A stretch of 64,000 bases of DNA, taken from positions 1 through 64,000 of the forward strand of contig CACKSH010000008.1 of the NCBI GenBank assembly GCA_902602765.1. The letters are read 5' to 3'. Positions 1 to 64,000 of the stretch are shown piece after piece. Both the position numbers and the translations under genes were made by a program. Below the pieces are notes generated by a model, which saw only the letters and a list, made by a program, of their open reading frames with translations, searched no databases and was not told the DNA's origin. This DNA comes from Paracoccaceae bacterium. Its GTDB lineage: Bacteria > Pseudomonadota > Alphaproteobacteria > Rhodobacterales > Rhodobacteraceae. Every line of letters starts with the position of its first letter. Positions within the stretch are counted from its first letter, which is position 1.

Positions 1-150
1 TAATAAATTTTTTTCAAAACTAAAAACTTATTAAATATTTTAGACTAGTTGTAATTAACCAGTTTAGTTAAACATTTAGTTACAAATTAATTTTTATTAG
101 TTTTTAACTAACTGATTTTACGAAACATATTGTATCTATTTGAAAATTTA

Positions 151-225
151 TGGTGCTGCTGGGGAGGATTGAACTCCCGACCTCACCCTTACCAAGGGTG
201 CGCTCTACCACTGAGCTACAGCAGC
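151..225 (-). tRNA. tRNA-Thr (anticodon GGT)
   Basis: Read on the minus strand this folds as a complete 75-base cloverleaf. The acceptor arm pairs GCTGCTG with CAGCAGC, the D arm carries AGCTCAGTGGTAGAGC, the anticodon stem CACCC/GGGTG holds the loop TTGGTAA, and the T arm is GTCGGGAGTTCAATCCTCCC-like. The anticodon GGT reads threonine codon ACC (and ACT by wobble). The 3' CCA is encoded. It stands alone, with no other tRNA near it. Confidence 0.96.
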
Positions 226-313
226 TGCTACCCACAATGGCGATTTAGACCCAAATAAAAAGTTACGCAAGTCTAATCTAGACCATTATGGTATCATACT
301 GTAACTACTAACC

Positions 314-475
314 ATGGATAAAGATATTAATTCAAAAAAAAAAATAGTTACGGCTAGGGATGAGAGATTAAAGACTGCTTTGAAGGCAAATATGGCCAAA
401 CGAAAAGCGCAAGCTAAAGGTAGGGTACTAACCTGTTCTACGAATAAAGAAATCCAGTTCAAATTAGAGGACTGA
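314..475 (+). CDS. small conserved basic protein upstream of murA (53 aa)
   Basis: This 53-codon ORF is too short for many gene callers. It starts MDKDINSKKKIV, is rich in Lys and Arg through its middle (DERLKTALKANMAKRKAQAKGR), and ends six bases before the murA start. A short basic protein with the pattern 'R-D-x-R-L-K-x-A-L-K-A-N-x-A-R-R-K-A-Q' sits directly upstream of murA in many Rhodobacteraceae as I recall, so conservation rather than length supports the call. No domain is known and I infer no function. A nucleic-acid- or membrane-associated role would fit the charge. It probably shares a transcript with murA. Confidence 0.7.
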   Translation: MDKDINSKKKIVTARDERLKTALKANMAKRKAQAKGRVLTCSTNKEIQFKLED

Positions 476-480
476 ATTAG

Positions 481-1749
481 ATGGATTCCATTATAGTTGA
501 AGAAAGTGGCCCACTATATGGCAAGATAGCTATCGCCGGTGCAAAGAATGCTTGTTTAACGTTGATGCCTGCTACTCTTTTAAGTGATGAGCCACTTACA
601 TTAACAAACGCACCAAGATTATCTGATATTGGGACGATGTCGCAATTACTTCAGTCTCTTGGTGTAGAGGTGGAAAGTCTCAATGGTGGATTAGTTTTAG
701 CTTTATCTAGTCATGCACTCAAAACTACTCGCGCTGATTATGAAATTGTTAGAAAAATGCGCGCTTCAAATTTAGTCCTAGGGCCTCTGCTTGCTAGAGC
801 TGGTGAAGCTATTGTTTCATTACCAGGAGGTTGTGCAATCGGCGCAAGACCAATGGATTTACATATTTCAGCCCTACAAGCGCTGGGTGCAGAGATTGAA
901 TTAAAGGATGGGTATCTGCACGCACAAACTCCCAATAAAGGAAGGTTAGTTGGTGGTGAACATAAATTAAAGTTTGCATCAGTAGGTGCTACAGAGAATT
1001 TTGTGATGGCTGCCTGTCTTGCAAAAGGGAGGTCTCAACTAAAAAACGCAGCAATGGAGCCTGAAATAGTAGACTTAGTAACGTGTCTTAAGTCAATGGG
1101 AGCGGATATTTTGGGCGAAGGGACTGATACAATAACGATAAGAGGTGTAGATAAGTTAAATGGAGCAACACACTCGGTTATAATGGACCGTATCGAGCTA
1201 GGTACATATATGCTGGCACCAGTAATAGCTGGCGGTGAAGTTGAGCTTATAGGAGGGAAAATGGAACTTTTAGAAGCATTTTGCAGCAAGCTTACTGAAG
1301 CAGGTGTTGAAATATCGAAGACTACAAATGGTCTCAAGGTTAAACGGAAATTAGATACTATTAATTCGATCGATGTTACAACTGCGGTATACCCAGGATT
1401 TCCTACTGATTTACAAGCTCAAATGATGGCACTGATGTGCACATCAAATGGGGTATCTAAACTAGAAGAAAAAATATTTGAGAACAGGTTCATGCATGCT
1501 CCAGAGCTCATGCGGATGGGTGCTCAAATTGATGTCCAAGGCGGCACTGCAATGGTAAGAGGAGTTTCAAAGTTAAAAGGTGCACAAGTTATGGCAACAG
1601 ACTTAAGAGCATCCGTTTCGCTTATACTTGCTGGTTTAGCCGCGCAGGGGCAAACTAAAGTCGGTAGGGTATATCATTTGGACAGAGGTTATGAAAAGCT
1701 TGTTGAAAAATTAAAAAATGTTGGGGCCAAGGTAGAGCGGATAAAGTAA
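481..1749 (+). CDS. murA: UDP-N-acetylglucosamine 1-carboxyvinyltransferase MurA
   Basis: MurA transfers enolpyruvate from PEP to UDP-GlcNAc, the first committed cytoplasmic step of peptidoglycan synthesis. The 422-residue length is normal. The N-terminal GAKNA motif puts the substrate-binding Lys22-Asn23 in place. The mobile loop [14 protein letters not shown] carries the PEP-reactive Cys118, so the enzyme should be of the fosfomycin-sensitive Cys type. The repeated inside-out alpha/beta barrel pattern ([36 protein letters not shown]) runs to the end. A GAGGA ribosome site lies about ten bases before the ATG. It heads a run with DUF2948 and hisD, and the next gene starts one base after its stop. 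Confidence 0.97.
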
Positions 1750-1750
1750 C

Positions 1751-2239
1751 ATGGCTCAAGACGCAAGTTTCTCGGATGGGGCAGATAGCGCGCTATATTT
1801 AGGAGCTGTCACCTCAGAGGATTTAGACGTAATTTCTTCAATCCTCCAGGATAGTATCTTTTGTGTTAAGGATTTGGCTTGGTCGAAAAAGAAACGACAA
1901 GTAGCTGTATTAGTAAATAGGTTTCGTTGGGAAAATAGCTCAGCATATAGCATGAAAAAAACTTCTCCAGAAAGGGTTAGGAGCCTTCTGATAGTCGATA
2001 ATGTCTTGAATTTATCATCCCAGGGTATTGACCGGTCAGATATTAATGCGCCTTTGAATTTATTGAAGTTGGATTTAAACCAGTCAAAAAATAGTATTTT
2101 TTTAACATTACTACTTTCTGACTTTGGTGCTATTAGATGTGAGGTGGAAGCTATTGAGCTATCTATGAAAGACGTAACCCGACCTCAGAAAGCCAAATCG
2201 GGAAAGATACCAAATCATCCAATTAATGACGACAGTTGA
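1751..2239 (+). CDS. DUF2948 family protein
   Basis: This 162-residue protein matches the DUF2948 pattern, with an N-terminal LYLGAVTSEDLDVISSILQD and a central ARP-like stretch KKRQVAVLVNRFRWE followed by RVRSLLIVDNVLNL. The family is almost confined to alphaproteobacteria and has no established function. It has no signal peptide or membrane segment, so it should be cytoplasmic. The gene begins one base after the murA stop, which suggests translational coupling, and hisD follows after about 50 bases. Its persistent place between murA and hisD in Rhodobacterales is the main support for the call. Confidence 0.85.
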   Translation: MAQDASFSDGADSALYLGAVTSEDLDVISSILQDSIFCVKDLAWSKKKRQVAVLVNRFRWENSSAYSMKKTSPERVRSLLIVDNVLNLSSQGIDRSDINAPLNLLKLDLNQSKNSIFLTLLLSDFGAIRCEVEAIELSMKDVTRPQKAKSGKIPNHPINDDS

Positions 2240-2288
2240 GAAATTTAAGATTACCCATTAATTAGAACATTCTTTAGGAGAAAAAGTA

Positions 2289-3590
2289 ATGCCGGTTTTC
2301 CTCAATTTTGATGACCCTATGTTTGACCAGCATTTTGGTGAGATTTTAAGTTCTGAGCGCAACGATACTTCGGATGTTAATAGCGTAGTATCTGATATCT
2401 TAGAAGATGTTAAAAGACGAAAAGATGAGGCGATTATAGACTTAACCTATAGATTTGATAAAATTAAATTGAAAAAAGAAGAGCTAAGTTTTTCAAAAGA
2501 TGAAATTGATAAATTTTCTGCCTTAACAACATTTGATGAACGTAAAGCTTTAGATCTGGCTGCTAATAGAATAAGGTCATTTCATCAAAGACAAAAACCT
2601 AATGATGTAAGTTGGACGGATGATATTGGAATTGAGCTTGGGTGGAAGTGGACACCTCTTGATGCTGTAGGAATATATGTCCCTGGCGGATTGGCAAGTT
2701 ATCCGTCATCAGTGCTTATGAATGCGATACCGGCCAAGGTGGCTGGTGTAGAGCGGATTGCAATGGTTGTTCCAACACCTAATGGAAAAATAAATCCCGC
2801 CGTCCTTTATGCTGCCGAAGTTTCGGGAGTAGATGAAATATATAGAATAGGAGGAGCGCAAGCTATTGCGGCTCTAGCCTATGGGACACCAACTATCTCA
2901 CCTGTCGATAAAATTACCGGTCCTGGTAACTCTTACGTGGCAACGGCTAAGCGACAAGTCTTTGGAAATGTCGGAATAGATATGATAGCGGGTCCCTCTG
3001 AAGTTCTAATAATCGCTGATGATGATAATAATCCAGAGTGGATTGCTTTAGATTTACTTAGCCAAGCCGAACACGATGAAAATGCACAATCTATTTTGAT
3101 TACTACAAATCAAAATTTAGGTGAGTTAGTTGCAAAAGAGGTTGAAAAAATCCTTGCAAGTTTAGCACGCAGGAATATTGCTGGGCCAAGCTGGGAAAAT
3201 TTTGGCGTGATAATCAGCGTTCCTTCCCTAAATGTAGCCGCCGAGCTGTCAAATAAACTTGCTCCAGAGCATCTAGAGCTCTGCGTTTCTAATCCAAAGG
3301 CACTATTAAAAAAGATCTCAAATGCTGGTTCTGTTTTTATGGGCGCTTGGACGCCTGAAGCTGTTGGAGATTATATAGGGGGTTCTAATCATGTTCTCCC
3401 AACTGCTCGTTCTGCTAGGTTTAGCAGCGGTTTATCGGTAATGGATTTTATAAAAAGGACAACTACTACTTTTGTCTCACCCGATGCACTCAAATCGATA
3501 GGCCCTTCAATAGAAACTCTAGCCGGCTCTGAGGGTTTGGAAGCTCACGGTTTGTCAGTTACCTCTAGATTAAAAAAATTAACTGAATGA
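2289..3590 (+). CDS. hisD: histidinol dehydrogenase HisD
   Basis: HisD carries out the last two steps of histidine synthesis, oxidising L-histidinol through the aldehyde to L-histidine with two NAD+ and a bound Zn2+. The 433-residue protein shows the family blocks in order: VPGGLASYPSSVLMNAIPA, RIGGAQAIAALAYGT, KITGPGNSYVATAK, GPSEVLIIAD, and the metal/catalytic sequences SQAEHDENAQS, APEHLEL, GDYIGGSNHVLPT and EAHGLSV. The zinc ligands Gln/His of SQAEH and the later Asp and His are all present. The start has an AGGAG ribosome site. It is separated from other his genes, as is usual in this group. Confidence 0.97.
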   Translation: MPVFLNFDDPMFDQHFGEILSSERNDTSDVNSVVSDILEDVKRRKDEAIIDLTYRFDKIKLKKEELSFSKDEIDKFSALTTFDERKALDLAANRIRSFHQRQKPNDVSWTDDIGIELGWKWTPLDAVGIYVPGGLASYPSSVLMNAIPAKVAGVERIAMVVPTPNGKINPAVLYAAEVSGVDEIYRIGGAQAIAALAYGTPTISPVDKITGPGNSYVATAKRQVFGNVGIDMIAGPSEVLIIADDDNNPEWIALDLLSQAEHDENAQSILITTNQNLGELVAKEVEKILASLARRNIAGPSWENFGVIISVPSLNVAAELSNKLAPEHLELCVSNPKALLKKISNAGSVFMGAWTPEAVGDYIGGSNHVLPTARSARFSSGLSVMDFIKRTTTTFVSPDALKSIGPSIETLAGSEGLEAHGLSVTSRLKKLTE

Positions 3591-3656
3591 TTTTCCTCAA
3601 TCAGATACTATCAGTTCCAAGATTATATGAGTTAATCAAATTACAGAGAAATTTTA

Positions 3657-4118
3657 ATGAGTTATATCTCACATATAGAATTAGATGATAAACATATCCC
3701 GCCTCCCACTTCTGAAATTGAGAAAGAGCGAAGAGTTGCTTTATATGATTTGCTCGAGGAAAATAAATTTGAAGTGCCGTCGGTTTCGGGGCCTTATCAT
3801 TTAATTTTATCTATTAAGGAAAAGCGCTTAGTTTTCGAGGTTTCCAAAGAGGATCGTAGCCCTGTCATCGAATTTCACTTGTCGCTTTCACCCTTTCGGC
3901 AGGTAGTAAAAGATTATTGGGCAATTTGTGAGAGCTATTATGATGCCGTAAAAAATTTACCGCCTGGGCAAATTGAGACAATTGACATGGCTAGGCGCGG
4001 TATCCATGACGAAGGTGCACGTATTTTGCTCGAGCGTTTAGATGGAAAAGCTAATATCAATAATGATACATCGCGCAGATTATTCACCCTGATTTGTGTC
4101 CTCCATTTTGGTATTTGA
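3657..4118 (+). CDS. UPF0262 family protein
   Basis: This 153-residue cytoplasmic protein belongs to UPF0262, an alphaproteobacterial family of unknown function. Typical features seen are the N-terminal ELDD near residue 8, the stretch YHLILSIKEKRLVFEV, the block PFRQVVKDYWAICESYYDAV, and the MARRGIHDEGARILLERL segment near the C-terminus. It sits where the family usually does, between hisD and a low-molecular-weight phosphatase gene whose start follows its stop by a single base. The close spacing implies coupled translation. Nothing in the sequence indicates a catalytic activity. Confidence 0.88.
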   Translation: MSYISHIELDDKHIPPPTSEIEKERRVALYDLLEENKFEVPSVSGPYHLILSIKEKRLVFEVSKEDRSPVIEFHLSLSPFRQVVKDYWAICESYYDAVKNLPPGQIETIDMARRGIHDEGARILLERLDGKANINNDTSRRLFTLICVLHFGI

Positions 4119-4119
4119 T

Positions 4120-4578
4120 ATGGTTGAGGAGTTACCGCAATCGATACTCTTTTGTTGTGATCATAATGCAGTTCGATCGCCTATGGCAGAAGGAATTATG
4201 AAAAAGTTCTACGGTATAGGTACTTATGTTCAATCAGTTGGGGTGTATAATGATTTAGAGATTGATGGCTTTGCTATTGCTGTGTGTGATGAAATTCAGG
4301 TTGAGTTGTCTCGCCACAAATCGCGAAGTTTTGATGAAATGGCAAATTTAGGAGATGATTTGTCGTCATTTGACTTGGTGGTTGCATTATCTCCCGCAAG
4401 TCAAAGGCGTGCATTAAACTTGACGCGTTTTTTTCACATGAAAGTCGAGTACTGGCCGATAATGGACCCAACGGGTATTGGAGAGACTCGTGAATTAAAG
4501 TTGAATGCTTATCGCCAGAGCAGAGATCAAATACTAGGACAATTTTCGAAACTATGGGGAAGACCATTAGAAGTTTAG
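4120..4578 (+). CDS. low-molecular-weight phosphotyrosine phosphatase / arsenate reductase-like protein
   Basis: The N-terminal loop CDHNAVRSPMAEG is the CX5R phosphate-binding loop of the LMW-PTP superfamily, and MDPTG later supplies the catalytic Asp-Pro. The protein therefore probably removes phosphate from a protein or small molecule by a cysteinyl-phosphate route. Arsenate reduction is the alternative within the superfamily. An in-frame start 24 bases upstream lies inside UPF0262. I prefer the ATG that follows the UPF0262 stop by one base, giving MVEELPQSILFCC and 152 residues. In relatives infA often follows, but here the next gene is on the other strand. Confidence 0.85.
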   Translation: MVEELPQSILFCCDHNAVRSPMAEGIMKKFYGIGTYVQSVGVYNDLEIDGFAIAVCDEIQVELSRHKSRSFDEMANLGDDLSSFDLVVALSPASQRRALNLTRFFHMKVEYWPIMDPTGIGETRELKLNAYRQSRDQILGQFSKLWGRPLEV

Positions 4579-4623
4579 AAACATGAAAAATTCAATAGTA
4601 GTAATAAAGTTTTTTGGTGAGCA

Positions 4624-5880
4624 TTAGTTATCTTTAAAAGCTGCCATGCAGGATAAAAATTTTTTTATTTCGTTTAAAGTATTATAGTGACAAATAGACA
4701 CTCTAACACAATCATTCCAGCCTAGTGGAGCTAGGATATTTTCTGAATAGTGGTCACATTTGCGCGTATGTGTTCTTATACCCTGTTGATTAAGGTATTT
4801 CACAATCTTTTCCGATGGATAATCTTTAATTCTAAAACTGACTAATCCCTCTCTAGATGAGTTATTAACTCCACCAATTATCTCTACATCTTCGAAATCA
4901 GCAAGGCCCTTTAGGTTATCAAGTCCGTTCACAAGCCCATCTGTTATTTTTCTTTCATAATCTTGAATTGCTTTACCTGCGGCTTTTATTTGTTCTCGGC
5001 TGTCGTTGTTTTTTGTGAATTGTTTTCCTAGCCAACACATATATTCTTTCACATCCGACATTGTTGCATAAGCTCCAGTGTCTCTAGTGCCAAGTTCCCA
5101 GTTATCTGATGGCCCACCGTCTAATTTTTCATGAGGGGTATTTCTTAGTCTGTCTGATACCCAGGCTATACCGAAACCATGTCTTGAAAACATTTTATAG
5201 GGCGATATTACATAACCATCGATATGATAACTTTCTATATCAATGCCCCCATGTGCGGCATGTTGTATTCCGTCGACTATAATAAATGCCAATGGTGCTT
5301 TTTGGCGCACAATTTTTGATATTTCTTTTATTTTTGTGCCCATGCCAGTGACTGGTGATGCATGTACAATCGTAACAACCCTAGTTGTATCAGAAATTTT
5401 ATCAGCATAGTTTTGTGGGTCCACTATTCCAGTTTCAACGGAGTGCGGTACGCTTAAATAAGTGTAGTCCATCTCATTAGACCATTTCTTTGCTGCACTA
5501 CGAGAAGCAGGGTGTTCTAAAGAAGTGCCAACAACTGATCCGCCTGACGGTGAGGCGACTACTGCATTTCTGATTAGTCTAAATAATAATTCAGTTCCAC
5601 TCTCTCCCATGAAAAATTCACCGGATTGAGTATTGAATAATTCACTAAGGTCACTTTTTGCATTTTTAATAACATCATTTAAAGCTTGACTAGCTAAGTT
5701 GTCACGACCTTGGTTGTCTGGTATCGATGCAAACTTTGTTGTAGTTTCTAACGCTGATTTTAAAGTGAGCGCTCCGCCTGCGTTTTCAAAAAAAATTCTA
5801 TCACCAGATATTGGGCATGTATTTACATTACAAAATTTTTGCCTGATTTCTGAGACGAGAGGTTGATTAATGTATTGCAT
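4624..5880 (-). CDS. class V aminotransferase (cysteine desulfurase-like PLP enzyme)
   Basis: This 418-residue protein has the fold-type I layout of the class V family. RIFFENAGGALTL lies at the front, MGESGTELLFRLIRNAV is the cofactor-phosphate region, TSLEHPASR provides the ring-stacking His, VDGIQHAAHGGID holds the PLP-binding Asp and His, and SPYKMFSRHG is the Schiff-base Lys. The end (GIRTHTRKCDHYSENIL) is like the CsdA/SufS-type C-terminal domain, but I do not see the desulfurase active-site Cys loop clearly enough to call it NifS or SufS. Substrate unknown: selenocysteine/cysteine lyase, isopenicillin-N-epimerase-like or kynureninase-like activity are all possible. It has no sulfur-cluster genes beside it. 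Confidence 0.8.
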   Translation of the reverse strand: MQYINQPLVSEIRQKFCNVNTCPISGDRIFFENAGGALTLKSALETTTKFASIPDNQGRDNLASQALNDVIKNAKSDLSELFNTQSGEFFMGESGTELLFRLIRNAVVASPSGGSVVGTSLEHPASRSAAKKWSNEMDYTYLSVPHSVETGIVDPQNYADKISDTTRVVTIVHASPVTGMGTKIKEISKIVRQKAPLAFIIVDGIQHAAHGGIDIESYHIDGYVISPYKMFSRHGFGIAWVSDRLRNTPHEKLDGGPSDNWELGTRDTGAYATMSDVKEYMCWLGKQFTKNNDSREQIKAAGKAIQDYERKITDGLVNGLDNLKGLADFEDVEIIGGVNNSSREGLVSFRIKDYPSEKIVKYLNQQGIRTHTRKCDHYSENILAPLGWNDCVRVSICHYNTLNEIKKFLSCMAAFKDN

Positions 5881-5943
5881 GGATTTTAAAAATTCTTATT
5901 TTGGTTTCGCGTTAATTAAGCCTACTAGGCATAAGAGGCAATC

Positions 5944-6708
5944 TCACGTATGTCTTATATACCTAAAAAAACTGGAAGCCACCCAACCAGCGAAAATAGC
6001 TATAGCAAGAGACATTAGACCGTAGATAAGTGGGTTTTGACGCGACAGGTTAAACAAAAATCTTTCAAGCCCAACTTTTTTAACATCAATTGTTGTATCA
6101 AATTGGCTCACAATTTTCCCATCACGGGTAAGAAATATTTGGGTAAAATAGTCACCCTCTGTAAGGTTTGCAGGCATATCAATCGCAGTTCTAAATAATG
6201 TATTTCGATCAACTAATATTTTACTTTCAAGCAACTGATATAGTTTTTGATCTTTTCTTATTCTGATCACGGCTTCAGTAAAACTTTGAGAGTCTTCGAT
6301 GTGCATTGGAGCCCCAACTGATCTTATGGCGCGCTCAATAGAGATCTTATTTCGTAAATCTTCCACATCCAATAATATTTCAGAAAAAGGTGCGTTGGTC
6401 GCAACTGCGTAGAAACTTGGCGCAGCATCAACCTCAACGGTTTGGTTGTTTACCCATATCCCAAACCGTTTTTCTTTTTTTCTAACCGCAATTGGTTTGG
6501 ATGGCCCCGCTATTGTAATAATCACCCCCATTTTGCCGTCCGGTTCGGGAGCATCTCGCTGTATTGCACCAAATAAAAGAATTTGAGAACCATCAAAATT
6601 AGCTGTTATTGCCACTTCATCTTGACTAAGGCCTAATACTATTTGTTCACTTGTGACAAAAGTTTTAGATAGCATCAGAAAAATTATTGCTAACGACAGT
6701 ATCCGCAT
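5944..6708 (-). CDS. TIGR02186 family membrane-anchored protein
   Basis: This is a 254-residue protein with an N-terminal signal-like segment (ILSLAIIFLMLSKTFV) and a single C-terminal membrane anchor (PLIYGLMSLAIAIFAGWVASSFF) followed by RYIRHT, so most of the chain should be periplasmic. The blocks LGLSQDEVAITANFDGSQILLFGA and GVIITIAGPSKPIAVRKKE match the TIGR02186 family, which is found next to TauE/SafE transporters in alphaproteobacteria. Here it starts two bases after the TauE stop on the same strand. The pairing suggests it works with that exporter, perhaps as a periplasmic accessory, but its biochemical role is unknown. Confidence 0.85.
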   Translation of the reverse strand: MRILSLAIIFLMLSKTFVTSEQIVLGLSQDEVAITANFDGSQILLFGAIQRDAPEPDGKMGVIITIAGPSKPIAVRKKEKRFGIWVNNQTVEVDAAPSFYAVATNAPFSEILLDVEDLRNKISIERAIRSVGAPMHIEDSQSFTEAVIRIRKDQKLYQLLESKILVDRNTLFRTAIDMPANLTEGDYFTQIFLTRDGKIVSQFDTTIDVKKVGLERFLFNLSRQNPLIYGLMSLAIAIFAGWVASSFFRYIRHT

Positions 6709-6710
6709 TG

Positions 6711-7631
6711 CTAAGTTCCTAGTTTTCCCAGAGAAAAAAGTTCAGCCGGTTCAATTAATAAGTCCATAGCTAATTTCAAGCAAACCAGGATCACAACAAG
6801 CGAGAGCAAAATTCTAAGTTGTTCGGCTTGCATCTTTGCCCCTATTTGGGTTCCAATTTGGGCGCCTATTACACCTCCTATTAGCAGTAAAACAGCCAGT
6901 GCAATGTCAACTGTGTAATTTGTTGTAGCATGCAGGAGTGTTGTAAAACCCGTTACAAAAATGATTTGAAATAACGATGTTCCCACTACAACTTTTGTAG
7001 GCATTCCCAGAATATAGATCATTGCAGGGACCATTATAAAGCCACCACCAACACCCATTATTGCCGACAAGATTCCCACTAATATTCCAACTGCAAGGGG
7101 CGGAACAACAGAAATATACAATCCAGATGTTTTGAAACGCATTTTAAGCGGTAAAGTATGAACAAGTCCTTTGTGGCGATTAGTTCTATTAATTACATTG
7201 GTCTCAGATCTTGACCTTCTAATTGCATTCAGGCTTTCTACAAACATAAGACTGCCTATAATACCAAGAAACACAACGTAGCAAAGTTTTACGAGTAGAT
7301 CGACTTGCCCCAAAGCTTTTAAATAATTGAAAACATAAAGGCCAAGTACGGCTCCGATAAGTCCGCCGCTCAACAAAACAGTACCCATTCTTAAGTCGAC
7401 AGTTTTTCTTCGTAGGTGTGCGAGTGCGCCGGAAAATGACGAGGCAACTATTTGGTTTGCTTCTGTTGCAACTGCAACAGCTGGTGGGATACCTATAAAG
7501 AAAAGCAGCGGGGTCATTAAAAATCCCCCACCTACACCGAACATTCCGGAAAGCACACCAACGAATCCGCCAAGGCCTAGAAGTAAAAAGGCATTAACTG
7601 AAACCTCGGCTATAGGTAAGTAGATCTGCAT
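6711..7631 (-). CDS. TauE/SafE family sulfite/organosulfonate exporter
   Basis: TauE/SafE proteins are inner-membrane carriers of small anions such as sulfite, sulfoacetate or taurine-derived products. The chain has two related halves, each opening with the family motif: GVLSGMFGVGGGFLMTPLL in the first and GILSAIMGVGGGFIMVPAM in the second. About eight hydrophobic helices can be counted. An in-frame start 66 bases further upstream exists, but the MQIYLPIAEVSVNAF start reads like family members and gives 306 residues. It is tightly linked to the TIGR02186 gene, so the two are probably one functional unit. The substrate cannot be told from sequence. Confidence 0.88.
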   Translation of the reverse strand: MQIYLPIAEVSVNAFLLLGLGGFVGVLSGMFGVGGGFLMTPLLFFIGIPPAVAVATEANQIVASSFSGALAHLRRKTVDLRMGTVLLSGGLIGAVLGLYVFNYLKALGQVDLLVKLCYVVFLGIIGSLMFVESLNAIRRSRSETNVINRTNRHKGLVHTLPLKMRFKTSGLYISVVPPLAVGILVGILSAIMGVGGGFIMVPAMIYILGMPTKVVVGTSLFQIIFVTGFTTLLHATTNYTVDIALAVLLLIGGVIGAQIGTQIGAKMQAEQLRILLSLVVILVCLKLAMDLLIEPAELFSLGKLGT

Positions 7632-7718
7632 TGTCTCACTTAGCTTAATGAACACACATAAATCAATAGCGACGACCGCTAAGTCTAAACTGGGCATAAA
7701 GGTGTTGTGATATTGGCT

Positions 7719-8861
7719 CTAACGCTCTTTAACGTATGGTTGCCCACCTGCTTTTGGGGGAATTGCCCTGCCTACAAAACCGGCTAAAACGACCACAGTT
7801 AGAACGTAAGGAAGTGATTGTATGAAAACAACTGGAATTTTTACTTGGCTGCTTATACCGCTAGTCCAAACTGAGGAAATTACCATTAATGAAATTATTG
7901 CAATCCCAAGTGCCAAGCCTCCTAGAACCACTTTGTCTAAATAATCTTTTTTCAAAACGTAACTAAGCAAAACAATTGAGATAAATATTAAGAAGCTACT
8001 GAGGGCCCAAGCTGGCATCAATATATTTTGAAACCGATTGTCTACTGCAAAGAAAAAACCAAACAGCAAACAAGCCCCTAAAGCGTACCAAGGACGCCAT
8101 TTGGCAAAAATCAAGGCAGCTAAGGCTATAAAGCCGCGTCCTGCAGACATGTCTTTAGTAAAATTTGCTTGCAGGGAAGTTGCTATATATGCCCCTGCGA
8201 TACCACATAAGATGCCACCAATTACAACTGCACCGTAGCGTAGGCCAACAACTGATATACCCGCCGTATCGACTGCTGCCGGGTTTTCGCCAACAGCTCG
8301 TAAACGAAGGCCGAAGCGCGTCTTGTAAAGGACAAACCAGGAGAGAGGAACTGTCAAAAGTGCAAGGTAAACTAAAAGAGAGTGTCCTGATAAAAGTTCA
8401 GAATAAAGTTGCATTAAAGGACCTGCGTCGCTCATTTCTTTAGAAGATATAGACCAAGGGAAATTTAAGGGTTCAAATCTACCACCAGATTTAAGTGGAG
8501 GCGTCCTGCCTCCCTGTCCAAATAAATCCTGCGCAATCACTACTGTCAGCCCCGCTGCCAAAAAATTAATAGCAACCCCAGAAATAATTTGGTCACCGCG
8601 CAGTGTAATCGATGCCAATCCGTGAAGAAGAGATAGCAATATAGATGCCAATACCCCAGCTAAAAGGCCCAACCAGACCGATCCGGTGATTGCAGCAAAA
8701 GCAGCGGATACAAAAGCTGCGGCTAAAAGCTTACCTTCCAACCCAATATCAAAAATTCCGGCCCGTTCGGAAAATAATCCAGCCAAGCAGACTAACAATA
8801 ACGGTGTTGCTAACCGCAATGTGCCATCTAAAACTTGGATGAGAGTTAAGAAATCAATCAT
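7719..8861 (-). CDS. BMP-type ABC transporter permease, second subunit
   Basis: This is one of the two inner-membrane permeases (BPD_transp_2 family) of a nucleoside-like ABC importer. FSERAGIFDIGLEGKLL is the family signature near the N-terminus, and GENPAAVDTAGI is the cytoplasmic coupling segment. At 380 residues it is about 55 longer than usual family members. The surplus is a hydrophobic stretch (LSSFLIFISIVLLSYVL then LGGLALGIAIISLMV) before the standard end VVVLAGFVGRAIPPKAGG. The extra one or two helices seem genuine, because the frame is open and the flanking conserved parts are intact. Its start overlaps the first permease gene by four bases (ATGA). Confidence 0.9.
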   Translation of the reverse strand: MIDFLTLIQVLDGTLRLATPLLLVCLAGLFSERAGIFDIGLEGKLLAAAFVSAAFAAITGSVWLGLLAGVLASILLSLLHGLASITLRGDQIISGVAINFLAAGLTVVIAQDLFGQGGRTPPLKSGGRFEPLNFPWSISSKEMSDAGPLMQLYSELLSGHSLLVYLALLTVPLSWFVLYKTRFGLRLRAVGENPAAVDTAGISVVGLRYGAVVIGGILCGIAGAYIATSLQANFTKDMSAGRGFIALAALIFAKWRPWYALGACLLFGFFFAVDNRFQNILMPAWALSSFLIFISIVLLSYVLKKDYLDKVVLGGLALGIAIISLMVISSVWTSGISSQVKIPVVFIQSLPYVLTVVVLAGFVGRAIPPKAGGQPYVKER

Positions 8862-9955
8862 ACGTCAGCGCTCTTAATCGACATAAACAAGCGTTCTAAA
8901 GGAGCTCTTACCATTAAACTTAGCGCCCCTGTGAATAATATCACTAAGGCTTGAATAACAACTATCATCTCACGTGGTATTTTAGTCCATAGCGCTAGTT
9001 CTGCACCACCTTGATAGAGAAAGCCAAATAATAGCGCAGCTAGAAAAACTCCTGCGGGATGACTGCGCCCCATGAGTGCAACTGCAATTCCAATGAAGCC
9101 TGCACCCTCAGTGAAATTTAAGATCAGTCGTTCACTTTCACCTTGAGTAGTATTTATCGCCATCATTCCACAGAGGGCCCCAGAGATCATCATGGCTATC
9201 ATAATAATTTTAACAGGCCTGACACCAGCGTAGCGAGCTGCGGCTCCAGACTTTCCCAACGCTCGTATTTCATATCCTAAAGGAGAGCGCCAAATTAGAT
9301 ACCAGATGGCGACACATGCAAAAAGTGCGATGAAAAAACTAACGTTAGCAGGTGCAGACCTAAATGCTTTTTCGAAACCCATTAAACTTGCAATGTCTTG
9401 GAAAGTGGGTAAATGAGTGCTGGCTGGAAAGTTTGCAGAAGCTGGGTCCATACTTCCTGTCGGTTTCAAAACGTCTACTACGAAAAATATAAGTACCCCA
9501 GCTGCTATGAAGTTGAACATGATTGTCGTAATAACAATATGGCTACCTCTCTTCGCTTGCAGGTAGGCAGGTAGACCTGCCCAGATCATTCCAAAGAGAG
9601 CTGCTCCAATTGAAGCTCCAATTATCGCTAACGTCCAGTGAGGCCAAGGAATAAAAAGACAAACAAGGGCTACTCCCAACCCCCCAATCATTGCCTGTCC
9701 CTCTCCGCCGATATTGAATAGCGCAGCATGAAATGCAACAGAGACTGCAAGACCAGTAAAAATGAAATTCGTTGTGTAATACAACATGTAGCCCCAACCG
9801 GCGGATCGAAGTAATGTACCCTCTATCATTAAATTAAGTGCTGCTACTGGACTTTCACCGATTGCCAAAATTAGTAATGCGGCTAAAAAAGCAGCTAGAA
9901 ACAAAGAAAATAATGGGACAACAATAATATCGACCCACTTTGGCATTATATCCAT
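8858..9955 (-). CDS. BMP-type ABC transporter permease, first subunit
   Basis: This 365-residue inner-membrane protein is the partner permease of the importer. FHAALFNIGGEGQAMIGGLG is the BPD_transp_2 signature, RSPLGYEIRALGKSGAAARYAGV is the cytoplasmic coupling loop that meets the ATPase, and EGAGFIGIAVALMGRSHPAGV precedes the last helices. In this family (Bacillus NupP/NupQ, Streptococcus and Treponema homologues) the usual cargo is purine or pyrimidine nucleosides. It is expressed between the ATPase gene, 40 bases upstream, and the second permease, with which it overlaps by four bases. Confidence 0.92.
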   Translation of the reverse strand: MDIMPKWVDIIVVPLFSLFLAAFLAALLILAIGESPVAALNLMIEGTLLRSAGWGYMLYYTTNFIFTGLAVSVAFHAALFNIGGEGQAMIGGLGVALVCLFIPWPHWTLAIIGASIGAALFGMIWAGLPAYLQAKRGSHIVITTIMFNFIAAGVLIFFVVDVLKPTGSMDPASANFPASTHLPTFQDIASLMGFEKAFRSAPANVSFFIALFACVAIWYLIWRSPLGYEIRALGKSGAAARYAGVRPVKIIMIAMMISGALCGMMAINTTQGESERLILNFTEGAGFIGIAVALMGRSHPAGVFLAALLFGFLYQGGAELALWTKIPREMIVVIQALVILFTGALSLMVRAPLERLFMSIKSADV

Positions 9956-9995
9956 TCAAATGCTCCATAATAACATTTTTCGTTTGTTACTTTGA

Positions 9996-11537
9996 TCATT
10001 GTAACGCTTCTCCAGAGACACCAGCCATAAGAAGTCCAAGTTCCTTTTCATTTGTCTCAGATGGAAGTCTTTCTCCCATAATTTTACCGTCGAACATAAC
10101 GGCTATTTTGTCAGACAATGATAAGATCTCATCCAATTCGACCGATATTAACAAGATTGCTTTTCCCCTATCACGAAGGGCAACAATTTGCTGGTGGATA
10201 AACTCAATCGCCCCGATATCAACCCCTCGCGTTGGTTGGCCTACCAAAAGTAAGTCGGGGTCACGCTCTATTTCCCTTGCTAATACTATTTTTTGTTGAT
10301 TTCCTCCTGAGAAATTTTTGGCCCTCAATTTTGTATCAAGAGGTCGAACATCGAACCGGTCCAGTTTTGCCTCCGCTTCTTTTCGAATGGCATTATTGTC
10401 CATAAAAAACCGATTTGTTTGATTAGATTTCTCACGGTGATACCCGAATACTGAATTTTCCCATGCCATGAAGTCCATTATCAGTCCTTCGCGTTGTCTA
10501 TCTTCGGGCACATGAGCTATTCCTTGGGCTCTCCTTGCTTGGCCATCCCCAGCCACCCCAGTCGATAAGTCAATTTCTGATCCTTTTATTTTGACAGACC
10601 CCTTTGCTTTCTGATAGCCACCTAAAACTTCTAGGAGTTCTGATTGCCCATTTCCTGCAACACCAGCGACACCAAGAATTTCACCTGCTCTCACAGAAAG
10701 ACTTACATTTTTTAAACGCTGGACACCGAAATCATCAAACATATTAAGATCTTCGATTTCTAGCACTGGATTTTCAGGCTTGGCAGGACTTTTATCCACA
10801 CGGAGTAAAACTTTTCGACCGACCATGAGCTCTGCTAAATTCTCTGGACTAGTTTTGCTAGTTTCCAATGTTGCGGTCATTTCACCTTGCCGCATCACAC
10901 TTACTGTATCAGTAATATCCATTATCTCCCGAAGTTTATGGGTGATTAAAATAATGGTTTTTCCCTCCTCACGAAGCCGTTTTAGTATCCTGAAGAGTTG
11001 GTCCGCCTCAGCTGGGGTTAGAACTCCAGTGGGCTCATCTAAAATTAGAATATTTGCTTTTCGGTAAAGAGCCTTAAGTATCTCTACCCTTTGCTGCATC
11101 CCAACCCCTATATCTTCAATAATTGCATCAGGATTGACGTTTAATTCATATTCTGAGGCTAAAGTGGCAAGTTCTGCTCTTGCCTTACTAAGAGATGGTG
11201 AAAGTAGGGCTCCGCTTTCTGCCCCGAGAACAATATTTTCGAGGACTGAAAAATTTTCAACAAGCTTAAAATGCTGAAAAACCATTCCAATCCCTGCTGC
11301 TATTGCGGCTTGGCTATCTGGGATCGAAATTTTTTTATCATCTACAAAAATTTCGCCAGCGTCAGCTCTGTAAAACCCATACAAGATAGACATCAAAGTT
11401 GATTTTCCAGCACCATTTTCTCCAATAATACCGTGAATTGTTCCAGGCATGACACGGATGGTTATGTCTTTATTGGCTTGCACTGGTCCAAAGGATTTCG
11501 AAATCCCCTTGAGCTCAATTGCTGGGTTCATAGTCAT
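9996..11537 (-). CDS. BMP-type ABC transporter ATP-binding protein (two ABC domains)
   Basis: This 513-residue cytoplasmic ATPase drives the importer and contains two ABC domains in tandem. Domain 1 has Walker A GENGAGKST near residue 40, the signature-region sequence GVGMQQRVEILKAL and Walker B ILILDEPT. Domain 2 has a degenerate Walker A (GVAGNGQSELLE) but a good signature, FSGGNQQKIVLAREI, followed by LLVGQPTRGVDIGA. That asymmetry, with one canonical and one weak site, is normal for sugar and nucleoside importers of this class. An intrinsic terminator lies upstream between it and the binding-protein gene, so it should be made in smaller amount than the binding protein. Confidence 0.94.
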   Translation of the reverse strand: MTMNPAIELKGISKSFGPVQANKDITIRVMPGTIHGIIGENGAGKSTLMSILYGFYRADAGEIFVDDKKISIPDSQAAIAAGIGMVFQHFKLVENFSVLENIVLGAESGALLSPSLSKARAELATLASEYELNVNPDAIIEDIGVGMQQRVEILKALYRKANILILDEPTGVLTPAEADQLFRILKRLREEGKTIILITHKLREIMDITDTVSVMRQGEMTATLETSKTSPENLAELMVGRKVLLRVDKSPAKPENPVLEIEDLNMFDDFGVQRLKNVSLSVRAGEILGVAGVAGNGQSELLEVLGGYQKAKGSVKIKGSEIDLSTGVAGDGQARRAQGIAHVPEDRQREGLIMDFMAWENSVFGYHREKSNQTNRFFMDNNAIRKEAEAKLDRFDVRPLDTKLRAKNFSGGNQQKIVLAREIERDPDLLLVGQPTRGVDIGAIEFIHQQIVALRDRGKAILLISVELDEILSLSDKIAVMFDGKIMGERLPSETNEKELGLLMAGVSGEALQ

Positions 11538-11554
11538 TTATTTCTCAATGCAAT

Positions 11555-11590
11555 TAAAAAACCGCACCTGATAAGTGCGGTTTTTTTTAG
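11555..11590 (-). terminator. intrinsic terminator between binding-protein and ATPase genes
   Basis: A stem of CCGCAC/GTGCGG, lengthened by flanking A:T pairs, encloses a TTATCA-like loop and is followed on the minus strand by a run of Ts. It lies just after the stop of the BMP binding-protein gene and before the ATPase gene of the same transporter. Partial termination here would yield excess binding protein over the membrane complex, a common arrangement in ABC importer operons. Confidence 0.85.
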
Positions 11591-11602
11591 ATTTAAAATT
11601 GA

Positions 11603-12601
11603 TTAAAACGAAACAGCTGGGCAGGTTTCATCATCAGTGTAATTATGTACCGACATTGATCCGTTTGCGATTGAAGACGAAGCAGCGTCAACAGCTGCTT
11701 TCATGTCAGCAGATATCAGAGAAGCATTATGCTCATCTAATGCATAGCCAACTCCACCATTGGATATACCCATCTGAAAATTTCCTGTTTCTAAAGCTTC
11801 GCCGGCTGAAAACGCTTCGTAAACAGCATTGTCAACGCGTTTTAGCATAGAAGTTAAAACTTGTCCTGGGTGAAGGTAGTTTTGGTTCGCATCAACGCCG
11901 ATAGAAAGAATTCCCTCATCGGCCGCAGTTTGAAGGACCCCTACACCAGTTCCGCCGGCAGCCGCATACACTACATCTGCGCCCTGGCTGATTTGAGCCT
12001 TAGTAAGTTCAGAACCTTTTACTGGGTCATTCCATGCAGCAGGCGTTGTACCGGTCATATTGGCTATAACTGTTGCATCTGGATTTACTGCTTTTACTCC
12101 CTGAGCGTATCCGCATCCAAAACGTCTGATTAGAGGTATATCCATGCCCCCAACAAAACCAACTGTGCCTGTTTTCGACGCTTGTGCTGCAAGCATTCCA
12201 ACCAGGTAGGAACCTTCGTGTTCGTTAAATCCAATACCTCGTACGTTCGGCAGGCTTAGCCAATTCACGTCTATCACCGCAAATTTTGTATCTGGATAAT
12301 CTGGCGCAACCTTCCCCAAAGAGTCAGCGAATGCGAAGCCAGCCATTACGATAGGGTTCGCACCAGCTTCTGCAAATCTGCGAAGTGCTTGTTCCCGCTG
12401 AGCCTCATTTTGAAGCTCTATCTCTCTAAAGGATCCTCCTGTTTCATCTGCCCAACGCTGAGCTCCCGTAAAAGCAGACTCGTTGAACGATTTATCAAAT
12501 TTACCCCCAAGATCAAAAATAATAGCAGGTTCTGCTAAAGCAAGACCTGCACTCATGGTCAAACCAACAGCGGTTGACACCATTTTAGTAACGATATTCA
12601 T
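11603..12601 (-). CDS. BMP family ABC transporter substrate-binding protein
   Basis: This is the periplasmic binding protein of the importer, 332 residues. A type I signal peptide ends in AGLALA before EPAIIFDLGGKFDKSFNESAF; the phrase 'D-x-x-x-x-D-K-S-F-N' is the BMP (PnrA-like) N-terminal hallmark. Later blocks are GFVGGMDIPLIRRFGCGYAQG, ADVVYAAAGGTGVGV and IGVDANQNYLHPG. Characterised BMP proteins bind nucleosides such as inosine, guanosine or adenosine, so purine nucleoside scavenging is the best guess. There is no lipobox cysteine, as expected for a soluble Gram-negative periplasmic protein. It is the first gene of its operon, with GGGAG as a ribosome site. Confidence 0.93.
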   Translation of the reverse strand: MNIVTKMVSTAVGLTMSAGLALAEPAIIFDLGGKFDKSFNESAFTGAQRWADETGGSFREIELQNEAQREQALRRFAEAGANPIVMAGFAFADSLGKVAPDYPDTKFAVIDVNWLSLPNVRGIGFNEHEGSYLVGMLAAQASKTGTVGFVGGMDIPLIRRFGCGYAQGVKAVNPDATVIANMTGTTPAAWNDPVKGSELTKAQISQGADVVYAAAGGTGVGVLQTAADEGILSIGVDANQNYLHPGQVLTSMLKRVDNAVYEAFSAGEALETGNFQMGISNGGVGYALDEHNASLISADMKAAVDAASSSIANGSMSVHNYTDDETCPAVSF

Positions 12602-12730
12602 CTATATCTCCCGATTAATTGTTAGTTGGCCCAATAAAATCAACCAACCTCATTTCGTAATAAGGACAAGATTCTCATTGATGGTCAACCAAATAATTTC
12701 ATTTATGAGACACAAAATTATAAATATTGT

Positions 12731-13150
12731 TTAAATCAGAAGTAGATCTTTTTGCATAACCAATGCATCCTCAAGCTTTCCGTTTTTGTCACGAGAATAT
12801 GATTTTCGAACGGATATTTTTTTATAATTTAATTTTTTATAAATTTGAATTGCAGTTTTATTTGATTCGCTTACTTCAAGCGTCAATTTTTTTGCGCCGC
12901 TTTCGACTATTTTTTTTTCAATCTTCAATAAGCAATTGGTTGCTAATCCAGTGTTTTGTTTAATTTTGTCCGTAACTAGGAGTAAAAGCTCTGCCTCTGA
13001 TTCTATAACTCTTGCAAGAGCAAAACCATGTTCATGGCATTCGGCAAGAACACCGTTTGAAGATAGGATATCCGCAAATTCGTGAGCATCCCACATACGG
13101 TGGTTAGCTTCAGAGTTCGAGTGAAGTTTTGCCATCTTCTCTGGTGTCAT
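12731..13150 (-). CDS. rimI: GNAT acetyltransferase, RimI-like (ribosomal S18 alanine N-acetyltransferase)
   Basis: This 139-residue GNAT protein is divergent but sits where rimI belongs, overlapping the tsaB stop by four bases (ATGA). The acetyl-CoA-binding region is recognisable as ELLLLVTDKIKQNTGLATNCLL, though the usual Q/RxxGxG/A motif is weak (KQNTGLA). The C-terminal half, LEVSESNKTAIQIYKKLNYKKISVRKSYY-like, is typical of RimI, with 'N-x-x-A-I-x-x-Y-x-x-x-x-F/Y'. RimI acetylates the N-terminal alanine of ribosomal protein S18. The exact substrate here is inferred from context and could differ. Confidence 0.8.
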   Translation of the reverse strand: MTPEKMAKLHSNSEANHRMWDAHEFADILSSNGVLAECHEHGFALARVIESEAELLLLVTDKIKQNTGLATNCLLKIEKKIVESGAKKLTLEVSESNKTAIQIYKKLNYKKISVRKSYSRDKNGKLEDALVMQKDLLLI

Positions 13151-13728
13151 TTAATTAAAGAAACTTTTTCGGTGTGAGGCTGTGCATCTGCTGGCTTTAT
13201 GTAAAGTGGAGTTGGTTTAGATAAATTAAATTTTAGATCTGCACCAAGTATGGCCATATTCTCAATGAACTTTTCTCCTTTTGGTCTATACGCAAACCCT
13301 TGTGGCGCAATACCATCTTTCGCAAGATTAGTTTTGTAATTTCCGTTCATAGTCCCAAGGTAATACAAATTTTGCCTAGCTGGAATTACTGCAACCTTGT
13401 ATTTTTTTTGTCCATAAAGAGATGCTTGGAAGCTATTTACGCCTGAAATTGGTACTTTCAAAGACAATGAAAGTCCTTTAGCAGCTGCCAGCCCGATGCG
13501 AATGCCAGTAAAGTTCCCTGGACCGATCCCAACTACTATAAAGTCAATCCGTGTTTTTTTAATTTTTGCTTTCTTGAGCGCATCTTCTATCACTTCGAAT
13601 AGAAGTTCAGCTTGCCCGTTTTTTATTTCTTTTACGGACGTAAAAACTGTCCCGCTAAGAAAAATTGCCGCTGCACAATGGGTGGTTGACGTATCAATTG
13701 CTAGTAAGCAATTAGCTCTATAGTCCAA
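13147..13728 (-). CDS. tsaB: tRNA threonylcarbamoyladenosine synthesis protein TsaB
   Basis: TsaB is the non-catalytic partner of TsaD in the complex that adds the t6A base to position 37 of ANN-decoding tRNAs. The N-terminus LLAIDTSTTHCAAAIF and the block VGIGPGNFTGIRIGLAAAKGL are the ASKHA-fold signatures. At 193 residues it is somewhat shorter than E. coli TsaB (231), mostly at the C-terminus, which is common in this group. No ATG is available near the front. The start is a TTG that overlaps the end of the nfu gene by 11 bases, so re-initiation from the upstream gene is likely. Confidence 0.9.
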   Translation of the reverse strand: MDYRANCLLAIDTSTTHCAAAIFLSGTVFTSVKEIKNGQAELLFEVIEDALKKAKIKKTRIDFIVVGIGPGNFTGIRIGLAAAKGLSLSLKVPISGVNSFQASLYGQKKYKVAVIPARQNLYYLGTMNGNYKTNLAKDGIAPQGFAYRPKGEKFIENMAILGADLKFNLSKPTPLYIKPADAQPHTEKVSLIK

Positions 13729-14278
13729 CTGGCCGAACTTCGGTAACCTCCGGAATATAATGCCTTAAAAGGTTCTCTATCCCCATTTTTAGGGTCATTG
13801 TTGAGGAAGGACAACCTGCACATGCACCTTGCATTTGCAGATATACAATTCCACGTTCAAATCCATGAAAAGTTATGTCTCCTCCATCTTGCGCAACGGC
13901 AGGACGCACTCGACTATCCAATAACTCTTTAATTTGGCCAACTATCTCGGTGTTCTCGCCTGAGTGCTCTGCGTGAACGCTTCCAGTTTGTTCACCCTCA
14001 ATTACAGGGGCTCCTGACTGAAAATGATCCATTATCGCCCCAAGGATACTAGGTTTTATGTGTTCCCAGTCTATACTGTCTTGCTTAGTAACTGTGACAA
14101 AATCATTTCCCAAGAAAACACCTGTTACCCCATTTAGAGCAAACAGCCGCTCGGCTAGTGGAGATGAATTAGCACTATCTGAATTAGGAAAGTCCGCAGT
14201 CCCCTGCTCCATAACTGTTTGTCCGGGCAGAAATTTCAATGTGGCTGGGTTAGGAGTTGATTCCGTCTGAATAAACAT
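13718..14278 (-). CDS. NfuA/Nfu-type iron-sulfur cluster scaffold (NifU family)
   Basis: This 186-residue protein carries and delivers [4Fe-4S] clusters. Residues 1 to about 90 form an Nfu N-terminal domain (MFIQTESTPNPATLKFLPG, AERLFALNGVTGVFLGNDFVTV). The last 75 are the NifU-type domain, with DSRVRPAVAQDGGDITFHGF and the cluster-binding CAGCPSSTMTLKMGIE, whose CxxC bridges clusters between two subunits. The start is preceded by an AAGGAATTC ribosome site. Fifty-six bases upstream there is a perfect Irr-box-like palindrome directly beside a TTGACA -35 element, so expression probably responds to iron/haem status. It is followed by tsaB and rimI on the same transcript. Confidence 0.92.
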   Translation of the reverse strand: MFIQTESTPNPATLKFLPGQTVMEQGTADFPNSDSANSSPLAERLFALNGVTGVFLGNDFVTVTKQDSIDWEHIKPSILGAIMDHFQSGAPVIEGEQTGSVHAEHSGENTEIVGQIKELLDSRVRPAVAQDGGDITFHGFERGIVYLQMQGACAGCPSSTMTLKMGIENLLRHYIPEVTEVRPVGL

Positions 14279-14306
14279 TTCGAATTCCTTTCGTATTACC
14301 AGATAT

Positions 14307-14330
14307 GCTTACTACTCGTTGAAATGTCAA
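14307..14330 (-). promoter_or_regulatory. putative sigma-70 promoter of nfu-tsaB-rimI
   Basis: On the minus strand a perfect TTGACA is followed, after about 17-18 bases, by CATATC/ATATCT as a moderate -10. It lies about 30-50 bases upstream of the nfu start codon, and the Irr-like palindrome ends four bases before the -35. The -10 is weak, so the exact transcription start is uncertain. Confidence 0.5.
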
Positions 14331-14333
14331 GTG

Positions 14334-14350
14334 TTTAGAATGATTCTAAA
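14334..14350. promoter_or_regulatory. Irr box (iron control element)-like palindrome
   Basis: TTTAGAATGATTCTAAA is a perfect 8+1+8 palindrome and has the TTTAGAA-N3-TTCTAAA shape described for Irr-binding sites (ICE motifs) in alphaproteobacteria. It fills the space between the usp stop codon and the nfu -35 element. The predicted target, an iron-sulfur scaffold gene, is the class of gene Irr regulates. Whether Irr represses or activates here cannot be read from the DNA, although the position just upstream of -35 permits either. Confidence 0.65.
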
Positions 14351-14806
14351 TTAGGTAATTGCTTCTAGTCTTTCTTTTGATAAATCTCCTGGAACAACAG
14401 TAATTGGAATTGGCAATGAGCCGGCATTTTTGCTTAATTGAGTTACTATTGGTCCTGGCCCCTTTTTGTCAGTACTGGCGCCGAGTACTAAAACCCCAAT
14501 TTCCGAGTCATCTGATATTTGTGCTAATATTTCAGGGACGACTTCGCCTTCTCGGATCACTAAGCTCGGATCAATTCCTTGTTTATCTCGCATCCACTTG
14601 GCAAATACTTCGAAATGAATCTCTATTCGTTCTTTGGCCTCTGCACGCATCAAATCGGCAACCCCAATCCAGTGATTAAATTCTTCCGGAGGAATTATCG
14701 AAAGTACTTCTACACCTCCTCCTGATTTTGCAGCGCGCATTGCTGCAAATCGTATCGCGTTGAGGCATTCTTTGCTGTCATCTAAAACTACTAAAAATTT
14801 ACGCAT
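14351..14806 (-). CDS. universal stress protein (UspA family)
   Basis: This is a single-domain Usp protein of 151 residues, beginning MRKFLVVLDDSKECLNAIRFAAMRA. The C-terminal region VLVLGASTDKKGPGPIVTQLSKNAG holds the relic of the G-2x-G-9x-G-S/T nucleotide loop, but the spacing is imperfect, so ATP binding is uncertain. A GTG four codons upstream is in frame. The ATG is chosen because GGAG stands at the right distance before it. Usp proteins support survival under starvation or oxidative stress by poorly defined means. It is transcribed toward nfu, but the Irr box and promoter between them suggest separate control. Confidence 0.88.
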   Translation of the reverse strand: MRKFLVVLDDSKECLNAIRFAAMRAAKSGGGVEVLSIIPPEEFNHWIGVADLMRAEAKERIEIHFEVFAKWMRDKQGIDPSLVIREGEVVPEILAQISDDSEIGVLVLGASTDKKGPGPIVTQLSKNAGSLPIPITVVPGDLSKERLEAIT

Positions 14807-14908
14807 TAAATTCTCCACAACCCAGCATGCACTAGGAATGAAGCGTTTGCAATCTTTCGGTTATGGAAGCAGCCTGTCATTATAAAATTGCTTTTTAAGA
14901 AATGTAAA

Positions 14909-15949
14909 CTATGGTTGTAATATACCGATTATATCGTACGTTTTTTGCAAAATTGGACCTGCAATTTTTCGTGCTCTTTCTGCACCCTTGGCAAGAATCA
15001 TATCTATTTCCTCGGAATTTTGCATTAGTCGATTCATTTCTGTTGAAATTGGAGACAAGAGTTCAACCGCTCGTTCGGCCAAAATTGGTTTAAATTCAGA
15101 AAATTGTTTGCCCCCAACTTCCTTTAATGTGCTTTCGATGGATTGGTTGCTGAGCGCTGAGTAGATTGTAACGAGGTTTTCTGCTTCGGGTCGATTTTTC
15201 AATCCTGGTATTTCTGACGGCAAGGCACCAGCATCTGTCTTCGCTTTTTTGAATTTAAGAAATATTGTATCCGCATTGTCACCCATGTTGATCCTACTTA
15301 GATCGGATGGGTCTGACTTTGACATTTTTTTTGTTCCATCTCGTAAGCTCATTACTCTTGAAGCAGTGCCCCCAATTACTGGCTCAGTCACTGGGAAAAA
15401 ATCCACTTTGTAATCATGGTTAAACTTTATCGCGATATCTCTTGTTAGCTCAAGATGTTGTTTTTGATCGTCACCCACTGGGACATGTGTGGCATGGTAT
15501 AATAAAATATCTGCAGCCATAAGTGCAGGATATGCAAATAAACCAAGGGCAGCATTTTGAGAATTTTTTCCTGCCTTATCCTTAAATTGTGTCATTCGTT
15601 GCATCCAGCCCATCCTGGCCACACAATTAAAAATCCATCCCAGCTGTGCGTGCTCGGGCACAGCTGATTGGTTAAAAAGAATTGCGGAATTAGGATCTAT
15701 TCCTGCCGCAATAAAAAATGCGGCGATCTGTCTGGTATTTTCTCTCAGTTCCAACGGATTTTGCCACGCTGTTATCGCATGTTGATCAACTACACAGTAC
15801 ATCGTTTCGTAGTCTTCGCTTTGCATTTCAACAAAGCGTTTGACTGCTCCCAAGTAATTCCCTAATGTCAATCCTCCTGTAGGTTGCACACCTGAAAACA
15901 CTCGTTTTTCAAACTTTTTTAATGAAGACTGTTTTTCTATGTCTACCAC
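14909..15949 (-). CDS. trpS: tryptophanyl-tRNA synthetase
   Basis: TrpS charges tRNA-Trp with tryptophan and ATP. This class I enzyme of about 346 residues shows the HIGH-equivalent [16 protein letters not shown] near the N-terminus, [22 protein letters not shown] in the middle and [14 protein letters not shown] as the KMSKS loop. The start has no ATG. A TTG two codons upstream of the GTG is also in frame, but GGAG lies only two bases before it, whereas the GTG (MVDIEKQSS) stands eight bases after GGAG, so I chose GTG. It follows murJ on the same strand after about 100 bases. Confidence 0.95.
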
Positions 15950-16044
15950 AGACAAGGCTCCTGAAGAGTTATTTCAGTGACTCAGTAAGCATGTAGCTGC
16001 CGCACGTCAAGAAGCCTTATTGATGGTCTTTTAATATCAAATAT

Positions 16045-17574
16045 CTATTTATCCGACTTTTTCAAATTTTTTGGAAAAGCCCTCAATAGATAAATAAATA
16101 TTAGATATGTTGAGATACCGATAAATATTAACGAAACTGCAAAAAGCACTCGCTCAATTGAAGTTTCCATTGTGCTTTGTAAGTTTTGATTTATTGCCCA
16201 TAAAATACAACCCATCGCTAAACTCGCAAAAAAAGTACGTTGAATTCGACCAGTAGAAGTTTTTAATGCACTTGCGGCCTGTCCAAATTGTTTTGCTCTG
16301 AGCCATAGTAGAATAGTTGTGACCCATGCAGACGCGCTTGCAGCTATCGCAACGGCGAGCCAACCCATAATTTGCAAAAGCCCTATGGCAAGAATCGCAT
16401 TTAATATCATTGAAACAAATGCAAATCTGAGCGGGGTCTTAGTGTCTTCGCGGGCAAAGTATAATGGTTGTAATAGTTTTTGTATCATAAACGCTGGAAG
16501 TCCAATACCGTAAATAGTAGTAGCATATGATATTGCTAATGCATCGTCTTTCGTTGTTTTCCCGTGTTCAAAAAGTGCTGACACAAGTGGCAGTGGAATT
16601 AAGCACAGAGCAAAGCTGGAGGGCAGTGCCACAAACCATATCATTTCTGCACATTGTGAATATGTATGCTGAGCTTTAGTACTATCGCCTGATTTTAAAT
16701 GACGCGATAGTTTTGGTAAAAGAACTGTTCCCACCGCTATTCCAGCTATGCCTAGAGGTAGCTGATATAGCCTATCCGCAAAGTATAAGAAACTTATTGC
16801 ACCGGTTTCTTGACTTGCAACGAGCTGCCCAACCAATAGATTTATTTGGAGCACGCCACCAGCTAACGCAGCAGGTATCGCGATTTTAATCAGTTTGGCT
16901 ATGTCTTTATTCCATTTTGGAAACGCCAAAGTGATTTTAATACCAGTTCTGCGAGTCGCTAGCCAAAGCAAAATTAACTGAAGTATGCCAGCAGTGGGTA
17001 TCGACCAAACCAGCCATACTATTATGTCGCTGTTAATCGCCCAAGCGATAAGAAGGGCGGCCACTATAACAATATTTAAAATAACTGGAGCAGCAGCAGC
17101 TACGGCAAATCTTCCAGTTGTATTTAAAATGCCAGAAAATAAAGCTGCCAAGGAGATCAATAATATGTAAGGAAACATAACTCTTCCAAATTCGACAGTT
17201 AAATCAAATCTTTCATCGGGAGCAAATCCTGCTGCCGTTAAAAATACTAATCCAGGCATAAAAATCATGGCAATTGATGTTAGTATCAAAAGTATTGTTA
17301 GTAGGTTTGCAAAAACATTATTCGCAAACTCTTTTGGCTCCATTTTGCTTTCGTACCTCTTTGCAAATAGTGGCACAAATGCAGCATTAAAGGCGCCTTC
17401 TGCAAAAAAACGCCTAAAAATATTTGGTAATCTGAATGCAGCTACAAATGCGTCCAATAAAGGTCCTGCCCCGATGAAGGTTGAGAGTAAAATCTCTCTC
17501 ACCATTCCTAGAATACGGCTGAGTAACGTCCATGAGCCAACAGTTATAACACCTTTTGTAAGATTAATTCGCAT
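16045..17574 (-). CDS. murJ: lipid II flippase MurJ
   Basis: MurJ moves lipid II across the inner membrane for peptidoglycan synthesis. The 509-residue protein is hydrophobic throughout, consistent with 14 helices of the MOP fold. The N-terminus GVITVGSWTLLSRILGMVREILLSTFIGAGPLLDAFVAAFRLPN is diagnostic, with the conserved Arg of the first helix loop. RRFFAEGAFNAAFVPLF follows, then FALCLIPLPLVSALFEHG. Its ATG overlaps the glnD stop by one base, so the two are translationally coupled, an order also seen in other alphaproteobacteria. Confidence 0.95.
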   Translation of the reverse strand: MRINLTKGVITVGSWTLLSRILGMVREILLSTFIGAGPLLDAFVAAFRLPNIFRRFFAEGAFNAAFVPLFAKRYESKMEPKEFANNVFANLLTILLILTSIAMIFMPGLVFLTAAGFAPDERFDLTVEFGRVMFPYILLISLAALFSGILNTTGRFAVAAAAPVILNIVIVAALLIAWAINSDIIVWLVWSIPTAGILQLILLWLATRRTGIKITLAFPKWNKDIAKLIKIAIPAALAGGVLQINLLVGQLVASQETGAISFLYFADRLYQLPLGIAGIAVGTVLLPKLSRHLKSGDSTKAQHTYSQCAEMIWFVALPSSFALCLIPLPLVSALFEHGKTTKDDALAISYATTIYGIGLPAFMIQKLLQPLYFAREDTKTPLRFAFVSMILNAILAIGLLQIMGWLAVAIAASASAWVTTILLWLRAKQFGQAASALKTSTGRIQRTFFASLAMGCILWAINQNLQSTMETSIERVLFAVSLIFIGISTYLIFIYLLRAFPKNLKKSDK

Positions 17575-20387
17575 TATAGTTCCGCCCGTTTGACGCCCAG
17601 CTCTATTGCCGCTCTTAGCTTGTCTTCCAGTGCACGCTGTTTGGAGTGGCTATGAAATTTTAATCCGAAAGTATCCTTGACATAAAAAGTATCCACAACC
17701 TGTTCGCCGTATGTGGCAATTACAGAAGAGGCTATGTAAACATTCATATTTGCCAGAGCTTTTGTTAGATCAAACAAAAGGCCAGGTCGGTCTCTGGTGT
17801 CTACTTCAATTAAAGTATAAATGTCAGAGCCATCATTATCAAAAGTTATTGAGGTAGGCACGTTGAATGCTCTCTCGCGCTTTTTCAATTTGTCGCGATC
17901 TTTGATAGCTTCTTGAGTTATTACCTCTCCCCTCAATGTTTTTTCGATCATCGCATGTAATCTCTTTAGGTGCGTTACCTTGTAAGGATTTCCATACTTA
18001 TCCTGAACCCAGAATGCGGCGGTCGCGTATCCATCCTTCGATGTATATGTTCTTGCATCTACTACATTTGCTCCAACAAGTGCTAATGCGCCGGCAAGCC
18101 TTGAGAATATTCCAGGATGGTCACTGAGTGCGAAGCATATTCTTGTCGCGTCTCTGTCTTGGTCAGGGTGTAAGTCTATCCTAATCTCGTCATCTGTAAT
18201 TTCTTTCAATAAATTAGCAAATGTTTCATGAGCGGTTATGTGCAATCCTTGCCAGTAAGGATCGTAATGACGTGATAACTCGTTACGCATTTGTTTTGGA
18301 TTCCAAGAAACTAGTCGCTCTCTAAGATTTTTCTTGGCCTCAGCACCCCTATTTTCTCTGGTAAGGGCCTCAAATCCATTTTCTAAAACTTTCTTTGTCT
18401 GCCTATACAAAGCTCTTATCAGTACTGCTTTCCAATTATTCCATGTAGTTGGGCCAACACCGCGAATATCACAAACTGTAAGCACCGTGAGTAAGTCTAA
18501 CCTATTTACGGTTTGCACCGCTTTGGCAAAATCTCTAACCGTTCTTGGATCCGCAATATCTCTTTTTTGGGCCATATCAGACATTAAAAGGTGATACCTT
18601 ATGAGCCATTCTACAGTTTCTACTTCCTTCTTGCTCAAGCCCAACCTAGGCGCCACTTTTCTTGCAATCCGCGCACCTAATATAGAGTGATCTTCATTCC
18701 GCCCTTTTCCTATATCATGCAGTAGAAGACTGCTGTACAAAATGCGCCTGTTGGCACCTTTTTTCAGAATAGAGCTGGCGATAGGAAGTTCTTCCATTAA
18801 TTCTTCTCGCTCAATTTTAGCGAGGTGTGAAATACATTGGATTGTATGTTCATCCACAGTATAGCTGTGGTACATGTTAAATTGCATCATCGCTACAATT
18901 GGTTGAAACTCGGGTATGAAAGCAGCCAATGCTCCCAGTTCATTCATTCTGCGTAGCGCTCTTTCTGGGTTCCCGTGCTTTATCAGCAAATCCATAAAAA
19001 TACGCTGCGCTTCCTTGTCTTTGCGCATTTCATCATCGAAAAGATGAATGTTAGCAGAAACCAATCGCATTGCATCTGGGTGAATTAATAAGCCCGTTCT
19101 AAGTGCCTCTTCAAATAAGCGTAAAAGGTTCAGCTTATCTTCTAAAAATACTTCAAATGACTTTACCGATAATCTATTCTGCAAAACTGTGTATGGATCT
19201 TTAATTTGAGGTAGTCGTCTAAAAATTCTTTGAAGTAGAGGCATTTCTTTTACATGTTTGGCTTCCAAAGCAGTTAGAAATATGCGAGTTATGTCTCCAA
19301 CTCTTGTCGCATGTGTAAAATAATCCTGCATAAATACTTCGACCGCTCGACGCGCTTTTGTATCTTGGTAGCCCAACTTTGTAGCTATTTCGACCTGAAG
19401 ATCAAAAGATAATTGATCGCTCGGTCTCTTAGTCAAAATATGGAGATGGCTGCGGATTGCCCATAAAAAACTTTCTGCTTCTTGAAACTTTATAAACTCA
19501 TCTTTTCTTAACATCCCAAGTTCGACCAGTTCCGATTGTTCCTTTACACGATATAAATATTTCGCAATCCAAAATAATGATTGCAGATCCCGAAGCCCGC
19601 CTTTGCCTTCCTTGACGTTGGGTTCTACCATGTATCTTTGGCCACCTTGCTTCTCGTGCCGAAGGTCACGTTCGTCTAATTTCGCGGATATGAATTCTTT
19701 AGTTGTCGAATTGAATAATTCAGACCACAAACGTTTTTCTAACTCCTTTGCAGAAGCATAATCACCATCGACAAAACGCTGCTCTAACAAAGCGGTACGA
19801 ATGGTGTAATCTTCTTTTCCCAATCTCAAGCAGTCATTAATCGTTCGTGAAGAATGACCAATTTTCAGTTTTAAATCCCATAATATATATAGAATAGCTT
19901 CAATTACACTTTCGGCCCAAGGTGTAATTTTATATGGCGTTAAAAAAAGAAGATCTACATCAGAATATGGAGCCATTTCTTTGCGTCCATATCCTCCGAC
20001 TGCGATTATGGATAGTTTTTCAGCCTGTGTCGGGTTTGGTGCTGGATGAAGCCATATTTTGCATATATTCCATACTGATTTAATAATGGAGTCTGTGAGC
20101 CAAGTGTATGATCGAATGACTTTTCCAGCTGAGAAGGGGTTTTTAGTAAAACTTTCTTCTATTTCAGCCATTCCTGCTTTTCGGATACGCTGGAGTTCGA
20201 CAACGACGTTATCTCGAAAACTTTTCAAGTCTAATGCTTTTGAATGACAAGTGGTTAAGAAACTTGAAAATTTAACAGCGTCAAAAATTTTTTCTGGCGC
20301 TGAAATTAGATCTGTCTCATCCAAATTAGGTTTTAATGAACCAGGATCACATACCGTAATGGTTAAACGATTGGGGTGCGTCGTCAA
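17574..20387 (-). CDS. glnD: bifunctional [protein-PII] uridylyltransferase / uridylyl-removing enzyme
   Basis: GlnD senses glutamine and adds or removes UMP on PII proteins, controlling nitrogen assimilation. The 937-residue chain has all four parts. The nucleotidyltransferase domain shows GGYGRKEMAPYSDVDLLFL, with the GG and DxD motifs. The HD hydrolase domain contains LLHDIGKGRNEDHS. Two ACT domains lie near the C-terminus (LSDHPGIFSRLAGALALVGANVVDA and DTRDRPGLLFDLTKALANM). The start is a TTG with AGGTG seven or so bases before it, inside the end of the upstream lipoprotein gene (41-base overlap). The first 30 residues are poorly conserved, so a later start cannot be excluded. Confidence 0.96.
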   Translation of the reverse strand: MTTHPNRLTITVCDPGSLKPNLDETDLISAPEKIFDAVKFSSFLTTCHSKALDLKSFRDNVVVELQRIRKAGMAEIEESFTKNPFSAGKVIRSYTWLTDSIIKSVWNICKIWLHPAPNPTQAEKLSIIAVGGYGRKEMAPYSDVDLLFLTPYKITPWAESVIEAILYILWDLKLKIGHSSRTINDCLRLGKEDYTIRTALLEQRFVDGDYASAKELEKRLWSELFNSTTKEFISAKLDERDLRHEKQGGQRYMVEPNVKEGKGGLRDLQSLFWIAKYLYRVKEQSELVELGMLRKDEFIKFQEAESFLWAIRSHLHILTKRPSDQLSFDLQVEIATKLGYQDTKARRAVEVFMQDYFTHATRVGDITRIFLTALEAKHVKEMPLLQRIFRRLPQIKDPYTVLQNRLSVKSFEVFLEDKLNLLRLFEEALRTGLLIHPDAMRLVSANIHLFDDEMRKDKEAQRIFMDLLIKHGNPERALRRMNELGALAAFIPEFQPIVAMMQFNMYHSYTVDEHTIQCISHLAKIEREELMEELPIASSILKKGANRRILYSSLLLHDIGKGRNEDHSILGARIARKVAPRLGLSKKEVETVEWLIRYHLLMSDMAQKRDIADPRTVRDFAKAVQTVNRLDLLTVLTVCDIRGVGPTTWNNWKAVLIRALYRQTKKVLENGFEALTRENRGAEAKKNLRERLVSWNPKQMRNELSRHYDPYWQGLHITAHETFANLLKEITDDEIRIDLHPDQDRDATRICFALSDHPGIFSRLAGALALVGANVVDARTYTSKDGYATAAFWVQDKYGNPYKVTHLKRLHAMIEKTLRGEVITQEAIKDRDKLKKRERAFNVPTSITFDNDGSDIYTLIEVDTRDRPGLLFDLTKALANMNVYIASSVIATYGEQVVDTFYVKDTFGLKFHSHSKQRALEDKLRAAIELGVKRAEL

Positions 20388-21537
20388 TTATGTTCACCTG
20401 TGAGTTTTTGATTTGTGCGATAGCTAAACCGCGCTGGTTGGACCCAGCAGGTGTGAAACGGAATATCCCGTCGACACCGGTAAAGCCCGATTTTCTTGTA
20501 AGAGCTCTTGTAGTCACTGCATTGGAGTGTCCTGATTGTGCAAGAGCACCAATCGCTGAAATGGCATCAAACGCTAATCCCGCCAGTGGATGTGGTTTTT
20601 CTCGATATTCTGCGAAATAGTGATCCGAAAAAATTTCGTATCTTATTGTTTCAGGAACTGTAAACCAACCTCCTTGAAGACCTGGCAAAGCTATGTTTTG
20701 TGAGGGTATGTCCCATCTGGCCAGTCCAGCATACTGAATTTTTTGGGGATTAAGTCCAGCCTCAGGTAGTAGCTGAGCTAACAATGGCAATGCGCCTGCA
20801 CTATTCGACGTAAGCAAAAGTAAATCAGCGTCATATATTTTTGTTGCTGCTCTTACGAGTGGAACTGAATTCACCACACTTTCTTGCGTAAATGAAAAGC
20901 TTTGTGTTGCAACGATCCGAATTTTTGACTTTTTTGTTGCAGCCTCCAGTGCGTCGCGTCCCAGTCTACCTTCAATGGTGTCAGGGTATATAATCACGGC
21001 TCTTCTTTTCCCTTTGGTGGAAGCAAAATCAATTAAGCGTTCTGCAGTATTTTTGAATGTCTTTCCGATTATAAACAAGTTACCACCAGCTACGGTAGGA
21101 TTGTTTGAAAAACTTATCACATTAATATTCCTGTTGGACAATGCGAGCCCTACTTCATTGGCGGCGTCTCCAAAGAGAGGTCCGATGATAATTTTTGCGC
21201 CCTCCTTTACCGCTAGCTTGGCCTGATTGGCTGCAATCTTAGAAGATCCGTATGTATCATATACTTTTAGATTTATTCTTGCGGTATCCAATTGAGATAT
21301 TGCAAGCCGAGTGGCATTTTCAAGACTAGTGGCTACACTGGCCGCATTGCGAGAAGTCTTTGGAACTAGTAAAGCGACCGGAATAGGCTCCTCTAAATTA
21401 ATCAATTGACCAGTCCCTATTGAAGAGGTTTGCATTTCGCATGCACTTATGAAAAACATTAATACGCCTATTAATGGAACTGATGGTATTTTTTTTGCAA
21501 ATCGTGACAGTTGAAGAGTCATAACCAAAGCTCGCAT
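20347..21537 (-). CDS. LpoA-like penicillin-binding protein activator (periplasmic-binding-fold lipoprotein)
   Basis: The 396-residue product starts with a lipoprotein signal whose lipobox ISAC puts the acylated Cys at residue 33, so it should be outer- or inner-membrane anchored in the periplasm. The mature part is a Leu/Ile/Val-binding-protein-like fold: PVALLVPKTSRNAASVATSLENATRLA, GAKIIIGPLFGDAANEVG, INVISFSNNPTVAGG. In this group such proteins are annotated as PBP activators related to the C-terminal domain of LpoA, which stimulates PBP1A. It is divergent from rsmI, as in other alphaproteobacteria, and its 3' end overlaps glnD. Confidence 0.88.
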   Translation of the reverse strand: MRALVMTLQLSRFAKKIPSVPLIGVLMFFISACEMQTSSIGTGQLINLEEPIPVALLVPKTSRNAASVATSLENATRLAISQLDTARINLKVYDTYGSSKIAANQAKLAVKEGAKIIIGPLFGDAANEVGLALSNRNINVISFSNNPTVAGGNLFIIGKTFKNTAERLIDFASTKGKRRAVIIYPDTIEGRLGRDALEAATKKSKIRIVATQSFSFTQESVVNSVPLVRAATKIYDADLLLLTSNSAGALPLLAQLLPEAGLNPQKIQYAGLARWDIPSQNIALPGLQGGWFTVPETIRYEIFSDHYFAEYREKPHPLAGLAFDAISAIGALAQSGHSNAVTTRALTRKSGFTGVDGIFRFTPAGSNQRGLAIAQIKNSQVNIIDDAPQSFNHYGM

Positions 21538-21589
21538 AGAATTCTAATTCAGACCTTCATAATAGACGTGTTTAAGGTGGGGTCTAGAG

Positions 21590-22459
21590 GTGAATTATCA
21601 TTATGAAAAATTGAAGTCAGGTCTTTATCTTGTTGCAACACCATTAGGTTCGGCTAGAGACATAACGCTCAGGGCACTTGATGTTCTAAATTCCTGTGAC
21701 GCGATAGTAGCGGAAGATACTCGATCGATGCGTAAACTACTGAATATACATAATATTTCAATTAATGGTAGACCCTTGTTTTCATACAACGATTTTAATG
21801 GTGATCGCGTACGACCAAAGATTTTGAGTTTATTGAGCTTAAATAAGGCGGTAGCCTATGCATCGGATGCAGGTATGCCGTTAATTGCTGATCCGGGATA
21901 TCAACTTTCGAAACAGGCAGCAGAAAGAGGTTTTTATGTTACTTCAGTACCAGGTGCATCCGCGTGCCTTACTGCATTAAGTCTTTCTGGGTTGCCTACT
22001 GATCGCTTTTTCTTTGAAGGATTTCTTCCGGTTAGCACTGAAAAAAGACGAGAAAAGTTGAAAGAGCTCGCGCAAATACCGAGTACCTTAATTTTTTATG
22101 AATCGCCAAAAAGATTAGTTAAAGTGTTCAATGATTTAGTTGCTATCATGGGGGAAAATCGACGTGCAGTCATCGCTCGTGAGTTAACAAAAAAATTCGA
22201 ACAAATAATATCTGGCACATTGGGTGAACTATATGCCTTAACACAAAAAGAGAATTTAAAGGGAGAGTTGGTACTATTACTTGACCGTCCTTTGTCAATA
22301 GGCTTGACGGATACAGACGTACAGGCTGAATTAAGTGTTGTTCTTGACAAAATGAGTTTGAAAGATGCTTCTGAATTAGTTGCTGCCGCTCATGGCTTGA
22401 GTAAGCGGTATGTCTACAGTCTAGCATTGTCTATTCGTGATGATTCTGAAGAGAAATAA
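21590..22459 (+). CDS. rsmI: 16S rRNA (cytidine1402-2'-O)-methyltransferase RsmI
   Basis: RsmI methylates the ribose of C1402 in 16S rRNA, using SAM. The 289-residue tetrapyrrole-methylase-fold protein shows the family line-up: LVATPLGSARDITLRAL, IVAEDTRSMRKLL, SDAGMPLIADPGY, VPGASACLTALSLSGLPTDRFFFEGF, FYESPKRL and ARELTKKFEQ. The start is a GTG preceded by an AG-rich stretch. It is divergent from the LpoA-like gene with about 50 bases between them. In relatives yraN (an endonuclease-like gene) usually lies between rsmI and gshB, but here only 95 noncoding bases separate them. Confidence 0.95.
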   Translation: MNYHYEKLKSGLYLVATPLGSARDITLRALDVLNSCDAIVAEDTRSMRKLLNIHNISINGRPLFSYNDFNGDRVRPKILSLLSLNKAVAYASDAGMPLIADPGYQLSKQAAERGFYVTSVPGASACLTALSLSGLPTDRFFFEGFLPVSTEKRREKLKELAQIPSTLIFYESPKRLVKVFNDLVAIMGENRRAVIARELTKKFEQIISGTLGELYALTQKENLKGELVLLLDRPLSIGLTDTDVQAELSVVLDKMSLKDASELVAAAHGLSKRYVYSLALSIRDDSEEK

Positions 22460-22554
22460 TTGCTAAATTTTGCCCCTAATTCTTAAAATATATTGAAACC
22501 TTTCCCGAGTTTGTTCTAAAGATGGAGCGCTGTAGATCAAATGGAGTGCAAGTA

Positions 22555-23502
22555 ATGAAAGTAGCTTTTCAGATGGATCCAATTACAAAGGTGGACACGA
22601 AAGCTGATAGCACTTTCAGGATAGCTGAAGAGGCACAGCTCAGAGGTCATCTATTATTTTACTATGAGCCAGACAAGCTAACCTCGGAAAATGGCAAAGC
22701 GATTGCAGCAGGGCATTTTTTTAAAATTATTGGTCAAGGTAATAAGAGTGTAGAGCTCGGGCAAGAAGAAGTCGTTGAGCTTAACGAGTTTGATGTTGTT
22801 TGGCTAAGGCAGGACCCTCCCTTTGATATGCATTACATTACAACAACTTTCATCCTAAATGCGGTAACGGCACAAACTCTTGTAGTCAATAATCCTTTTT
22901 GGGTTAGGAATTTTCCTGAGAAATTACTTGTTCTAAATTTCCCTGAGTTGATACCACCCACAACAATTACCAAGGATATTAATGTTTTAAAGGCTTTTAA
23001 GGAGAAGCATGGCGATATAATATTGAAACCATTGTATGGAAATGGTGGCTCCGGAGTTTTACGTCTAAATCTTAACGACCAAAACTTGGAGTCTATTGTT
23101 GAGATGTATTCGAACTTCTCTAGAGAACCATTGGTGGCGCAGAAGTTCTTACCACAGGTAAACAAAGGGGATAAGAGAATTATTCTTGTCAATGGGGATC
23201 CAGTGGGTGCAATAAACCGAGTGCCGATTTCTGGTGAGATAAGATCAAATATGCATGTCGGTGGGACTGCAAATCAAGCAAGCTTAACAAAGCGTGATCT
23301 CGACATTTGTGAAACAATTGGGCCCATTTTAAGAGAAAAAGGACAAATTTTTGTAGGTATTGACGTTATTGGTGAATTTCTGACGGAAATCAATGTTACG
23401 TCGCCCACGGGTCTTCAAGAATTAGAGCGTTTTGACGATATAAATGCTGCTGGTAGGATCTGGGACTCCATTGACCAAAAGCTCAGTCTTTTCAAAAATT
23501 AA
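22555..23502 (+). CDS. gshB: glutathione synthase
   Basis: GshB joins gamma-glutamylcysteine and glycine with ATP to make glutathione. The 315-residue ATP-grasp enzyme contains VVWLRQDPPFDMHYIT, ILKPLYGNGGSGVLRL (ATP-binding Lys and glycine loop), DKRIILVNGDPVGAINRVP and the metal-binding end FVGIDVIGEFLTEINVTSPTG. A start 33 bases upstream is in frame, but the MKVAFQMDP start matches family members and has GGAGTG in front. No gshA or other glutathione gene is adjacent. Confidence 0.96.
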   Translation: MKVAFQMDPITKVDTKADSTFRIAEEAQLRGHLLFYYEPDKLTSENGKAIAAGHFFKIIGQGNKSVELGQEEVVELNEFDVVWLRQDPPFDMHYITTTFILNAVTAQTLVVNNPFWVRNFPEKLLVLNFPELIPPTTITKDINVLKAFKEKHGDIILKPLYGNGGSGVLRLNLNDQNLESIVEMYSNFSREPLVAQKFLPQVNKGDKRIILVNGDPVGAINRVPISGEIRSNMHVGGTANQASLTKRDLDICETIGPILREKGQIFVGIDVIGEFLTEINVTSPTGLQELERFDDINAAGRIWDSIDQKLSLFKN

Positions 23503-23625
23503 AAATTATATCGGTTAAACGCAGCCGGTAAGCATCTGTATATCAAAATAGAGAACTATAAGACACTTTTTCAGGTCATATCTGATAAATCTTTTTAAAT
23601 GTAGGGGAAAAAAATTAGTCGTAAA

Positions 23626-23655
23626 TGATCCAGAATAACTAATGCCACGTAAATA
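23626..23655 (+). promoter_or_regulatory. candidate ECF sigma-E (RpoE/ChrR-type) promoter of rpoH
   Basis: TGATCC is followed after exactly 18 bases by TAAATA, closely resembling what I recall of the Rhodobacter RpoE promoter (TGATCC-N18-TAAG-type -10). It would start transcription about 35 bases before the rpoH ATG. In Rhodobacter sphaeroides the RpoHII gene is an RpoE target in the singlet-oxygen response, which is why this match carries weight. The gene for the matching sigma factor is not in the window. Confidence 0.5.
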
Positions 23656-23698
23656 TATCGATAATTATAAAATAATAATTGATTTGTTGGAGAACATT

Positions 23699-24574
23699 AT
23701 GGCTTTAGATATCGGTGGGGACCGAGCTTTATCAAGGAAAGCGATGAAGGCTGAGTTATTAGACGCTGAAACCGAACTACAGTTAGCTTATGCTTGGAAG
23801 AATAATCGAGACGAAAAAGCGTTGCATCGTTTGATAAGCGCATATATGCGATTAGCAATTTCGATGGCCTCAAAATTTAAAAGGTACGGCGCACCAATGT
23901 CAGATTTAATTCAGGAAGCTGGGTTGGGTTTAATGAAGGCTGCCGATAAATTTGATCCTGATCGTGGTGTACGATTTTCGACATATGCAGTGTGGTGGAT
24001 AAAAGCTGGCATCCAAGATTATGTTATGCGTAACTGGTCGTTAGTCAGAACTGGTTCTACGAGTAGTCAGAAGTCTTTATTTTTTAATATGAGAAGGGTT
24101 CAAGCGCAAATCGAACGTGAGGCTATGCAAGATGGTGGTCCGTTGGACAGGAGCCAATTGCATGAAATGATAGCTACAGAGATAGGCGTACCCGTAGGTG
24201 ATGTGGAAATGATGGATGGTCGGCTATCGGGTACTGATTATTCCCTCAATGCTACGCAAGCATCCGATGAGGATGGGCGTGAATGGATTGATGTAATAGA
24301 GGATGAAGCTTCCGTTGATTCTCAGACCGTGGAAGAAGCTCACGATCAGGAGAACCTTCGTAATTGGCTGCTTGGTGCCATGGATGGATTATCTGATCGA
24401 GAAAAATTTATTGTTAAAGAACGACAAGTAATTGATGAGCCTCGAACGCTGGAAAGTTTAGGTCAGGAGCTAGGTCTTTCCAAAGAACGCGTTCGCCAAA
24501 TAGAAGCCGCTGCTTTTACCAAAATGCGTCGATTTTTGGATAAAAATGCGCGTGAAGTTCACAATTTTCTTTGA
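23699..24574 (+). CDS. rpoH: RNA polymerase sigma factor RpoH, RpoHII type
   Basis: This is an alternative sigma-70-family factor of 291 residues. Region 2 is clear (SDLIQEAGLGLMKAADKFDPDRGVRFSTYAVWWIKA, in pieces), and the RpoH box follows in TSSQKSLFFNMRR. Region 4 ends LGQELGLSKERVRQIEAAA, the helix-turn-helix for the -35. Sequences such as MALD at the start, RNWSLVRTGSTSSQKSLFFN and the shortened N-terminus match Rhodobacter RpoHII, which acts in the singlet-oxygen/photooxidative response, better than RpoHI. An upstream in-frame ATG would add 19 residues, but it lies within the probable promoter, and GGAGA precedes the chosen ATG. Confidence 0.92.
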   Translation: MALDIGGDRALSRKAMKAELLDAETELQLAYAWKNNRDEKALHRLISAYMRLAISMASKFKRYGAPMSDLIQEAGLGLMKAADKFDPDRGVRFSTYAVWWIKAGIQDYVMRNWSLVRTGSTSSQKSLFFNMRRVQAQIEREAMQDGGPLDRSQLHEMIATEIGVPVGDVEMMDGRLSGTDYSLNATQASDEDGREWIDVIEDEASVDSQTVEEAHDQENLRNWLLGAMDGLSDREKFIVKERQVIDEPRTLESLGQELGLSKERVRQIEAAAFTKMRRFLDKNAREVHNFL

Positions 24575-24822
24575 ATGCAGAAATATGTGAATCGGTAGGC
24601 AGATCGTCCAATAGTATATATTTCACACGTGTGAGCCCTTTTTGTTACTTTATATGTTTAGCTCGATTTGCTTTGTTTAAATTATCTTGGCCAACGCTAT
24701 AAATACCAGTGGATTTTGGTTTTAAGGCAGAGCATGACTGATACCTTGCTACTTTCCGGGCTTATTATTATATCTTTCTTAAATTTCGTCTGCAAAACTG
24801 TTTTAGTTTGACTGAGGATAAT
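24575..24822. other. rpoH-coaBC intergenic region with a CACGTG-centred palindrome
   Basis: Between these two plus-strand genes no ORF or RNA is recognised. At 24623-24634 there is a perfect 12-base palindrome, TCACACGTGTGA, followed by CCCTTTTTG. It has no loop and so is a poor terminator. An operator is possible but nothing identifies the regulator. Confidence 0.35.
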
Positions 24823-26019
24823 ATGTTAGAAGGAAAAACGGTTCTACTGGTAATCACTGGAGGAATTGCTGCTTACAAATCTATTGAGTTGATACGATTG
24901 TTGCAAACAAACAACGCCATAGTCGTTCCTGTAATGACCAAATCTGCTCTACAGTTTATAAAACCACTATCGGTTGCTGCTATCGCCGGTTCGAAGGTCT
25001 ATACTGAGTTATTTGATTTAACCGCAGAAGCAGAGATGGGGCATATAGAACTTTCTAGATCTGCAGACATAATTTTAGTTGCTCCCGCGTCAGCTAGTTT
25101 TTTGTCAAAGATGGCACAAGGAGGTTGCGATGATCTTGCATCTACGCTCTTACTGGCCACGGATAAACCAGTATTTGTGGCGCCATCCATGAATGTGCGT
25201 ATGTGGCACCATCCAGCAACCCAGAGAAATCTTAATGCCATAAATGATGATGGTATTATTACAATTGGGCCCAATGAAGGTGGTATGGCTTGTGGAGAAT
25301 TTGGACTGGGTAGAATGTCTGAACCAAGCGAGATCGTAGCATTTCTGAATAGTTATTTTAAGCAAGGACCACTGTTAGGTAAGCGCATTATTGTTACCTC
25401 AGGTACGACACATGAGATGATTGATCCTGTTAGATACATTGCAAATAGGTCCTCCGGTGAGCAAGGTTCGGCGATAGCTAGCGCCTTGGCAGATTTGGGT
25501 GCTAATGTAATTTTTATTACTGGCCCGAGTACGGCGCCAATTCCGGCTAATGTAGAGTTAACTAAGGTTCGGTCTGGGCGAGAGATGCATAAAGCTGTGC
25601 TGGCTCAATTACCTGCTGATGTTGCAATCTTTGTTGCAGCAGTCAGTGATTGGTGCATTGATCATGTATCAGAGCAAAAAATCAAAAAAAATAGCAATGG
25701 ACCTCCTGTTTTGAAATTTAATGAAAATCCAGATATTTTACGTGACGTTGGTAATTTGAAAGACGATAGGCCTTCTTTGGTGATTGGATTTGCCGCCGAA
25801 ACTGAAGATTTATATAAAAATGCCGAGACTAAATTTAAGAAAAAAGGTTGTGACTGGATCATTGCAAACGATGTATCGGCGACCACAGGATACATGGGTG
25901 GGGATGAAAATAAAATTTGTCTTATTTCTGCTAAGCAGACAGAAGATTGGCCTTTGATGTCAAAAAAGTCAGTTGCTAAAAAATTAGCAGCAAAAATATG
26001 TACCGCCTTGGAAGTTTGA
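24823..26019 (+). CDS. coaBC: bifunctional phosphopantothenoylcysteine decarboxylase / phosphopantothenate-cysteine ligase
   Basis: CoaBC makes 4'-phosphopantetheine for coenzyme A: the C-terminal CoaB half joins cysteine to phosphopantothenate with CTP, and the N-terminal flavin domain decarboxylates the product. Seen here are VITGGIAAYKSIELIRLL (FMN region), SMNVRMWHHPATQ and GGMACGEFGLGRMSEP with the active Cys, then the CoaB part with TSGTTHEMIDPVRYIANRSSG, AAVSDW and IKKNSNGPPVLKFNENPDIL. The ATG after TGAGGA gives about 398 residues. A TTG five codons upstream is less likely. The dut start overlaps its stop (TGATG). Confidence 0.96.
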   Translation: MLEGKTVLLVITGGIAAYKSIELIRLLQTNNAIVVPVMTKSALQFIKPLSVAAIAGSKVYTELFDLTAEAEMGHIELSRSADIILVAPASASFLSKMAQGGCDDLASTLLLATDKPVFVAPSMNVRMWHHPATQRNLNAINDDGIITIGPNEGGMACGEFGLGRMSEPSEIVAFLNSYFKQGPLLGKRIIVTSGTTHEMIDPVRYIANRSSGEQGSAIASALADLGANVIFITGPSTAPIPANVELTKVRSGREMHKAVLAQLPADVAIFVAAVSDWCIDHVSEQKIKKNSNGPPVLKFNENPDILRDVGNLKDDRPSLVIGFAAETEDLYKNAETKFKKKGCDWIIANDVSATTGYMGGDENKICLISAKQTEDWPLMSKKSVAKKLAAKICTALEV

Positions 26020-26486
26020 TGTATTTGACCCTGAAATTAAGGCATGCACCAGATGCGGATACAGAAATACCAACACCAAAATATGAAACTGAAGGGTCAT
26101 CAGGAGCGGATCTAAGAGCAAACTTTCCAAGTAATATACGAAATTCAGGCAAGCTATTAATGCCCAAGAGTAGATTGTTGATTCCCACCGGGTTAATGAT
26201 GGAAATACCACCAGGCCATGAGGTGCAGATCAGACCTAGATCGGGGTTAGCAATCAAGAATGGTGTAACGGTTTTAAACAGTCCAGGGACTATTGATTGC
26301 GATTACAGAGGAGAAATCTCTGTCATACTGTTTAACTCCGGGGATGATGAATTCAAAATTTATCATGGTGACCGTATTGCGCAGCTAGTTGTAGCAAATG
26401 TAGTCCAGGTGAAATTTGAAGTTTCTACTGAGCTATCCAAAACAGCGCGTGGATCGACCGGTTTTGGGTCTACTGGGATAGATTAA
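26019..26486 (+). CDS. dut: deoxyuridine 5'-triphosphate nucleotidohydrolase (dUTPase)
   Basis: Dut hydrolyses dUTP to dUMP, keeping uracil out of DNA and feeding dTMP synthesis. The 155-residue trimeric type is shown by its five motifs: GSSGADLRANF, RPRSGLAIKNGV (motif 3 region), GTIDCDYRGEISVILFN, GDRIAQLVVANV and the C-terminal ARGSTGFGSTG arm. The start is the ATG that overlaps the coaBC stop by one base; a longer reading frame begins inside coaBC and is discounted. The coaBC-dut order is widespread in proteobacteria. Confidence 0.96.
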   Translation: MYLTLKLRHAPDADTEIPTPKYETEGSSGADLRANFPSNIRNSGKLLMPKSRLLIPTGLMMEIPPGHEVQIRPRSGLAIKNGVTVLNSPGTIDCDYRGEISVILFNSGDDEFKIYHGDRIAQLVVANVVQVKFEVSTELSKTARGSTGFGSTGID

Positions 26487-27541
26487 TGATATCTATTATT
26501 TTAGGATTCGTTGTCTTTTGGGTTTTGGCTCGCAAATTAAATTTGTCTAAATCAATTGTTCCTGCAGCTGCAATTGCTCTATCGGTTTTTATTTCATGCG
26601 TTCATTTAACATTGCCGCCCGAAAATAATCTTCGTGTTGTATTAGGTGGCAGTTTAGAACCTTGGGTGCTTTTAGTAAGTATATTTTTGGTAGTATATTT
26701 TTATCGAGAGATTCTGAGGCGTATAAGATCTATATCTACAAAAAACACTGAAGAAAATTTGCCAATGAACACTTCTGAAGTAACTTTTTCGGATATTGAA
26801 TTGGACCGATACTCGCGGCATGTGATAATGCGTGAAATAGGCGGGTCGGGCCAAAAGAAGCTTAAATCAACTTCGATACTAGTAGTAGGTGCTGGTGGTT
26901 TAGGTTCTCCAGTACTGCAGTACCTTTCTGCAGCTGGCATCGGTAAAATTGGGATTATTGATGATGATGTAGTCGATCAATCGAACCTCCAGCGTCAAAT
27001 AATTCATAATGACAACTCAATAGGTGTTCCTAAGGTATTTTCTGCGCAAAAAGCAATTAAAGAGCAGAACCCGCATGTTGTGGTTAAACCTTACAACCGA
27101 CGCTTAAATAAAGATATAGCTAATGAGCTTCTGTCTGAGTACGATATTATTATTGAGGGTAGCGATAATTTCGAGACTCGATATTTGGTGAATGAAGTTG
27201 CACAATCTCTTTCCAAAGTAGTTATTTCTGGTGCCCTTAGTCAGTGGGAAGGACAGATTATGGTGTTTGATCATGCTTTAAACTCCCCATGTTATGAGTG
27301 TGTTTTTCCTGAAAAACCAGCAGACGATTTCGCTCCTACTTGTGCTGAGGCAGGAGTTTTTTCGGCATTGCCAGGCGTAGTTGGTACTTTGATGGCTGCA
27401 GAGGCAATTAAAAGCATTCTGGATATAGGAAATGGGCTAAGAGGTGTCATGCTGATTTATGACGCCATACAATCTGAAACAAGAATAATAAAGCTTAACA
27501 AAGCTACTAATTGCAGGATATGTGCTGATGGGAAAAACTGA
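26486..27541 (+). CDS. MoeB/ThiF/HesA-family adenylyltransferase with N-terminal membrane segments
   Basis: The C-terminal 240 residues are an E1-like enzyme that adenylates the C-terminal glycine of a MoaD- or ThiS-type sulfur carrier. VGAGGLGSPVLQYLSAAGIGKIGIIDDD is the ATP-binding region, QSNLQRQIIH the catalytic loop and EGSDNFETRYLVN the partner-binding part. Zinc is held by CYEC and the terminal CRIC. The first 75 residues are unusual for MoeB in general: two or three hydrophobic segments (SIILGFVVFWVLARKL, WVLLVSIFLVVYFY) that should tether it to the membrane. As I recall, this form is common in Rhodobacteraceae. MoeB (molybdopterin) or ThiF (thiamine) function cannot be separated. The start overlaps the dut stop by one base. 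Confidence 0.88.
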   Translation: MISIILGFVVFWVLARKLNLSKSIVPAAAIALSVFISCVHLTLPPENNLRVVLGGSLEPWVLLVSIFLVVYFYREILRRIRSISTKNTEENLPMNTSEVTFSDIELDRYSRHVIMREIGGSGQKKLKSTSILVVGAGGLGSPVLQYLSAAGIGKIGIIDDDVVDQSNLQRQIIHNDNSIGVPKVFSAQKAIKEQNPHVVVKPYNRRLNKDIANELLSEYDIIIEGSDNFETRYLVNEVAQSLSKVVISGALSQWEGQIMVFDHALNSPCYECVFPEKPADDFAPTCAEAGVFSALPGVVGTLMAAEAIKSILDIGNGLRGVMLIYDAIQSETRIIKLNKATNCRICADGKN

Positions 27542-29558
27542 TAAAACACCAAATCCATTATTAGGAAATTGGGAAACTCCACATAAAATTGCTCCTTTTG
27601 ATATCATTAATGATGAACACTTCGAGTCTGCATTGGCGATTGCCTGTTCCGAAGCCTTAATAGAGATTGATGAAATAATCTTAAATAATGATGAGCCAAC
27701 TTTTGAAAATACAATTGAAGCTCTGCTCAAAAAAGGCCGATTACTGGATCAGGTAGTTTCCACTTTTTATACTGTAACAGGTGCTCACACCAACGAGAAA
27801 AGGGACCAACTACTTTTAGTTTTTTCAGCTAAGCTCAGTGATTATAATAACAAAATTTATTCAAATAGTGAGCTATTTAAAAGAATTGCCCGAGTTGTAG
27901 ATACAAAAAAATTACAAAGCTTAAACAAAGAGCAAGTGAGAGTTTTAATGTTGATTCACAGAAACTTTGTGCGTTCAGGTGCTGCTTTGACGGGAAAAAA
28001 TAAGGCACGATTCCAAAGCATCAGTAAAAAACTCGCCGAAATAGGTACTGAGTTTTCTCAAAATCTTTTGAATGATGAGCGTGATTGGATTTTAAAATTA
28101 GAGAGCGAGACTCTTGAATTGCTCCCATCATTTTTAGTTCAGGCCTTGAAACAGGCTGGTAAAGACCGAGGTATAAATCAGGCGGTTTTAACTCTTTCCC
28201 GCTCACTAATTACTCCTTTCTTGCAATTTTGTCCTGATCGTGAGCTCAGGGAGCTTGCATATGTTGCCTGGACAAAACGCGGCGCAAGTGTAGGTGATCG
28301 CAACAATGTAAGGCTTGCTCATAAGACACTTAAGTTACGAGCAGAAATGGCAAAAATTCTGGGATTTGAGTCCTATTCACATTATAAATTAGAAACTGAG
28401 ATGGCGTCTTCTCCTGAAGCTGTAGATAAATTACTAACAACAGTATGGGCTCCCGCTCGAGAGGCAGCAATCAAGGATGAGACCATTTTATCATCCATGC
28501 TGCTTGAGGATGGTATCAATGACACTTTGAAAGCTTGGGATTGGCGTTTTTATGCAGAGCGTCGGCGCTTATTAGAATACGATTTAAATGAAAAAAATAT
28601 AAAGCCTTTCTTTCAATTGGATAACCTGATTAATGCAATCTTTAAATGTGCATATAAATTGTTTGAGCTTGAGTTTTCAGCACTGGATGTACCTTTGTAT
28701 CACGAAGATTGTCGTGCTTGGACAGTATCTAGAAAAGGAGTGGATGTTGCATTATTTATTGGCGATTATTTCGCGCGGCCATCGAAAAGATCAGGTGCAT
28801 GGTGCAGTGCCATGCGAGCGCAAGCAAAGTTTCCTAATAAACAAATACCAATTGTAATAAACGTCTGTAATTTTTCCAAGCTTGAAAATACGGTACTTTC
28901 GTTTGACGATGCGAAAACTCTCTTTCACGAATTTGGGCATGCACTACACCAAATCTTATCAGACGTAACTTACGATATTATTTCTGGGACATCAGTCGCT
29001 CGTGATTTTGTTGAATTACCCAGTCAATTGTTTGAGCATTGGTTAGAAGTTCCTGAAATACTAGAAGAATTTGCAACGCATTGCGATACTGGAGAACCTT
29101 TACCGTCAGATATGCTTTCGGCTATTTTGAAGGCATCCACATTTGATATGGGATTTAAGACAACCGAATACCTTGCGTCAGCTTTCGTAGATTTATATTT
29201 ACATCTGTACGAGCCGCCTGATGATATAATGAAACGGCAAGACCAGATACTTCAAAAATTAAAAATACCAGCTGCTATTGGAATGCGGCACGCAGTACCA
29301 CATTTTGCCCATGTTTTTTCTGGCAGTGGCTATGCCAGCGGATATTATAGTTACATGTGGTCTGAGGTAATGGAAGCTGATGCCTTTTCTGCTTTTACTG
29401 AAGTAAACGATCCTTTTGACTCAAGGGTCGCAAAATCCCTCGAAAAAAATATCCTTGCTGCTGGTGGATCTGAAGAGCCAGAAATCCTTTATGCTAATTT
29501 TAGAGGGCGATTACCTGACCCTAATGTGATGATTTTAGCTAGGGGATTGTACACATAA
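27528..29558 (+). CDS. M3 family oligopeptidase (oligopeptidase A / dipeptidyl carboxypeptidase type)
   Basis: This is a 676-residue cytoplasmic zinc metallopeptidase. The active site is LFHEFGHALHQILSD (HExxH), and the third ligand Glu lies in VELPSQLFEHWLE about 28 residues on. C-terminal blocks GSGYASGYYSYMWSEVMEADAF and FRGRLPDPNVMILARGL are typical of PrlC and Dcp. No signal peptide is present, which fits a cytosolic role in degrading peptides released by proteases. It cannot be assigned firmly to prlC or dcp. The ATG at codon 3 of the longest frame is preferred, with an overlap of 14 bases with the moeB-like gene. Confidence 0.93.
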   Translation: MGKTDKTPNPLLGNWETPHKIAPFDIINDEHFESALAIACSEALIEIDEIILNNDEPTFENTIEALLKKGRLLDQVVSTFYTVTGAHTNEKRDQLLLVFSAKLSDYNNKIYSNSELFKRIARVVDTKKLQSLNKEQVRVLMLIHRNFVRSGAALTGKNKARFQSISKKLAEIGTEFSQNLLNDERDWILKLESETLELLPSFLVQALKQAGKDRGINQAVLTLSRSLITPFLQFCPDRELRELAYVAWTKRGASVGDRNNVRLAHKTLKLRAEMAKILGFESYSHYKLETEMASSPEAVDKLLTTVWAPAREAAIKDETILSSMLLEDGINDTLKAWDWRFYAERRRLLEYDLNEKNIKPFFQLDNLINAIFKCAYKLFELEFSALDVPLYHEDCRAWTVSRKGVDVALFIGDYFARPSKRSGAWCSAMRAQAKFPNKQIPIVINVCNFSKLENTVLSFDDAKTLFHEFGHALHQILSDVTYDIISGTSVARDFVELPSQLFEHWLEVPEILEEFATHCDTGEPLPSDMLSAILKASTFDMGFKTTEYLASAFVDLYLHLYEPPDDIMKRQDQILQKLKIPAAIGMRHAVPHFAHVFSGSGYASGYYSYMWSEVMEADAFSAFTEVNDPFDSRVAKSLEKNILAAGGSEEPEILYANFRGRLPDPNVMILARGLYT

Positions 29559-29657
29559 ATCAAAAAGATATGTCTACTGTACCGACTTAATTGTAGATTA
29601 AAAAAAAGGGTGCATGCTTAGTTTTGTAATCTGCGAGCAGTTTTTTTTCTTGGTTCT

Positions 29658-29689
29658 CTTGACTCTTTGATGTGGCATACTTATCTCAG
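29658..29689 (+). promoter_or_regulatory. RpoH-type heat-shock promoter of groESL
   Basis: CTTG, an 18-base spacer and CTTATCTCAG match the alphaproteobacterial RpoH promoter form (CTTG / CYTATNTNNG), with one extra spacer base relative to the N17 I recall. The same stretch offers TTGACT and TATCTC for the main sigma factor. The transcription start would fall at the edge of the CIRCE element. Confidence 0.6.
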
Positions 29690-29694
29690 CATCG

Positions 29695-29721
29695 TTAGCA
29701 CTCTTGATACCAGAGTGCTAA
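29695..29721. promoter_or_regulatory. CIRCE element (HrcA operator) upstream of groESL
   Basis: TTAGCACTC-N9-GAGTGCTAA is a perfect match to the CIRCE consensus, bound by the repressor HrcA. It lies at the predicted transcription start, about 46 bases before groES, where bound HrcA would block initiation. The hrcA gene is not in the window. Confidence 0.95.
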
Positions 29722-29766
29722 ATGCTTTTATAAGCAAGACCGAAACTTAATGAAGGAGCCTCAAAA

Positions 29767-30054
29767 ATGGCATTAAAACCGCTTCACGATCGCGTTTTAG
29801 TTCGTCGCGTGGAAAGTGATGAGAAAACTGCTGGTGGGTTGATCATCCCAGACAGCGCAAAAGAAAAACCCGCCGAAGGGCTTATTGTTGCCGCTGGCGA
29901 GGGCGCTCGAAAAGATAACGGCGAACTTATTGCAATGGCCGTAAAGGAGGGTGACAAGATCCTGTTTGGCAAATGGTCAGGTACGGAAGTGACGATTGAT
30001 GGTGAAGAACTGTTGATCATGAAGGAAAGCGATATTTTAGGCATTTTGTCTTAA
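29767..30054 (+). CDS. groES: co-chaperonin GroES
   Basis: GroES caps the GroEL ring and encloses the folding chamber. The 95-residue protein is typical from the front ([23 protein letters not shown], in two pieces) through the mobile loop and roof region to the end [19 protein letters not shown] precedes the start. It is co-transcribed with groEL, 42 bases downstream, under the RpoH-like promoter and CIRCE. Confidence 0.98.
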
Positions 30055-30081
30055 TTCGCCATATCAATTAATTTTAGATAG

Positions 30082-31758
<1,677 letters not shown>

Positions 31759-31792
31759 CGCCAAAAGCTTTCTGCAAAGTTTTACAATAACA

Positions 31793-31828
31793 AGGCTCAC
31801 GCTGATAAAGCGTGAGCTTTCTTCATTT
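31793..31828 (+). terminator. intrinsic terminator after groEL
   Basis: GCTCACGC and GCGTGAGC form a perfect 8-bp stem around TGATAAA, followed by TTTCTTCATTTTT. It lies between the stops of the converging groEL and purK genes. On the minus strand no T-run follows the stem, so it should act mainly for groEL. Confidence 0.85.
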
Positions 31829-32905
31829 TTGTTTGACCAGATTAAAGTGGCCCATTTTGCGGCCTGGTTGTACGTCAGTTTTACCATAAAGATGAAGGCT
31901 AATATTTCCATCCATCGCTAACGCTGGTGCGCGCTTAATCTCATCGCCTATTAAATTTTCCATTACAACGTTAGTATTACGTTTTCCATCACCAAGTGGC
32001 CAGTTGGTAATAGCTCTTATGTGTTGTTCAAACTGATCAATTGTGCAGCCATTTTGAGTCCAGTGACCAGAATTATGAACACGAGGTGCAATTTCGTTAA
32101 CAATTAGTCCAGATTTTGTGTAGAAAAGTTCGACTCCCAATACCCCGACATAATTGAGGCTTTCAAGTATCTTACCAGCTATTAGTACAGCATCAACTGT
32201 TTGCTGGCTGTTTAATTGTGATGGTACTGTAGTACTATGCAGGATACCGTTTATGTGCACATTTTGTCCTGGATCATAACATGCCACTTGTCCGGATAAA
32301 TTACGCGCTGCAATCACTGAAAGCTCAAATTCAAAATCAACAAAGCCCTCATATATTAATAAATCATTTTCAAATTTTTTGTATTCTTTTTCAATATTAC
32401 TGGAGTCCGATAATCTTATCTGGCCCTTGCCATCATATCCAAGGCGAGTAGTTTTTAGTACAGCTGGGAAGCCAATTGATTTGGAGGCTGCGTAAAGAGA
32501 GTTTAAATCCTCTACTGCTTGATAAGGAGCCGTCCTTAAGCCTAAATTAGACAGGAAGTTTTTCTCAATAATTCTATCTTGAGATACTCGAAGTGCTTCT
32601 CTCCCAGGTCTGATCGGCACAATTTCTTCCAAAATATCGAGAGTAGTTGTAGGAATATTTTCGAATTCATAAGTTATCACATCAACATTTTTTGCAAACT
32701 CTACTAAGGCCTGCTCATTCTTAAATGAAGCTATCGATGTTTTGCTTGCAACATGTGAAGCTGGTGAGTTTTCAGAGGGGTCAAATATATGCGACTTAAA
32801 ACCTAATCTAGCTGCTGCGACAGCAAGCATTCTACCTAACTGTCCGCCGCCTAAAATACCTATTCTAGATCCAGGTTCTAACATTTTGTCAATTTTGTGG
32901 TTCAT
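31823..32905 (-). CDS. purK: 5-(carboxyamino)imidazole ribonucleotide synthase PurK
   Basis: PurK uses ATP and bicarbonate to carboxylate AIR to N5-CAIR in purine synthesis. The 360-residue ATP-grasp protein shows IGILGGGQLGRMLAVAAARLG, VITYEFENIPTTTLDIL, FPAVLKTTRLGYDGKGQ and the metal-binding NEIAPRVHNSGHWTQNGC. It overlaps the end of purE by 17 bases if the first ATG is used. A second ATG seven codons later (MLEPGSRIGILGG) would avoid the overlap and also fits the family. Neither has a strong ribosome site, in keeping with coupling to purE. Confidence 0.95.
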   Translation of the reverse strand: MNHKIDKMLEPGSRIGILGGGQLGRMLAVAAARLGFKSHIFDPSENSPASHVASKTSIASFKNEQALVEFAKNVDVITYEFENIPTTTLDILEEIVPIRPGREALRVSQDRIIEKNFLSNLGLRTAPYQAVEDLNSLYAASKSIGFPAVLKTTRLGYDGKGQIRLSDSSNIEKEYKKFENDLLIYEGFVDFEFELSVIAARNLSGQVACYDPGQNVHINGILHSTTVPSQLNSQQTVDAVLIAGKILESLNYVGVLGVELFYTKSGLIVNEIAPRVHNSGHWTQNGCTIDQFEQHIRAITNWPLGDGKRNTNVVMENLIGDEIKRAPALAMDGNISLHLYGKTDVQPGRKMGHFNLVKQK

Positions 32906-33377
32906 CTGTAATTGAAGAAGATAAATGATTTCTCCAACTTTCTAATTTTTGTGCCAAGTTTGCGTCGCTTAGGGCTAGTATCTGTAATGACATGAGTGCG
33001 GCGTTGGATGCTCCTGTTGATCCTATCGCCATTGTTCCTACGGGAAAACCGCGTGGCATTTGGACGATTGAATATAAGCTGTCTACTCCAGATAAGGCTT
33101 GTGTTTGTATTGGAACGCCGATGATTGGGATATGCGTTTTTGATGCCATCATACCAGGTAAATGAGCAGCGCCACCTGCACCAGCAATAATTACTTTTAA
33201 ACCGCGTGTTACAGCAGATTTACCATATTCCCAAAGTCTATCGGGCGTGCGGTGCGCAGAAATGATTTTTGTTTCATATGCGACATCAAATTCATCAAGA
33301 ATATTAGCAGAATATTTCAAAGTTGGCCAATCTGACTGGCTTCCCATAATAACGCCAATAGATGGTTTAGTCCTCAT
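32889..33377 (-). CDS. purE: 5-(carboxyamino)imidazole ribonucleotide mutase PurE
   Basis: PurE moves the carboxyl group of N5-CAIR to give CAIR, the step after PurK. The 162-residue class I protein has the N-terminal GVIMGSQSDWPTLKYSANIL, the active-site loop ISAHRTPDRLWEY with the catalytic His, and IIAGAGGAAHLPGMMASKT. GGAAG lies before the ATG. It is the middle gene of a DUF465-purE-purK set on the minus strand. Confidence 0.97.
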   Translation of the reverse strand: MRTKPSIGVIMGSQSDWPTLKYSANILDEFDVAYETKIISAHRTPDRLWEYGKSAVTRGLKVIIAGAGGAAHLPGMMASKTHIPIIGVPIQTQALSGVDSLYSIVQMPRGFPVGTMAIGSTGASNAALMSLQILALSDANLAQKLESWRNHLSSSITDEPQN

Positions 33378-33424
33378 TATCTCGCTTCCTCAAATTTTTC
33401 GTAACTTACAAAGATTTAAATCAG

Positions 33425-33649
33425 TTAGGCGATTATATCAGGTGTAAGACGGTCCTCGATTACTGCAATCTTATCTTTTAATGCAAGTTTCTTTTTTTTC
33501 AGACGTTGAATCGTTAACTGATCTCGGAGGCCTCTTTCCTCAAGAGCTTTAACAGCTTCATCTAAATCTCGATGTTCTTGTTTGAGAACCTCCAACTCTA
33601 TTTGGAGAATTTCTTCAGTTTTCAGCGATACATCGTTGTAGGCATTCAT
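33425..33649 (-). CDS. DUF465 (YdcH-like) small coiled-coil protein
   Basis: This 74-residue hydrophilic protein is almost all heptad-like helix: LEVLKQEHRDLDEAVKALEE followed by the family's basic patch LKKKKLALKDKI and a short tail. DUF465/YdcH proteins are common, small and uncharacterised, and one is usually found upstream of purE in Rhodobacterales. No signal or membrane segment is present. Function unknown; a structural or adaptor role is only a guess. Confidence 0.85.
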   Translation of the reverse strand: MNAYNDVSLKTEEILQIELEVLKQEHRDLDEAVKALEERGLRDQLTIQRLKKKKLALKDKIAVIEDRLTPDIIA

Positions 33650-33707
33650 AATTTAATTTCTAAAGTTAAAGAGTCACTATACAACTGGTCTATGAATTTT
33701 CCTAGTC

Positions 33708-33738
33708 CTTGTATTCTGATTACATAGCTCCCATATCT
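33708..33738 (+). promoter_or_regulatory. RpoH-type heat-shock promoter of hsp20
   Basis: CTTG, an 18-base spacer and CCCATAT resemble RpoH promoters (C-rich -10, CCCATNT). It stands about 60 bases before the Hsp20 start and has the same spacer length as the groESL candidate. No CIRCE element accompanies it. Confidence 0.6.
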
Positions 33739-33797
33739 ATTTATGACATTGCCTTTGAGGATGCCAATAAAAAGTCGCTTAATTTAGAGGGCTACAA

Positions 33798-34211
33798 ATG
33801 ACGAGACTGACTTTATCGACTTACCCAAACATGCTGGGTTTTGAACAATTAGAGCGACTTCTGCAAAGAGCGTCCAAAAATGGTAGTGAGGGATACCCAC
33901 CCTTTAACATAGAGCAAACAACTGAAACATCTTTTCGAATAACATTGGCTATAGCAGGGTTTTCAGAAGAAGATTTGTCATTGACGGTTGAAGATAAGCA
34001 ATTAATTGTTAAAGGACGGCAGATAGAGGATGATAGCGCGCGGGTTTTCCTGCATCGAGGAATAGCCGCACGTCAGTTTCAGCGTTCGTTTGTTTTAGCT
34101 GAGGGCGTTGACGTCGGGCAGGCCATTATGGAAAATGGCCTACTGCATATTGACCTAACACAAAATATTCCGGAAACGGTTGTTCAAAAAATAAAAATAA
34201 GGAGGGCTTAG
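33798..34211 (+). CDS. small heat-shock protein, Hsp20/IbpA family
   Basis: This 137-residue alpha-crystallin-type chaperone binds unfolding proteins without ATP. The crystallin domain spans about residues 35-130 (PFNIEQTTETSFRITLAIAGF, SLTVEDKQLIVKGRQ, FQRSFVLAEGVDV, ENGLLHIDL), and the tail ends in KIKIRRA. The layout, with MLGFEQLERLLQ near the front, is that of class A IbpA-like proteins. A heat-shock promoter candidate precedes it. The DUF1150 gene follows after two bases, a linkage I recognise from Rhodobacterales. Confidence 0.93.
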   Translation: MTRLTLSTYPNMLGFEQLERLLQRASKNGSEGYPPFNIEQTTETSFRITLAIAGFSEEDLSLTVEDKQLIVKGRQIEDDSARVFLHRGIAARQFQRSFVLAEGVDVGQAIMENGLLHIDLTQNIPETVVQKIKIRRA

Positions 34212-34213
34212 CT

Positions 34214-34438
34214 ATGAGCAAAGATAACCTAAGTATAAATAATCTAAATGATAGAACGGTTTATGTATGCGCAGTGAATGTGGAAGATTTGCCAGAGGCA
34301 GTGGCAAAAGGAATTTCTCAGGATCAAGTGTACTCGCTCAATAGCAGTAATGGTGAAAGATTAGCACTTGTTAAGGATAGGTCCCTTGCATTTGTACTTG
34401 CTAGGCAAAATGAGTTTAATCCTGTGCCAGTTCATTAA
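34214..34438 (+). CDS. DUF1150 family protein
   Basis: This 74-residue acidic, soluble protein matches DUF1150 by its blocks TVYVCAVNVEDLPEAVAK and LYSLNSSNGERLALVKDRSLAFVLARQN-like (seen here as VYSLNSSNGERLALVKD). The family is alphaproteobacterial, uncharacterised and regularly encoded directly after a small heat-shock protein, as here. Co-expression implies a role during protein-folding stress, but no activity is known. The ribosome site GGAGGG overlaps the end of the hsp20 gene. Confidence 0.85.
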   Translation: MSKDNLSINNLNDRTVYVCAVNVEDLPEAVAKGISQDQVYSLNSSNGERLALVKDRSLAFVLARQNEFNPVPVH

Positions 34439-34458
34439 CCAGCCTAAGTTTTGGAGTA

Positions 34459-35352
34459 ATGGTGAAGGCTTATGATCGTCAATTTGATTTTGATTGGGTA
34501 GATGCTTTCAGCCGAAAACCGTTTTTTGGGAATGGCTGTGCGGTAGTTTACGATGACGGTATCTTATCGGAGCAATCTTGCTTAAATATAGTTAGAGAGA
34601 CTTCTCTGGTAGAATGTACTTTTCTTTCTTCTTCGGAAATCGCTGATTTTCGCGTTCGCTATTTTTTATCTGATCGGGAAATCCCATTTGCAGGTCACCC
34701 AACAATAGCAACAGCAATGTCGATAATTTCTCGCGGTAAACACGATAGAAGTAAGTTGGTCTTTGAAACGTTGGCTGGTTTGATTCCTGTTGAAGTTAGT
34801 TGCTCAGGTGATCAAGTAAAAATATCTATGACTCAGCCTAAACCTAAATTTGGTTTTAAAATTGAGAAGAAAGTTTTGTCTCAAATTGGAGGTATTCTTG
34901 AGAATAGCATTCTCTGCAAACCACAAGTAGTTTCTACAGGTCTTCCCTTTCCAATAGTCTTAGTTGACAGTTTGGAAACGCTTAAAAAAGTAACAATTGA
35001 CTATCAGGCATTAGATACGTTTCGGGCGGCAAGCTCTGAGAGTGACTTGATGGAGCCTTTTTGGGTCTGTTTAAATTCGCCACGGGAAAATGGAATAACC
35101 TTTTCAAGACTATTATTACACTCAAGTGGTCGAAGTGAAGATCCCTTTACCGGTTCGGCAACTGGTGCGATGGCAGCATATCTTTGGGATAATGACTTAA
35201 TTCAAAACCCTACTTTCACAGCTCATCAGGGTGACTTTTTAGGCCGGCCTGGTGAAGCTGAGATTGAAGTTTTGGGCCGTCCAGGCAATATATCCGGGGT
35301 GAAAGTTACTGGTTCCGCGTATATTTTAATGACTGGGAAATTAAAGATTTAG
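34459..35352 (+). CDS. PhzF family isomerase
   Basis: PhzF-fold proteins are two-domain, diaminopimelate-epimerase-like enzymes. The type member isomerises a phenazine precursor, but most bacterial homologues have unknown substrates. The 297-residue sequence has FDWVDAFSRKPFFGNGCAVV, the catalytic Glu in SLVECTFLS, IPFAGHPTIATAMS and DPFTGSATGAMAAYLW, all family hallmarks. No phenazine genes are nearby, so a metabolite-repair or amino-acid-related role is more likely than antibiotic synthesis. It converges on trxB with ten bases between them. Confidence 0.9.
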   Translation: MVKAYDRQFDFDWVDAFSRKPFFGNGCAVVYDDGILSEQSCLNIVRETSLVECTFLSSSEIADFRVRYFLSDREIPFAGHPTIATAMSIISRGKHDRSKLVFETLAGLIPVEVSCSGDQVKISMTQPKPKFGFKIEKKVLSQIGGILENSILCKPQVVSTGLPFPIVLVDSLETLKKVTIDYQALDTFRAASSESDLMEPFWVCLNSPRENGITFSRLLLHSSGRSEDPFTGSATGAMAAYLWDNDLIQNPTFTAHQGDFLGRPGEAEIEVLGRPGNISGVKVTGSAYILMTGKLKI

Positions 35353-35362
35353 TGCTGAGGTC

Positions 35363-36304
35363 TTATCCTTTTTCCGCTAGAAATTTCTCCGCATCTAGGG
35401 CCGCCATGCAGCCCATGCCCGCACTAGTAATTGCTTGACGATAGATATGGTCGGTGAGATCTCCTGCTGCAAAAACACCATTAATAGATGTCCGTGTGCT
35501 ACCAGCTTGAACTTGTACATACCCACCGCTATGGGTTTCCAATTGCTCAATTACTAATTCTGAAGCTGGCGAATGACCGATCGCTATGAATACACCTTTG
35601 CATTTGATCTCTTTGATTTGACTAGTACGGACATTTTCTACGCGAACAGCCTCTACTCCTTTGGGGTCATTTGTTCCGATAACTTCTTTAAGTTCGTGGA
35701 ACCAAAGTGTTTCAATTTTAGGATGATTGAGTAGGCGCTCTTGAAGAATTTTTTCAGCTCTGAGTTCATCTCGTCTGTGTATCAGGGTAACTTTTGAGGC
35801 AAAATTTGTCAGAAACAGGGCCTCTTCGACAGCGGTATTGCCTCCACCTACAACAACAATCTCTTGCTCGCGATAGAAAAAACCATCACAGGTCGCGCAG
35901 GCTGAAACACCAAAACCTTTAAAGTATTCTTCCGACTCTAATCCTAACCATTTTGCCCTTGCTCCAGTTGCCAAAATTACGGCATCAGCCTCGTACGAGG
36001 TACCACTGTCACAAGTTGCATTGAAAGGCCTATTGCCAAGTTCTAATTTGGTAACCAAATCATGAATAATTTGGCACCCCATAGCTTTGGCATGTGCTTC
36101 CATCCGCAACATCAGATCGGGCCCTTGAACCTCAGTATCTCCTGGCCAATTTTCTACCTCAGTGGTCGTCGTAAGTTGGCCTCCTGGTTCAATACCCTGT
36201 ATCAAAATTGGCTCCAACATAGCCCGACTAGCATAAACACCTGCAGAGTATCCAGCAGGGCCTGAGCCAATGATTAAAACTTTTGTTTTTATTACTTCAG
36301 CCAT
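35363..36304 (-). CDS. trxB: thioredoxin reductase
   Basis: TrxB transfers electrons from NADPH through FAD to thioredoxin. The 313-residue enzyme has the FAD site [18 protein letters not shown] at the front, the redox-active [11 protein letters not shown] in the middle, the NADPH site [16 protein letters not shown] and the closing FAD motif [21 protein letters not shown]. It is divergent from an Lrp/AsnC-type regulator, an arrangement repeated in Rhodobacteraceae, and the space between holds a perfect inverted repeat that may be the regulator's site. Confidence 0.97.
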
Positions 36305-36340
36305 TCTAAATTTTTTCCCAAAAACACTATAAGTTTATAC

Positions 36341-36360
36341 TCATCCTTTAATTAGGATGA
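36341..36360. promoter_or_regulatory. inverted repeat between trxB and the Lrp-type regulator
   Basis: TCATCCT-N6-AGGATGA is a perfect repeat, centred about 46 bases upstream of trxB and about 127 upstream of the regulator's ATG. The spacing (13 bp between half-site centres) and position suit an operator. The link to the adjacent Lrp/AsnC regulator is inferred only from location. Confidence 0.4.
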
Positions 36361-36477
36361 AAGTCTGTAATTTTAAATTTTACCTATTCAGCCGTATAAG
36401 ATTATTACTTAATCTTGAAATATTATTGCGCAGCACCCACTGAATGCTATATAGAAAAACTAAATAAGGTTTTAAAT

Positions 36478-36978
36478 ATGCCATTAACCAGATTAGATCC
36501 TATCGATCGCCTAATCTTGTCAGAATTGCAAGCCAATGGCAGAATGACGAATGTCGAATTGGCGAAGCGTGTTGGGATATCTGCGCCACCGTGTTTGCGT
36601 AGGGTTAGGGCGTTGGAAGAGCAGGGTTTTATAAATGGATATCATGCGCAGGTAGATGAGAGATCATTAGGTTTTGAAGTTAAAGTTTTCGCAATGGTCG
36701 GGCTGCAAAGCCAAGCAGAGGCTGATTTAAGTTCCTTTGAGGAGCTTTGTAAAAATTGGCCTTTAGTTAGAGAATGCCATATGCTTAATGGTGAAGTAGA
36801 TTTCATGCTCAAATGCGTGGCTCCCGATTTAAGTAGTTTTCAATCATTTCTGACAGGCGAATTATTAACTGCTCAAAATGTTGGTTCTGTCAAAACTTCA
36901 CTGGTAATTCGTGGAGCAAAAGATGATCCAGGAATTCCATTCGATATTTTAGAAGAGCGGTTAGCACAGAAGGCATAA
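36478..36978 (+). CDS. Lrp/AsnC family transcriptional regulator
   Basis: This 166-residue regulator has an N-terminal winged helix-turn-helix, LDPIDRLILSELQANGRMTNVELAKRVGISAPPCLRRVRALEEQG (in pieces), and a C-terminal RAM/ligand-binding domain with VFAMVGLQSQAEADL and WPLVRECHMLNGEVDFMLKCVA. Longer in-frame sequence upstream adds 21 residues unlike the family, so the MPLTRLDP start is chosen. Such proteins act as dimers to octamers and usually sense an amino acid. Target genes are unknown, and the divergent trxB and its own promoter are the obvious candidates. Confidence 0.93.
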   Translation: MPLTRLDPIDRLILSELQANGRMTNVELAKRVGISAPPCLRRVRALEEQGFINGYHAQVDERSLGFEVKVFAMVGLQSQAEADLSSFEELCKNWPLVRECHMLNGEVDFMLKCVAPDLSSFQSFLTGELLTAQNVGSVKTSLVIRGAKDDPGIPFDILEERLAQKA

Positions 36979-36980
36979 TC

Positions 36981-37006
36981 CAAATCTGTGGTTTAGATTT
37001 TTATTG
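36981..37006 (+). terminator. weak intrinsic terminator between converging lrp-type and pgeF genes
   Basis: AAATCT and AGATTT pair around GTGGTTT, with TTATTG after. The stem is short and AT-rich, so efficiency should be low. Confidence 0.4.
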
Positions 37007-37751
37007 TTGATATTTGCCTGCCATAATCCATCTCGCCCAAATGCTGAGAACGGCGATAGGAATAAAATTTATCAGATTCTTGATAAGTACAATTCCCTAT
37101 CCATTCAGCGTCTGAAATTTCTAGATTATATAGTCTATCCAATGCAAATTTTGGTAAGTTGAAAAAGTATTTGTTTTTGTTAACCCCTGTAGAAAAATAA
37201 TTCTGAAAAGATGTACTTCTTTCTGTAAATGTGTCAAAAAAATCTTGACCGACTTCGTAGATGCTGGGAGAAATGCAAGGCCCGATTGCTGCCTTAATAC
37301 TTTTAACATCTGCACCGAGTTCAATCATTGAATGAACTGTGTTTTCTAAAATCCCATTGAGTGCGCCTTTCCATCCAGCGTGAGCTACTCCTATTACATG
37401 GTTTTTTTTATCTGCGAAGAGAATTGGAAGGCAATCGGCTGTAAGTACTCCGATGGACAAATTGGGTGTATTAGTGACGATGGCATCTGCTCTTGTCAAA
37501 ACCTCTAAAGGACTATCAATGACTACTGCCCGTGCAGAATGTTCCTGATGGACTGTTATTAGCTCTTGTGGCTTTACGTTCATTTCTGCTGCAACTAAGT
37601 TACGATTAAAGTGTACCTTTTTATGATCGTCTTTTGATCCAGTTCCGCAATTAAGCCCTTCAAAAATGCCAATCGAAATGCCGCCTAAGCGTGTAAAAAA
37701 TCCATGTTCAAAACTATTAAGTTTTCTACTTCTGAAACGATGGATACTCAC
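36993..37751 (-). CDS. pgeF: peptidoglycan editing factor PgeF (YfiH/polyphenol oxidase family)
   Basis: This 252-residue protein belongs to the YfiH/DUF152 family. E. coli PgeF clears misincorporated amino acids from peptidoglycan precursors, while other members have laccase or purine nucleosidase activity. HGFFTRLGGISIGIFEGLNCG lies at the front. VTVHQEHSA, LTADCLPILFAD (catalytic Cys) and AHAGWKGALNGILENTV supply the metal-site His and Cys residues, and AIGPCISPSIYEVG follows. The start overlaps the midA stop by four bases. Confidence 0.92.
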   Translation of the reverse strand: MSIHRFRSRKLNSFEHGFFTRLGGISIGIFEGLNCGTGSKDDHKKVHFNRNLVAAEMNVKPQELITVHQEHSARAVVIDSPLEVLTRADAIVTNTPNLSIGVLTADCLPILFADKKNHVIGVAHAGWKGALNGILENTVHSMIELGADVKSIKAAIGPCISPSIYEVGQDFFDTFTERSTSFQNYFSTGVNKNKYFFNLPKFALDRLYNLEISDAEWIGNCTYQESDKFYSYRRSQHLGEMDYGRQISTIKI

Positions 37752-38812
37752 TTTATTAAACCAGCAGGACTATTTTGATCTTTTGAAAATAGACCTAAAA
37801 CTTTGAAAAGAGTTCCCATCTCATCAGGGTGTGTTAAGCGTCTGTGAGCCGAGATAATTGAGTGCTTATATTCAGGCTTGGAGTTTTTAAGTAGTAGATT
37901 GGCGCGATCTGAAATTCCTAACCTCTCCAAAAAAACCCCCTGTGCCGTCAATCTAGAGTATGCGCATCCCGAATTTCTTGCAAGTGCCTCAAAATCTACG
38001 TGGCAGGTTAAATCGACCTCCCCAGGTCGATCAAAAATTTTTGCAAATTTATGGGATTTGACTGCTTGCAAAGTAGATCCGAGAGAATGCCAATCCCCAT
38101 AATCAATAATTAAAGCACAGCCGCCCTCATTATTGATAATTTGGCCAATTAAATTAGAAATTCTTAATGCATCATCAGAAATCTCAACAAGGTCTCCGGT
38201 CACACAGTCTTTAAAACGCGTTTCTAATTCAGGATGATTTGAAGGCAATTGCGACATGCTAAGACTAAGTTGTGCATTCTTTAAACCAACCTGAATTTCA
38301 TACCAAAGGTCGTTTTCCCTTTGGTATTGTTTTACAGGTAAAGCATCAAAGAATTCATTAGCGATGAAAAAAGTAGGAATTTTGGGGAGCAATAAATCAT
38401 CAGTTATCCAGTTTACATTGAATGGTGATAGTTTTTTTTGTTGCTGCCTTTTTAACTTTGAAGATGCTTCTACCAAATAAATTTTACATGCATCTATAAA
38501 ACCGTTTACCGACGAACCAGCTCTTAAAATGTCAAGCATCAATGTGCCGTTGCCTGGTCCTAATTCCACCAAAGCAAAACGATCAGGTCGATTTAAATCA
38601 ATCCAGTATTGAGCTAAACACAGCCCTAAGATTTCACCGAACATCTGACTAATCTCGGGCGAGGTTATGAAATCCCCATCCGAACCTAAGACATCTCTCT
38701 GAGTATAAAATCCATACTTTGGGTGAAGCAGGCACTCTCGCATGAAAGTGGAAATGCTTATCGGTCCAGTTTCTTGAATGCGTTTAATGATCAATTCTTC
38801 AAGTTTTGTCAT
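37748..38812 (-). CDS. SAM-dependent methyltransferase, MidA/NDUFAF7 family
   Basis: This 354-residue member of the MidA family is the bacterial relative of NDUFAF7, which symmetrically dimethylates an arginine of complex I subunit NDUFS2. GPISISTFMRECLLHPKYGFYT and DFITSPEISQMFGEILGLC form the N-terminal signature, ALVELGPGNGTLMLDIL is the SAM loop, and FIANEFFDALPVKQY and LIIDYGDW follow. The bacterial substrate is unproven. In relatives the set is lgt-midA-pgeF, but lgt is not here. The upstream side is 250 noncoding bases. Confidence 0.9.
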   Translation of the reverse strand: MTKLEELIIKRIQETGPISISTFMRECLLHPKYGFYTQRDVLGSDGDFITSPEISQMFGEILGLCLAQYWIDLNRPDRFALVELGPGNGTLMLDILRAGSSVNGFIDACKIYLVEASSKLKRQQQKKLSPFNVNWITDDLLLPKIPTFFIANEFFDALPVKQYQRENDLWYEIQVGLKNAQLSLSMSQLPSNHPELETRFKDCVTGDLVEISDDALRISNLIGQIINNEGGCALIIDYGDWHSLGSTLQAVKSHKFAKIFDRPGEVDLTCHVDFEALARNSGCAYSRLTAQGVFLERLGISDRANLLLKNSKPEYKHSIISAHRRLTHPDEMGTLFKVLGLFSKDQNSPAGLIK

Positions 38813-39061
38813 AAAATCTATCGTAACAATAAGAGAGCGTATTAATATATTAGCGGCACTTAGTAGGATAGTTAGCTAAATTAAAATTAGATTTAAAGGC
38901 TGTTTAAGAATTGTTTGTTGAAGTAGAATTTAAATATACCAATGTTGATAAGTTAGCGCTATAGTCTTTAATTGTTGAACAGGCATAAATTTGCTCTAGA
39001 TTTTGACCAGAGTAGAGCGATTAAGATTAAATATTTGTAACCATTGTAAAAGAGTATGAAA
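38813..39061. other. intergenic region between divergent midA and ubiK
   Basis: No ORF with a credible ribosome site or structured RNA is recognised. GCTCTA and TAGAGC at 38993-39018 form an imperfect spaced inverted repeat about 45-70 bases before ubiK, which might be an operator. The remaining sequence is AT-rich promoter-like DNA. Confidence 0.3.
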
Positions 39062-39301
39062 ATGCAGACGCGTAATAAAATGTTAGATGATTTTTCTCAG
39101 CTTATGACCAATGCTATGGGGGTTGCACAGGGAGCAAAAGAAGAGGCAGAAAATGCCTTCTCTTCGATGGTTGATAGATGGTTAGCTGATCGTGATTTTG
39201 TCACTCGTGAAGAATTCGATGCGGTTAAAGCAATGGCTCAAAAGGCGAGAGAAGAGAACAAAGATCTCAAAGCCAGGATCGAAGCACTTGAAATCAAATA
39301 G
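39062..39301 (+). CDS. ubiK: UbiK family ubiquinone biosynthesis accessory factor
   Basis: This is a 79-residue helical protein of the BMFP/UbiK family: MQTRNKMLDDFSQLMTNAMG at the front, then a coiled coil ending KAREENKDLKARIEALE. UbiK binds UbiJ and helps the ubiquinone-synthesis complex under aerobic conditions. Two codons upstream an alternative ATG exists; MQTRNK is the family start and has AAGAG seven bases before it. The segment FVTREEFDAVKAMAQ is conserved. It heads the ybjN-proC-csaA neighbourhood. Confidence 0.9.
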   Translation: MQTRNKMLDDFSQLMTNAMGVAQGAKEEAENAFSSMVDRWLADRDFVTREEFDAVKAMAQKAREENKDLKARIEALEIK

Positions 39302-39515
39302 TCGCCTGTGAAACGGCTTGCTGCTGTTAAAATATCTACCATTTTTTAATCTATCCACAACTTATTCGCTTAACAGTGAATATTTCTCTTTACACGCCTA
39401 CAAAATAGCACCACCATATGTAGTAAGGATTTTCGAAATATGTCTATCCTTAGAGCAGGCACCAAGACCTAGGGTAGCGGCCAAACCTTAGGTATAAAAA
39501 GAAAGAGGCGGGGCG

Positions 39516-40016
39516 ATGGCACTATCAGAGCAATTATTGGATGACGACATACACCCGATTGACTTGGTCGAGTCGGTTGCTGAATATAATGAGTGGGATT
39601 TCGATCGAATTGCTGACGATCAAATCGCGATGGCGGTTGAAGGGCAGTGGAGAACATACTCTATAACACTTGCGTGGTCATCATTCGATGAAACTCTACG
39701 ACTTATATCCTCGTTTGAAATGGAGCCGCCTGTAGAAAAGCATGCTGTCTTATTCGAACTACTAAATGATGTTAATGAAAAATGCTGGGCGGGTTCATTT
39801 TCGTTTTGGACAGAGCAAAAAATGATGATTTATAAGTATGGTTTGGTGCTTACTGGTGGGCAAATAGCCAGTGCAGAGCAAGTAGATTGTCTGATTTCAA
39901 CAGCTGTTTTGAGCTCTGAAAAATTTTATCCAGCATTTCAACTAGCCGTGTATGGTGACAAAACGCCCAAAGAAGCAATACAAGTAGCCATTGCAGAGGC
40001 ATTCGGGCGGGCTTAA
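39516..40016 (+). CDS. YbjN domain protein
   Basis: This 166-residue soluble acidic protein has the YbjN (type III secretion chaperone-like fold) features WRTYSITLAWSSFDETLRLISSFEMEPP and LLNDVNEKCWAGSFSFW. YbjN proteins are putative sensory or chaperone-like factors without a defined activity. In Rhodobacterales one is regularly encoded before proC, which is so here (31 bases). A GAGGCGGGG ribosome site precedes the ATG. Confidence 0.88.
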   Translation: MALSEQLLDDDIHPIDLVESVAEYNEWDFDRIADDQIAMAVEGQWRTYSITLAWSSFDETLRLISSFEMEPPVEKHAVLFELLNDVNEKCWAGSFSFWTEQKMMIYKYGLVLTGGQIASAEQVDCLISTAVLSSEKFYPAFQLAVYGDKTPKEAIQVAIAEAFGRA

Positions 40017-40047
40017 GACTATCCTTATCGTAAAATAAGGAAGCTCT

Positions 40048-40863
40048 ATGACTCAAGAAAATTTTGAGAGAAATACACTCATCTTACTAGGTTGTGGAAA
40101 GATGGGCTCTGCAATGCTTAAAGGCTGGCTAGCGAAGGGATTTGAACCAAAAAATATTTGGGTAGAGGACCCATATCCCAGTGATTGGTTAATTGATCTA
40201 GGGGTAAACGTAAATTCCAAATTACCTTCCAATCCTACATTTATTTGTATTGCGATCAAGCCGCAAATGATCCCTCAGATTTTACCGAAGTTTTCTTATT
40301 ACGGTAATAGCCAAGTTGTCTTCTTATCAATTGCCGCGGGTGTAACAATATCAAGTTTTGAAAGTCTTTTAGGACAAAAAACACCGATTATTCGCGCAAT
40401 GCCAAATACGCCTGCTGAAATTGGTTTGGGCATAACTGCTAAAATAGCAAATAAGAATGTTCCTAAGGATGCGTTAGAGGTAGCTGGAAATTTGTTGTCA
40501 GCAATTGGAGAAGTTGTAAGCCTGACTTCAGAAGAGCAAATGGATGCTGTTACGGGTCTTTCGGGTTCTGGTCCGGCCTACATTTTCTATTTAATAGATG
40601 CACTTGCCGCCGCTGGTCATAAACAGGGTCTAGATAAAGAACTTGCTATGAGACTGGCAAAAATGACAGTTCTCGGAGGAGGACAATTAGCTGCTGGTTC
40701 AACTGCTGTTCCAGAGAAATTGAGGGTTAATGTCACTAGTCCGAATGGTACGACAGAAGCAGGATTAAATATCCTTATGAATAGTGAGAATGGATTGGCG
40801 CCTCTTATCGAAAAAACGGTTGCTGCCGCCACGGCAAGATCGAAGGAATTGGCGAATGGATGA
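40048..40863 (+). CDS. proC: pyrroline-5-carboxylate reductase
   Basis: ProC reduces pyrroline-5-carboxylate to proline with NAD(P)H. The 271-residue enzyme shows the nucleotide-binding LLGCGKMGSAMLKGWLAKG, IRAMPNTPAEIGLGIT and the C-terminal signature LSGSGPAYIFYLIDALAAAG, ending with TSPNGTTEAGL. AAGGAAG precedes the ATG. Its end overlaps the csaA-like gene by eight bases. Confidence 0.96.
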   Translation: MTQENFERNTLILLGCGKMGSAMLKGWLAKGFEPKNIWVEDPYPSDWLIDLGVNVNSKLPSNPTFICIAIKPQMIPQILPKFSYYGNSQVVFLSIAAGVTISSFESLLGQKTPIIRAMPNTPAEIGLGITAKIANKNVPKDALEVAGNLLSAIGEVVSLTSEEQMDAVTGLSGSGPAYIFYLIDALAAAGHKQGLDKELAMRLAKMTVLGGGQLAAGSTAVPEKLRVNVTSPNGTTEAGLNILMNSENGLAPLIEKTVAAATARSKELANG

Positions 40864-41194
40864 AATAACTTTTAACGATTTTTTGAAAGTCGATATTCGT
40901 GTGGGAAGTATACTAAAAGCAGAGACCTTCCCAGAGGCTAGGAAGCCAGCATATAAACTTTGGATTGATTTTGGTCCGTCTATTGGAGTGAAGAAAACGT
41001 CAGCCCAAATTACTGATAATTATACACTGAACGAACTAATCGGGCGGCAAGTATTGGCAGTTGTTAATTTTCAACCCCGACAAATTGGGCCATTTATGTC
41101 AGAGGTTTTGACTTTAGGAGTAAGTGATAATAAAGGGGCAGTTACCTTACTAGGTCCAGATAAAGAAATTCCAAATGGGGAAAGAATGCATTGA
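40856..41194 (+). CDS. CsaA-like tRNA-binding domain protein
   Basis: This 112-residue protein consists only of a tRNA-binding (Trbp111/CsaA) OB-fold: FNDFLKVDIRVGSILKAETFPEARKPAYKLWIDFG, KTSAQITDNYTLNELIGRQVLAVVNF and a C-terminal SDNKGAVTLLGPDKEIPNG, typical of CsaA. Bacillus CsaA has chaperone-like and SecA-associated activity, and related proteins bind tRNA. The longer open frame begins inside proC. The ATG after AAGGA gives the family start MDEITFNDF. Confidence 0.9.
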   Translation: MDEITFNDFLKVDIRVGSILKAETFPEARKPAYKLWIDFGPSIGVKKTSAQITDNYTLNELIGRQVLAVVNFQPRQIGPFMSEVLTLGVSDNKGAVTLLGPDKEIPNGERMH

Positions 41195-42147
41195 CAAAAA
41201 AAATATTCATTACTCGACCACTACCGAAAGAAGTTCTTAGTGCAGCAGGTCTGCTAGGAGAAGTTACGGTGCGGGAAAATACCACTGCCATGAATGAAAG
41301 TGAGATGATAGATAGCCTCGTTAATTATGACGTTGTTTTACCTACGCTTGGCGATATTTATTCAGAAAAAATATTTGAATCTTGTAATAAAATAAATGCA
41401 AAATTACTCGCAAATTTTGGGGTAGGCTTTAATCATATTGATGTAAAAGTGGCAAATGAACATGGCGTTAAAGTTTCTAATACCCCTGGTGCGGTTACAG
41501 ATGCAACAGCTGACATAGCCATGGCGCTTATGCTGATGTGCTGTAGGAGAACCTCAGAGGGTGAAAGAATTGTGAGAGCCAACAAGTGGGAAGGTTGGCA
41601 TCCAACTCAGATGCTTGGGTTCCATATATCTAATAAGATAGTTGGTATTGTTGGGATGGGGAATATTGGACAGGCTATCGCAAAGCGATGCCACTTCGGT
41701 TTTGGAATGCAGGTGGGATATTTCTCTAGGTCTGCAAAAAATTTAAGTTTCCCTGTAAAACGATATGATTCACTAACGGAATTAGCGTCAAGTAGTGATA
41801 TACTTGTTGTTTCAGTTCCGGGTGGATCTGCAACGCACCATTTAATAAATAAAGATATACTTTCTTCGATGCAGCCGCATGCTTATTTTGTAAATATTGC
41901 TCGTGGCGATGTAGTAAATGAAGCGGACCTAATAGACGCGCTCAAATTGAACCAGATCGCTGGAGCTGGGTTGGACGTTTATGAACATGAGCCCAAAGTG
42001 CCTGAGGATCTTATGGCAATGGAAAATGTAGTGCTTCTACCTCATCTTGGAACAGCTTCTTTAGAGGTTAGAGCTGGTATGGGGTTAATGGCGGTGCAAA
42101 ATATTAAAGCCTTTATTGAAGGAAATGAACCGCCCAACCTAGTTTAA
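41191..42147 (+). CDS. D-isomer 2-hydroxyacid dehydrogenase (glyoxylate/hydroxypyruvate reductase-like)
   Basis: This 318-residue NAD(P)H oxidoreductase has the Rossmann motif GIVGMGNIGQAIAKR, the catalytic Arg in VNIARGDVVNEADL, Glu in GLDVYEHEPKVP and His in LPHLGTASLE. It is closest in pattern to glyoxylate reductase/D-glycerate dehydrogenases, which would act on glyoxylate or hydroxypyruvate in C1/C2 metabolism. The substrate is not certain. The start is a TTG that overlaps the csaA stop (TTGA) behind GGGGAAAG. Its stop overlaps the tdk stop on the other strand. Confidence 0.9.
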   Translation: MTKKIFITRPLPKEVLSAAGLLGEVTVRENTTAMNESEMIDSLVNYDVVLPTLGDIYSEKIFESCNKINAKLLANFGVGFNHIDVKVANEHGVKVSNTPGAVTDATADIAMALMLMCCRRTSEGERIVRANKWEGWHPTQMLGFHISNKIVGIVGMGNIGQAIAKRCHFGFGMQVGYFSRSAKNLSFPVKRYDSLTELASSSDILVVSVPGGSATHHLINKDILSSMQPHAYFVNIARGDVVNEADLIDALKLNQIAGAGLDVYEHEPKVPEDLMAMENVVLLPHLGTASLEVRAGMGLMAVQNIKAFIEGNEPPNLV

Positions 42148-42722
42148 TTCTCAAAAGCTTCGCGCCAATGTCTCCGGCATAATGATACGTATGTTTCGTT
42201 GCCTCCGATTTGTATTTGATCTCCGCCTTTAACTATATTGCCGTCTTCATCTTGGCGCACAACCATAGTTGCTTTCTTTCCGCAATGACAAATTGTTCTA
42301 ATCTCTCGCATCTCGTCAGCGATTGCTAATAAAGATGCTGAACCTGGAAAAAGATTGCCTAAGAAGTCAACTCTCAAACCATAGCACATGATAGGAACTG
42401 CAAGATCATCTACTGCTTTCGCAAGTTGCCATACCTGTTGTGAAGTAAGGAATTGTGCCTCATCTATTAAGACACAAGAAATTTTTTCCACACTCAATTT
42501 TGCCTGAACTTTGGCAAACAAATCATCATCACCTGTAAATGTATCAGCTGCTGCTCCAATGCCTATTCTTGAGCCAACTTTTCCCTCCCCGGCTCTGTTA
42601 TCAAGTTGAGCTGTTATGAGGTATGTGTTCATACCTCTCTCTTGATAGTTATGAGATGCTTGAAGCAGTAGAGTTGATTTGCCCGCATTCATTGTCGAAT
42701 AGTGAAAATAGAGCTTCGCCAT
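42144..42722 (-). CDS. tdk: thymidine kinase
   Basis: Tdk phosphorylates thymidine (and deoxyuridine) in nucleoside salvage. The 192-residue type II enzyme has the P-loop YSTMNAGKSTLLLQ near the front, the catalytic VLIDEAQFLTSQQVW, the substrate lasso region and zinc-binding cysteines in CHCGKKATM and SLCRRHW. It lies five bases after apt on the same strand, making a small nucleotide-salvage pair that fits the nucleoside-type ABC importer elsewhere in the window. Confidence 0.96.
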   Translation of the reverse strand: MAKLYFHYSTMNAGKSTLLLQASHNYQERGMNTYLITAQLDNRAGEGKVGSRIGIGAAADTFTGDDDLFAKVQAKLSVEKISCVLIDEAQFLTSQQVWQLAKAVDDLAVPIMCYGLRVDFLGNLFPGSASLLAIADEMREIRTICHCGKKATMVVRQDEDGNIVKGGDQIQIGGNETYVSLCRRHWREAFEN

Positions 42723-42727
42723 CTAAG

Positions 42728-43264
42728 TTAGGTGCCATCAAATGAACACAGAAAATGTGTAGATATGCCTAAGTTTGCAAGTTTTTCGCTGCCACCTAGA
42801 TCTGGTAAATTCACTATAAAATTACAGGATATTATGTTGCCACCCAGCTTTTCTATTAATTTAACCCCCGCTTCAGCTGTCCCTCCAGTTGCCAAAAGGT
42901 CATCCACAAGCAAAACTCTTTCCCCTGGTTCAATACTATCTACGTGGACTTCTAGGGTATCACTTCCATATTCAAGTTGGTAATCTTGGCTGATTATGGC
43001 CCCTGGTAGTTTTCCAGATTTTCGAATAGGAACAAAGCCACATCCCAACCTGTTTGCCAAAGCACCACCCATTATAAAGCCACGTGCTTCAATTCCTACT
43101 ACTTTATCTATTCTACTACTTTTAATATAGGATAGTATTTCACTTATAGTAAGGTCAAAACCAGTTGGGTCAGAGAACAAAGTAGTAACGTCTCTAAACA
43201 TGATCCCTTCATGTGGGAAATCTTTAATCGTTCGGATGTATTTTTTTATTCCTATTTTATCCAT
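42728..43264 (-). CDS. apt: adenine phosphoribosyltransferase
   Basis: Apt makes AMP from adenine and PRPP. The 178-residue enzyme shows the family start DYIRTIPDFP-like [38 protein letters not shown] and the PRPP loop [17 protein letters not shown]. An ATG three codons upstream is in frame but has a ribosome site directly against it; the MDKIG start has better spacing and matches the family length. It is followed closely by tdk. Confidence 0.94.
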
Positions 43265-43495
43265 ACCCCACATCTCACTTGTTATATAAGACTCAACTTA
43301 AATTGAAACTCGAAATCACATTTTTGCTTCACAAATTTGCACCTAACTTATATCGGGAGCTTATTTTTGATAGGAATGGATATAAAATAGCAAATAATCA
43401 AGGCTCTGCATCAAATAAATACAATGGTCTGGGGTTTCTTTTTAGGAAGCTATAGTTTATGCCGCCGTTATGATTTTCCTTGCATGGAATGAATT

Positions 43496-45121
43496 ATGAG
43501 ACACGCCCTTTTTGGAGCATTCGCAAATTTGTTTAAGCCTGATTTAGGTTCAAGAGGTGCGAACGGAATCAGCTTTGTTCGATTGAAAATAGAGTTGCTT
43601 TCTGGTCTTACAGTTGCACTTGCACTTGTGCCTGAGGCCGTAGCTTTTGCATTCGTTGCCGGGGTTCATCCCCTCGTTGGGTTGTATGCAGCATTTATAG
43701 TTGGGTTGATAACGGCAGTTTTCGGAGGGCGCCCAGGTATGATTTCGGGAGCCACTGGGGCTCTAGCAGTTGTGATGGTTGCCTTAGTTGCAGAACATGG
43801 AGTTGAGTATCTTTTTGCAACTGTTGTTCTGATGGGGATCTTGCAACTGGTAGCCGGTATAATGCAATGGGGTAGATTTATACGTCTTGTCCCTCATCCC
43901 GTCATGTTAGGTTTTGTAAATGGTTTGGCTATTGTGATTTTTTTAGCTCAGTTAACCCAGTTCAAAGTCCCTGGCTCAGTCGAAGTTTCTGGTCATGGAA
44001 CGTCTGGTGGCGAGTGGTTGACCGGCACGCCCTTGGCGACCATGCTGGTACTCGTCGGCGTAACGATGGCTATTATTTATTTTCTGCCAAAGATTTCAAA
44101 GATTGTACCAGCTCCGCTTGCTGGTATTGGTGTTGTAGCTCTTATTGTAATATTTTTTGGATTAGATGTGCCAAGAGTTGGTGATATGGCGTCGATTAAA
44201 GGAGGTTTCCCAACTTTCCACATGCCGATGGTTAATTTAAGCTGGGAAACTTTTGAAATAATTTTTCCTTATGCGGTTATACTCGCAGCCATTGGCCTTA
44301 TCGAGAGTTTGCTTACACTTAACCTGGTTGGAGAGATGACAAACAAGCGTGGGGGGGCCAGTCAAGAATGTCTTGCTCAGGGTGCAGCGAACGTTGTGAC
44401 AGGATTTTTTGGGGGCATGGGGGGATGTGCCATGATCGGTCAATCCATGATAAATGTAAAATCAGGAGGGCGTACTCGCATAGCAGGGATCTCTGCTGCC
44501 ATTTTTCTTTTACTTTTCATTCTAGTTGGTAGCTCAATTATTGAGCAAATTCCCTTGGCGGCATTGGTCGGCGTTATGTTTATGGTTGTAATAGGGACTT
44601 TCGCATGGAATTCACTCAAAATTTTACGGGTGGTGCCGAAAACCGATGCTTTTGTCACCATTTTAGTAACTGTTGTAACGGTTTGGTTTGATCTCGCTGT
44701 AGCAGTTGTTGTGGGCGTTATTGTTTCAGCGCTTGCCTATGCTTGGAATAATGCACGAAGAATCCATGCACATGTTGATTTAAATGGTGATGAAAAAACC
44801 TATAAAATTCAGGGTCCCTTGTTTTTTGGTTCCACAGATGGTTTTGTAGAGCTTTTTGACGTTCAAAATGATCCCTTTACCATAATTTTGGACTTCGAGG
44901 CCAGCAGAGTGGTTGATCAATCTGCTTTGCAAGCAATAGAAGTTGTCGCTGCCAAATACGAAAGTGCAGGAAAGCGTCTGCAATTAAAGCACCTCAGTAG
45001 AGATTGCCATATGCTTTTAATAAAGGCGGGTCACCTTATGGTTGACAGTGATGATGACCCTGACTACGCACTCGCAGTAAATTATTCAGTAAGGACTGGT
45101 ATCCTTGAAGAGGGCCACTAG
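43496..45121 (+). CDS. SulP family anion transporter with STAS domain
   Basis: This 541-residue inner-membrane carrier belongs to SulP/SLC26, whose members move sulfate, bicarbonate or other anions with H+ or Na+. The membrane part (about residues 30-410) has the SulP signature LTVALALVPEAVAFAFVAGV and GMISGATGALAVVMVALV. The C-terminal cytoplasmic STAS domain covers about 430-530, with ILDFEASRVVDQSALQAI. The sequence does not tell sulfate from bicarbonate, and no sulfate-assimilation gene is adjacent. About 220 noncoding bases precede it, and a hairpin terminator follows. Confidence 0.92.
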   Translation: MRHALFGAFANLFKPDLGSRGANGISFVRLKIELLSGLTVALALVPEAVAFAFVAGVHPLVGLYAAFIVGLITAVFGGRPGMISGATGALAVVMVALVAEHGVEYLFATVVLMGILQLVAGIMQWGRFIRLVPHPVMLGFVNGLAIVIFLAQLTQFKVPGSVEVSGHGTSGGEWLTGTPLATMLVLVGVTMAIIYFLPKISKIVPAPLAGIGVVALIVIFFGLDVPRVGDMASIKGGFPTFHMPMVNLSWETFEIIFPYAVILAAIGLIESLLTLNLVGEMTNKRGGASQECLAQGAANVVTGFFGGMGGCAMIGQSMINVKSGGRTRIAGISAAIFLLLFILVGSSIIEQIPLAALVGVMFMVVIGTFAWNSLKILRVVPKTDAFVTILVTVVTVWFDLAVAVVVGVIVSALAYAWNNARRIHAHVDLNGDEKTYKIQGPLFFGSTDGFVELFDVQNDPFTIILDFEASRVVDQSALQAIEVVAAKYESAGKRLQLKHLSRDCHMLLIKAGHLMVDSDDDPDYALAVNYSVRTGILEEGH

Positions 45122-45125
45122 TTAG

Positions 45126-45151
45126 AAACCGCAAGGCGGTTTATTTATTTT
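45126..45151 (+). terminator. intrinsic terminator after sulP
   Basis: AAACCGC and GCGGTTT pair around an AAG loop, followed by ATTTATTTT. It begins five bases after the sulP stop and runs into the end of the converging argF gene. Confidence 0.75.
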
Positions 45152-46071
45152 CCCAAGCACCAGCGCATTATTGCTTTTTGAATGTGAAGCCTATTTTCTG
45201 CTTCATCAAAAATTACTGAGTTTTTTCCATCCATAACATCAGACGTTGCTTCCTCATCTCTATGTGCTGGTAAGCAGTGCATGAATAATGCATCGGATTT
45301 TGCATGTGAAAGAAGTTCTTTATTGACCTGATATGGCCGCAGTTGATTATGACGCCGCTCTCTAGCGGATTGAAGGTCATGCATACTTATCCATGTATCA
45401 GTTACAACTAGATCTGCGCCTTTTATTGCTATGGTAGGATCGTGTTCGATTAAAATTTTAACCCCATTTTGTTTCGCTCGCTCAATTACTTTCCTATCTG
45501 GTTTGAGAGTTTCTGGACCAGTAAATGTTAAATTGAAATTAAATTTTTCTGCAGCCTGAGCAAAACTATTAAAAACATTATTTCCATCGCCTGACCAAAG
45601 TATTTTTTTACCCTCGATTGAGCCTCTATGTTCTTCGTAAGTCATTATATCGGCCATAATCTGACAAGGGTGTGAAAAGTTTGTTAGGCCATTGATTACG
45701 GGAACCTCGGCAAATTGAGCCATTTCATGCAGGGTCGCTTCCTCATACGTTCGAAGCATAATTAAGTCGACGTAACGACTTAGAACTCTAGCAGTATCTG
45801 CAATGGTTTCACCATGGCCAAGTTGCATATTATTCCCTGATAAGACTATTGTTTGGCCACCCATTTGGCGTACGCCCACGTCAAAACTTACTCGAGTGCG
45901 GGTTGATGGTTTTTCAAAAATTAAAGCTACGATGTGGCCCTCTAGTGCCCGATCGCTATCACAGGCACCCTTTGTGAGGCCTGACCTAGATTTTTTCAGT
46001 TCCAAAGCAGTTTGGATTATCTTTTTAAGGTCATTACTTTCTATATTTTTTATATCTAAAAAATTTGCCAT
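45145..46071 (-). CDS. argF: ornithine carbamoyltransferase
   Basis: ArgF condenses ornithine and carbamoyl phosphate to citrulline in arginine synthesis. The 308-residue enzyme has the carbamoyl-phosphate loop [14 protein letters not shown], the [15 protein letters not shown] motif and the ornithine-binding [16 protein letters not shown]. It is ten bases downstream of argD on the same strand, forming a two-gene arginine operon as in other alphaproteobacteria. Confidence 0.97.
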
Positions 46072-46080
46072 TTTATTTCT

Positions 46081-47259
46081 TCACAAAGCTTTTCTTAGAG
46101 ATCCAGCGGTCTTTTCCAACCTACTTAAACCCTCACTTATCTCTTCTGCGGTTATATTCAAAGCGGGTAACAGTCTAACGACATTATCACCAGCCGGAAC
46201 TGTTAAGATGGCGTTTTCATAGCCTCCTTTTACAAAATCCAAATTAGGGCATTTGCATTTTACCCCCAACATTAAACCAGTTCCCCTTATTTCTTCAAAA
46301 ATATCAGGATAAGAGTCAATTAGCCGAAGAAGTCCTTGGTTCATAATTCCTGATTTTGATATCACAGAGTTAAGGAACTTGGGTGTATTTATTAATTCAA
46401 GAACTTTTATCCCTACTGAGCAGGCTAATGGATTGCCACCGTATGTGGAACCGTGTGTTCCTGCAGTCATTCCGCTCGCTGCATTTTCTTTTGCAAGAAC
46501 TGCTCCTAAAGGGAAACCGCCACCTATGCCTTTTGCTACCATAGCTATATCGGGTTCTATTCCGGACCATTCATACGCAAATAGCTTGCCTGTACGACCA
46601 ATACCACATTGAACTTCATCAACCATTAACAATATATTATGCTTGTCACACAAAATGCGTAGGCCCTTTAAACATTCATCTGGCAAGCACCGAATACCAC
46701 CCTCGCCTTGTATAGGCTCTATAAGAATTGCAGCAGTATCTTCATTAATGGCAGCTTCGATAAGATCATGATTGGACCACGGAAGATGAACGAACCCGGG
46801 GAGCACTGGCCCGAAACCTTTTGTAAGCTTTTCTCCACCTGCGGCAGCGATACCTGCTGAGGAACGACCATGGAAAGAGCCCTCAAAAGTTATTATTTCA
46901 ACTCTATTTTCTTGTCCCTTTTCATACCAGTATTTACGAACCATTTTTACAGCTAACTCGCAGCTTTCTGTTCCTGAGTTTGTGAAGAAAACATTATCTG
47001 CGAAGCTTGCTTCTACCAGCAAGTCCGCCAGCCTACGTTGTTCAGGGATTTCATAAAGATTGGATACATGCCAGAGTTTGCTAGCCTGAAACGTTAATGC
47101 CCCTATAAGTTCTGGGTTTGAATGCCCCAAGGCATTAACTGCGATCCCAGCTCCCATATCAAGATAACAGTCTCCGTCCTTTGTATACAGCCAACTACCT
47201 TGACCTTTATCAAAGGCCAATGGAGCGCGGTTATAGGTTGGTAATATAGAAGAACTCAT
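46081..47259 (-). CDS. argD: acetylornithine aminotransferase
   Basis: ArgD transaminates N-acetylglutamate semialdehyde to N-acetylornithine and often also serves lysine synthesis. This 392-residue class III PLP enzyme has FFTNSGTESCELAVKMVRKY, TFEGSFHGRSSAGIAAAG, the cofactor region LMVDEVQCGIGRTGKLFAYE and the Schiff-base Lys in MVAKGIGGGFPLGAVLA. Upstream, TGGTT-N5-AACCA starts about 17 bases before the ATG, which may be an operator, though no regulator is identified. Confidence 0.96.
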   Translation of the reverse strand: MSSSILPTYNRAPLAFDKGQGSWLYTKDGDCYLDMGAGIAVNALGHSNPELIGALTFQASKLWHVSNLYEIPEQRRLADLLVEASFADNVFFTNSGTESCELAVKMVRKYWYEKGQENRVEIITFEGSFHGRSSAGIAAAGGEKLTKGFGPVLPGFVHLPWSNHDLIEAAINEDTAAILIEPIQGEGGIRCLPDECLKGLRILCDKHNILLMVDEVQCGIGRTGKLFAYEWSGIEPDIAMVAKGIGGGFPLGAVLAKENAASGMTAGTHGSTYGGNPLACSVGIKVLELINTPKFLNSVISKSGIMNQGLLRLIDSYPDIFEEIRGTGLMLGVKCKCPNLDFVKGGYENAILTVPAGDNVVRLLPALNITAEEISEGLSRLEKTAGSLRKAL

Positions 47260-47522
47260 TTAACTCTCTAACAATTGGTTCAATTAACCACTACAACTTT
47301 AATTTTCGCAACTCGTATACTTTAACAACAATTATATCCGGGAACTAGCCTAGAAAAAACAGAAGGTCTCCAACTATTCTACTTCAATTACAAGTGGGTT
47401 GGTTGCAGAATTTTGCTACAGGTTTTTATTAAAAATCATAGTGGCTTTTCGAATATATTAATGACTGTATAAGTATAGAGGGCAAATATAAAAAGATTTT
47501 AGAATTCTGATAAGGTTTACAG

Positions 47523-48008
47523 GTGTTCGAGCTTTATAATGAGAAAAAAGAAGATTATTGGGATGTTGAGGCTCTATTTGACCTTTGCTTTACTCCCAGT
47601 CGCTTTGCATTATCGTCCTACAGGCTGAGAGAAGGCTATTCGCCTATCAAAGATTTATGCCTTATTGCAAAAAGTGACGAAGATCTTTTAGTAGGCGCAA
47701 TAAGATATTGGCCAGCAGAAATTGACAAAAAAAGGATTTTATTTCTTGGACCAATTGCGGTACATCCCACCTATCAAGGTGAGGGTCTTGGCGCTGCTTT
47801 AATTAAAAATAGCATCAAAAGGGCAAGGGAATTGAATTGGAAGCGTGTTTTAATGGTTGGTGATCAAATATATTATAGAAGATTTGGTTTTCGAAAGATG
47901 GATGGGATTATATTCCCCCCGCCAACTAATCCAGACCGCATTCTGGGCATGGAGCTGGAAGACTTTTCTTGGCAGGGAGTTCTAGGTGAAGTTTGCCCTT
48001 TTAGATAA
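47523..48008 (+). CDS. GNAT family N-acetyltransferase
   Basis: This 161-residue acetyltransferase has the acetyl-CoA-binding motif HPTYQGEGLGAALIKNSIKRA in the middle, preceded by the beta-strand LFLGPIAV, and ends with YYRRFGFRKMDGIIFPPPTNPDRILGMEL (in part), typical of YhbS-like GNAT proteins. The substrate is unknown. The start is a GTG behind AAGG. It is preceded by about 260 noncoding bases shared with the divergent argD. Confidence 0.88.
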   Translation: MFELYNEKKEDYWDVEALFDLCFTPSRFALSSYRLREGYSPIKDLCLIAKSDEDLLVGAIRYWPAEIDKKRILFLGPIAVHPTYQGEGLGAALIKNSIKRARELNWKRVLMVGDQIYYRRFGFRKMDGIIFPPPTNPDRILGMELEDFSWQGVLGEVCPFR

Positions 48009-48155
48009 AAAAATTAACCTTGGGATTTTATTTATAGATATAATACACGCAACAGAACCATTTCACCGTCAGCTTATTGTAACTTGAGATAGATTTTTAT
48101 TTAATTTAATACACCTCAGTTATTTTTAAATTTAGAGAGCAGGTGATCTTTAAAA

Positions 48156-48923
48156 ATGCCAAGATATGCTTTAAAAGTGGAATACCACGGGGGCCCTTTT
48201 GTCGGCTGGCAGCGACAATCAAAACTTCCGTCGGTCCAAGGTAATATTGAACGCGCACTGGCTATTTTAGAGCCAGGGGATCACACTGTTGTGGCCGCTG
48301 GCAGAACTGATGCGGGGGTCCATGCGGTTGGGCAAGTTGCACACTGTGATTTGGTAAAAGACTGGGATCCTTTTCGTCTTTCTGAGGCGTTAAATTTTTA
48401 TTTAAAACCAAGACCAATTTCAATTGTTTCATGCGCACAGGTTCATGAGAGTTGGCATGCTCGATTTTCTGCTGTTGGAAGGCATTATGAGTTTCGTATA
48501 GTATGCCGGCGCCCCCCGCTCACCCATGAAAATGGACTAGTTTGGCATGTAAAACATGATTTGGATGTTGGTGCTATGCAAATAGCTGCCAACTATTTGT
48601 TGGGCAAACATGATTTTACAACTTTTAGGTCATCAATATGCCAAGCCAGCAGTCCAGTCAAAACGCTAGACGAATTAAACGTCAGAAAGATAGCTTTGAA
48701 TAATGGAATAGAGATACGATTCATTTTAAGAGCCCGGAGCTTTTTACATAATCAAGTAAGAAGTTTTGTTGGCACCCTTGAAAGAGTTGGAGCAGGAGAT
48801 TGGTCGCCGCAGAATGTCCTCGACGCTTTATCAGCGAAAGATCGGACTGCCTGTGGCCCAGTTAGCCCCCCAGATGGTTTGTATTTAACTTCTGTTAAGT
48901 ATCCAGAGGAGCCCTTTAGCTAA
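48156..48923 (+). CDS. truA: tRNA pseudouridine(38-40) synthase TruA
   Basis: TruA isomerises uridines 38, 39 and 40 in the anticodon arm. The 255-residue protein has [14 protein letters not shown] at the front, the catalytic Asp in [18 protein letters not shown] and the later [20 protein letters not shown]. Length and motif order are normal. It converges on hrpB with seven bases between the stops. Confidence 0.96.
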
Positions 48924-48930
48924 ACTATTA

Positions 48931-51354
48931 TTATTTGGATTTAAGTTTAATGGTTGGTTTTTCGTTTTCGGGCGTTTCTGGCCAAGAGTGTTTTGGATAT
49001 CTTCCCCGCATTTCTTTCCTAATTTCTAGATAGCTTGTTTTCCAAAAGTTTGGTAGGTCCATCGTTTTTTGAAGTGGCCTGCCTGCCGGTGATAATAGCG
49101 TCAAAAGAAGTGGCTTTTTTTTGATCATTGGGTGTAATTTTTGTCCAAAAAGCTCTTGCATACGTAATTCTACGGAAGGGTGTTGTCCTAAGTAATCTAT
49201 AGACAATTTTCTACCCAACGGACTGACAAAGTGCTTCGGGACAATCTCGTCTAATTTGCTGAGCTGCTTCCAACTAAGTAAACTCCTTAGGGCTGGCAGG
49301 CAATCAAATTTCTTCCAATCATCCGCAGTTTTTATATTTTTTATGAATGGTGTTAGCCATTCTTTTGCTGTTTCCTCTAAATGACTTATCTCCATGTTAG
49401 GATAATCTTCACCGCCAAATTTGACTCTGGCAATGAATTGCTCTTCTGCGGGGCTAAAATTAAACCCCAAATCCTCAATTCCCTTAAGAATTGCTGACGA
49501 AATTTTTTCAGTTGGTGGATTGGTCCAAGTCTGTGATTTAAGTGTAATTTTTCCGAGAATTTCCCTTCTAATTGCCTTTATACGTTTTTCACGTGTCGAC
49601 CAATAACAAGTTTCTTGCCAAACGATCGTATCTGCAAAAAGTTCTCGTATTTCACTTTCTGAGATTTCTATACCTAATCTTATTTTTGAGTCTTTTTGAT
49701 CGCCGTCCATATCCACTGCTACAATGTATTTCTTTCTGCTGAGTGGATCGTCTTTATTGACGTATGCCCCCTTTCCGCTGGACAAAATATATTTTGAATT
49801 CGACCCATCTCTTTTCTTACCTATCCGGTCAGGGAATGCCAGCGCCAAACTTTGAGCTGAACTGAAAGCAGTGTTTTGCTGCACCAGGTTTTCAAAAACT
49901 TTGAGATCTATCTTTATTTTTGAGTATAAACCCGCATTTATTCCGCCAGTATAAAAACCATCATCAAATTTATTCAGACGCATTTGAAAGTCGGAATTAT
50001 TTTTATCAAACATAATATCTCTATTTTGCAACAAGGCAGCGATAATAGCAGATTTTTTTCCTACAGAAATAAGCATGTGCGCTAAACGCACATGGCAAGG
50101 AAATTTTGCGATTTCTCGGCCATGTGGCGTAATTTTATTTTGGCCTGAAATCGCGCCTATTTGAGTTAATAATTCGTATGCTTTTGCCAAACGATTTGGC
50201 TCTGGTTTTGTTAAAAATTTCATACTTTCTGGTTTTGAACCCCACAGAGAAAGTTCTAGAGCAAAATTACTAAGGTCCGAAATTTCAATTTCACTAGGAG
50301 GAAATTCTAACATTCCACCTTCCTCACTTACTGCCCAATTTCGATAACACCAACCCGAAGCGACCCGTCCTGCTCTGCCCATACGCTGATTTGCTTCGGC
50401 TTTAGAAATTTTTTGTGTGATGAGCCTGGACATTCCGCTAGCGGGGTCATAGCGAGAGCGCCTGGTGTAGCCACTATCGACGACTACTTTAATTCCTGAA
50501 ATTGTAAGAGATGTCTCTGCAATAGAAGTTGAGAGAACAACTTTACGCAGTGTTTCGTTTTTTAATGGCTCTAATATTTTGTTCTGTTGTTCAAAAGGCA
50601 ATGATCCATAAAGAGGCATTATAATTGCTGTGTTGGGCAACTTTTCTTTTAAGAGCTTTTCTGTTGCTTTTATTTCTGCCTCTCCTGGCAAAAAAGCGAG
50701 AATACCTCCTTCTGTCATTTCAAACGCATCAGAAATAAGTTTGGCAAAGTTTTCCCATAGCCTAACATTTTTAGAACTTGGGCGGGATAAGTACTCGCAC
50801 TTGACCTGATAAGCTCGACCGTCTGATATAATTGGAGCTTTCGTTTCCAATAAGTCAGAAACGGGACCAACATCTAGAGTAGCAGACATGACTATTATCC
50901 TTAAGTCACTTCTTAAAATTTCTGCAAGTTGTAAGCTCAGTGCGAGGCCTAAGTCTGAATTAATTGATCGTTCATGGAATTCATCAAAAATAATACAACC
51001 GACTTCAGATAAACTTGGATCGGATTGAATCATTCTGATTAGTATACCTTCGGTCATAACTACTATGCGAGTTTGTTTGCCGACCTTTGTGAGCCCTTTA
51101 ATCTTAAAGCCGACTGTTTCTCCAATCCTTTCATTGAGTATCGCTGCCATTTGACTAGCTGCTGCACGTGCCGCGAGTCGTCTAGGCTCTAAAATGATAA
51201 TTTGTCCGTTAATGTTTGGGTTATCCAGTAATTTCAACGGAACAATGGTTGTTTTCCCGGCTCCTGGAGGAGCCACAATCACGGCGCGTTTTCCAAATGT
51301 AATGGCTTCTTGTACCTGCGTTATCACATCATGTATCGGAGGTAAGTCTCTCAA
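48931..51354 (-). CDS. hrpB: ATP-dependent helicase HrpB
   Basis: HrpB is a DEAH/RHA-type RNA helicase of unsettled biological role. The 807-residue protein has Walker A APPGAGKTT at about residues 28-36, the Walker B variant FDEFHERS near 125, VMSATLD, STSIAETSLTISGIKVVVDSG and QRMGRAGRVASGWCYR. It ends with the HrpB-specific C-terminal domain (LLSPAGRPLQKTMDLPNFW, KEMRGRYPKHSWPE). It starts with TTG four bases after the DUF3108 stop, so translation is probably coupled. Confidence 0.94.
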   Translation of the reverse strand: MRDLPPIHDVITQVQEAITFGKRAVIVAPPGAGKTTIVPLKLLDNPNINGQIIILEPRRLAARAAASQMAAILNERIGETVGFKIKGLTKVGKQTRIVVMTEGILIRMIQSDPSLSEVGCIIFDEFHERSINSDLGLALSLQLAEILRSDLRIIVMSATLDVGPVSDLLETKAPIISDGRAYQVKCEYLSRPSSKNVRLWENFAKLISDAFEMTEGGILAFLPGEAEIKATEKLLKEKLPNTAIIMPLYGSLPFEQQNKILEPLKNETLRKVVLSTSIAETSLTISGIKVVVDSGYTRRSRYDPASGMSRLITQKISKAEANQRMGRAGRVASGWCYRNWAVSEEGGMLEFPPSEIEISDLSNFALELSLWGSKPESMKFLTKPEPNRLAKAYELLTQIGAISGQNKITPHGREIAKFPCHVRLAHMLISVGKKSAIIAALLQNRDIMFDKNNSDFQMRLNKFDDGFYTGGINAGLYSKIKIDLKVFENLVQQNTAFSSAQSLALAFPDRIGKKRDGSNSKYILSSGKGAYVNKDDPLSRKKYIVAVDMDGDQKDSKIRLGIEISESEIRELFADTIVWQETCYWSTREKRIKAIRREILGKITLKSQTWTNPPTEKISSAILKGIEDLGFNFSPAEEQFIARVKFGGEDYPNMEISHLEETAKEWLTPFIKNIKTADDWKKFDCLPALRSLLSWKQLSKLDEIVPKHFVSPLGRKLSIDYLGQHPSVELRMQELFGQKLHPMIKKKPLLLTLLSPAGRPLQKTMDLPNFWKTSYLEIRKEMRGRYPKHSWPETPENEKPTIKLKSK

Positions 51355-51357
51355 GGT

Positions 51358-52116
51358 TTATTTACGCACAAATTTGGCACGCCCACGGTTTGTTGTAATT
51401 TCAAAAGCGACCACTTTGTAAACAGCACTCCGAATTTCGTATTTCACATTAAAAGGAAAATTGGTTCCATCTTTCAATTCTTTTTGGGAATAACCACCAA
51501 TGCGCGTGTAAACGCCATGGCATTTAATGTGACCGTCGGATGCTTCCTCACCATGTGTAAATTTTATTTTAACCCGCCTTATACCATCAAACATTGCAAA
51601 GTCTTGCCGGCAGATATTTGCTTCTTTTTGATCCCGTAAAATGTAAACTATTGAGCTCATTGGGTCTAATGTGTCCAATTGCTGATCAGGATTTTGCCAA
51701 TAAGGTTTTGGAGTTTTTTTTGTAATCAACTCAATACCATGCTTCGAATATAGCATTGTTTTTTCTTCTTTTCGCCGCCCGGTATCTGATCTCTCAGAAT
51801 AATAATTGGGTCTAAATAAACCGTTCTCAACTTTCCCTTTTGACGATGCTTCGAAGGAATATTTGGAAATTGCGGAAAAAATGCCTGTAGAGCGCAGGTT
51901 TCCGGCTGTGCTATATAAATCATTTTTAACTTCAACAGCGTAATTGAGCCTGCCTAATTTCAGGCCGAGTATGTATACGTCAAAAACATGCTGCTGTGCT
52001 TTGCTATAAGAGTATTCTTGTAAAATGAATACTATAAGAAACCAAGCTGTCAGAATAATCCTCAATAATCTTATCCTACGAAGATATTTTTTCACTTCTT
52101 CTAGTTGTAGCTTCAT
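51358..52116 (-). CDS. DUF3108 domain-containing protein
   Basis: This 252-residue protein has an N-terminal hydrophobic signal or anchor at about residues 16-34 (RIILTAWFLIVFILQ) and a predicted periplasmic body that matches DUF3108: YILGLKLGRLNYAVEV, STGIFSAISKYSFEASSKG, YYSERSDTGRRKEEKTM, and a late VYKVVAFEITTNRGRAKFV. The family has a beta-rich fold and unknown function. It is next to hrpB in the same orientation. The function cannot be inferred from this sequence. Confidence 0.83.
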   Translation of the reverse strand: MKLQLEEVKKYLRRIRLLRIILTAWFLIVFILQEYSYSKAQQHVFDVYILGLKLGRLNYAVEVKNDLYSTAGNLRSTGIFSAISKYSFEASSKGKVENGLFRPNYYSERSDTGRRKEEKTMLYSKHGIELITKKTPKPYWQNPDQQLDTLDPMSSIVYILRDQKEANICRQDFAMFDGIRRVKIKFTHGEEASDGHIKCHGVYTRIGGYSQKELKDGTNFPFNVKYEIRSAVYKVVAFEITTNRGRAKFVRK

Positions 52117-52168
52117 CTAGGCAAAAATTTGCTGTAAAGGTCAACAGGTGGCCTTGTAAATTTTTAAT

Positions 52169-53167
52169 ATGATGGACGATATGGAAAATATTGCCGAATT
52201 AGCTGAAAGCGTTATAAAAGCGGATCGCCGCGCATTGTCTCAAGCTATTACGTTGATTGAAAGCTCAAGAGAAGATCATCGCATTCAAGCCCTGGAATTG
52301 ATGGATAAACTTAGGTTGTCCAATAAAAAAGCTGTTCGTATTGGGCTTTCAGGAACGCCGGGAGTAGGCAAATCTACTTTTATTGAAAGTTTTGGGACAT
52401 ATCTCACCGGGGCAGGGCTAAGGGTCGCTGTTCTCGCAGTCGACCCCAGTTCAGTCAGATCAGGTGGTTCTATTTTAGGAGATAAAACCAGGATGGAAAG
52501 GTTGGCAAGGGAACCAAATGCTTTCATCAGGCCCTCTCCAAGCCAGACTCATCTTGGCGGCGTAGCTAAAAGATCGAGAGAGGCCGTTACAATTTGTGAG
52601 GCAGCTGGATTTGATGTTATCTTCATCGAAACAGTGGGCGTAGGGCAATCTGAAACTATAGCTTCAGAAATATCTGATGTTTTTTTACTTCTTATTGCAC
52701 CAGCTGGTGGTGACGAGCTTCAGGGTGTTAAAAGAGGTATAATGGAAATAGCAGATCTAATTCTCGTGAATAAGGCGGATGGTGATCTCAAAGCTGCGGC
52801 GTCAAGAACGTGTTCAGATTATGCGAGCTCATTGATGCTTTTGCGAAAACGGCGTCATGATCCAAAGGGTTATCCCCTTGCAATGACCATATCGGCCTTG
52901 GAGGAAATTGGATTATCAGATGTTTGGAGTAAGATTGAAGAACTTGTAGATTGGAGGAAGTCAGACGGATGGTTTGATCATAACCGAAAAGCTCAATCGC
53001 GTTTTTGGTTCAAAGAAGAAATTCGCCAAGGGCTTTTATCAATTCTAGATAAAGAAGAAGTTAAGGAAGAAATCTCGTTATTAATGAATATGGTCGATGA
53101 TGGTGAAATCTATCCATCATTAGCTGCTCAAAAGATTTTAAAAAAATGTATAGTTGAAACAGATTAA
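52169..53167 (+). CDS. meaB: methylmalonyl-CoA mutase-associated GTPase MeaB
   Basis: MeaB is a G3E-type GTPase that loads and protects the adenosylcobalamin cofactor of methylmalonyl-CoA mutase. The 332-residue protein has the P-loop LSGTPGVGKSTFIESFG at about residues 60-70, VLAVDPSSVRSGGSILGDKTRM, the switch sequence FIETVGVGQSE and LVNKADGD for guanine. The mutase itself is not in the window. Methylmalonyl-CoA metabolism (propionate, ethylmalonyl-CoA pathway) is therefore expected elsewhere in the genome. Confidence 0.95.
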   Translation: MMDDMENIAELAESVIKADRRALSQAITLIESSREDHRIQALELMDKLRLSNKKAVRIGLSGTPGVGKSTFIESFGTYLTGAGLRVAVLAVDPSSVRSGGSILGDKTRMERLAREPNAFIRPSPSQTHLGGVAKRSREAVTICEAAGFDVIFIETVGVGQSETIASEISDVFLLLIAPAGGDELQGVKRGIMEIADLILVNKADGDLKAAASRTCSDYASSLMLLRKRRHDPKGYPLAMTISALEEIGLSDVWSKIEELVDWRKSDGWFDHNRKAQSRFWFKEEIRQGLLSILDKEEVKEEISLLMNMVDDGEIYPSLAAQKILKKCIVETD

Positions 53168-53362
53168 ATTATAAGATTTCTGATTTGGGTGCATCTATAT
53201 GTAATAATAGGTAAACTTACTTTGTTATAATATTAAGCCGCAGTGCTTGACGATCCCTAACTTTAAACTTAGAACCACATCAAATTAGAGTTAAAAGAAT
53301 CTGCATTTTCTAAAATTAAATAGGAATTTAGTGGATCAGTTTGAAGAAACAAGGAATTTGAA

Positions 53363-53653
53363 ATGTCACGCCGCTGTGAATTGACTGGTAAAGGCCCCAT
53401 GACAGGCAACAACGTAAGTCATGCCAATAATAAAACAAAGCGCAGGTTTTTACCGAATCTGAACGATGTCACTTTACAGTCGGAAGCTTTGGGACGTGGT
53501 TTCAAGATGCGTATTACGGCAGCAGCTCTTCGGAGTGTTGATCATCGAGGGGGACTGGATGCTTTCCTTCTCAAGGCAAAAGACTCTGAGTTATCTGACA
53601 ATGCTTTGAAAATTAAGAAGGAAGTTGTCAAAAGCCAAGCGGCTGAAGCTTAA
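53363..53653 (+). CDS. rpmB: 50S ribosomal protein L28
   Basis: This 96-residue ribosomal protein begins [31 protein letters not shown] (in part), the unmistakable L28 front, and ends with [20 protein letters not shown], the longer alphaproteobacterial form. AAGGAATTTG precedes the ATG. About 195 noncoding bases upstream contain a TATAAT hexamer at 53226-53231 as the likeliest -10. A copper-chaperone gene follows within about ten bases. Confidence 0.97.
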
Positions 53654-53663
53654 CCTAAATCCT

Positions 53664-54209
53664 ATGGTCTTAGACTACTGTAAAAGAGTTCGCTACTTTT
53701 ACAAAAAATTGATCTTTTTCTTTATAGTATTGCTTACTCCTTTGGTGGCGATTGCAGAGACAATATCGGTTGATGACGCCTATGTGCGTGTTTCTACGAA
53801 ATTTGCAAAATCTGCAGCGGCTTTTATGGAAATAAGGAATAGATCTTCACGGGACGACCGCTTACTCGATGTAAAATCAGATGAAGCCAAAAAGGTTGAA
53901 TTACATACTCACATTGAGGGTGATGACGGTGTGATGAAAATGCGCCGCGTAGAAGATGGGTTTGTTATTTCGGGCAATGGAGTTCTCAAGCTTGAAAGAG
54001 GTGGTGACCATATTATGTTCATGGGGCTATCTCAGCCCTTTGTTGATGGAGAGGTAATATTTTTGACTCTAATATTTGAAACTGCTGGATCAATTGATTT
54101 AGAGATCCCGATTCATTTAAAGAAAAGATCAGCTTCAAGATCACACTCACATACCCACACACACAAGAAGTCTAAGACCCACAAGCACACGCATACGCAC
54201 TCAGATTGA
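53664..54209 (+). CDS. PCuAC-type copper chaperone with His-rich tail
   Basis: PCuAC proteins are periplasmic copper(I) carriers that supply cytochrome oxidase and other cuproenzymes. An N-terminal signal (KLIFFFIVLLTPLVAIA before ETISVDDAYVR) exports the protein. The copper motif is seen as ELHTHIEGDDGVMKMRRVE with the later GDHIMFMGL, supplying the His and Met ligands. The last 22 residues contain eight histidines alternating with Ser/Thr and Lys, an added metal-binding tail. The longest open frame starts with TTG inside rpmB. I prefer the ATG ten bases after the rpmB stop (181 residues), which puts the signal peptide near the front. Confidence 0.87.
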   Translation: MVLDYCKRVRYFYKKLIFFFIVLLTPLVAIAETISVDDAYVRVSTKFAKSAAAFMEIRNRSSRDDRLLDVKSDEAKKVELHTHIEGDDGVMKMRRVEDGFVISGNGVLKLERGGDHIMFMGLSQPFVDGEVIFLTLIFETAGSIDLEIPIHLKKRSASRSHSHTHTHKKSKTHKHTHTHSD

Positions 54210-54351
54210 ATACTAGATGAAAAATCTCTTGCCTGTTTGTTTTGTGTTTGGTGGAAACTTTTTGATCATCAACTGCAGAAGGGTTATTTAAGTCGCGACC
54301 ATTTAAAATTTCTGCACAATGGTGGAGTTTTTCAAGATTAGTATTCCTTTG

Positions 54352-54363
54352 GGTTAATTAACC
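54352..54363. repeat. 12-bp palindrome upstream of DUF2177
   Basis: GGTTAATTAACC is a perfect palindrome about 100 bases before the DUF2177 start, in a 250-base gene-free stretch. A nearby TTGATCATCAA at 54262-54272 is a second short palindrome. No known regulator site is matched. Confidence 0.3.
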
Positions 54364-54413
54364 TTTTCTTTTTGTTAATTAGTCCTACCTTTGATTCTAG
54401 TAAAAAGTTAATT

Positions 54414-54443
54414 TGATCCAATTGGGACGTTGGAGCGTATTGA
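54414..54443 (+). promoter_or_regulatory. weak candidate sigma-E-type promoter of DUF2177
   Basis: TGATCC, an 18-base spacer and TATTGA repeat the -35 hexamer and spacing seen before rpoH, but the -10 lacks the TAA core. It would give a short leader of about 13 bases containing the AGGAG ribosome site. Confidence 0.3.
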
Positions 54444-54462
54444 TCCTTAGCCAGGAGTAGTT

Positions 54463-54861
54463 ATGTCGTTAATTATACTTTACACAGCCACAGCTTTAGT
54501 GTTTCTAGCTTTAGACGTAGTAATGTTAAAGCGAGTGTTACATCCGTTATTTTCCAAACACATTGGTCATATGATGCTCGAAGCCCCGAAAATGGGGGCA
54601 GCCGGGGTATTTTATTTACTTTATGTTGCAGGGATAGTTTTCTTTGTTGCTCTACCTGCAGCAAACGGTGGAAGTATGTTACAAGCATTTGTTGCAGGTC
54701 TTGTGCTGGGTGCTATGGCATACGGTACATACGAATTTACTAACTTTGCAACCCTTAAAGGTTGGCGCAGACGAATGGTTGCGATAGATCTGTCTTGGGG
54801 TGCTCTTTTAACAGCCCTCTCGGCGGTTGGTGGTGTGTGGATCCATTCTATATTCACATAG
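54463..54861 (+). CDS. DUF2177 family membrane protein
   Basis: This 132-residue protein has four hydrophobic helices (SLIILYTATALVFLALDVVML, GVFYLLYVAGIVFFVALPA, FVAGLVLGAMAYGTYEFTNFATL, LSWGALLTALSAVGGVWIHSIF; the longer ones approximate) and matches DUF2177, a family of small inner-membrane proteins. KGWRRRMVAIDLSWG is the conserved cytoplasmic loop. Its function is unknown; I recall that homologues occur near photolyase and cyclopropane-fatty-acid genes controlled by ECF sigma factors, but that is not shown here. AGGAG is the ribosome site. Confidence 0.85.
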   Translation: MSLIILYTATALVFLALDVVMLKRVLHPLFSKHIGHMMLEAPKMGAAGVFYLLYVAGIVFFVALPAANGGSMLQAFVAGLVLGAMAYGTYEFTNFATLKGWRRRMVAIDLSWGALLTALSAVGGVWIHSIFT

Positions 54862-54959
54862 ACTTTTACTACATTGTAAAAATAAAATAGAATTATCAGG
54901 CCTTGGCAATTCTCTAAATCGCAAGTATAGCGAGCACACGCTGAGCGGGAAGAGTAAAA

Positions 54960-55766
54960 ATGCCGGGTAGTGCAAATCTTAATACTATGATAAAAGCTGC
55001 CCGGAAAGCAGGGCGCTCTCTTGTGAAAGATTTCAAAGAGGTTGAAAACTTGCAGGTTTCACGCAAAGGGGCAGGAGATTTTGTTTCAAGAGCTGATACA
55101 GCTGCTGAAGGTATTATTCGAGAAATCTTGACAGAAGCTCGACCCACATATGGTTGGTTAGGTGAAGAAACAGGTTTGTCTGACGGAGAAGATCCAACAC
55201 GTCGTTGGATAGTTGATCCATTGGATGGAACCACTAATTTCCTTCATGGTCTTCCTCACTGGGCAGTATCAATTGCCCTTGAGCATAAGGGAAAAGTAAT
55301 CTCTGGAGTGATCTTTGATGCGGCAAAAGATGAACTCTTTTATGCTGAAAAAGGTACTGGAGCGTGGATGAATGGACCAAGTATGAATGACGAAAGACTT
55401 CGTGTGTCGTCAAGGGCGCAAGTTTCTGACAGTCTATATGCGACGGGCATTCCATTTGCTGATTCTGTAGCTGATCTTCCTTCCACGACACAGCAGCTAA
55501 AAAATCTTATGCCTTTTTGTGCGGGTGTTCGCCGCCTTGGCAGTGCAGCTCTTGATTTAGCATATGTTGCTGCGGGGAGATATGATGGCTATTGGGAGCG
55601 TGGGTTACAGTCATGGGATATAGCGGCGGGCGTAATAATTGCCCGAGAGGCTGGAGCTCTTGTAGAGTCGATTGATGATTGCACTGTAGAGCCCCATGAA
55701 TTGGGCAATGTAATTTGTGCAAATGATGCCCAATTTAATGAATTTGTAAGCATAATTAAGCAGTAA
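54960..55766 (+). CDS. inositol monophosphatase family protein (SuhB-like)
   Basis: This 268-residue Mg2+-dependent phosphatase has the metal sites in WLGEETG and WIVDPLDGTTNFLHGLPHWAVSIAL, and the third Asp in GLQSWDIAAGVIIAREAGA. Bacterial members hydrolyse inositol-1-phosphate, and SuhB also acts in rRNA antitermination. Either or both may apply. GGAAGAG stands before the ATG. It converges on the rhomboid gene with one base between the stops. Confidence 0.92.
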   Translation: MPGSANLNTMIKAARKAGRSLVKDFKEVENLQVSRKGAGDFVSRADTAAEGIIREILTEARPTYGWLGEETGLSDGEDPTRRWIVDPLDGTTNFLHGLPHWAVSIALEHKGKVISGVIFDAAKDELFYAEKGTGAWMNGPSMNDERLRVSSRAQVSDSLYATGIPFADSVADLPSTTQQLKNLMPFCAGVRRLGSAALDLAYVAAGRYDGYWERGLQSWDIAAGVIIAREAGALVESIDDCTVEPHELGNVICANDAQFNEFVSIIKQ

Positions 55767-55767
55767 G

Positions 55768-56535
55768 TTAATTCCACGGTGATTTTTTGCTAAGACGTGA
55801 CTTTACCTTTGGGATTGCCGACTTAACCATTTCGTAATCAGCCTCAGGATAGGGCGGGTGGCCACTGCTATCTATCCAGAATTTAAAACCACCTAATTTA
55901 AAAAAAGTTGGCAAGCAGAGAATACTTCCAACAAGAAACCCGCCAATATGCGCCCAATAAGCGACACCGCTTTGACCTGACATTAAAATAGTTCCATTTG
56001 CCAACTGCAGGAAAAACCACACGCCTAGAACCAGCCACGCTCGCAATGAAAAAATTTTAAAAAATATTAGAATAAAGAAAATTACATCTATTCGTGCCTT
56101 AGGGTATAATAGAAGGTACCCTCCCATCACGCCAGCTATTGCTCCTGACGCGCCGACAAGTGGTATTGGAGAAAGAGGTGTGGTTAGGTAATAAACGATA
56201 CTTGCTCCAATCCCACTTAGTAAATAAAAAACTAGGAAGCCAAGGTGACCCATTTGATCTTCGAGGTTATCACCAAAAATATGCAAAAATAACATGTTTC
56301 CTGCGAGGTGTAGTATGCCGGCATGCAGAAAAATTGATGTTATTAAAGTGAATAAACCTTCGCCTTGAGTAAGATTATATGGAATTAGAGCCCATGATGA
56401 AAAAAAGTCGTTTATAATTTGAGGATCGTTTATATTTCCCCAATAGCTAAAAAAAATAACGCAGTTAATAGAAATTATCGAGTAGGTAACGTAGGGTGTC
56501 CGCCCAGATGGATTATGATCCCGTATTGGTAACAT
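55768..56535 (-). CDS. rhomboid family intramembrane serine protease
   Basis: The 255-residue protein has six hydrophobic segments. The active-site Ser is in VGASGAIAGVMGGYLLLYPK and the catalytic His in GVAYWAHIGGFLVGSI. LTLITSIFLHAGILHLAGNMLFLHIFG-like sequence (FTLITSIFLHAG here) supplies the His-rich loop between helices 1 and 2. The tail is cytoplasmic. Rhomboids cut membrane-spanning substrates, but no bacterial substrate can be named. Its start MLPIRDHNPSGRTPYVTY is the standard front of this bacterial subfamily. Confidence 0.93.
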   Translation of the reverse strand: MLPIRDHNPSGRTPYVTYSIISINCVIFFSYWGNINDPQIINDFFSSWALIPYNLTQGEGLFTLITSIFLHAGILHLAGNMLFLHIFGDNLEDQMGHLGFLVFYLLSGIGASIVYYLTTPLSPIPLVGASGAIAGVMGGYLLLYPKARIDVIFFILIFFKIFSLRAWLVLGVWFFLQLANGTILMSGQSGVAYWAHIGGFLVGSILCLPTFFKLGGFKFWIDSSGHPPYPEADYEMVKSAIPKVKSRLSKKSPWN

Positions 56536-56877
56536 TCCGAAACGCCCAACCTTTTAAATTATTCTCTAGAACTTATGGAATAGTTTTCTTGCTAATAATA
56601 TTGAAATTGTAAAATCACTTTGTGTCTTTCTAAATCTTCCGTAAGACGCTAAGAGTTGTTATAGCTTATAAAACATTATTTTTATCAATTTTTTACCAGT
56701 AATCAAAAGGTAACGCTTAACGAAAATTCCATTGAGTCACCAGTGATGTCCAGAAAGCAGCAGTTGCTTATTAAGAGCGAATTAATATTCGCTCTTAAAT
56801 ATTTAAAATCAAAAACCTATCATATTAACGCTACAGAATAATAATCTTTGTTAGCGACCTGCAGTTTTACGGGGGTC
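56536..56877. other. gene-free region with a 12-bp stem hairpin
   Basis: No ORF with a ribosome site is found in this 342-base AT-rich stretch between the divergently read rhomboid start and the pseudoazurin stop. At 56771-56798 TTAAGAGCGAAT and ATTCGCTCTTAA form a perfect 12-bp stem with a 4-base loop. It lies about 80 bases beyond the pseudoazurin stop, but no T-run follows on either strand, so it is a poor classical terminator and may instead stabilise the transcript end. Confidence 0.45.
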
Positions 56878-57372
56878 TTAAGCTGTAAAACCCTCAGCGT
56901 CTGCCTTTTCCCACAAAGCTTTCCAGGCCTTCTTGGCTTTTCCTCTGTGTTTGACAGATTTGGCTTCCTCAAGATTATCGAGCATCCCGTCACCTTCGAC
57001 GACGATAAGACCAATCATACCCATATTTGCGTGAGGCGTACATTGATAACCGTAAAAACCTGGCGTATCAAACACTACGTCAACTTGTTTATTGATCTTA
57101 CCCTTCCACTTTTCTGCACCAGCGGGCAACATCCCTTTGATGATTGCGCTATTATGCCCTTTATCGGTTGGTATAAAACTTACTTCATCGCCTACCTGCA
57201 CTTTCAATAAACTCGGTGAGAAAATCATCTTGTTTTTTGAGTTGTCGGGGTCCTTATTAAGCATTAGGATTTCATATTTGGTAGATCCCATTGCAGTTTT
57301 TGATATAAGTAACGAGCCTGTCAATGCCGCGGATGCTGCGATAAATTCTCTTTTTGACATTTTTTTGAACAT
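56878..57372 (-). CDS. pseudoazurin (type 1 blue copper protein)
   Basis: Pseudoazurins are periplasmic one-electron carriers, known donors to copper nitrite reductase, nitrous oxide reductase and other enzymes. The four copper ligands are visible: His in DKGHNSAI, then Cys and His in GYQCTPHANMGMIG and Met in the same loop. The N-terminal leader MSKREFIAASAALTGSLLIS has a Tat-like S-K-R-E-F-I, with Lys in place of the first Arg. The C-terminal 40 residues are the helical pseudoazurin tail. The ATG behind GGAGA gives 164 residues; longer frames run through a promoter-like region. No denitrification gene is nearby. Confidence 0.92.
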   Translation of the reverse strand: MFKKMSKREFIAASAALTGSLLISKTAMGSTKYEILMLNKDPDNSKNKMIFSPSLLKVQVGDEVSFIPTDKGHNSAIIKGMLPAGAEKWKGKINKQVDVVFDTPGFYGYQCTPHANMGMIGLIVVEGDGMLDNLEEAKSVKHRGKAKKAWKALWEKADAEGFTA

Positions 57373-57781
57373 ATATTTCTCCATTACAAAGTTTTGGCCC
57401 ACCAAAGTTAAACATATTTGGGCCATTTTACACTCAATCAGCTTACTAAAGGCACTGGCATGTATGAAATTATACTAAATTGCCAGCCTTGTCTTAATGT
57501 ACAATAAAGCACCCTTTGAGTGGATTTCAATAGTCCACGTTGCATATATTTTTGCGAATTAAATTGCAATTGACAAAATTAGTCACAAGCGACATCCTCA
57601 AATCGCTCTTTAATGCCGAGACCAACATACCTATGAGACTTTGCTAGCCATCTTTTAAGAACGTGCGCCGCTATGTCCTAATTAGAAAAGCCAGCCAGTC
57701 GTCTTATGGATATTTGTATCTTGGTAATAATAATTATATGAGATATAGTGGGATAGTTTGTTGTTTAATACTCAAAAGTTA
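57373..57781. other. intergenic region between pseudoazurin and puhC
   Basis: About 400 bases lie between divergent genes, and no further coding sequence is recognised. I searched it for TGT-N12-ACA (PpsR/CrtJ) and TTGAT-N4-ATCAA (Fnr) sites and found neither. TGTCTTAATGTACA at 57491-57504 is a shorter TGT-N8-ACA dyad of unknown meaning. Confidence 0.4.
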
Positions 57782-58201
57782 ATGAAGTCGTTCAAGCCTC
57801 AATGGCTTGTTCCAGCTGCGATGTTGGCATCGATTATATTTGTAATTGGCTTTCAGGTTTTAAATTTTAAGCCAATAAACGTCTCTCAAAATAGCAAAAT
57901 TATATCAAGTAAACTGATTTACATTGAGCAAAGTGATGATTTAGCGACAAAAATTTCAAACGAAAAACGTGATATCTTAGTCGAGTATCCGAAAGGCGAG
58001 CAATCATTTGTTTCTACCGTTTTGACTGTCATAAATAGAGACCGACTTAAAAGAAACTTAGATACAACTGGCCCTGTAATACTACAACAAAAAGAGAATG
58101 GCCGTTTAAGTATTTTTGACCCATCATCCAAAAAAGAATTAGATTTGATGGGCTTTGGCGAAGATAATATCTTAGTATTTCGTGACATATTGGAAGATTA
58201 G
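57782..58201 (+). CDS. puhC: photosynthetic complex assembly protein PuhC
   Basis: PuhC is a single-span inner-membrane protein needed for full assembly of the reaction centre and light-harvesting 1 complex. The product has an N-terminal membrane segment (WLVPAAMLASIIFVIGFQVL) and a periplasmic body whose end, GRLSIFDPSSKKELDLMGFGEDNILVF, matches the PuhC pattern 'G-R-L-x-L-x-D-P-x-T-x-R-x-I-x-L-x-A-F-G'. An in-frame TTG eight codons upstream is possible. In relatives puhC follows puhA and puhB; here it stands alone directly before pufL. The identification is by pattern and context and is good but not certain. Confidence 0.8.
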   Translation: MKSFKPQWLVPAAMLASIIFVIGFQVLNFKPINVSQNSKIISSKLIYIEQSDDLATKISNEKRDILVEYPKGEQSFVSTVLTVINRDRLKRNLDTTGPVILQQKENGRLSIFDPSSKKELDLMGFGEDNILVFRDILED

Positions 58202-58219
58202 TGTAAATATAACCTTACA
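58202..58219. promoter_or_regulatory. PpsR/CrtJ-type box 1 (TGT-N12-ACA)
   Basis: GTGTAA-N8-TTACAC encloses an exact TGT-N12-ACA with extended symmetry, beginning one base after the puhC stop. PpsR/CrtJ represses photosynthesis genes in air and strong light in Rhodobacter and relatives. A second box follows after three bases. Confidence 0.7.
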
Positions 58220-58222
58220 CAC

Positions 58223-58240
58223 TGTAAATTTTAATTGACA
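58223..58240. promoter_or_regulatory. PpsR/CrtJ-type box 2 overlapping the pufL -35
   Basis: A second exact TGT-N12-ACA lies 21 bases centre-to-centre from the first, two helical turns away. Its right half is also the TTGACA -35 of the likely pufL promoter (TTGACA at 58235-58240, -10 TATCCT at 58257-58262). Bound repressor would therefore block polymerase directly. Confidence 0.7.
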
Positions 58241-58262
58241 TATTTATTTCTTTTTTTATCCT
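58235..58262 (+). promoter_or_regulatory. putative promoter of the pufLMX operon
   Basis: TTGACA, a 16-base spacer and TATCCT form a reasonable housekeeping promoter about 110 bases before pufL. It overlaps the second PpsR-type box, which supports it as the regulated start. Transcription may also continue from puhC. Confidence 0.45.
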
Positions 58263-58283
58263 CAGAGCAGAAGGAATCTACCT

Positions 58284-58394
58284 GTGATTCACGTGCTTTC
58301 AGTTGAAAATTCAATGGAAGCTCAAACAAGGATGTTGGTAAGACAGGTATACCTACGGAAGAGAAGGATTATTTATGGCTCTTTTATCTTTTGA
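58284..58394 (+). CDS. possible 36-aa leader peptide overlapping the pufL start
   Basis: A GTG eight bases after AAGGA opens a 36-codon frame, [10 protein letters not shown] at its front, that runs 20 bases into pufL in another frame. It occupies the place where pufA would normally end but has no resemblance to LH1 alpha or beta peptides, no membrane helix and no His ligand. It may be chance or a leader that couples translation to pufL. Confidence 0.25.
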
Positions 58395-59223
58395 AAAAAA
58401 ATATCGAGTTCGCGGCGGTACCTTAGTAGGAGGTGACCTTTGTGATTTTTGGGTTGGCCCGTTTTATGTGGGCTTCTGGGGGCTTTCGGTTGCCTTTTTC
58501 GCTGTACTTGGAACAATTCTAATATTTTATGGTGCTGCTATTGGTGATACGTGGAACCCATGGCTTATTTCAATTGAACCACCTGAACTCGAAGTTGGTC
58601 TGGGCTTTGCACCCTTAAAAGAAGGTGGGCTCTGGCAATTAATTACAATCTGTGCCCACGGTGCATTTATTTCATGGGCGCTGCGGGAGGTTGAAATTTC
58701 AAGAAAGCTTGGGATGGGTTTACATGTACCAGTCGCCTTTGCATTTGCAATTTTGGCTTACACAACGCTTGTTGTAATTCGCCCTGTATTAATGGGTGCG
58801 TGGGGTCACGGCTTTCCATATGGAATTTGGTCACATCTTGATTGGGTCAATAACGTTGGTTATGCCTATGGTAATTTTCACTATAATCCTGCTCATATGA
58901 TTGCCGTAAGTCTATTCTTTACAACGACACTAGCATTGGCGCTGCACGGCTCGCTTATTCTTTCAGCAGCCAATCCAGAAAAAGGAAATGAAATGCGCTC
59001 ACCGGATCATGAAGATACCTTTTTTCGTGATTTTATAGGCTATTCAATTGGGCCTCTGGGCATTCATCGTCTTGGACTGCTTCTTGCACTTAATGCAGGA
59101 CTATGGTCTGCGATTTGTATCGTGATCTCTGGAACGGTTTGGTTCGATGTTTGGTCTGAATGGTGGTTTTGGTATGTGGATCTCCCTATGTGGGTAGATA
59201 TTGAGGGAGGCGTCAATGGTTGA
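58375..59223 (+). CDS. pufL: photosynthetic reaction centre L subunit
   Basis: PufL is one of the two core proteins of the type II reaction centre, carrying bacteriochlorophylls, bacteriopheophytin and QA/QB-side cofactors in the inner membrane. The 282-residue length equals that of Rhodobacter PufL. The front [20 protein letters not shown] is typical. The accessory and special-pair His residues are in [12 protein letters not shown], and the iron ligands in LALHGSLIL and LGIHRLGLL. All appear intact, so the protein should be functional. GAGAAGGA precedes the ATG. There are no pufB or pufA genes before it, unlike in other Rhodobacterales. Confidence 0.97.
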
Positions 59224-60139
59224 GTATCAGAATATTTTTACACAGGTGCAGGTTCAAGGACCCCCAGAAATGGGAGTTGAAGAGGGTGTGCCTCTCAATG
59301 ACAGAACAAATTCAGCTCGATTTTCGAGATTGTTAGGTTGGTTTGGTAATGCTCAACTTGGTCCAATCTATCTTGGTTCATTTGGAGTGGTTGGTCTTGC
59401 TACAGGATTGATTTGGTTTGTAATGGTTGGCGCAAGTTATTGGGCCCAAGCTGATTACAATCCAGCGATATTCCTACGCGATTTATTTTACTTCTCTTTG
59501 GAGCCACCTGCCGAAGAATACGGATTGAGTATGCCTCCCATGAAGGAGGGTGGTTTGTGGCTAATCGCTAGTTTCTTTCTACTTGTTTCAGTACTTTCAT
59601 GGTGGCTGAGATCTTACGAACTAGCAAGGCAGCTTAAAATGGGTAAGCATGTATTTTACGCTTTTGGTGCTGCAATATGGCTTTTCCTGGTTCTTGGTTT
59701 AATTCGGCCAGTCCTGATGGGCAGTTGGTCAGAGGCTGTCCCATACGGGATTTTTAGTCACCTTGATTGGACGATGAATTTTTCCGTAGTTTACGGTAAT
59801 CTTTTTTATAATCCATTTCATGCGTTGAGCATAGTTTTCCTTTATGGCTCAGTACTATTGTTTGCAATGCATGGAGCAACTATTTTAGCGGTATCTAGAT
59901 TCGGTGGCGATAGAGAAATAGAGCAAATTGCCGATCGTGGTACAGCATCTGAGCGCGCTGCTTTGTTCTGGCGATGGACGATGGGCTTTAATGCCTCGAT
60001 GGAGGGTATACATCGGTGGGCTTGGTGGTTTGCAGTCCTAACTACAATTACTGGAGGCATCGGAATACTCCTTACCGGAACTGTGGTAGATAATTGGTAC
60101 TACTGGGCGCAGCTGCATGGCTATGCTCCAATGGATTGA
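59216..60139 (+). CDS. pufM: photosynthetic reaction centre M subunit
   Basis: PufM pairs with PufL to hold the special pair, quinones and iron. The 307-residue protein begins [20 protein letters not shown], and its His ligands are seen in [28 protein letters not shown] and [12 protein letters not shown]. The iron-binding Glu lies in [19 protein letters not shown]. The open frame extends five codons upstream, but the ATG overlapping the pufL stop by eight bases, behind GGGAGG, is the family start. No cytochrome pufC follows. Confidence 0.97.
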
Positions 60140-60149
60140 GGTGATCAAA

Positions 60150-60365
60150 ATGGATAGTAGAAATACGAAAGAGTCTTGGGACAGGGAAATGTCAATTGCT
60201 CAAATTTTTGGGCAAATGTTTTCAGGATCATTAATCGCCGGGGCTTTAGTTGGAGTACCAGTGGTATTTATAGTTGCGCTCATGTGGTTGGGTGAATTTC
60301 TCCCTGCGGAATCTAAACTAGCAGATGACCCGACGCCGGATTCATTTGTATCGAGTAAAGACTAA
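60150..60365 (+). CDS. PufX-like single-span protein
   Basis: The 71-residue product follows pufM by ten bases, behind a good GAGGTG ribosome site. It has a charged N-terminus, one membrane segment at about residues 25-47 (GSLIAGALVGVPVVFIVALMW, G31-x3-G35) and a short tail GEFLPAESKLADDP. Size, topology, Gly-rich helix and position all resemble Rhodobacter PufX, which opens the LH1 ring for quinone passage and dimerises the core complex. Direct identity to PufX is low by eye, so the name rests on context. It could also be a protein-Y or -U-like core component or an unrelated subunit. Confidence 0.55.
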   Translation: MDSRNTKESWDREMSIAQIFGQMFSGSLIAGALVGVPVVFIVALMWLGEFLPAESKLADDPTPDSFVSSKD

Positions 60366-60405
60366 AAATATTACTGTCTCAAGCTCGTAGTCGATTAAGA
60401 AAGTA

Positions 60406-60438
60406 AAAACTGCAGCTGTTTTCGCTGCAGTTTTTTAT
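60406..60438 (+). terminator. intrinsic terminator after pufLMX
   Basis: AAAACTGCAGC and GCTGCAGTTTT form an 11-bp stem around TGTTTTC, with six Ts in the arm and tail. It starts about 40 bases after the PufX-like stop and closes the puf transcript. Confidence 0.9.
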
Positions 60439-60691
60439 TGATATCTTAATGTTATACTTGGCGTGTTATCATTTCATCAGAAACTAGACTATAATTTTTG
60501 ATATAATTATTGTTATTAATTTGGTAATCAGCTCACTTTTTGAATTAGAAGACTCTATTGACGCTAAAGGTAGATAAAACTAGTTTTGACGTCGCAACCG
60601 ATTGATAAGCGTAGTGACTACCTCCCTGTTATCACGGCGTTTCTAGGCGGCCTTGGTTATATAAATTTTATAAAAGTGATATAGGAAAATT
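60439..60691. other. promoter region of the LysR regulator
   Basis: No ORF or RNA is recognised in the space between the puf terminator and the LysR gene. It presumably holds the regulator's promoter. LysR-type T-N11-A sites are too short to call here. Confidence 0.35.
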
Positions 60692-61570
60692 ATGTCTGAA
60701 CTTCGAGATTTACAAATGTTGGTGTCGTTGTCTAGGACAAGAAATTTTTCACGGTCCGCAACGGACTGTAATATTTCACAACCTGCTTTTTCGACGCGAA
60801 TTAGAAAATTGGAGGAGCGTCTCAATCTACCTTTGGTACGCCGCGGTAATAGCTTTCAGGGGTTTACTAAAGAAGGTGAAGTAGTGCTGAAGTGGGCCCG
60901 AAAGCTTTTAACTGATGAGGAAGGTATGAGGCAAGAGATCGCTGCTCTTAAAAACGATCTAAACGGCACATTGTCGCTTGGAGTAATACCTACAGCAATG
61001 CCGTTTGCTGCACGCGTCTCAGCAAAACTTCGAGAAAAGCATCCTAACCTGTCTATAGAGATCTATTCTGAGTCCACTCACCAAATCGTACTCAAGCTAA
61101 ATGATTTTTCACTAGACGCAGGAATACTTTACTTCGATAATGGAGATCCAGAGACAACAGTAAAACTTTACGAAGAAAGATATGTCTTTATTGCGCCCAA
61201 GTCACTTACGGTTTCTAAAGAGAAGCAAATTACATGGGCAGAAGTCGCACAAATTCCTCTATGTCTATTGACTCAAAATATGAAAAATCGCCAGCTAATA
61301 GATCGGCACTTCTTAGAGTTAGAAATTTCCCCGAGTATTGTCACTGAAGCCAGTGATTTTACCGCTGTTTTGGCTCAGGTTGCCGCTGGTAATGCTGCTA
61401 CAATTGCACCTGTCAGCGTGGCGGAGACATTTCTAGATTTAAAATCCACAAAACAATTAGATTTGATCCGTCCTATTTTGACCCATTCAGTTGGTCTTTC
61501 CATTAAAGATCAATCCCCAGTGCTTCCGATGATTCAAGCCCTTCGTAAGGCGGTAAAGTCGGCATTATAA
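60692..61570 (+). CDS. LysR family transcriptional regulator next to formate dehydrogenase genes
   Basis: This 292-residue regulator has an N-terminal winged helix-turn-helix (LRDLQMLVSLSRTRNFSRSATDCNISQPAFSTRIRKLEERL, in pieces) and a substrate-binding domain from about residue 92 (GTLSLGVIPTAMPFAARVSAKLREKHPNL, in pieces). The fds genes follow on the same strand 87 bases on. LysR regulators beside fds operons are usual in this group, so control of formate oxidation is the likely role. The ligand is unknown. AGGAAAATT precedes the ATG. Confidence 0.9.
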   Translation: MSELRDLQMLVSLSRTRNFSRSATDCNISQPAFSTRIRKLEERLNLPLVRRGNSFQGFTKEGEVVLKWARKLLTDEEGMRQEIAALKNDLNGTLSLGVIPTAMPFAARVSAKLREKHPNLSIEIYSESTHQIVLKLNDFSLDAGILYFDNGDPETTVKLYEERYVFIAPKSLTVSKEKQITWAEVAQIPLCLLTQNMKNRQLIDRHFLELEISPSIVTEASDFTAVLAQVAAGNAATIAPVSVAETFLDLKSTKQLDLIRPILTHSVGLSIKDQSPVLPMIQALRKAVKSAL

Positions 61571-61657
61571 TCATTTCAAATCGCACCTTTGATTATTTGT
61601 ATTGGAATTTATTAAAATTGTTTGTATTTTTTCCAAGTATACAATCGTAGGCCAAAC

Positions 61658-63340
61658 ATGGGAAAAATTGAATCAGGGATATGGAAGTCTGCTAAGGGCA
61701 AAGGGCGGGCTCACACAAAAGGCAGACCCATAGACGACGTCGCTTGGGCTCAGGTAAGAGACCTTCTTAAAGGTAAACGGCGCGACCATGATATGTTGAT
61801 TGAGCACTTGCATTTAATACAGGATAAATTTCGGTGTATAAGCGCAGCTCATATGCGAGCTTTGGCGGAAGAGATGAGAATGTCATCTGCGGAAGTGTAT
61901 GAAGTAGCATCTTTTTATGCTCATTTTGATATTGTAAAAGATGGTCAGCTACCTCCCCCAAAATTAACAATTCGCGTTTGTGATAGTTTGTCTTGTATGA
62001 TAGCTGGAGCTGACACACTGAAAAAGAATTTAGAAGATGGCTTAGATCCCTCTGAGGTGCGGGTTTTACGTGCCCCGTGTATGGGCCGTTGCGATACTGC
62101 TCCCGCACTTGAGATAGGGCACGCTCACATCGACAATGCTACCTTTGAAAAGGTGATGGAAGCAATTGAAATTAATCATGTGCACCCAATAATCCCGGAA
62201 TATGAGAGATTTTCAGAGTATGTCTCCTCTGGTGGATACGAAACTTTAAAATCATTGCGTAAATCAGGTGACTGGAAAGAAGTGCAGACTGAAATCTTGG
62301 ATGCTGGCCTTCGTGGGCTTGGCGGTGCAGGGTTCCCTTCAGGAAAGAAATGGGAATTTGTTAGAGCAAACGAGGGCCCAAGATATCTTGCCGTTAATGG
62401 CGATGAGGGCGAGCCGGGTACGTTCAAGGATAGATATTATCTCGAACGCACCCCACACCTGTTTCTTGAAGGGATGTTGATCGCAGCTTGGGCTGTTGAG
62501 GCCGAGAAAGCATATATTTACATGCGGGATGAGTATCCATCCGTTCTAAAGATATTAAAAGATGAAATTATAAAGTTAGAAAATGCAGGTATTGTTGACG
62601 AAGGTTATATTGACCTTCGCCGCGGCGCTGGTGCCTACATTTGTGGCGAAGAGAGCGCGATGATAGAGAGTATAGAGGGGAAACGTGGTATTCCGCGACA
62701 TCGACCGCCATTTGTTGCGCAGGTTGGAATATTTGGCAGACCCACGCTCGTGCACAATGTCGAAACGCTGCATTGGATAGCGAGAATTTGCCGAGAGGGT
62801 GGCGAGATATTTTCTGGAACGATAAAAAATGGTAGAGTTGGCCTTCGCAGTTATTCAGTTTCAGGTAGAGTAAAAAACCCTGGTGTGCATCTTCTACCTT
62901 CTGGATCTACTATCTTAGATATTATTGATGCCGCAGGTGGTATGTTAGATGGTCATACTTTCAAAGCGTATCAGCCTGGGGGTCCGTCGTCTGGTCTTTT
63001 GCCTGCATCAATTAATGACATTCCAATGGATTTTGATACATTGCAATCTCTTGATACATTCATTGGATCTGCTGCCGTAGTTATTTTATCCCAAGTAGAT
63101 AAGCCTCGGGATGCCGCATTAAATATGCTTAGGTTTTTTGAAGATGAAAGCTGTGGGCAGTGTACGCCATGCAGAGTAGGGTGTGAAAAAGCAGTTAAAT
63201 TGCTTGAGCAGCCAAAGTGGGATGCAGAGCTACTAACGGACATTTGTACTGCAATGGGAGACGCTTCAATTTGTGGGTTAGGCCAAGCTGCTTCAAACCC
63301 TATAAAGCTGACATTACGGCATTTCCCGGATGAGGTATAA
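61658..63340 (+). CDS. NAD-dependent formate dehydrogenase, fused gamma-beta subunit (FdsG-FdsB)
   Basis: This 560-residue protein is two electron-transfer subunits in one chain. Residues 20-165 are NuoE/FdsG-like, with a [2Fe-2S] site in CDSLSCM and CMGRCDTAP. The rest is NuoF/FdsB-like: NADH-binding GLGGAGFPSGKKWEF, FMN-binding NGDEGEPGTFKDR, GAGAYICGEESAMIESIEG and a [4Fe-4S] site in ESCGQCTPCRVGCEKA with ASICGLGQAA. It passes electrons from the molybdenum/tungsten alpha subunit to NAD+. The ATG start (MGKIESGIW) is preferred over an upstream TTG. The alpha-subunit gene follows after three bases. Separate gamma and beta genes are found in Cupriavidus and Rhodobacter capsulatus. Confidence 0.93.
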   Translation: MGKIESGIWKSAKGKGRAHTKGRPIDDVAWAQVRDLLKGKRRDHDMLIEHLHLIQDKFRCISAAHMRALAEEMRMSSAEVYEVASFYAHFDIVKDGQLPPPKLTIRVCDSLSCMIAGADTLKKNLEDGLDPSEVRVLRAPCMGRCDTAPALEIGHAHIDNATFEKVMEAIEINHVHPIIPEYERFSEYVSSGGYETLKSLRKSGDWKEVQTEILDAGLRGLGGAGFPSGKKWEFVRANEGPRYLAVNGDEGEPGTFKDRYYLERTPHLFLEGMLIAAWAVEAEKAYIYMRDEYPSVLKILKDEIIKLENAGIVDEGYIDLRRGAGAYICGEESAMIESIEGKRGIPRHRPPFVAQVGIFGRPTLVHNVETLHWIARICREGGEIFSGTIKNGRVGLRSYSVSGRVKNPGVHLLPSGSTILDIIDAAGGMLDGHTFKAYQPGGPSSGLLPASINDIPMDFDTLQSLDTFIGSAAVVILSQVDKPRDAALNMLRFFEDESCGQCTPCRVGCEKAVKLLEQPKWDAELLTDICTAMGDASICGLGQAASNPIKLTLRHFPDEV

Positions 63341-63343
63341 CCA

Positions 63344-64000
63344 ATGAGTGAAAAGATCGAATTTGTACTTGATGGTGAGACTGTATATGCCGAAAAAGGT
63401 CTATCAATTTGGGAAGTTGCAAATGGACAAGGCCTGAAAATACCGCATTTATGCCACAAGCCCAAGCCAGGATATCGGCCGGATGGAAACTGTAGGGCGT
63501 GCATGGTTGAAATAGAGGGCGAAAGGACACTAGCCGCTTCATGTATAAGAGAGCCACAACCCGGAATGGTGGTCAATTCTGCGACCCAGCGCGCTGAAGC
63601 CGCTAGAAAAATGGTGATCGAAATGCTTGTCACCGACCAGCCTCAAAGAGAAGTAGCGCATGATAAATCTAGCCATTTCTGGGATATGGTTGAATTAAAC
63701 GATGTTCATGAAAGTAGATTGCCAAGGCTAGAGCAGGATTGCGTTCCAATTTTGGATGACTCTCATGTCGCAATGTCTGTAAGTCTCGATGCATGCATTC
63801 AATGCGGATTGTGTGTGCGCGCTTGCCGAGAAGTTCAAGTAAATGATGTAATTGGAATGTCAGGGCGTGGTCACAACTCTTACCCAACATTTGATATGGC
63901 AGATCCTATGGGTTCTTCAACATGTGTTGGCTGTGGAGAGTGCGTTCAGGCCTGTCCTACAGGTGCCTTGATGCCGTCTTCTGTTGTTGATGCGGGGCAA
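63344..64000 (+). CDS. formate dehydrogenase alpha subunit (FdsA), 5' part only
   Basis: The frame is open to the window edge (219 codons seen; homologues have about 920), so only the iron-sulfur N-terminus is visible. It has a ferredoxin-like [2Fe-2S] domain, HLCHKPKPGYRPDGNCRACMVE and SCIREPQPG, followed by two [4Fe-4S] motifs, CIQCGLCVRACREVQ and CVGCGECVQACPTGAL. This order is that of FdsA/NuoG-type formate dehydrogenases, whose later part binds the molybdopterin cofactor and oxidises formate. It starts three bases after the fused gamma-beta gene. Accessory genes fdhD and fdsD are expected beyond the edge. Confidence 0.93.
   Translation, partial: MSEKIEFVLDGETVYAEKGLSIWEVANGQGLKIPHLCHKPKPGYRPDGNCRACMVEIEGERTLAASCIREPQPGMVVNSATQRAEAARKMVIEMLVTDQPQREVAHDKSSHFWDMVELNDVHESRLPRLEQDCVPILDDSHVAMSVSLDACIQCGLCVRACREVQVNDVIGMSGRGHNSYPTFDMADPMGSSTCVGCGECVQACPTGALMPSSVVDAGQ

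Follow-up and report, generated by a model that had tools for sequence, protein, structure and literature searches.

Reaction-centre genes and control region

The window, a stretch of 64,000 nucleotides on contig C8 (CACKSH010000008.1) of a Paracoccaceae bacterium (assembly GCA_902602765.1, genome G000), contains a block of photosynthetic reaction-centre (RC) genes, puhC-pufL-pufM-pufX (Table 1). puhC directly precedes pufL. The light-harvesting (LH1) genes pufB and pufA are missing from the block (57782-60365), and open reading frames and family scores thus bear out what an earlier note on this DNA had described. A whole-genome search with PF00556 found light-harvesting genes on contig C16 only. 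An overlooked pufBA in the window is therefore rejected, and the 173 bases between puhC and pufL (58202-58374) hold no LH1 gene, as had been noted.

PufL aligns end-to-end with solved RC L chains, and PufM is matched by solved RC M chains; both were scored against NCBIfam cut-offs. The residues H153, H168, H173, H190 and H230 of L and H182, H202, H219, E234 and H266 of M (M numbering shifted by one) are all present and are presumably the ligands of the pigment (bacteriochlorophyll) and iron. Family scores and ligand residues together mark PufL and PufM as predicted subunits of a type II reaction centre. The whole genome contains one pufL and one pufM, and puhC-pufLMX is the only RC operon found. 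The earlier reading that the cofactor ligands are kept and that decay of the RC genes is unlikely agrees with these intact residues.

The gene pufX is located right after pufM. Its product matched no NCBIfam model in the profile search; a match was obtained with Pfam PF11511, scored against the Pfam gathering score, and a weak one with the solved PufX 7ddq_X (E 0.049). PufX makes an opening in the LH1 ring through which quinones are exchanged. The PF11511 score and the place after pufM assign the candidate to the PufX family, and the ring-opening role is predicted for it. The PF02276 profile for PufC yields no match in G000. A hairpin followed by T's downstream of pufX corresponds to the terminator proposed earlier; the palindrome scanner lists it on the minus strand only.

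Two PpsR-type boxes precede pufL. A TGTN12ACA pair near a promoter is the sequence signature of the PpsR/CrtJ regulon; binding and repression are predicted. The pair occurs before pufL in 12/12 cassettes, i.e. blocks of this kind (before pufQ in G026), which represent four lineages and not 12 independent cases. It was found in one of 69 canonical pufL leaders. The region upstream of bchC served as positive control, with at least one box in 55/55 and a pair in 53/55. Box expectations were computed from single-base shuffles, not dinucleotide shuffles. The consensus scan for sigma-70-like promoters returned 17 such sites in 3.9 kb versus 9.8 expected. Within the genus, 3 or 5 bases separate the two boxes; this differs from Rubrivivax promoters, where the spacing is 8-9 bases (PMC4452267).

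Table 1. Features of the reaction-centre block and its surroundings in the window
Feature	Position	Strand	Evidence
Island of about 9.65 kb, part in the window (C8 ~56558-66206)	56558-64000		Homology break versus relatives
Pseudoazurin, a blue copper protein; gene divergent from puhC, with uncertain start	56878-57426	-	TIGR02375, 134.8 vs 109.85 bits
puhC, cassette copy, divergent	57782-58201	+	TIGR03054, 83.4 bits vs cut-off 55
PpsR-type box 1, TGTAAATATAACCTTACA	58202-58219	+	TGTN12ACA
PpsR-type box 2, TGTAAATTTTAATTGACA	58223-58240	+	TGTN12ACA
Sigma-70-like promoter TTGACA-N16-TATCCT, overlaps box 2	58235-58262	+	Consensus scan only
pufL, reaction-centre L subunit	58375-59223	+	TIGR01157, 427 vs 266 bits
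pufM, reaction-centre M subunit	59216-60139	+	TIGR01115, 517 vs 364 bits
pufX	ORF 60117-60365, likely start 60150 (uncertain)	+	PF11511, 29 vs 25 bits
Terminator-like hairpin and T run, 3' of pufX	~60409-60440	+	Read from sequence
LysR regulator, in island	60692-61570	+	PF03466, PF00126
NAD-linked formate-dehydrogenase-type beta subunit, in island	61658-63340	+	PF01512, PF01257

LH1 genes and the canonical slot

In purple bacteria, LH1 and RC genes usually form one operon and their proteins one complex. In G000, intact pufB and pufA are located on contig C16, with scores above the family cut-offs of the LHC and LH1 beta/alpha models. They belong to a canonical crtEF-bchCXYZ-pufQBA operon, followed by dxs and devoid of pufLM; pufA precedes a pufL stub and dxs. 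Thus, the canonical pufQBALM(X/C) arrangement with pufLM directly after pufBA is absent from G000, and the genes out of place are those of the RC rather than those of LH1. The earlier note had offered two options, LH1 genes elsewhere in the genome or RCs without a standard antenna. The former holds with respect to C16. The proposed move of the LH1 genes does not, as these keep their canonical superoperon place between pufQ and dxs while the RC genes are displaced. A cell making RCs without an LH1 antenna would explain why no LH1 gene is found close to pufL. It is highly improbable in view of the intact pufB, pufA and leader gene pufQ on C16 and of the conservation of PufB and PufA across genomes with either RC type (98/98% identity, G000 versus G012). 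PufL and PufM of the same two genomes are 76% and 74% identical. PufB/PufA of G007 share 96/98% identity with G001 and 86/98% with G004.

The canonical RC slot consists of a short 5' pufL piece joined to sequence that is found after pufC in G012. Judged by its sequence, the junction is a scar left where about 2.9 kb were deleted. The pufA-dxs gap, without the stop codon, measures 341 bases in G000 and 340 in G003. The 5' piece fits pufL of G012 best, with scores of 40 (G000) and 45 (G003) and shuffled maxima of 26 and 29, followed by pufL of G007 (35 and 39). The cassette pufL of the own genome scored only 22 (G000) and 19 (G003), those of other genomes 29 and 28 (G001) and 30 and 34 (G026). 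The 3' side aligned to the sequence after pufC of G012 with scores of 258 (G000) and 255 (G003). Since the aligned 5' piece is short (35-65 bases) and cassette pufL genes elsewhere also score above shuffles, the assignment of the scar to the PufC type is based mainly on the 3' side. In the gap of G011, the 3' side gave no alignment to G007 (score 16).

A second puhC is present in the photosynthesis gene cluster (PGC) of G000 (C16:1023-1430). puhA was not found in G000; contig C16 starts about 1 kb before puhC.

Distribution in relatives and the surrounding island

The ectopic puhC-pufLMX block is shared by nine genus members, G000 and eight others. It is also found without pufBA in two other genera, at other sites. 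A chance misjoin of puhC and pufL is very unlikely given this recurrence, and synteny thus answers the concern about an assembly error raised at first reading. G007 and G012 still carry pufBALM-pufC in the canonical slot. A PGC puhC is present in G007 and was not found in the cassette genome G001. In G015, neither a PGC puhC nor any RC gene was found, and the canonical slot is empty. Among the cassette genomes of clade A, three (G000, G003 and G013) keep both PuhC copies.

The two loci are on separate contigs of a draft assembly (49 contigs, 82% complete), so that the genome may have a further LH1 or RC copy. These figures, together with a likely contaminant contig of such kind in G011 (L071), would be compatible with an assembly or binning artefact that combines C8 and C16 from different organisms. 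Such an artefact is hardly credible. G000 groups with G003 both for the housekeeping genes GlnD and IMPase on C8 and for the Bch genes on C16, the same split occurs in G001 (contigs of 104 and 135 kb) and G003 (32 and 110 kb), and contamination is estimated at 0.86%.

The block is part of an island with the gene order pazu-puhC-pufLMX-lysR-fdhB-fdhA; the remainder is beyond the window end. Homology to G012 ends near 56557 and restarts near 66207. In the empty site of G006 and G012, two genes named by eye, one rhomboid-like and one resembling an ABC-transporter binding protein, are direct neighbours. According to the ORF table, the gene of the formate-dehydrogenase alpha subunit begins at 63344 and extends beyond the window end. 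The name formate dehydrogenase was given by eye, and its domains were tested by profile. Mobile-element genes were not recognised among the island genes identified. The pseudoazurin also matches PF00127 (65 bits). Its gene adjoins the block in 10/10 copies of the genus and was not found in either PufC-type member (G007, G012).

The odd location of the block, and nothing else, speaks for a passive insertion with an unused RC. This is very unlikely: the ligand residues are intact, no other RC was found in the genome, the control boxes are conserved, and PufL/M of G000 share 96 to 98% identity with those of the remaining clade A cassettes.

Phylogeny and origin

In RC trees, one and the same genus has its cassette RCs in one clade and its canonical RCs in another (AU p 2.7e-7). 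Cassette PuhC is apart from PGC PuhC (support 92/92). In BchXYZ and PufQBA trees, the genus groups with L091 (99/99 and 100/97). The puf operon of L091 is canonical and of the PufX type, and its PufLM is also close to the cassettes. The cassette RC may hence be the original partner of the cluster. A grouping of Bch genes of the genus with those of PufC-type clusters was disfavoured by AU tests (p 0.0013 and 0.00996); the groups were picked after an earlier tree had been seen. The dxs tree did not recover the sister relation of the genus to L091. Support in PufLM trees for a single origin of all cassettes was limited (82/75 in one tree, 47/72 in another).

This grouping with L091 favours a second reading, in which the ectopic pufLMX is the lineage's canonical pufLM, relocated without any exchange of RC type. 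It is rather improbable. The scar in the canonical slot matches a PufC-type operon, cassette PuhC is separate from PGC PuhC, and the block occupies other sites in two further genera.

The notion of a foreign pufLMX and a native pufLMC is weakened by the BchXYZ and PufQBA grouping and the Bch AU tests. The GC3 of pufL, pufM and pufX (33-37%) is near that of five housekeeping genes (30-36%); base composition does not flag pufLMX as foreign. Carriage by phages was rejected after a search of viral contigs, with a method limited to close relatives, turned up no relative of PufM or PuhC. A recent plasmid origin was rejected as well: among 72,556 plasmid records, 11 carried a PufM, each with an identity between 60 and 80%, and the best value listed was 77.6%.

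Proposed arrangement and its implications

Very probably, a self-contained PufX-type RC operon outside the PGC now serves the LH1 antenna that stayed behind in the cluster once a PufC-type RC had been lost. PpsR would repress the pufLMX and pufQBA transcripts in parallel, by which RC and LH1 would still be made together, though on two mRNAs. The complex formed would be LH1-RC-PufX, with LH1 subunits and PuhA encoded by the PGC. Cassette PuhC may be the assembly partner of the cassette RC; in G000, G003 and G013, which retain both PuhC copies, partner specificity is not evident. With less certainty, the genus may once have held both RC types, of which different lineages lost one or the other. 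Speculatively, the gene association would fit a role of pseudoazurin as electron donor to the RC, replacing the tetraheme cytochrome PufC. A wider generalization is tentative: a portable RC module in marine Rhodobacteraceae, consisting of its own PuhC, a PpsR promoter and pufLMX, might replace the PufC-type RC of the cluster and leave LH1 unchanged. In one genus, a blue copper donor would then replace four RC-bound haems, which may save iron in the open ocean.

In clade A, near-identical LH1 proteins (98%) are paired with two RC types of about 75% identity, and both the scar of the deletion and the site without the island can still be read. This apparent natural swap allows direct tests of RC-LH1 assembly specificity, of the role of PuhC, and of the matching of RC and LH1 amounts from two promoters. 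The usual marker gene pufM alone can mislead on the remaining photosynthesis genes. The core photosynthetic machinery of G000 looks rewired and partly swapped, with the antenna still encoded.

Comparison with known systems

In the Chloroflexus type, pufLM are separate from pufBAC. RC and LH1 genes are likewise apart there; phylum, RC type and history differ from those of G000.

The canonical puf operon of Rhodobacteraceae is pufQBALM followed by pufX or pufC and then dxs. pufX is at exactly that place in all 22 strains lacking pufC, and pufC was replaced by pufX once (Brinkmann et al., 2018; PMC6052148). G000 shares with this operon the genes L, M and X and the PGC order crtEF-bchCXYZ-pufQBA-dxs. 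Unlike it, the PufX-type RC of G000 is located elsewhere, and the canonical slot seemingly once held pufLMC.

The COR cluster comprises pelagic Rhodobacteraceae with small genomes, seven of which harbour both pufLMX and pufLMC (Fig. 3 legend, PMC12661815). Genomes with both operons fit a two-RC stage in the history of the genus. The parts of the COR description used here do not say where the genes lie or where LH1 is encoded, nor do they mention loss scars, PuhC, boxes or pseudoazurin. The genus may belong to COR: with a G+C of 40.7%, the window agrees with COR, and the clade B loci (37-40%) are between COR and the LUX cluster.

Citromicrobium sp. JL354 carries an incomplete PGC, pufLMC-puhCBA, in an integrating conjugative element in addition to a complete PGC (PMC3338782). 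Like this incomplete PGC, the block of G000 is an RC-only cluster that lacks pufBA, includes a puh gene and lies apart from the PGC. The set of JL354 includes puhABC and pufC, whereas the block of G000 combines pufX and PpsR-type boxes with puhC as its only puh gene; the gene content pufLMC plus puhABC is absent from it. JL354 keeps its complete PGC, while in G000 the block is the sole RC set found and the canonical RC genes appear deleted. The alternation of PufX and PufC and RC-only clusters were already known; the arrangement in G000 is a further variant.

Location of the reaction centre and antenna genes

The window carries puhC, pufL, pufM and pufX, all four confirmed in identity by family scores, on contig C8, the rest of which holds genes of housekeeping type (by eye). 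As claimed in the earlier note, this reaction centre (RC) operon lacks pufB and pufA, no LH1 gene being present in the stretch, and its subunits keep their cofactor ligands, all expected residues of PufL and PufM being in place. A PF00556 search of the whole source genome G000 (1.85 Mb, 49 contigs, 82% complete) yielded two LHC genes, both on contig C16, where the photosynthesis gene cluster (PGC) is located. The gene order there is crtI, crtE, crtF, bchC, bchX, bchY, bchZ, pufQ, pufB, pufA, dxs (PF05398 identifies pufQ; the crt, bch and dxs names come from inspection by eye and from matches to relatives), and the encoded PufB and PufA both score above the cut-offs of LH1-specific models. PF00124 detected a single pufL and a single pufM in G000, both the window copies. 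Because the LHC genes stand in canonical order on C16 and pufLM occur solely in the window, the antenna is encoded at its usual site and the RC genes are the misplaced ones. The LH1 genes are thus elsewhere, as had been supposed, but have kept their slot rather than moved; RCs built without a standard antenna, the other supposition, are not supported, given pufB and pufA on C16.

Features on the window contig (C8) and the PGC contig (C16) of G000
Feature	Position	Remarks
PCu(A)C copper chaperone	53625-54209 of window	PF04314; His-rich tail
Island	C8 ~56558-66206	pseudoazurin gene, puhC, pufL, pufM, pufX, lysR, two-subunit formate-dehydrogenase-type enzyme
puhC-pufL-pufM-pufX	57782-60365 of window	
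Two TGTN12ACA boxes	58202-58219, 58223-58240 of window	within 173 bases upstream of pufL
Formate-dehydrogenase-type enzyme, beta subunit	61658-63340 of window	in island
Formate-dehydrogenase-type enzyme, alpha subunit	to C8:66124	in island
Second puhC	C16:1023-1430	in PGC

Distribution among relatives

The genus, with clades A (including G000) and B, was sampled with 16 genomes, 53 to 96% complete. A puhC-pufLMX cassette outside the PGC occurs in nine (G000, G001, G003, G004, G008, G010, G011, G013, G014). Canonical pufBALM-pufC was detected in G007 (96% complete) and G012 (95%). No RC gene was found in the other five within this range of completeness; in G002 and G015 of these, pufQBA leads straight to dxs, and the sequence of G006 ends inside pufA. 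The clade B genome G011 holds two cassettes, of which the copy on its contig C76 (L071) has clade A flanks and a PufLM ~100% identical to that of G013; this contig is probably a contaminant. In G004, pufL (L067 7162-8008) reads in two frames, by frameshift or sequencing error. The puh part of the PGC follows pufBA in clade B (G001, G007, G015; L068/L267 of G007) but precedes it in clade A (G000, G003, G012; L004/L003 of G000).

Two other genera harbour comparable blocks, puhC-pufQ-pufLMX in G026, apart from its pufQBA-dxs locus, and puhC-pufLMX without pufBA in G232. The G232 block (L296 7813-15856) adjoins a branched-chain type ABC transporter resembling that at the right edge of the G000 island, at the opposite end of the transporter relative to G000 (both by eye). 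In a named set with one genome per species, six of the best 80 PufM loci from at least 597 stretches examined are cassettes (L085-L090, matched to G003, G013, G008, G014, G001 and G026 and counted once); the remaining 74 have pufBA upstream (68) or start at or inside pufL (6). A family survey of 394 genomes from 393 genera, mostly one per genus, gave PufM at E 1e-175 in G000, G026, G232 and G380 only, the last with a canonical RC locus.

Deletion scar in the canonical slot

Between pufA and dxs, G000 has 341 bases and G003 has 340. The 5' part of this spacer comprises a post-pufA hairpin, a string resembling a ribosome site and the opening bases of a pufL. This pufL piece scores best locally against the canonical pufL of G012 (40 for G000 and 45 for G003; top of 100 shuffles 26 and 29), followed by that of G007 (35 and 39). 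With cassette pufL of G001 (29 and 28) and G026 (30 and 34) the scores are close to those of shuffles or a little higher, and the window pufL does not fit (22 and 19). The 3' part corresponds to the sequence downstream of pufC in G012 (258 and 255; shuffles at most 32). By G012 coordinates, ~2.9 kb with pufL, pufM and pufC is absent, and a similar string, GCGnnAATCT, occurs at both break points (by eye). The clade B gap (G001, G002, G004, G011, G015) measures ~150 bases. The break apparently lies near GCATTG at pufL codons 2-3, a weaker assignment with the 3' side of G011 unaligned to G007. Because this point seems to differ from that of clade A, the alignments make at least two losses of the canonical RC genes within the genus probable.

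The hairpin (-23.8 kcal/mol, z -4.35 in G000) also folds in canonical G012. It is retained where pufLM are absent (L003 10068-10408, L077 9340-9494; folded for G000, G001, G015, G026) and may therefore now form the 3' end of the pufQBA mRNA.

Origin of the RC types

Cassettes from the genus make up a single clade (branch supports 100/99) in the PufLM tree and join G026, G232, L091 and G380 in a group (100/100) within the PufX type. One origin for all cassettes is poorly supported (82/75; 47/72 in a second tree). G007 and G012 have canonical RCs that group with the PufC type, and a topology constrained to unite all RCs of the genus was rejected (AU p 2.7e-7). The genus adjoins the PufX-type cluster L091 in BchXYZ (99/99) and PufQBA (100/97) trees; in the dxs tree it is not placed beside L091. 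Because the former two trees link the genus to L091, the PGC may well have been paired first with the cassette RC and have received pufLMC later as a guest. An ancestral stage with both types is likely; seven genomes of the marine COR cluster harbour both pufLMX and pufLMC (2025 study, PMC12661815, Fig. 3 legend). The genus may belong to this cluster: genome size and window G+C (40.7%) fit it, but clade B loci (37-40%) lie between the ranges of COR and the LUX cluster.

G000, G003 and G013 keep a PGC puhC besides the cassette copy. The PuhC tree separates cassette (12 rows) from PGC copies by a branch of 92/92, for short, fast proteins. A PGC puhC was not found in G001 and G015, where puhA to the next gene spans 1542 and 1539 bases versus 1938 in G007, ~400 bases less. 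TIGR03054 matches the cassette copy alone in G001 and nothing in G015, whose canonical slot is empty and in which RC genes were not found. The tree split and the missing PGC copies suggest that cassette PuhC serves the PufX-type RC.

Control region before pufL

The published PpsR site has the form TGT-N12-ACA (PMC4452267). The window contains 10 matches versus 14.3 expected; without enrichment, a single match says little. The pair, by contrast, is conserved: precisely two boxes precede pufL (pufQ in G026) in every one of the 12 cassettes, which span three genera and four lineages (clade A, clade B, G026, G232), at an expectation of 0.04-0.075 per shuffled stretch. In the controls, all on loci L091-L164, at least one box occurs upstream of bchC in 55/55 loci (a pair in 53/55) and in 6/69 canonical pufL leaders (a pair in 1/69); none was found in the 500 bases upstream of pufB in 68 loci. 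No box lies between pufA and pufL in G012 or between pufA and dxs in G000. A sigma-70-like promoter overlaps box 2, in an A+T-rich stretch with 17 such sites versus 9.8 expected. We infer that pufLMX would form a separate, PpsR-controlled transcript. As one box also lies upstream of G000 bchC, the RC and PGC halves could be regulated in parallel.

Island and pseudoazurin

A rhomboid-like gene directly adjoins an ABC-transporter binding-protein-like gene in G006 and G012 (both named by eye); in G000 the two are ~9.65 kb apart, with the island between them. Part of clade A, the base of which lacks a clear branching order, may have gained the island, or G006 and G012 may have lost it. In clade B (G001, G004), the block with the pseudoazurin gene occupies a different site, between FAD-oxidoreductase-like and DoxX-like genes (by eye). 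The formate-dehydrogenase-type beta subunit of the island is 73-74% identical to the G006/G012 copy, located at another site, versus 89% for GlnD, and has no second match in G000; by these identities, the enzyme genes represent a putative second gene exchange within the block. The copper chaperone gene, ~2.7 kb from the pseudoazurin gene, has a 63-64% relative in G006 and G012 and is therefore assigned outside the island.

Pseudoazurin (TIGR02375 above cut-off) is encoded in 10 of 16 genomes of the genus, the nine cassette carriers, all with the gene adjoining the cassette, and G009, with a copy at a contig edge. The PufC genomes G007 and G012 gave no TIGR02375 match; G006, in which no RC gene was found, has a diverged relative below cut-off. 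No pseudoazurin gene was found beside the blocks of G026 and G232. PufC being a tetraheme donor bound to the RC, pseudoazurin as its candidate copper substitute is an attractive idea, with support from two contrasts, one per clade. The word pseudoazurin is absent from the literature on purple-bacterial RC electron donors among the matches listed.

Comparison with known systems

The split pufLMX/pufBA arrangement is not described in the titles and abstract starts of the matches listed; Yutin and Beja (2005), cited in PMC6052148 and PMC3176799 for novel RC organisations, may contain something similar. PufX and PufC alternate among Rhodobacteraceae (PMC6052148). An RC-only pufLMC-puhCBA cluster lies within a Citromicrobium element (PMC3338782); the G000 cassette, likewise without pufBA, is puhC-pufLMX. 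Some COR genomes contain two RC types, with both operons in one genome (PMC12661815).
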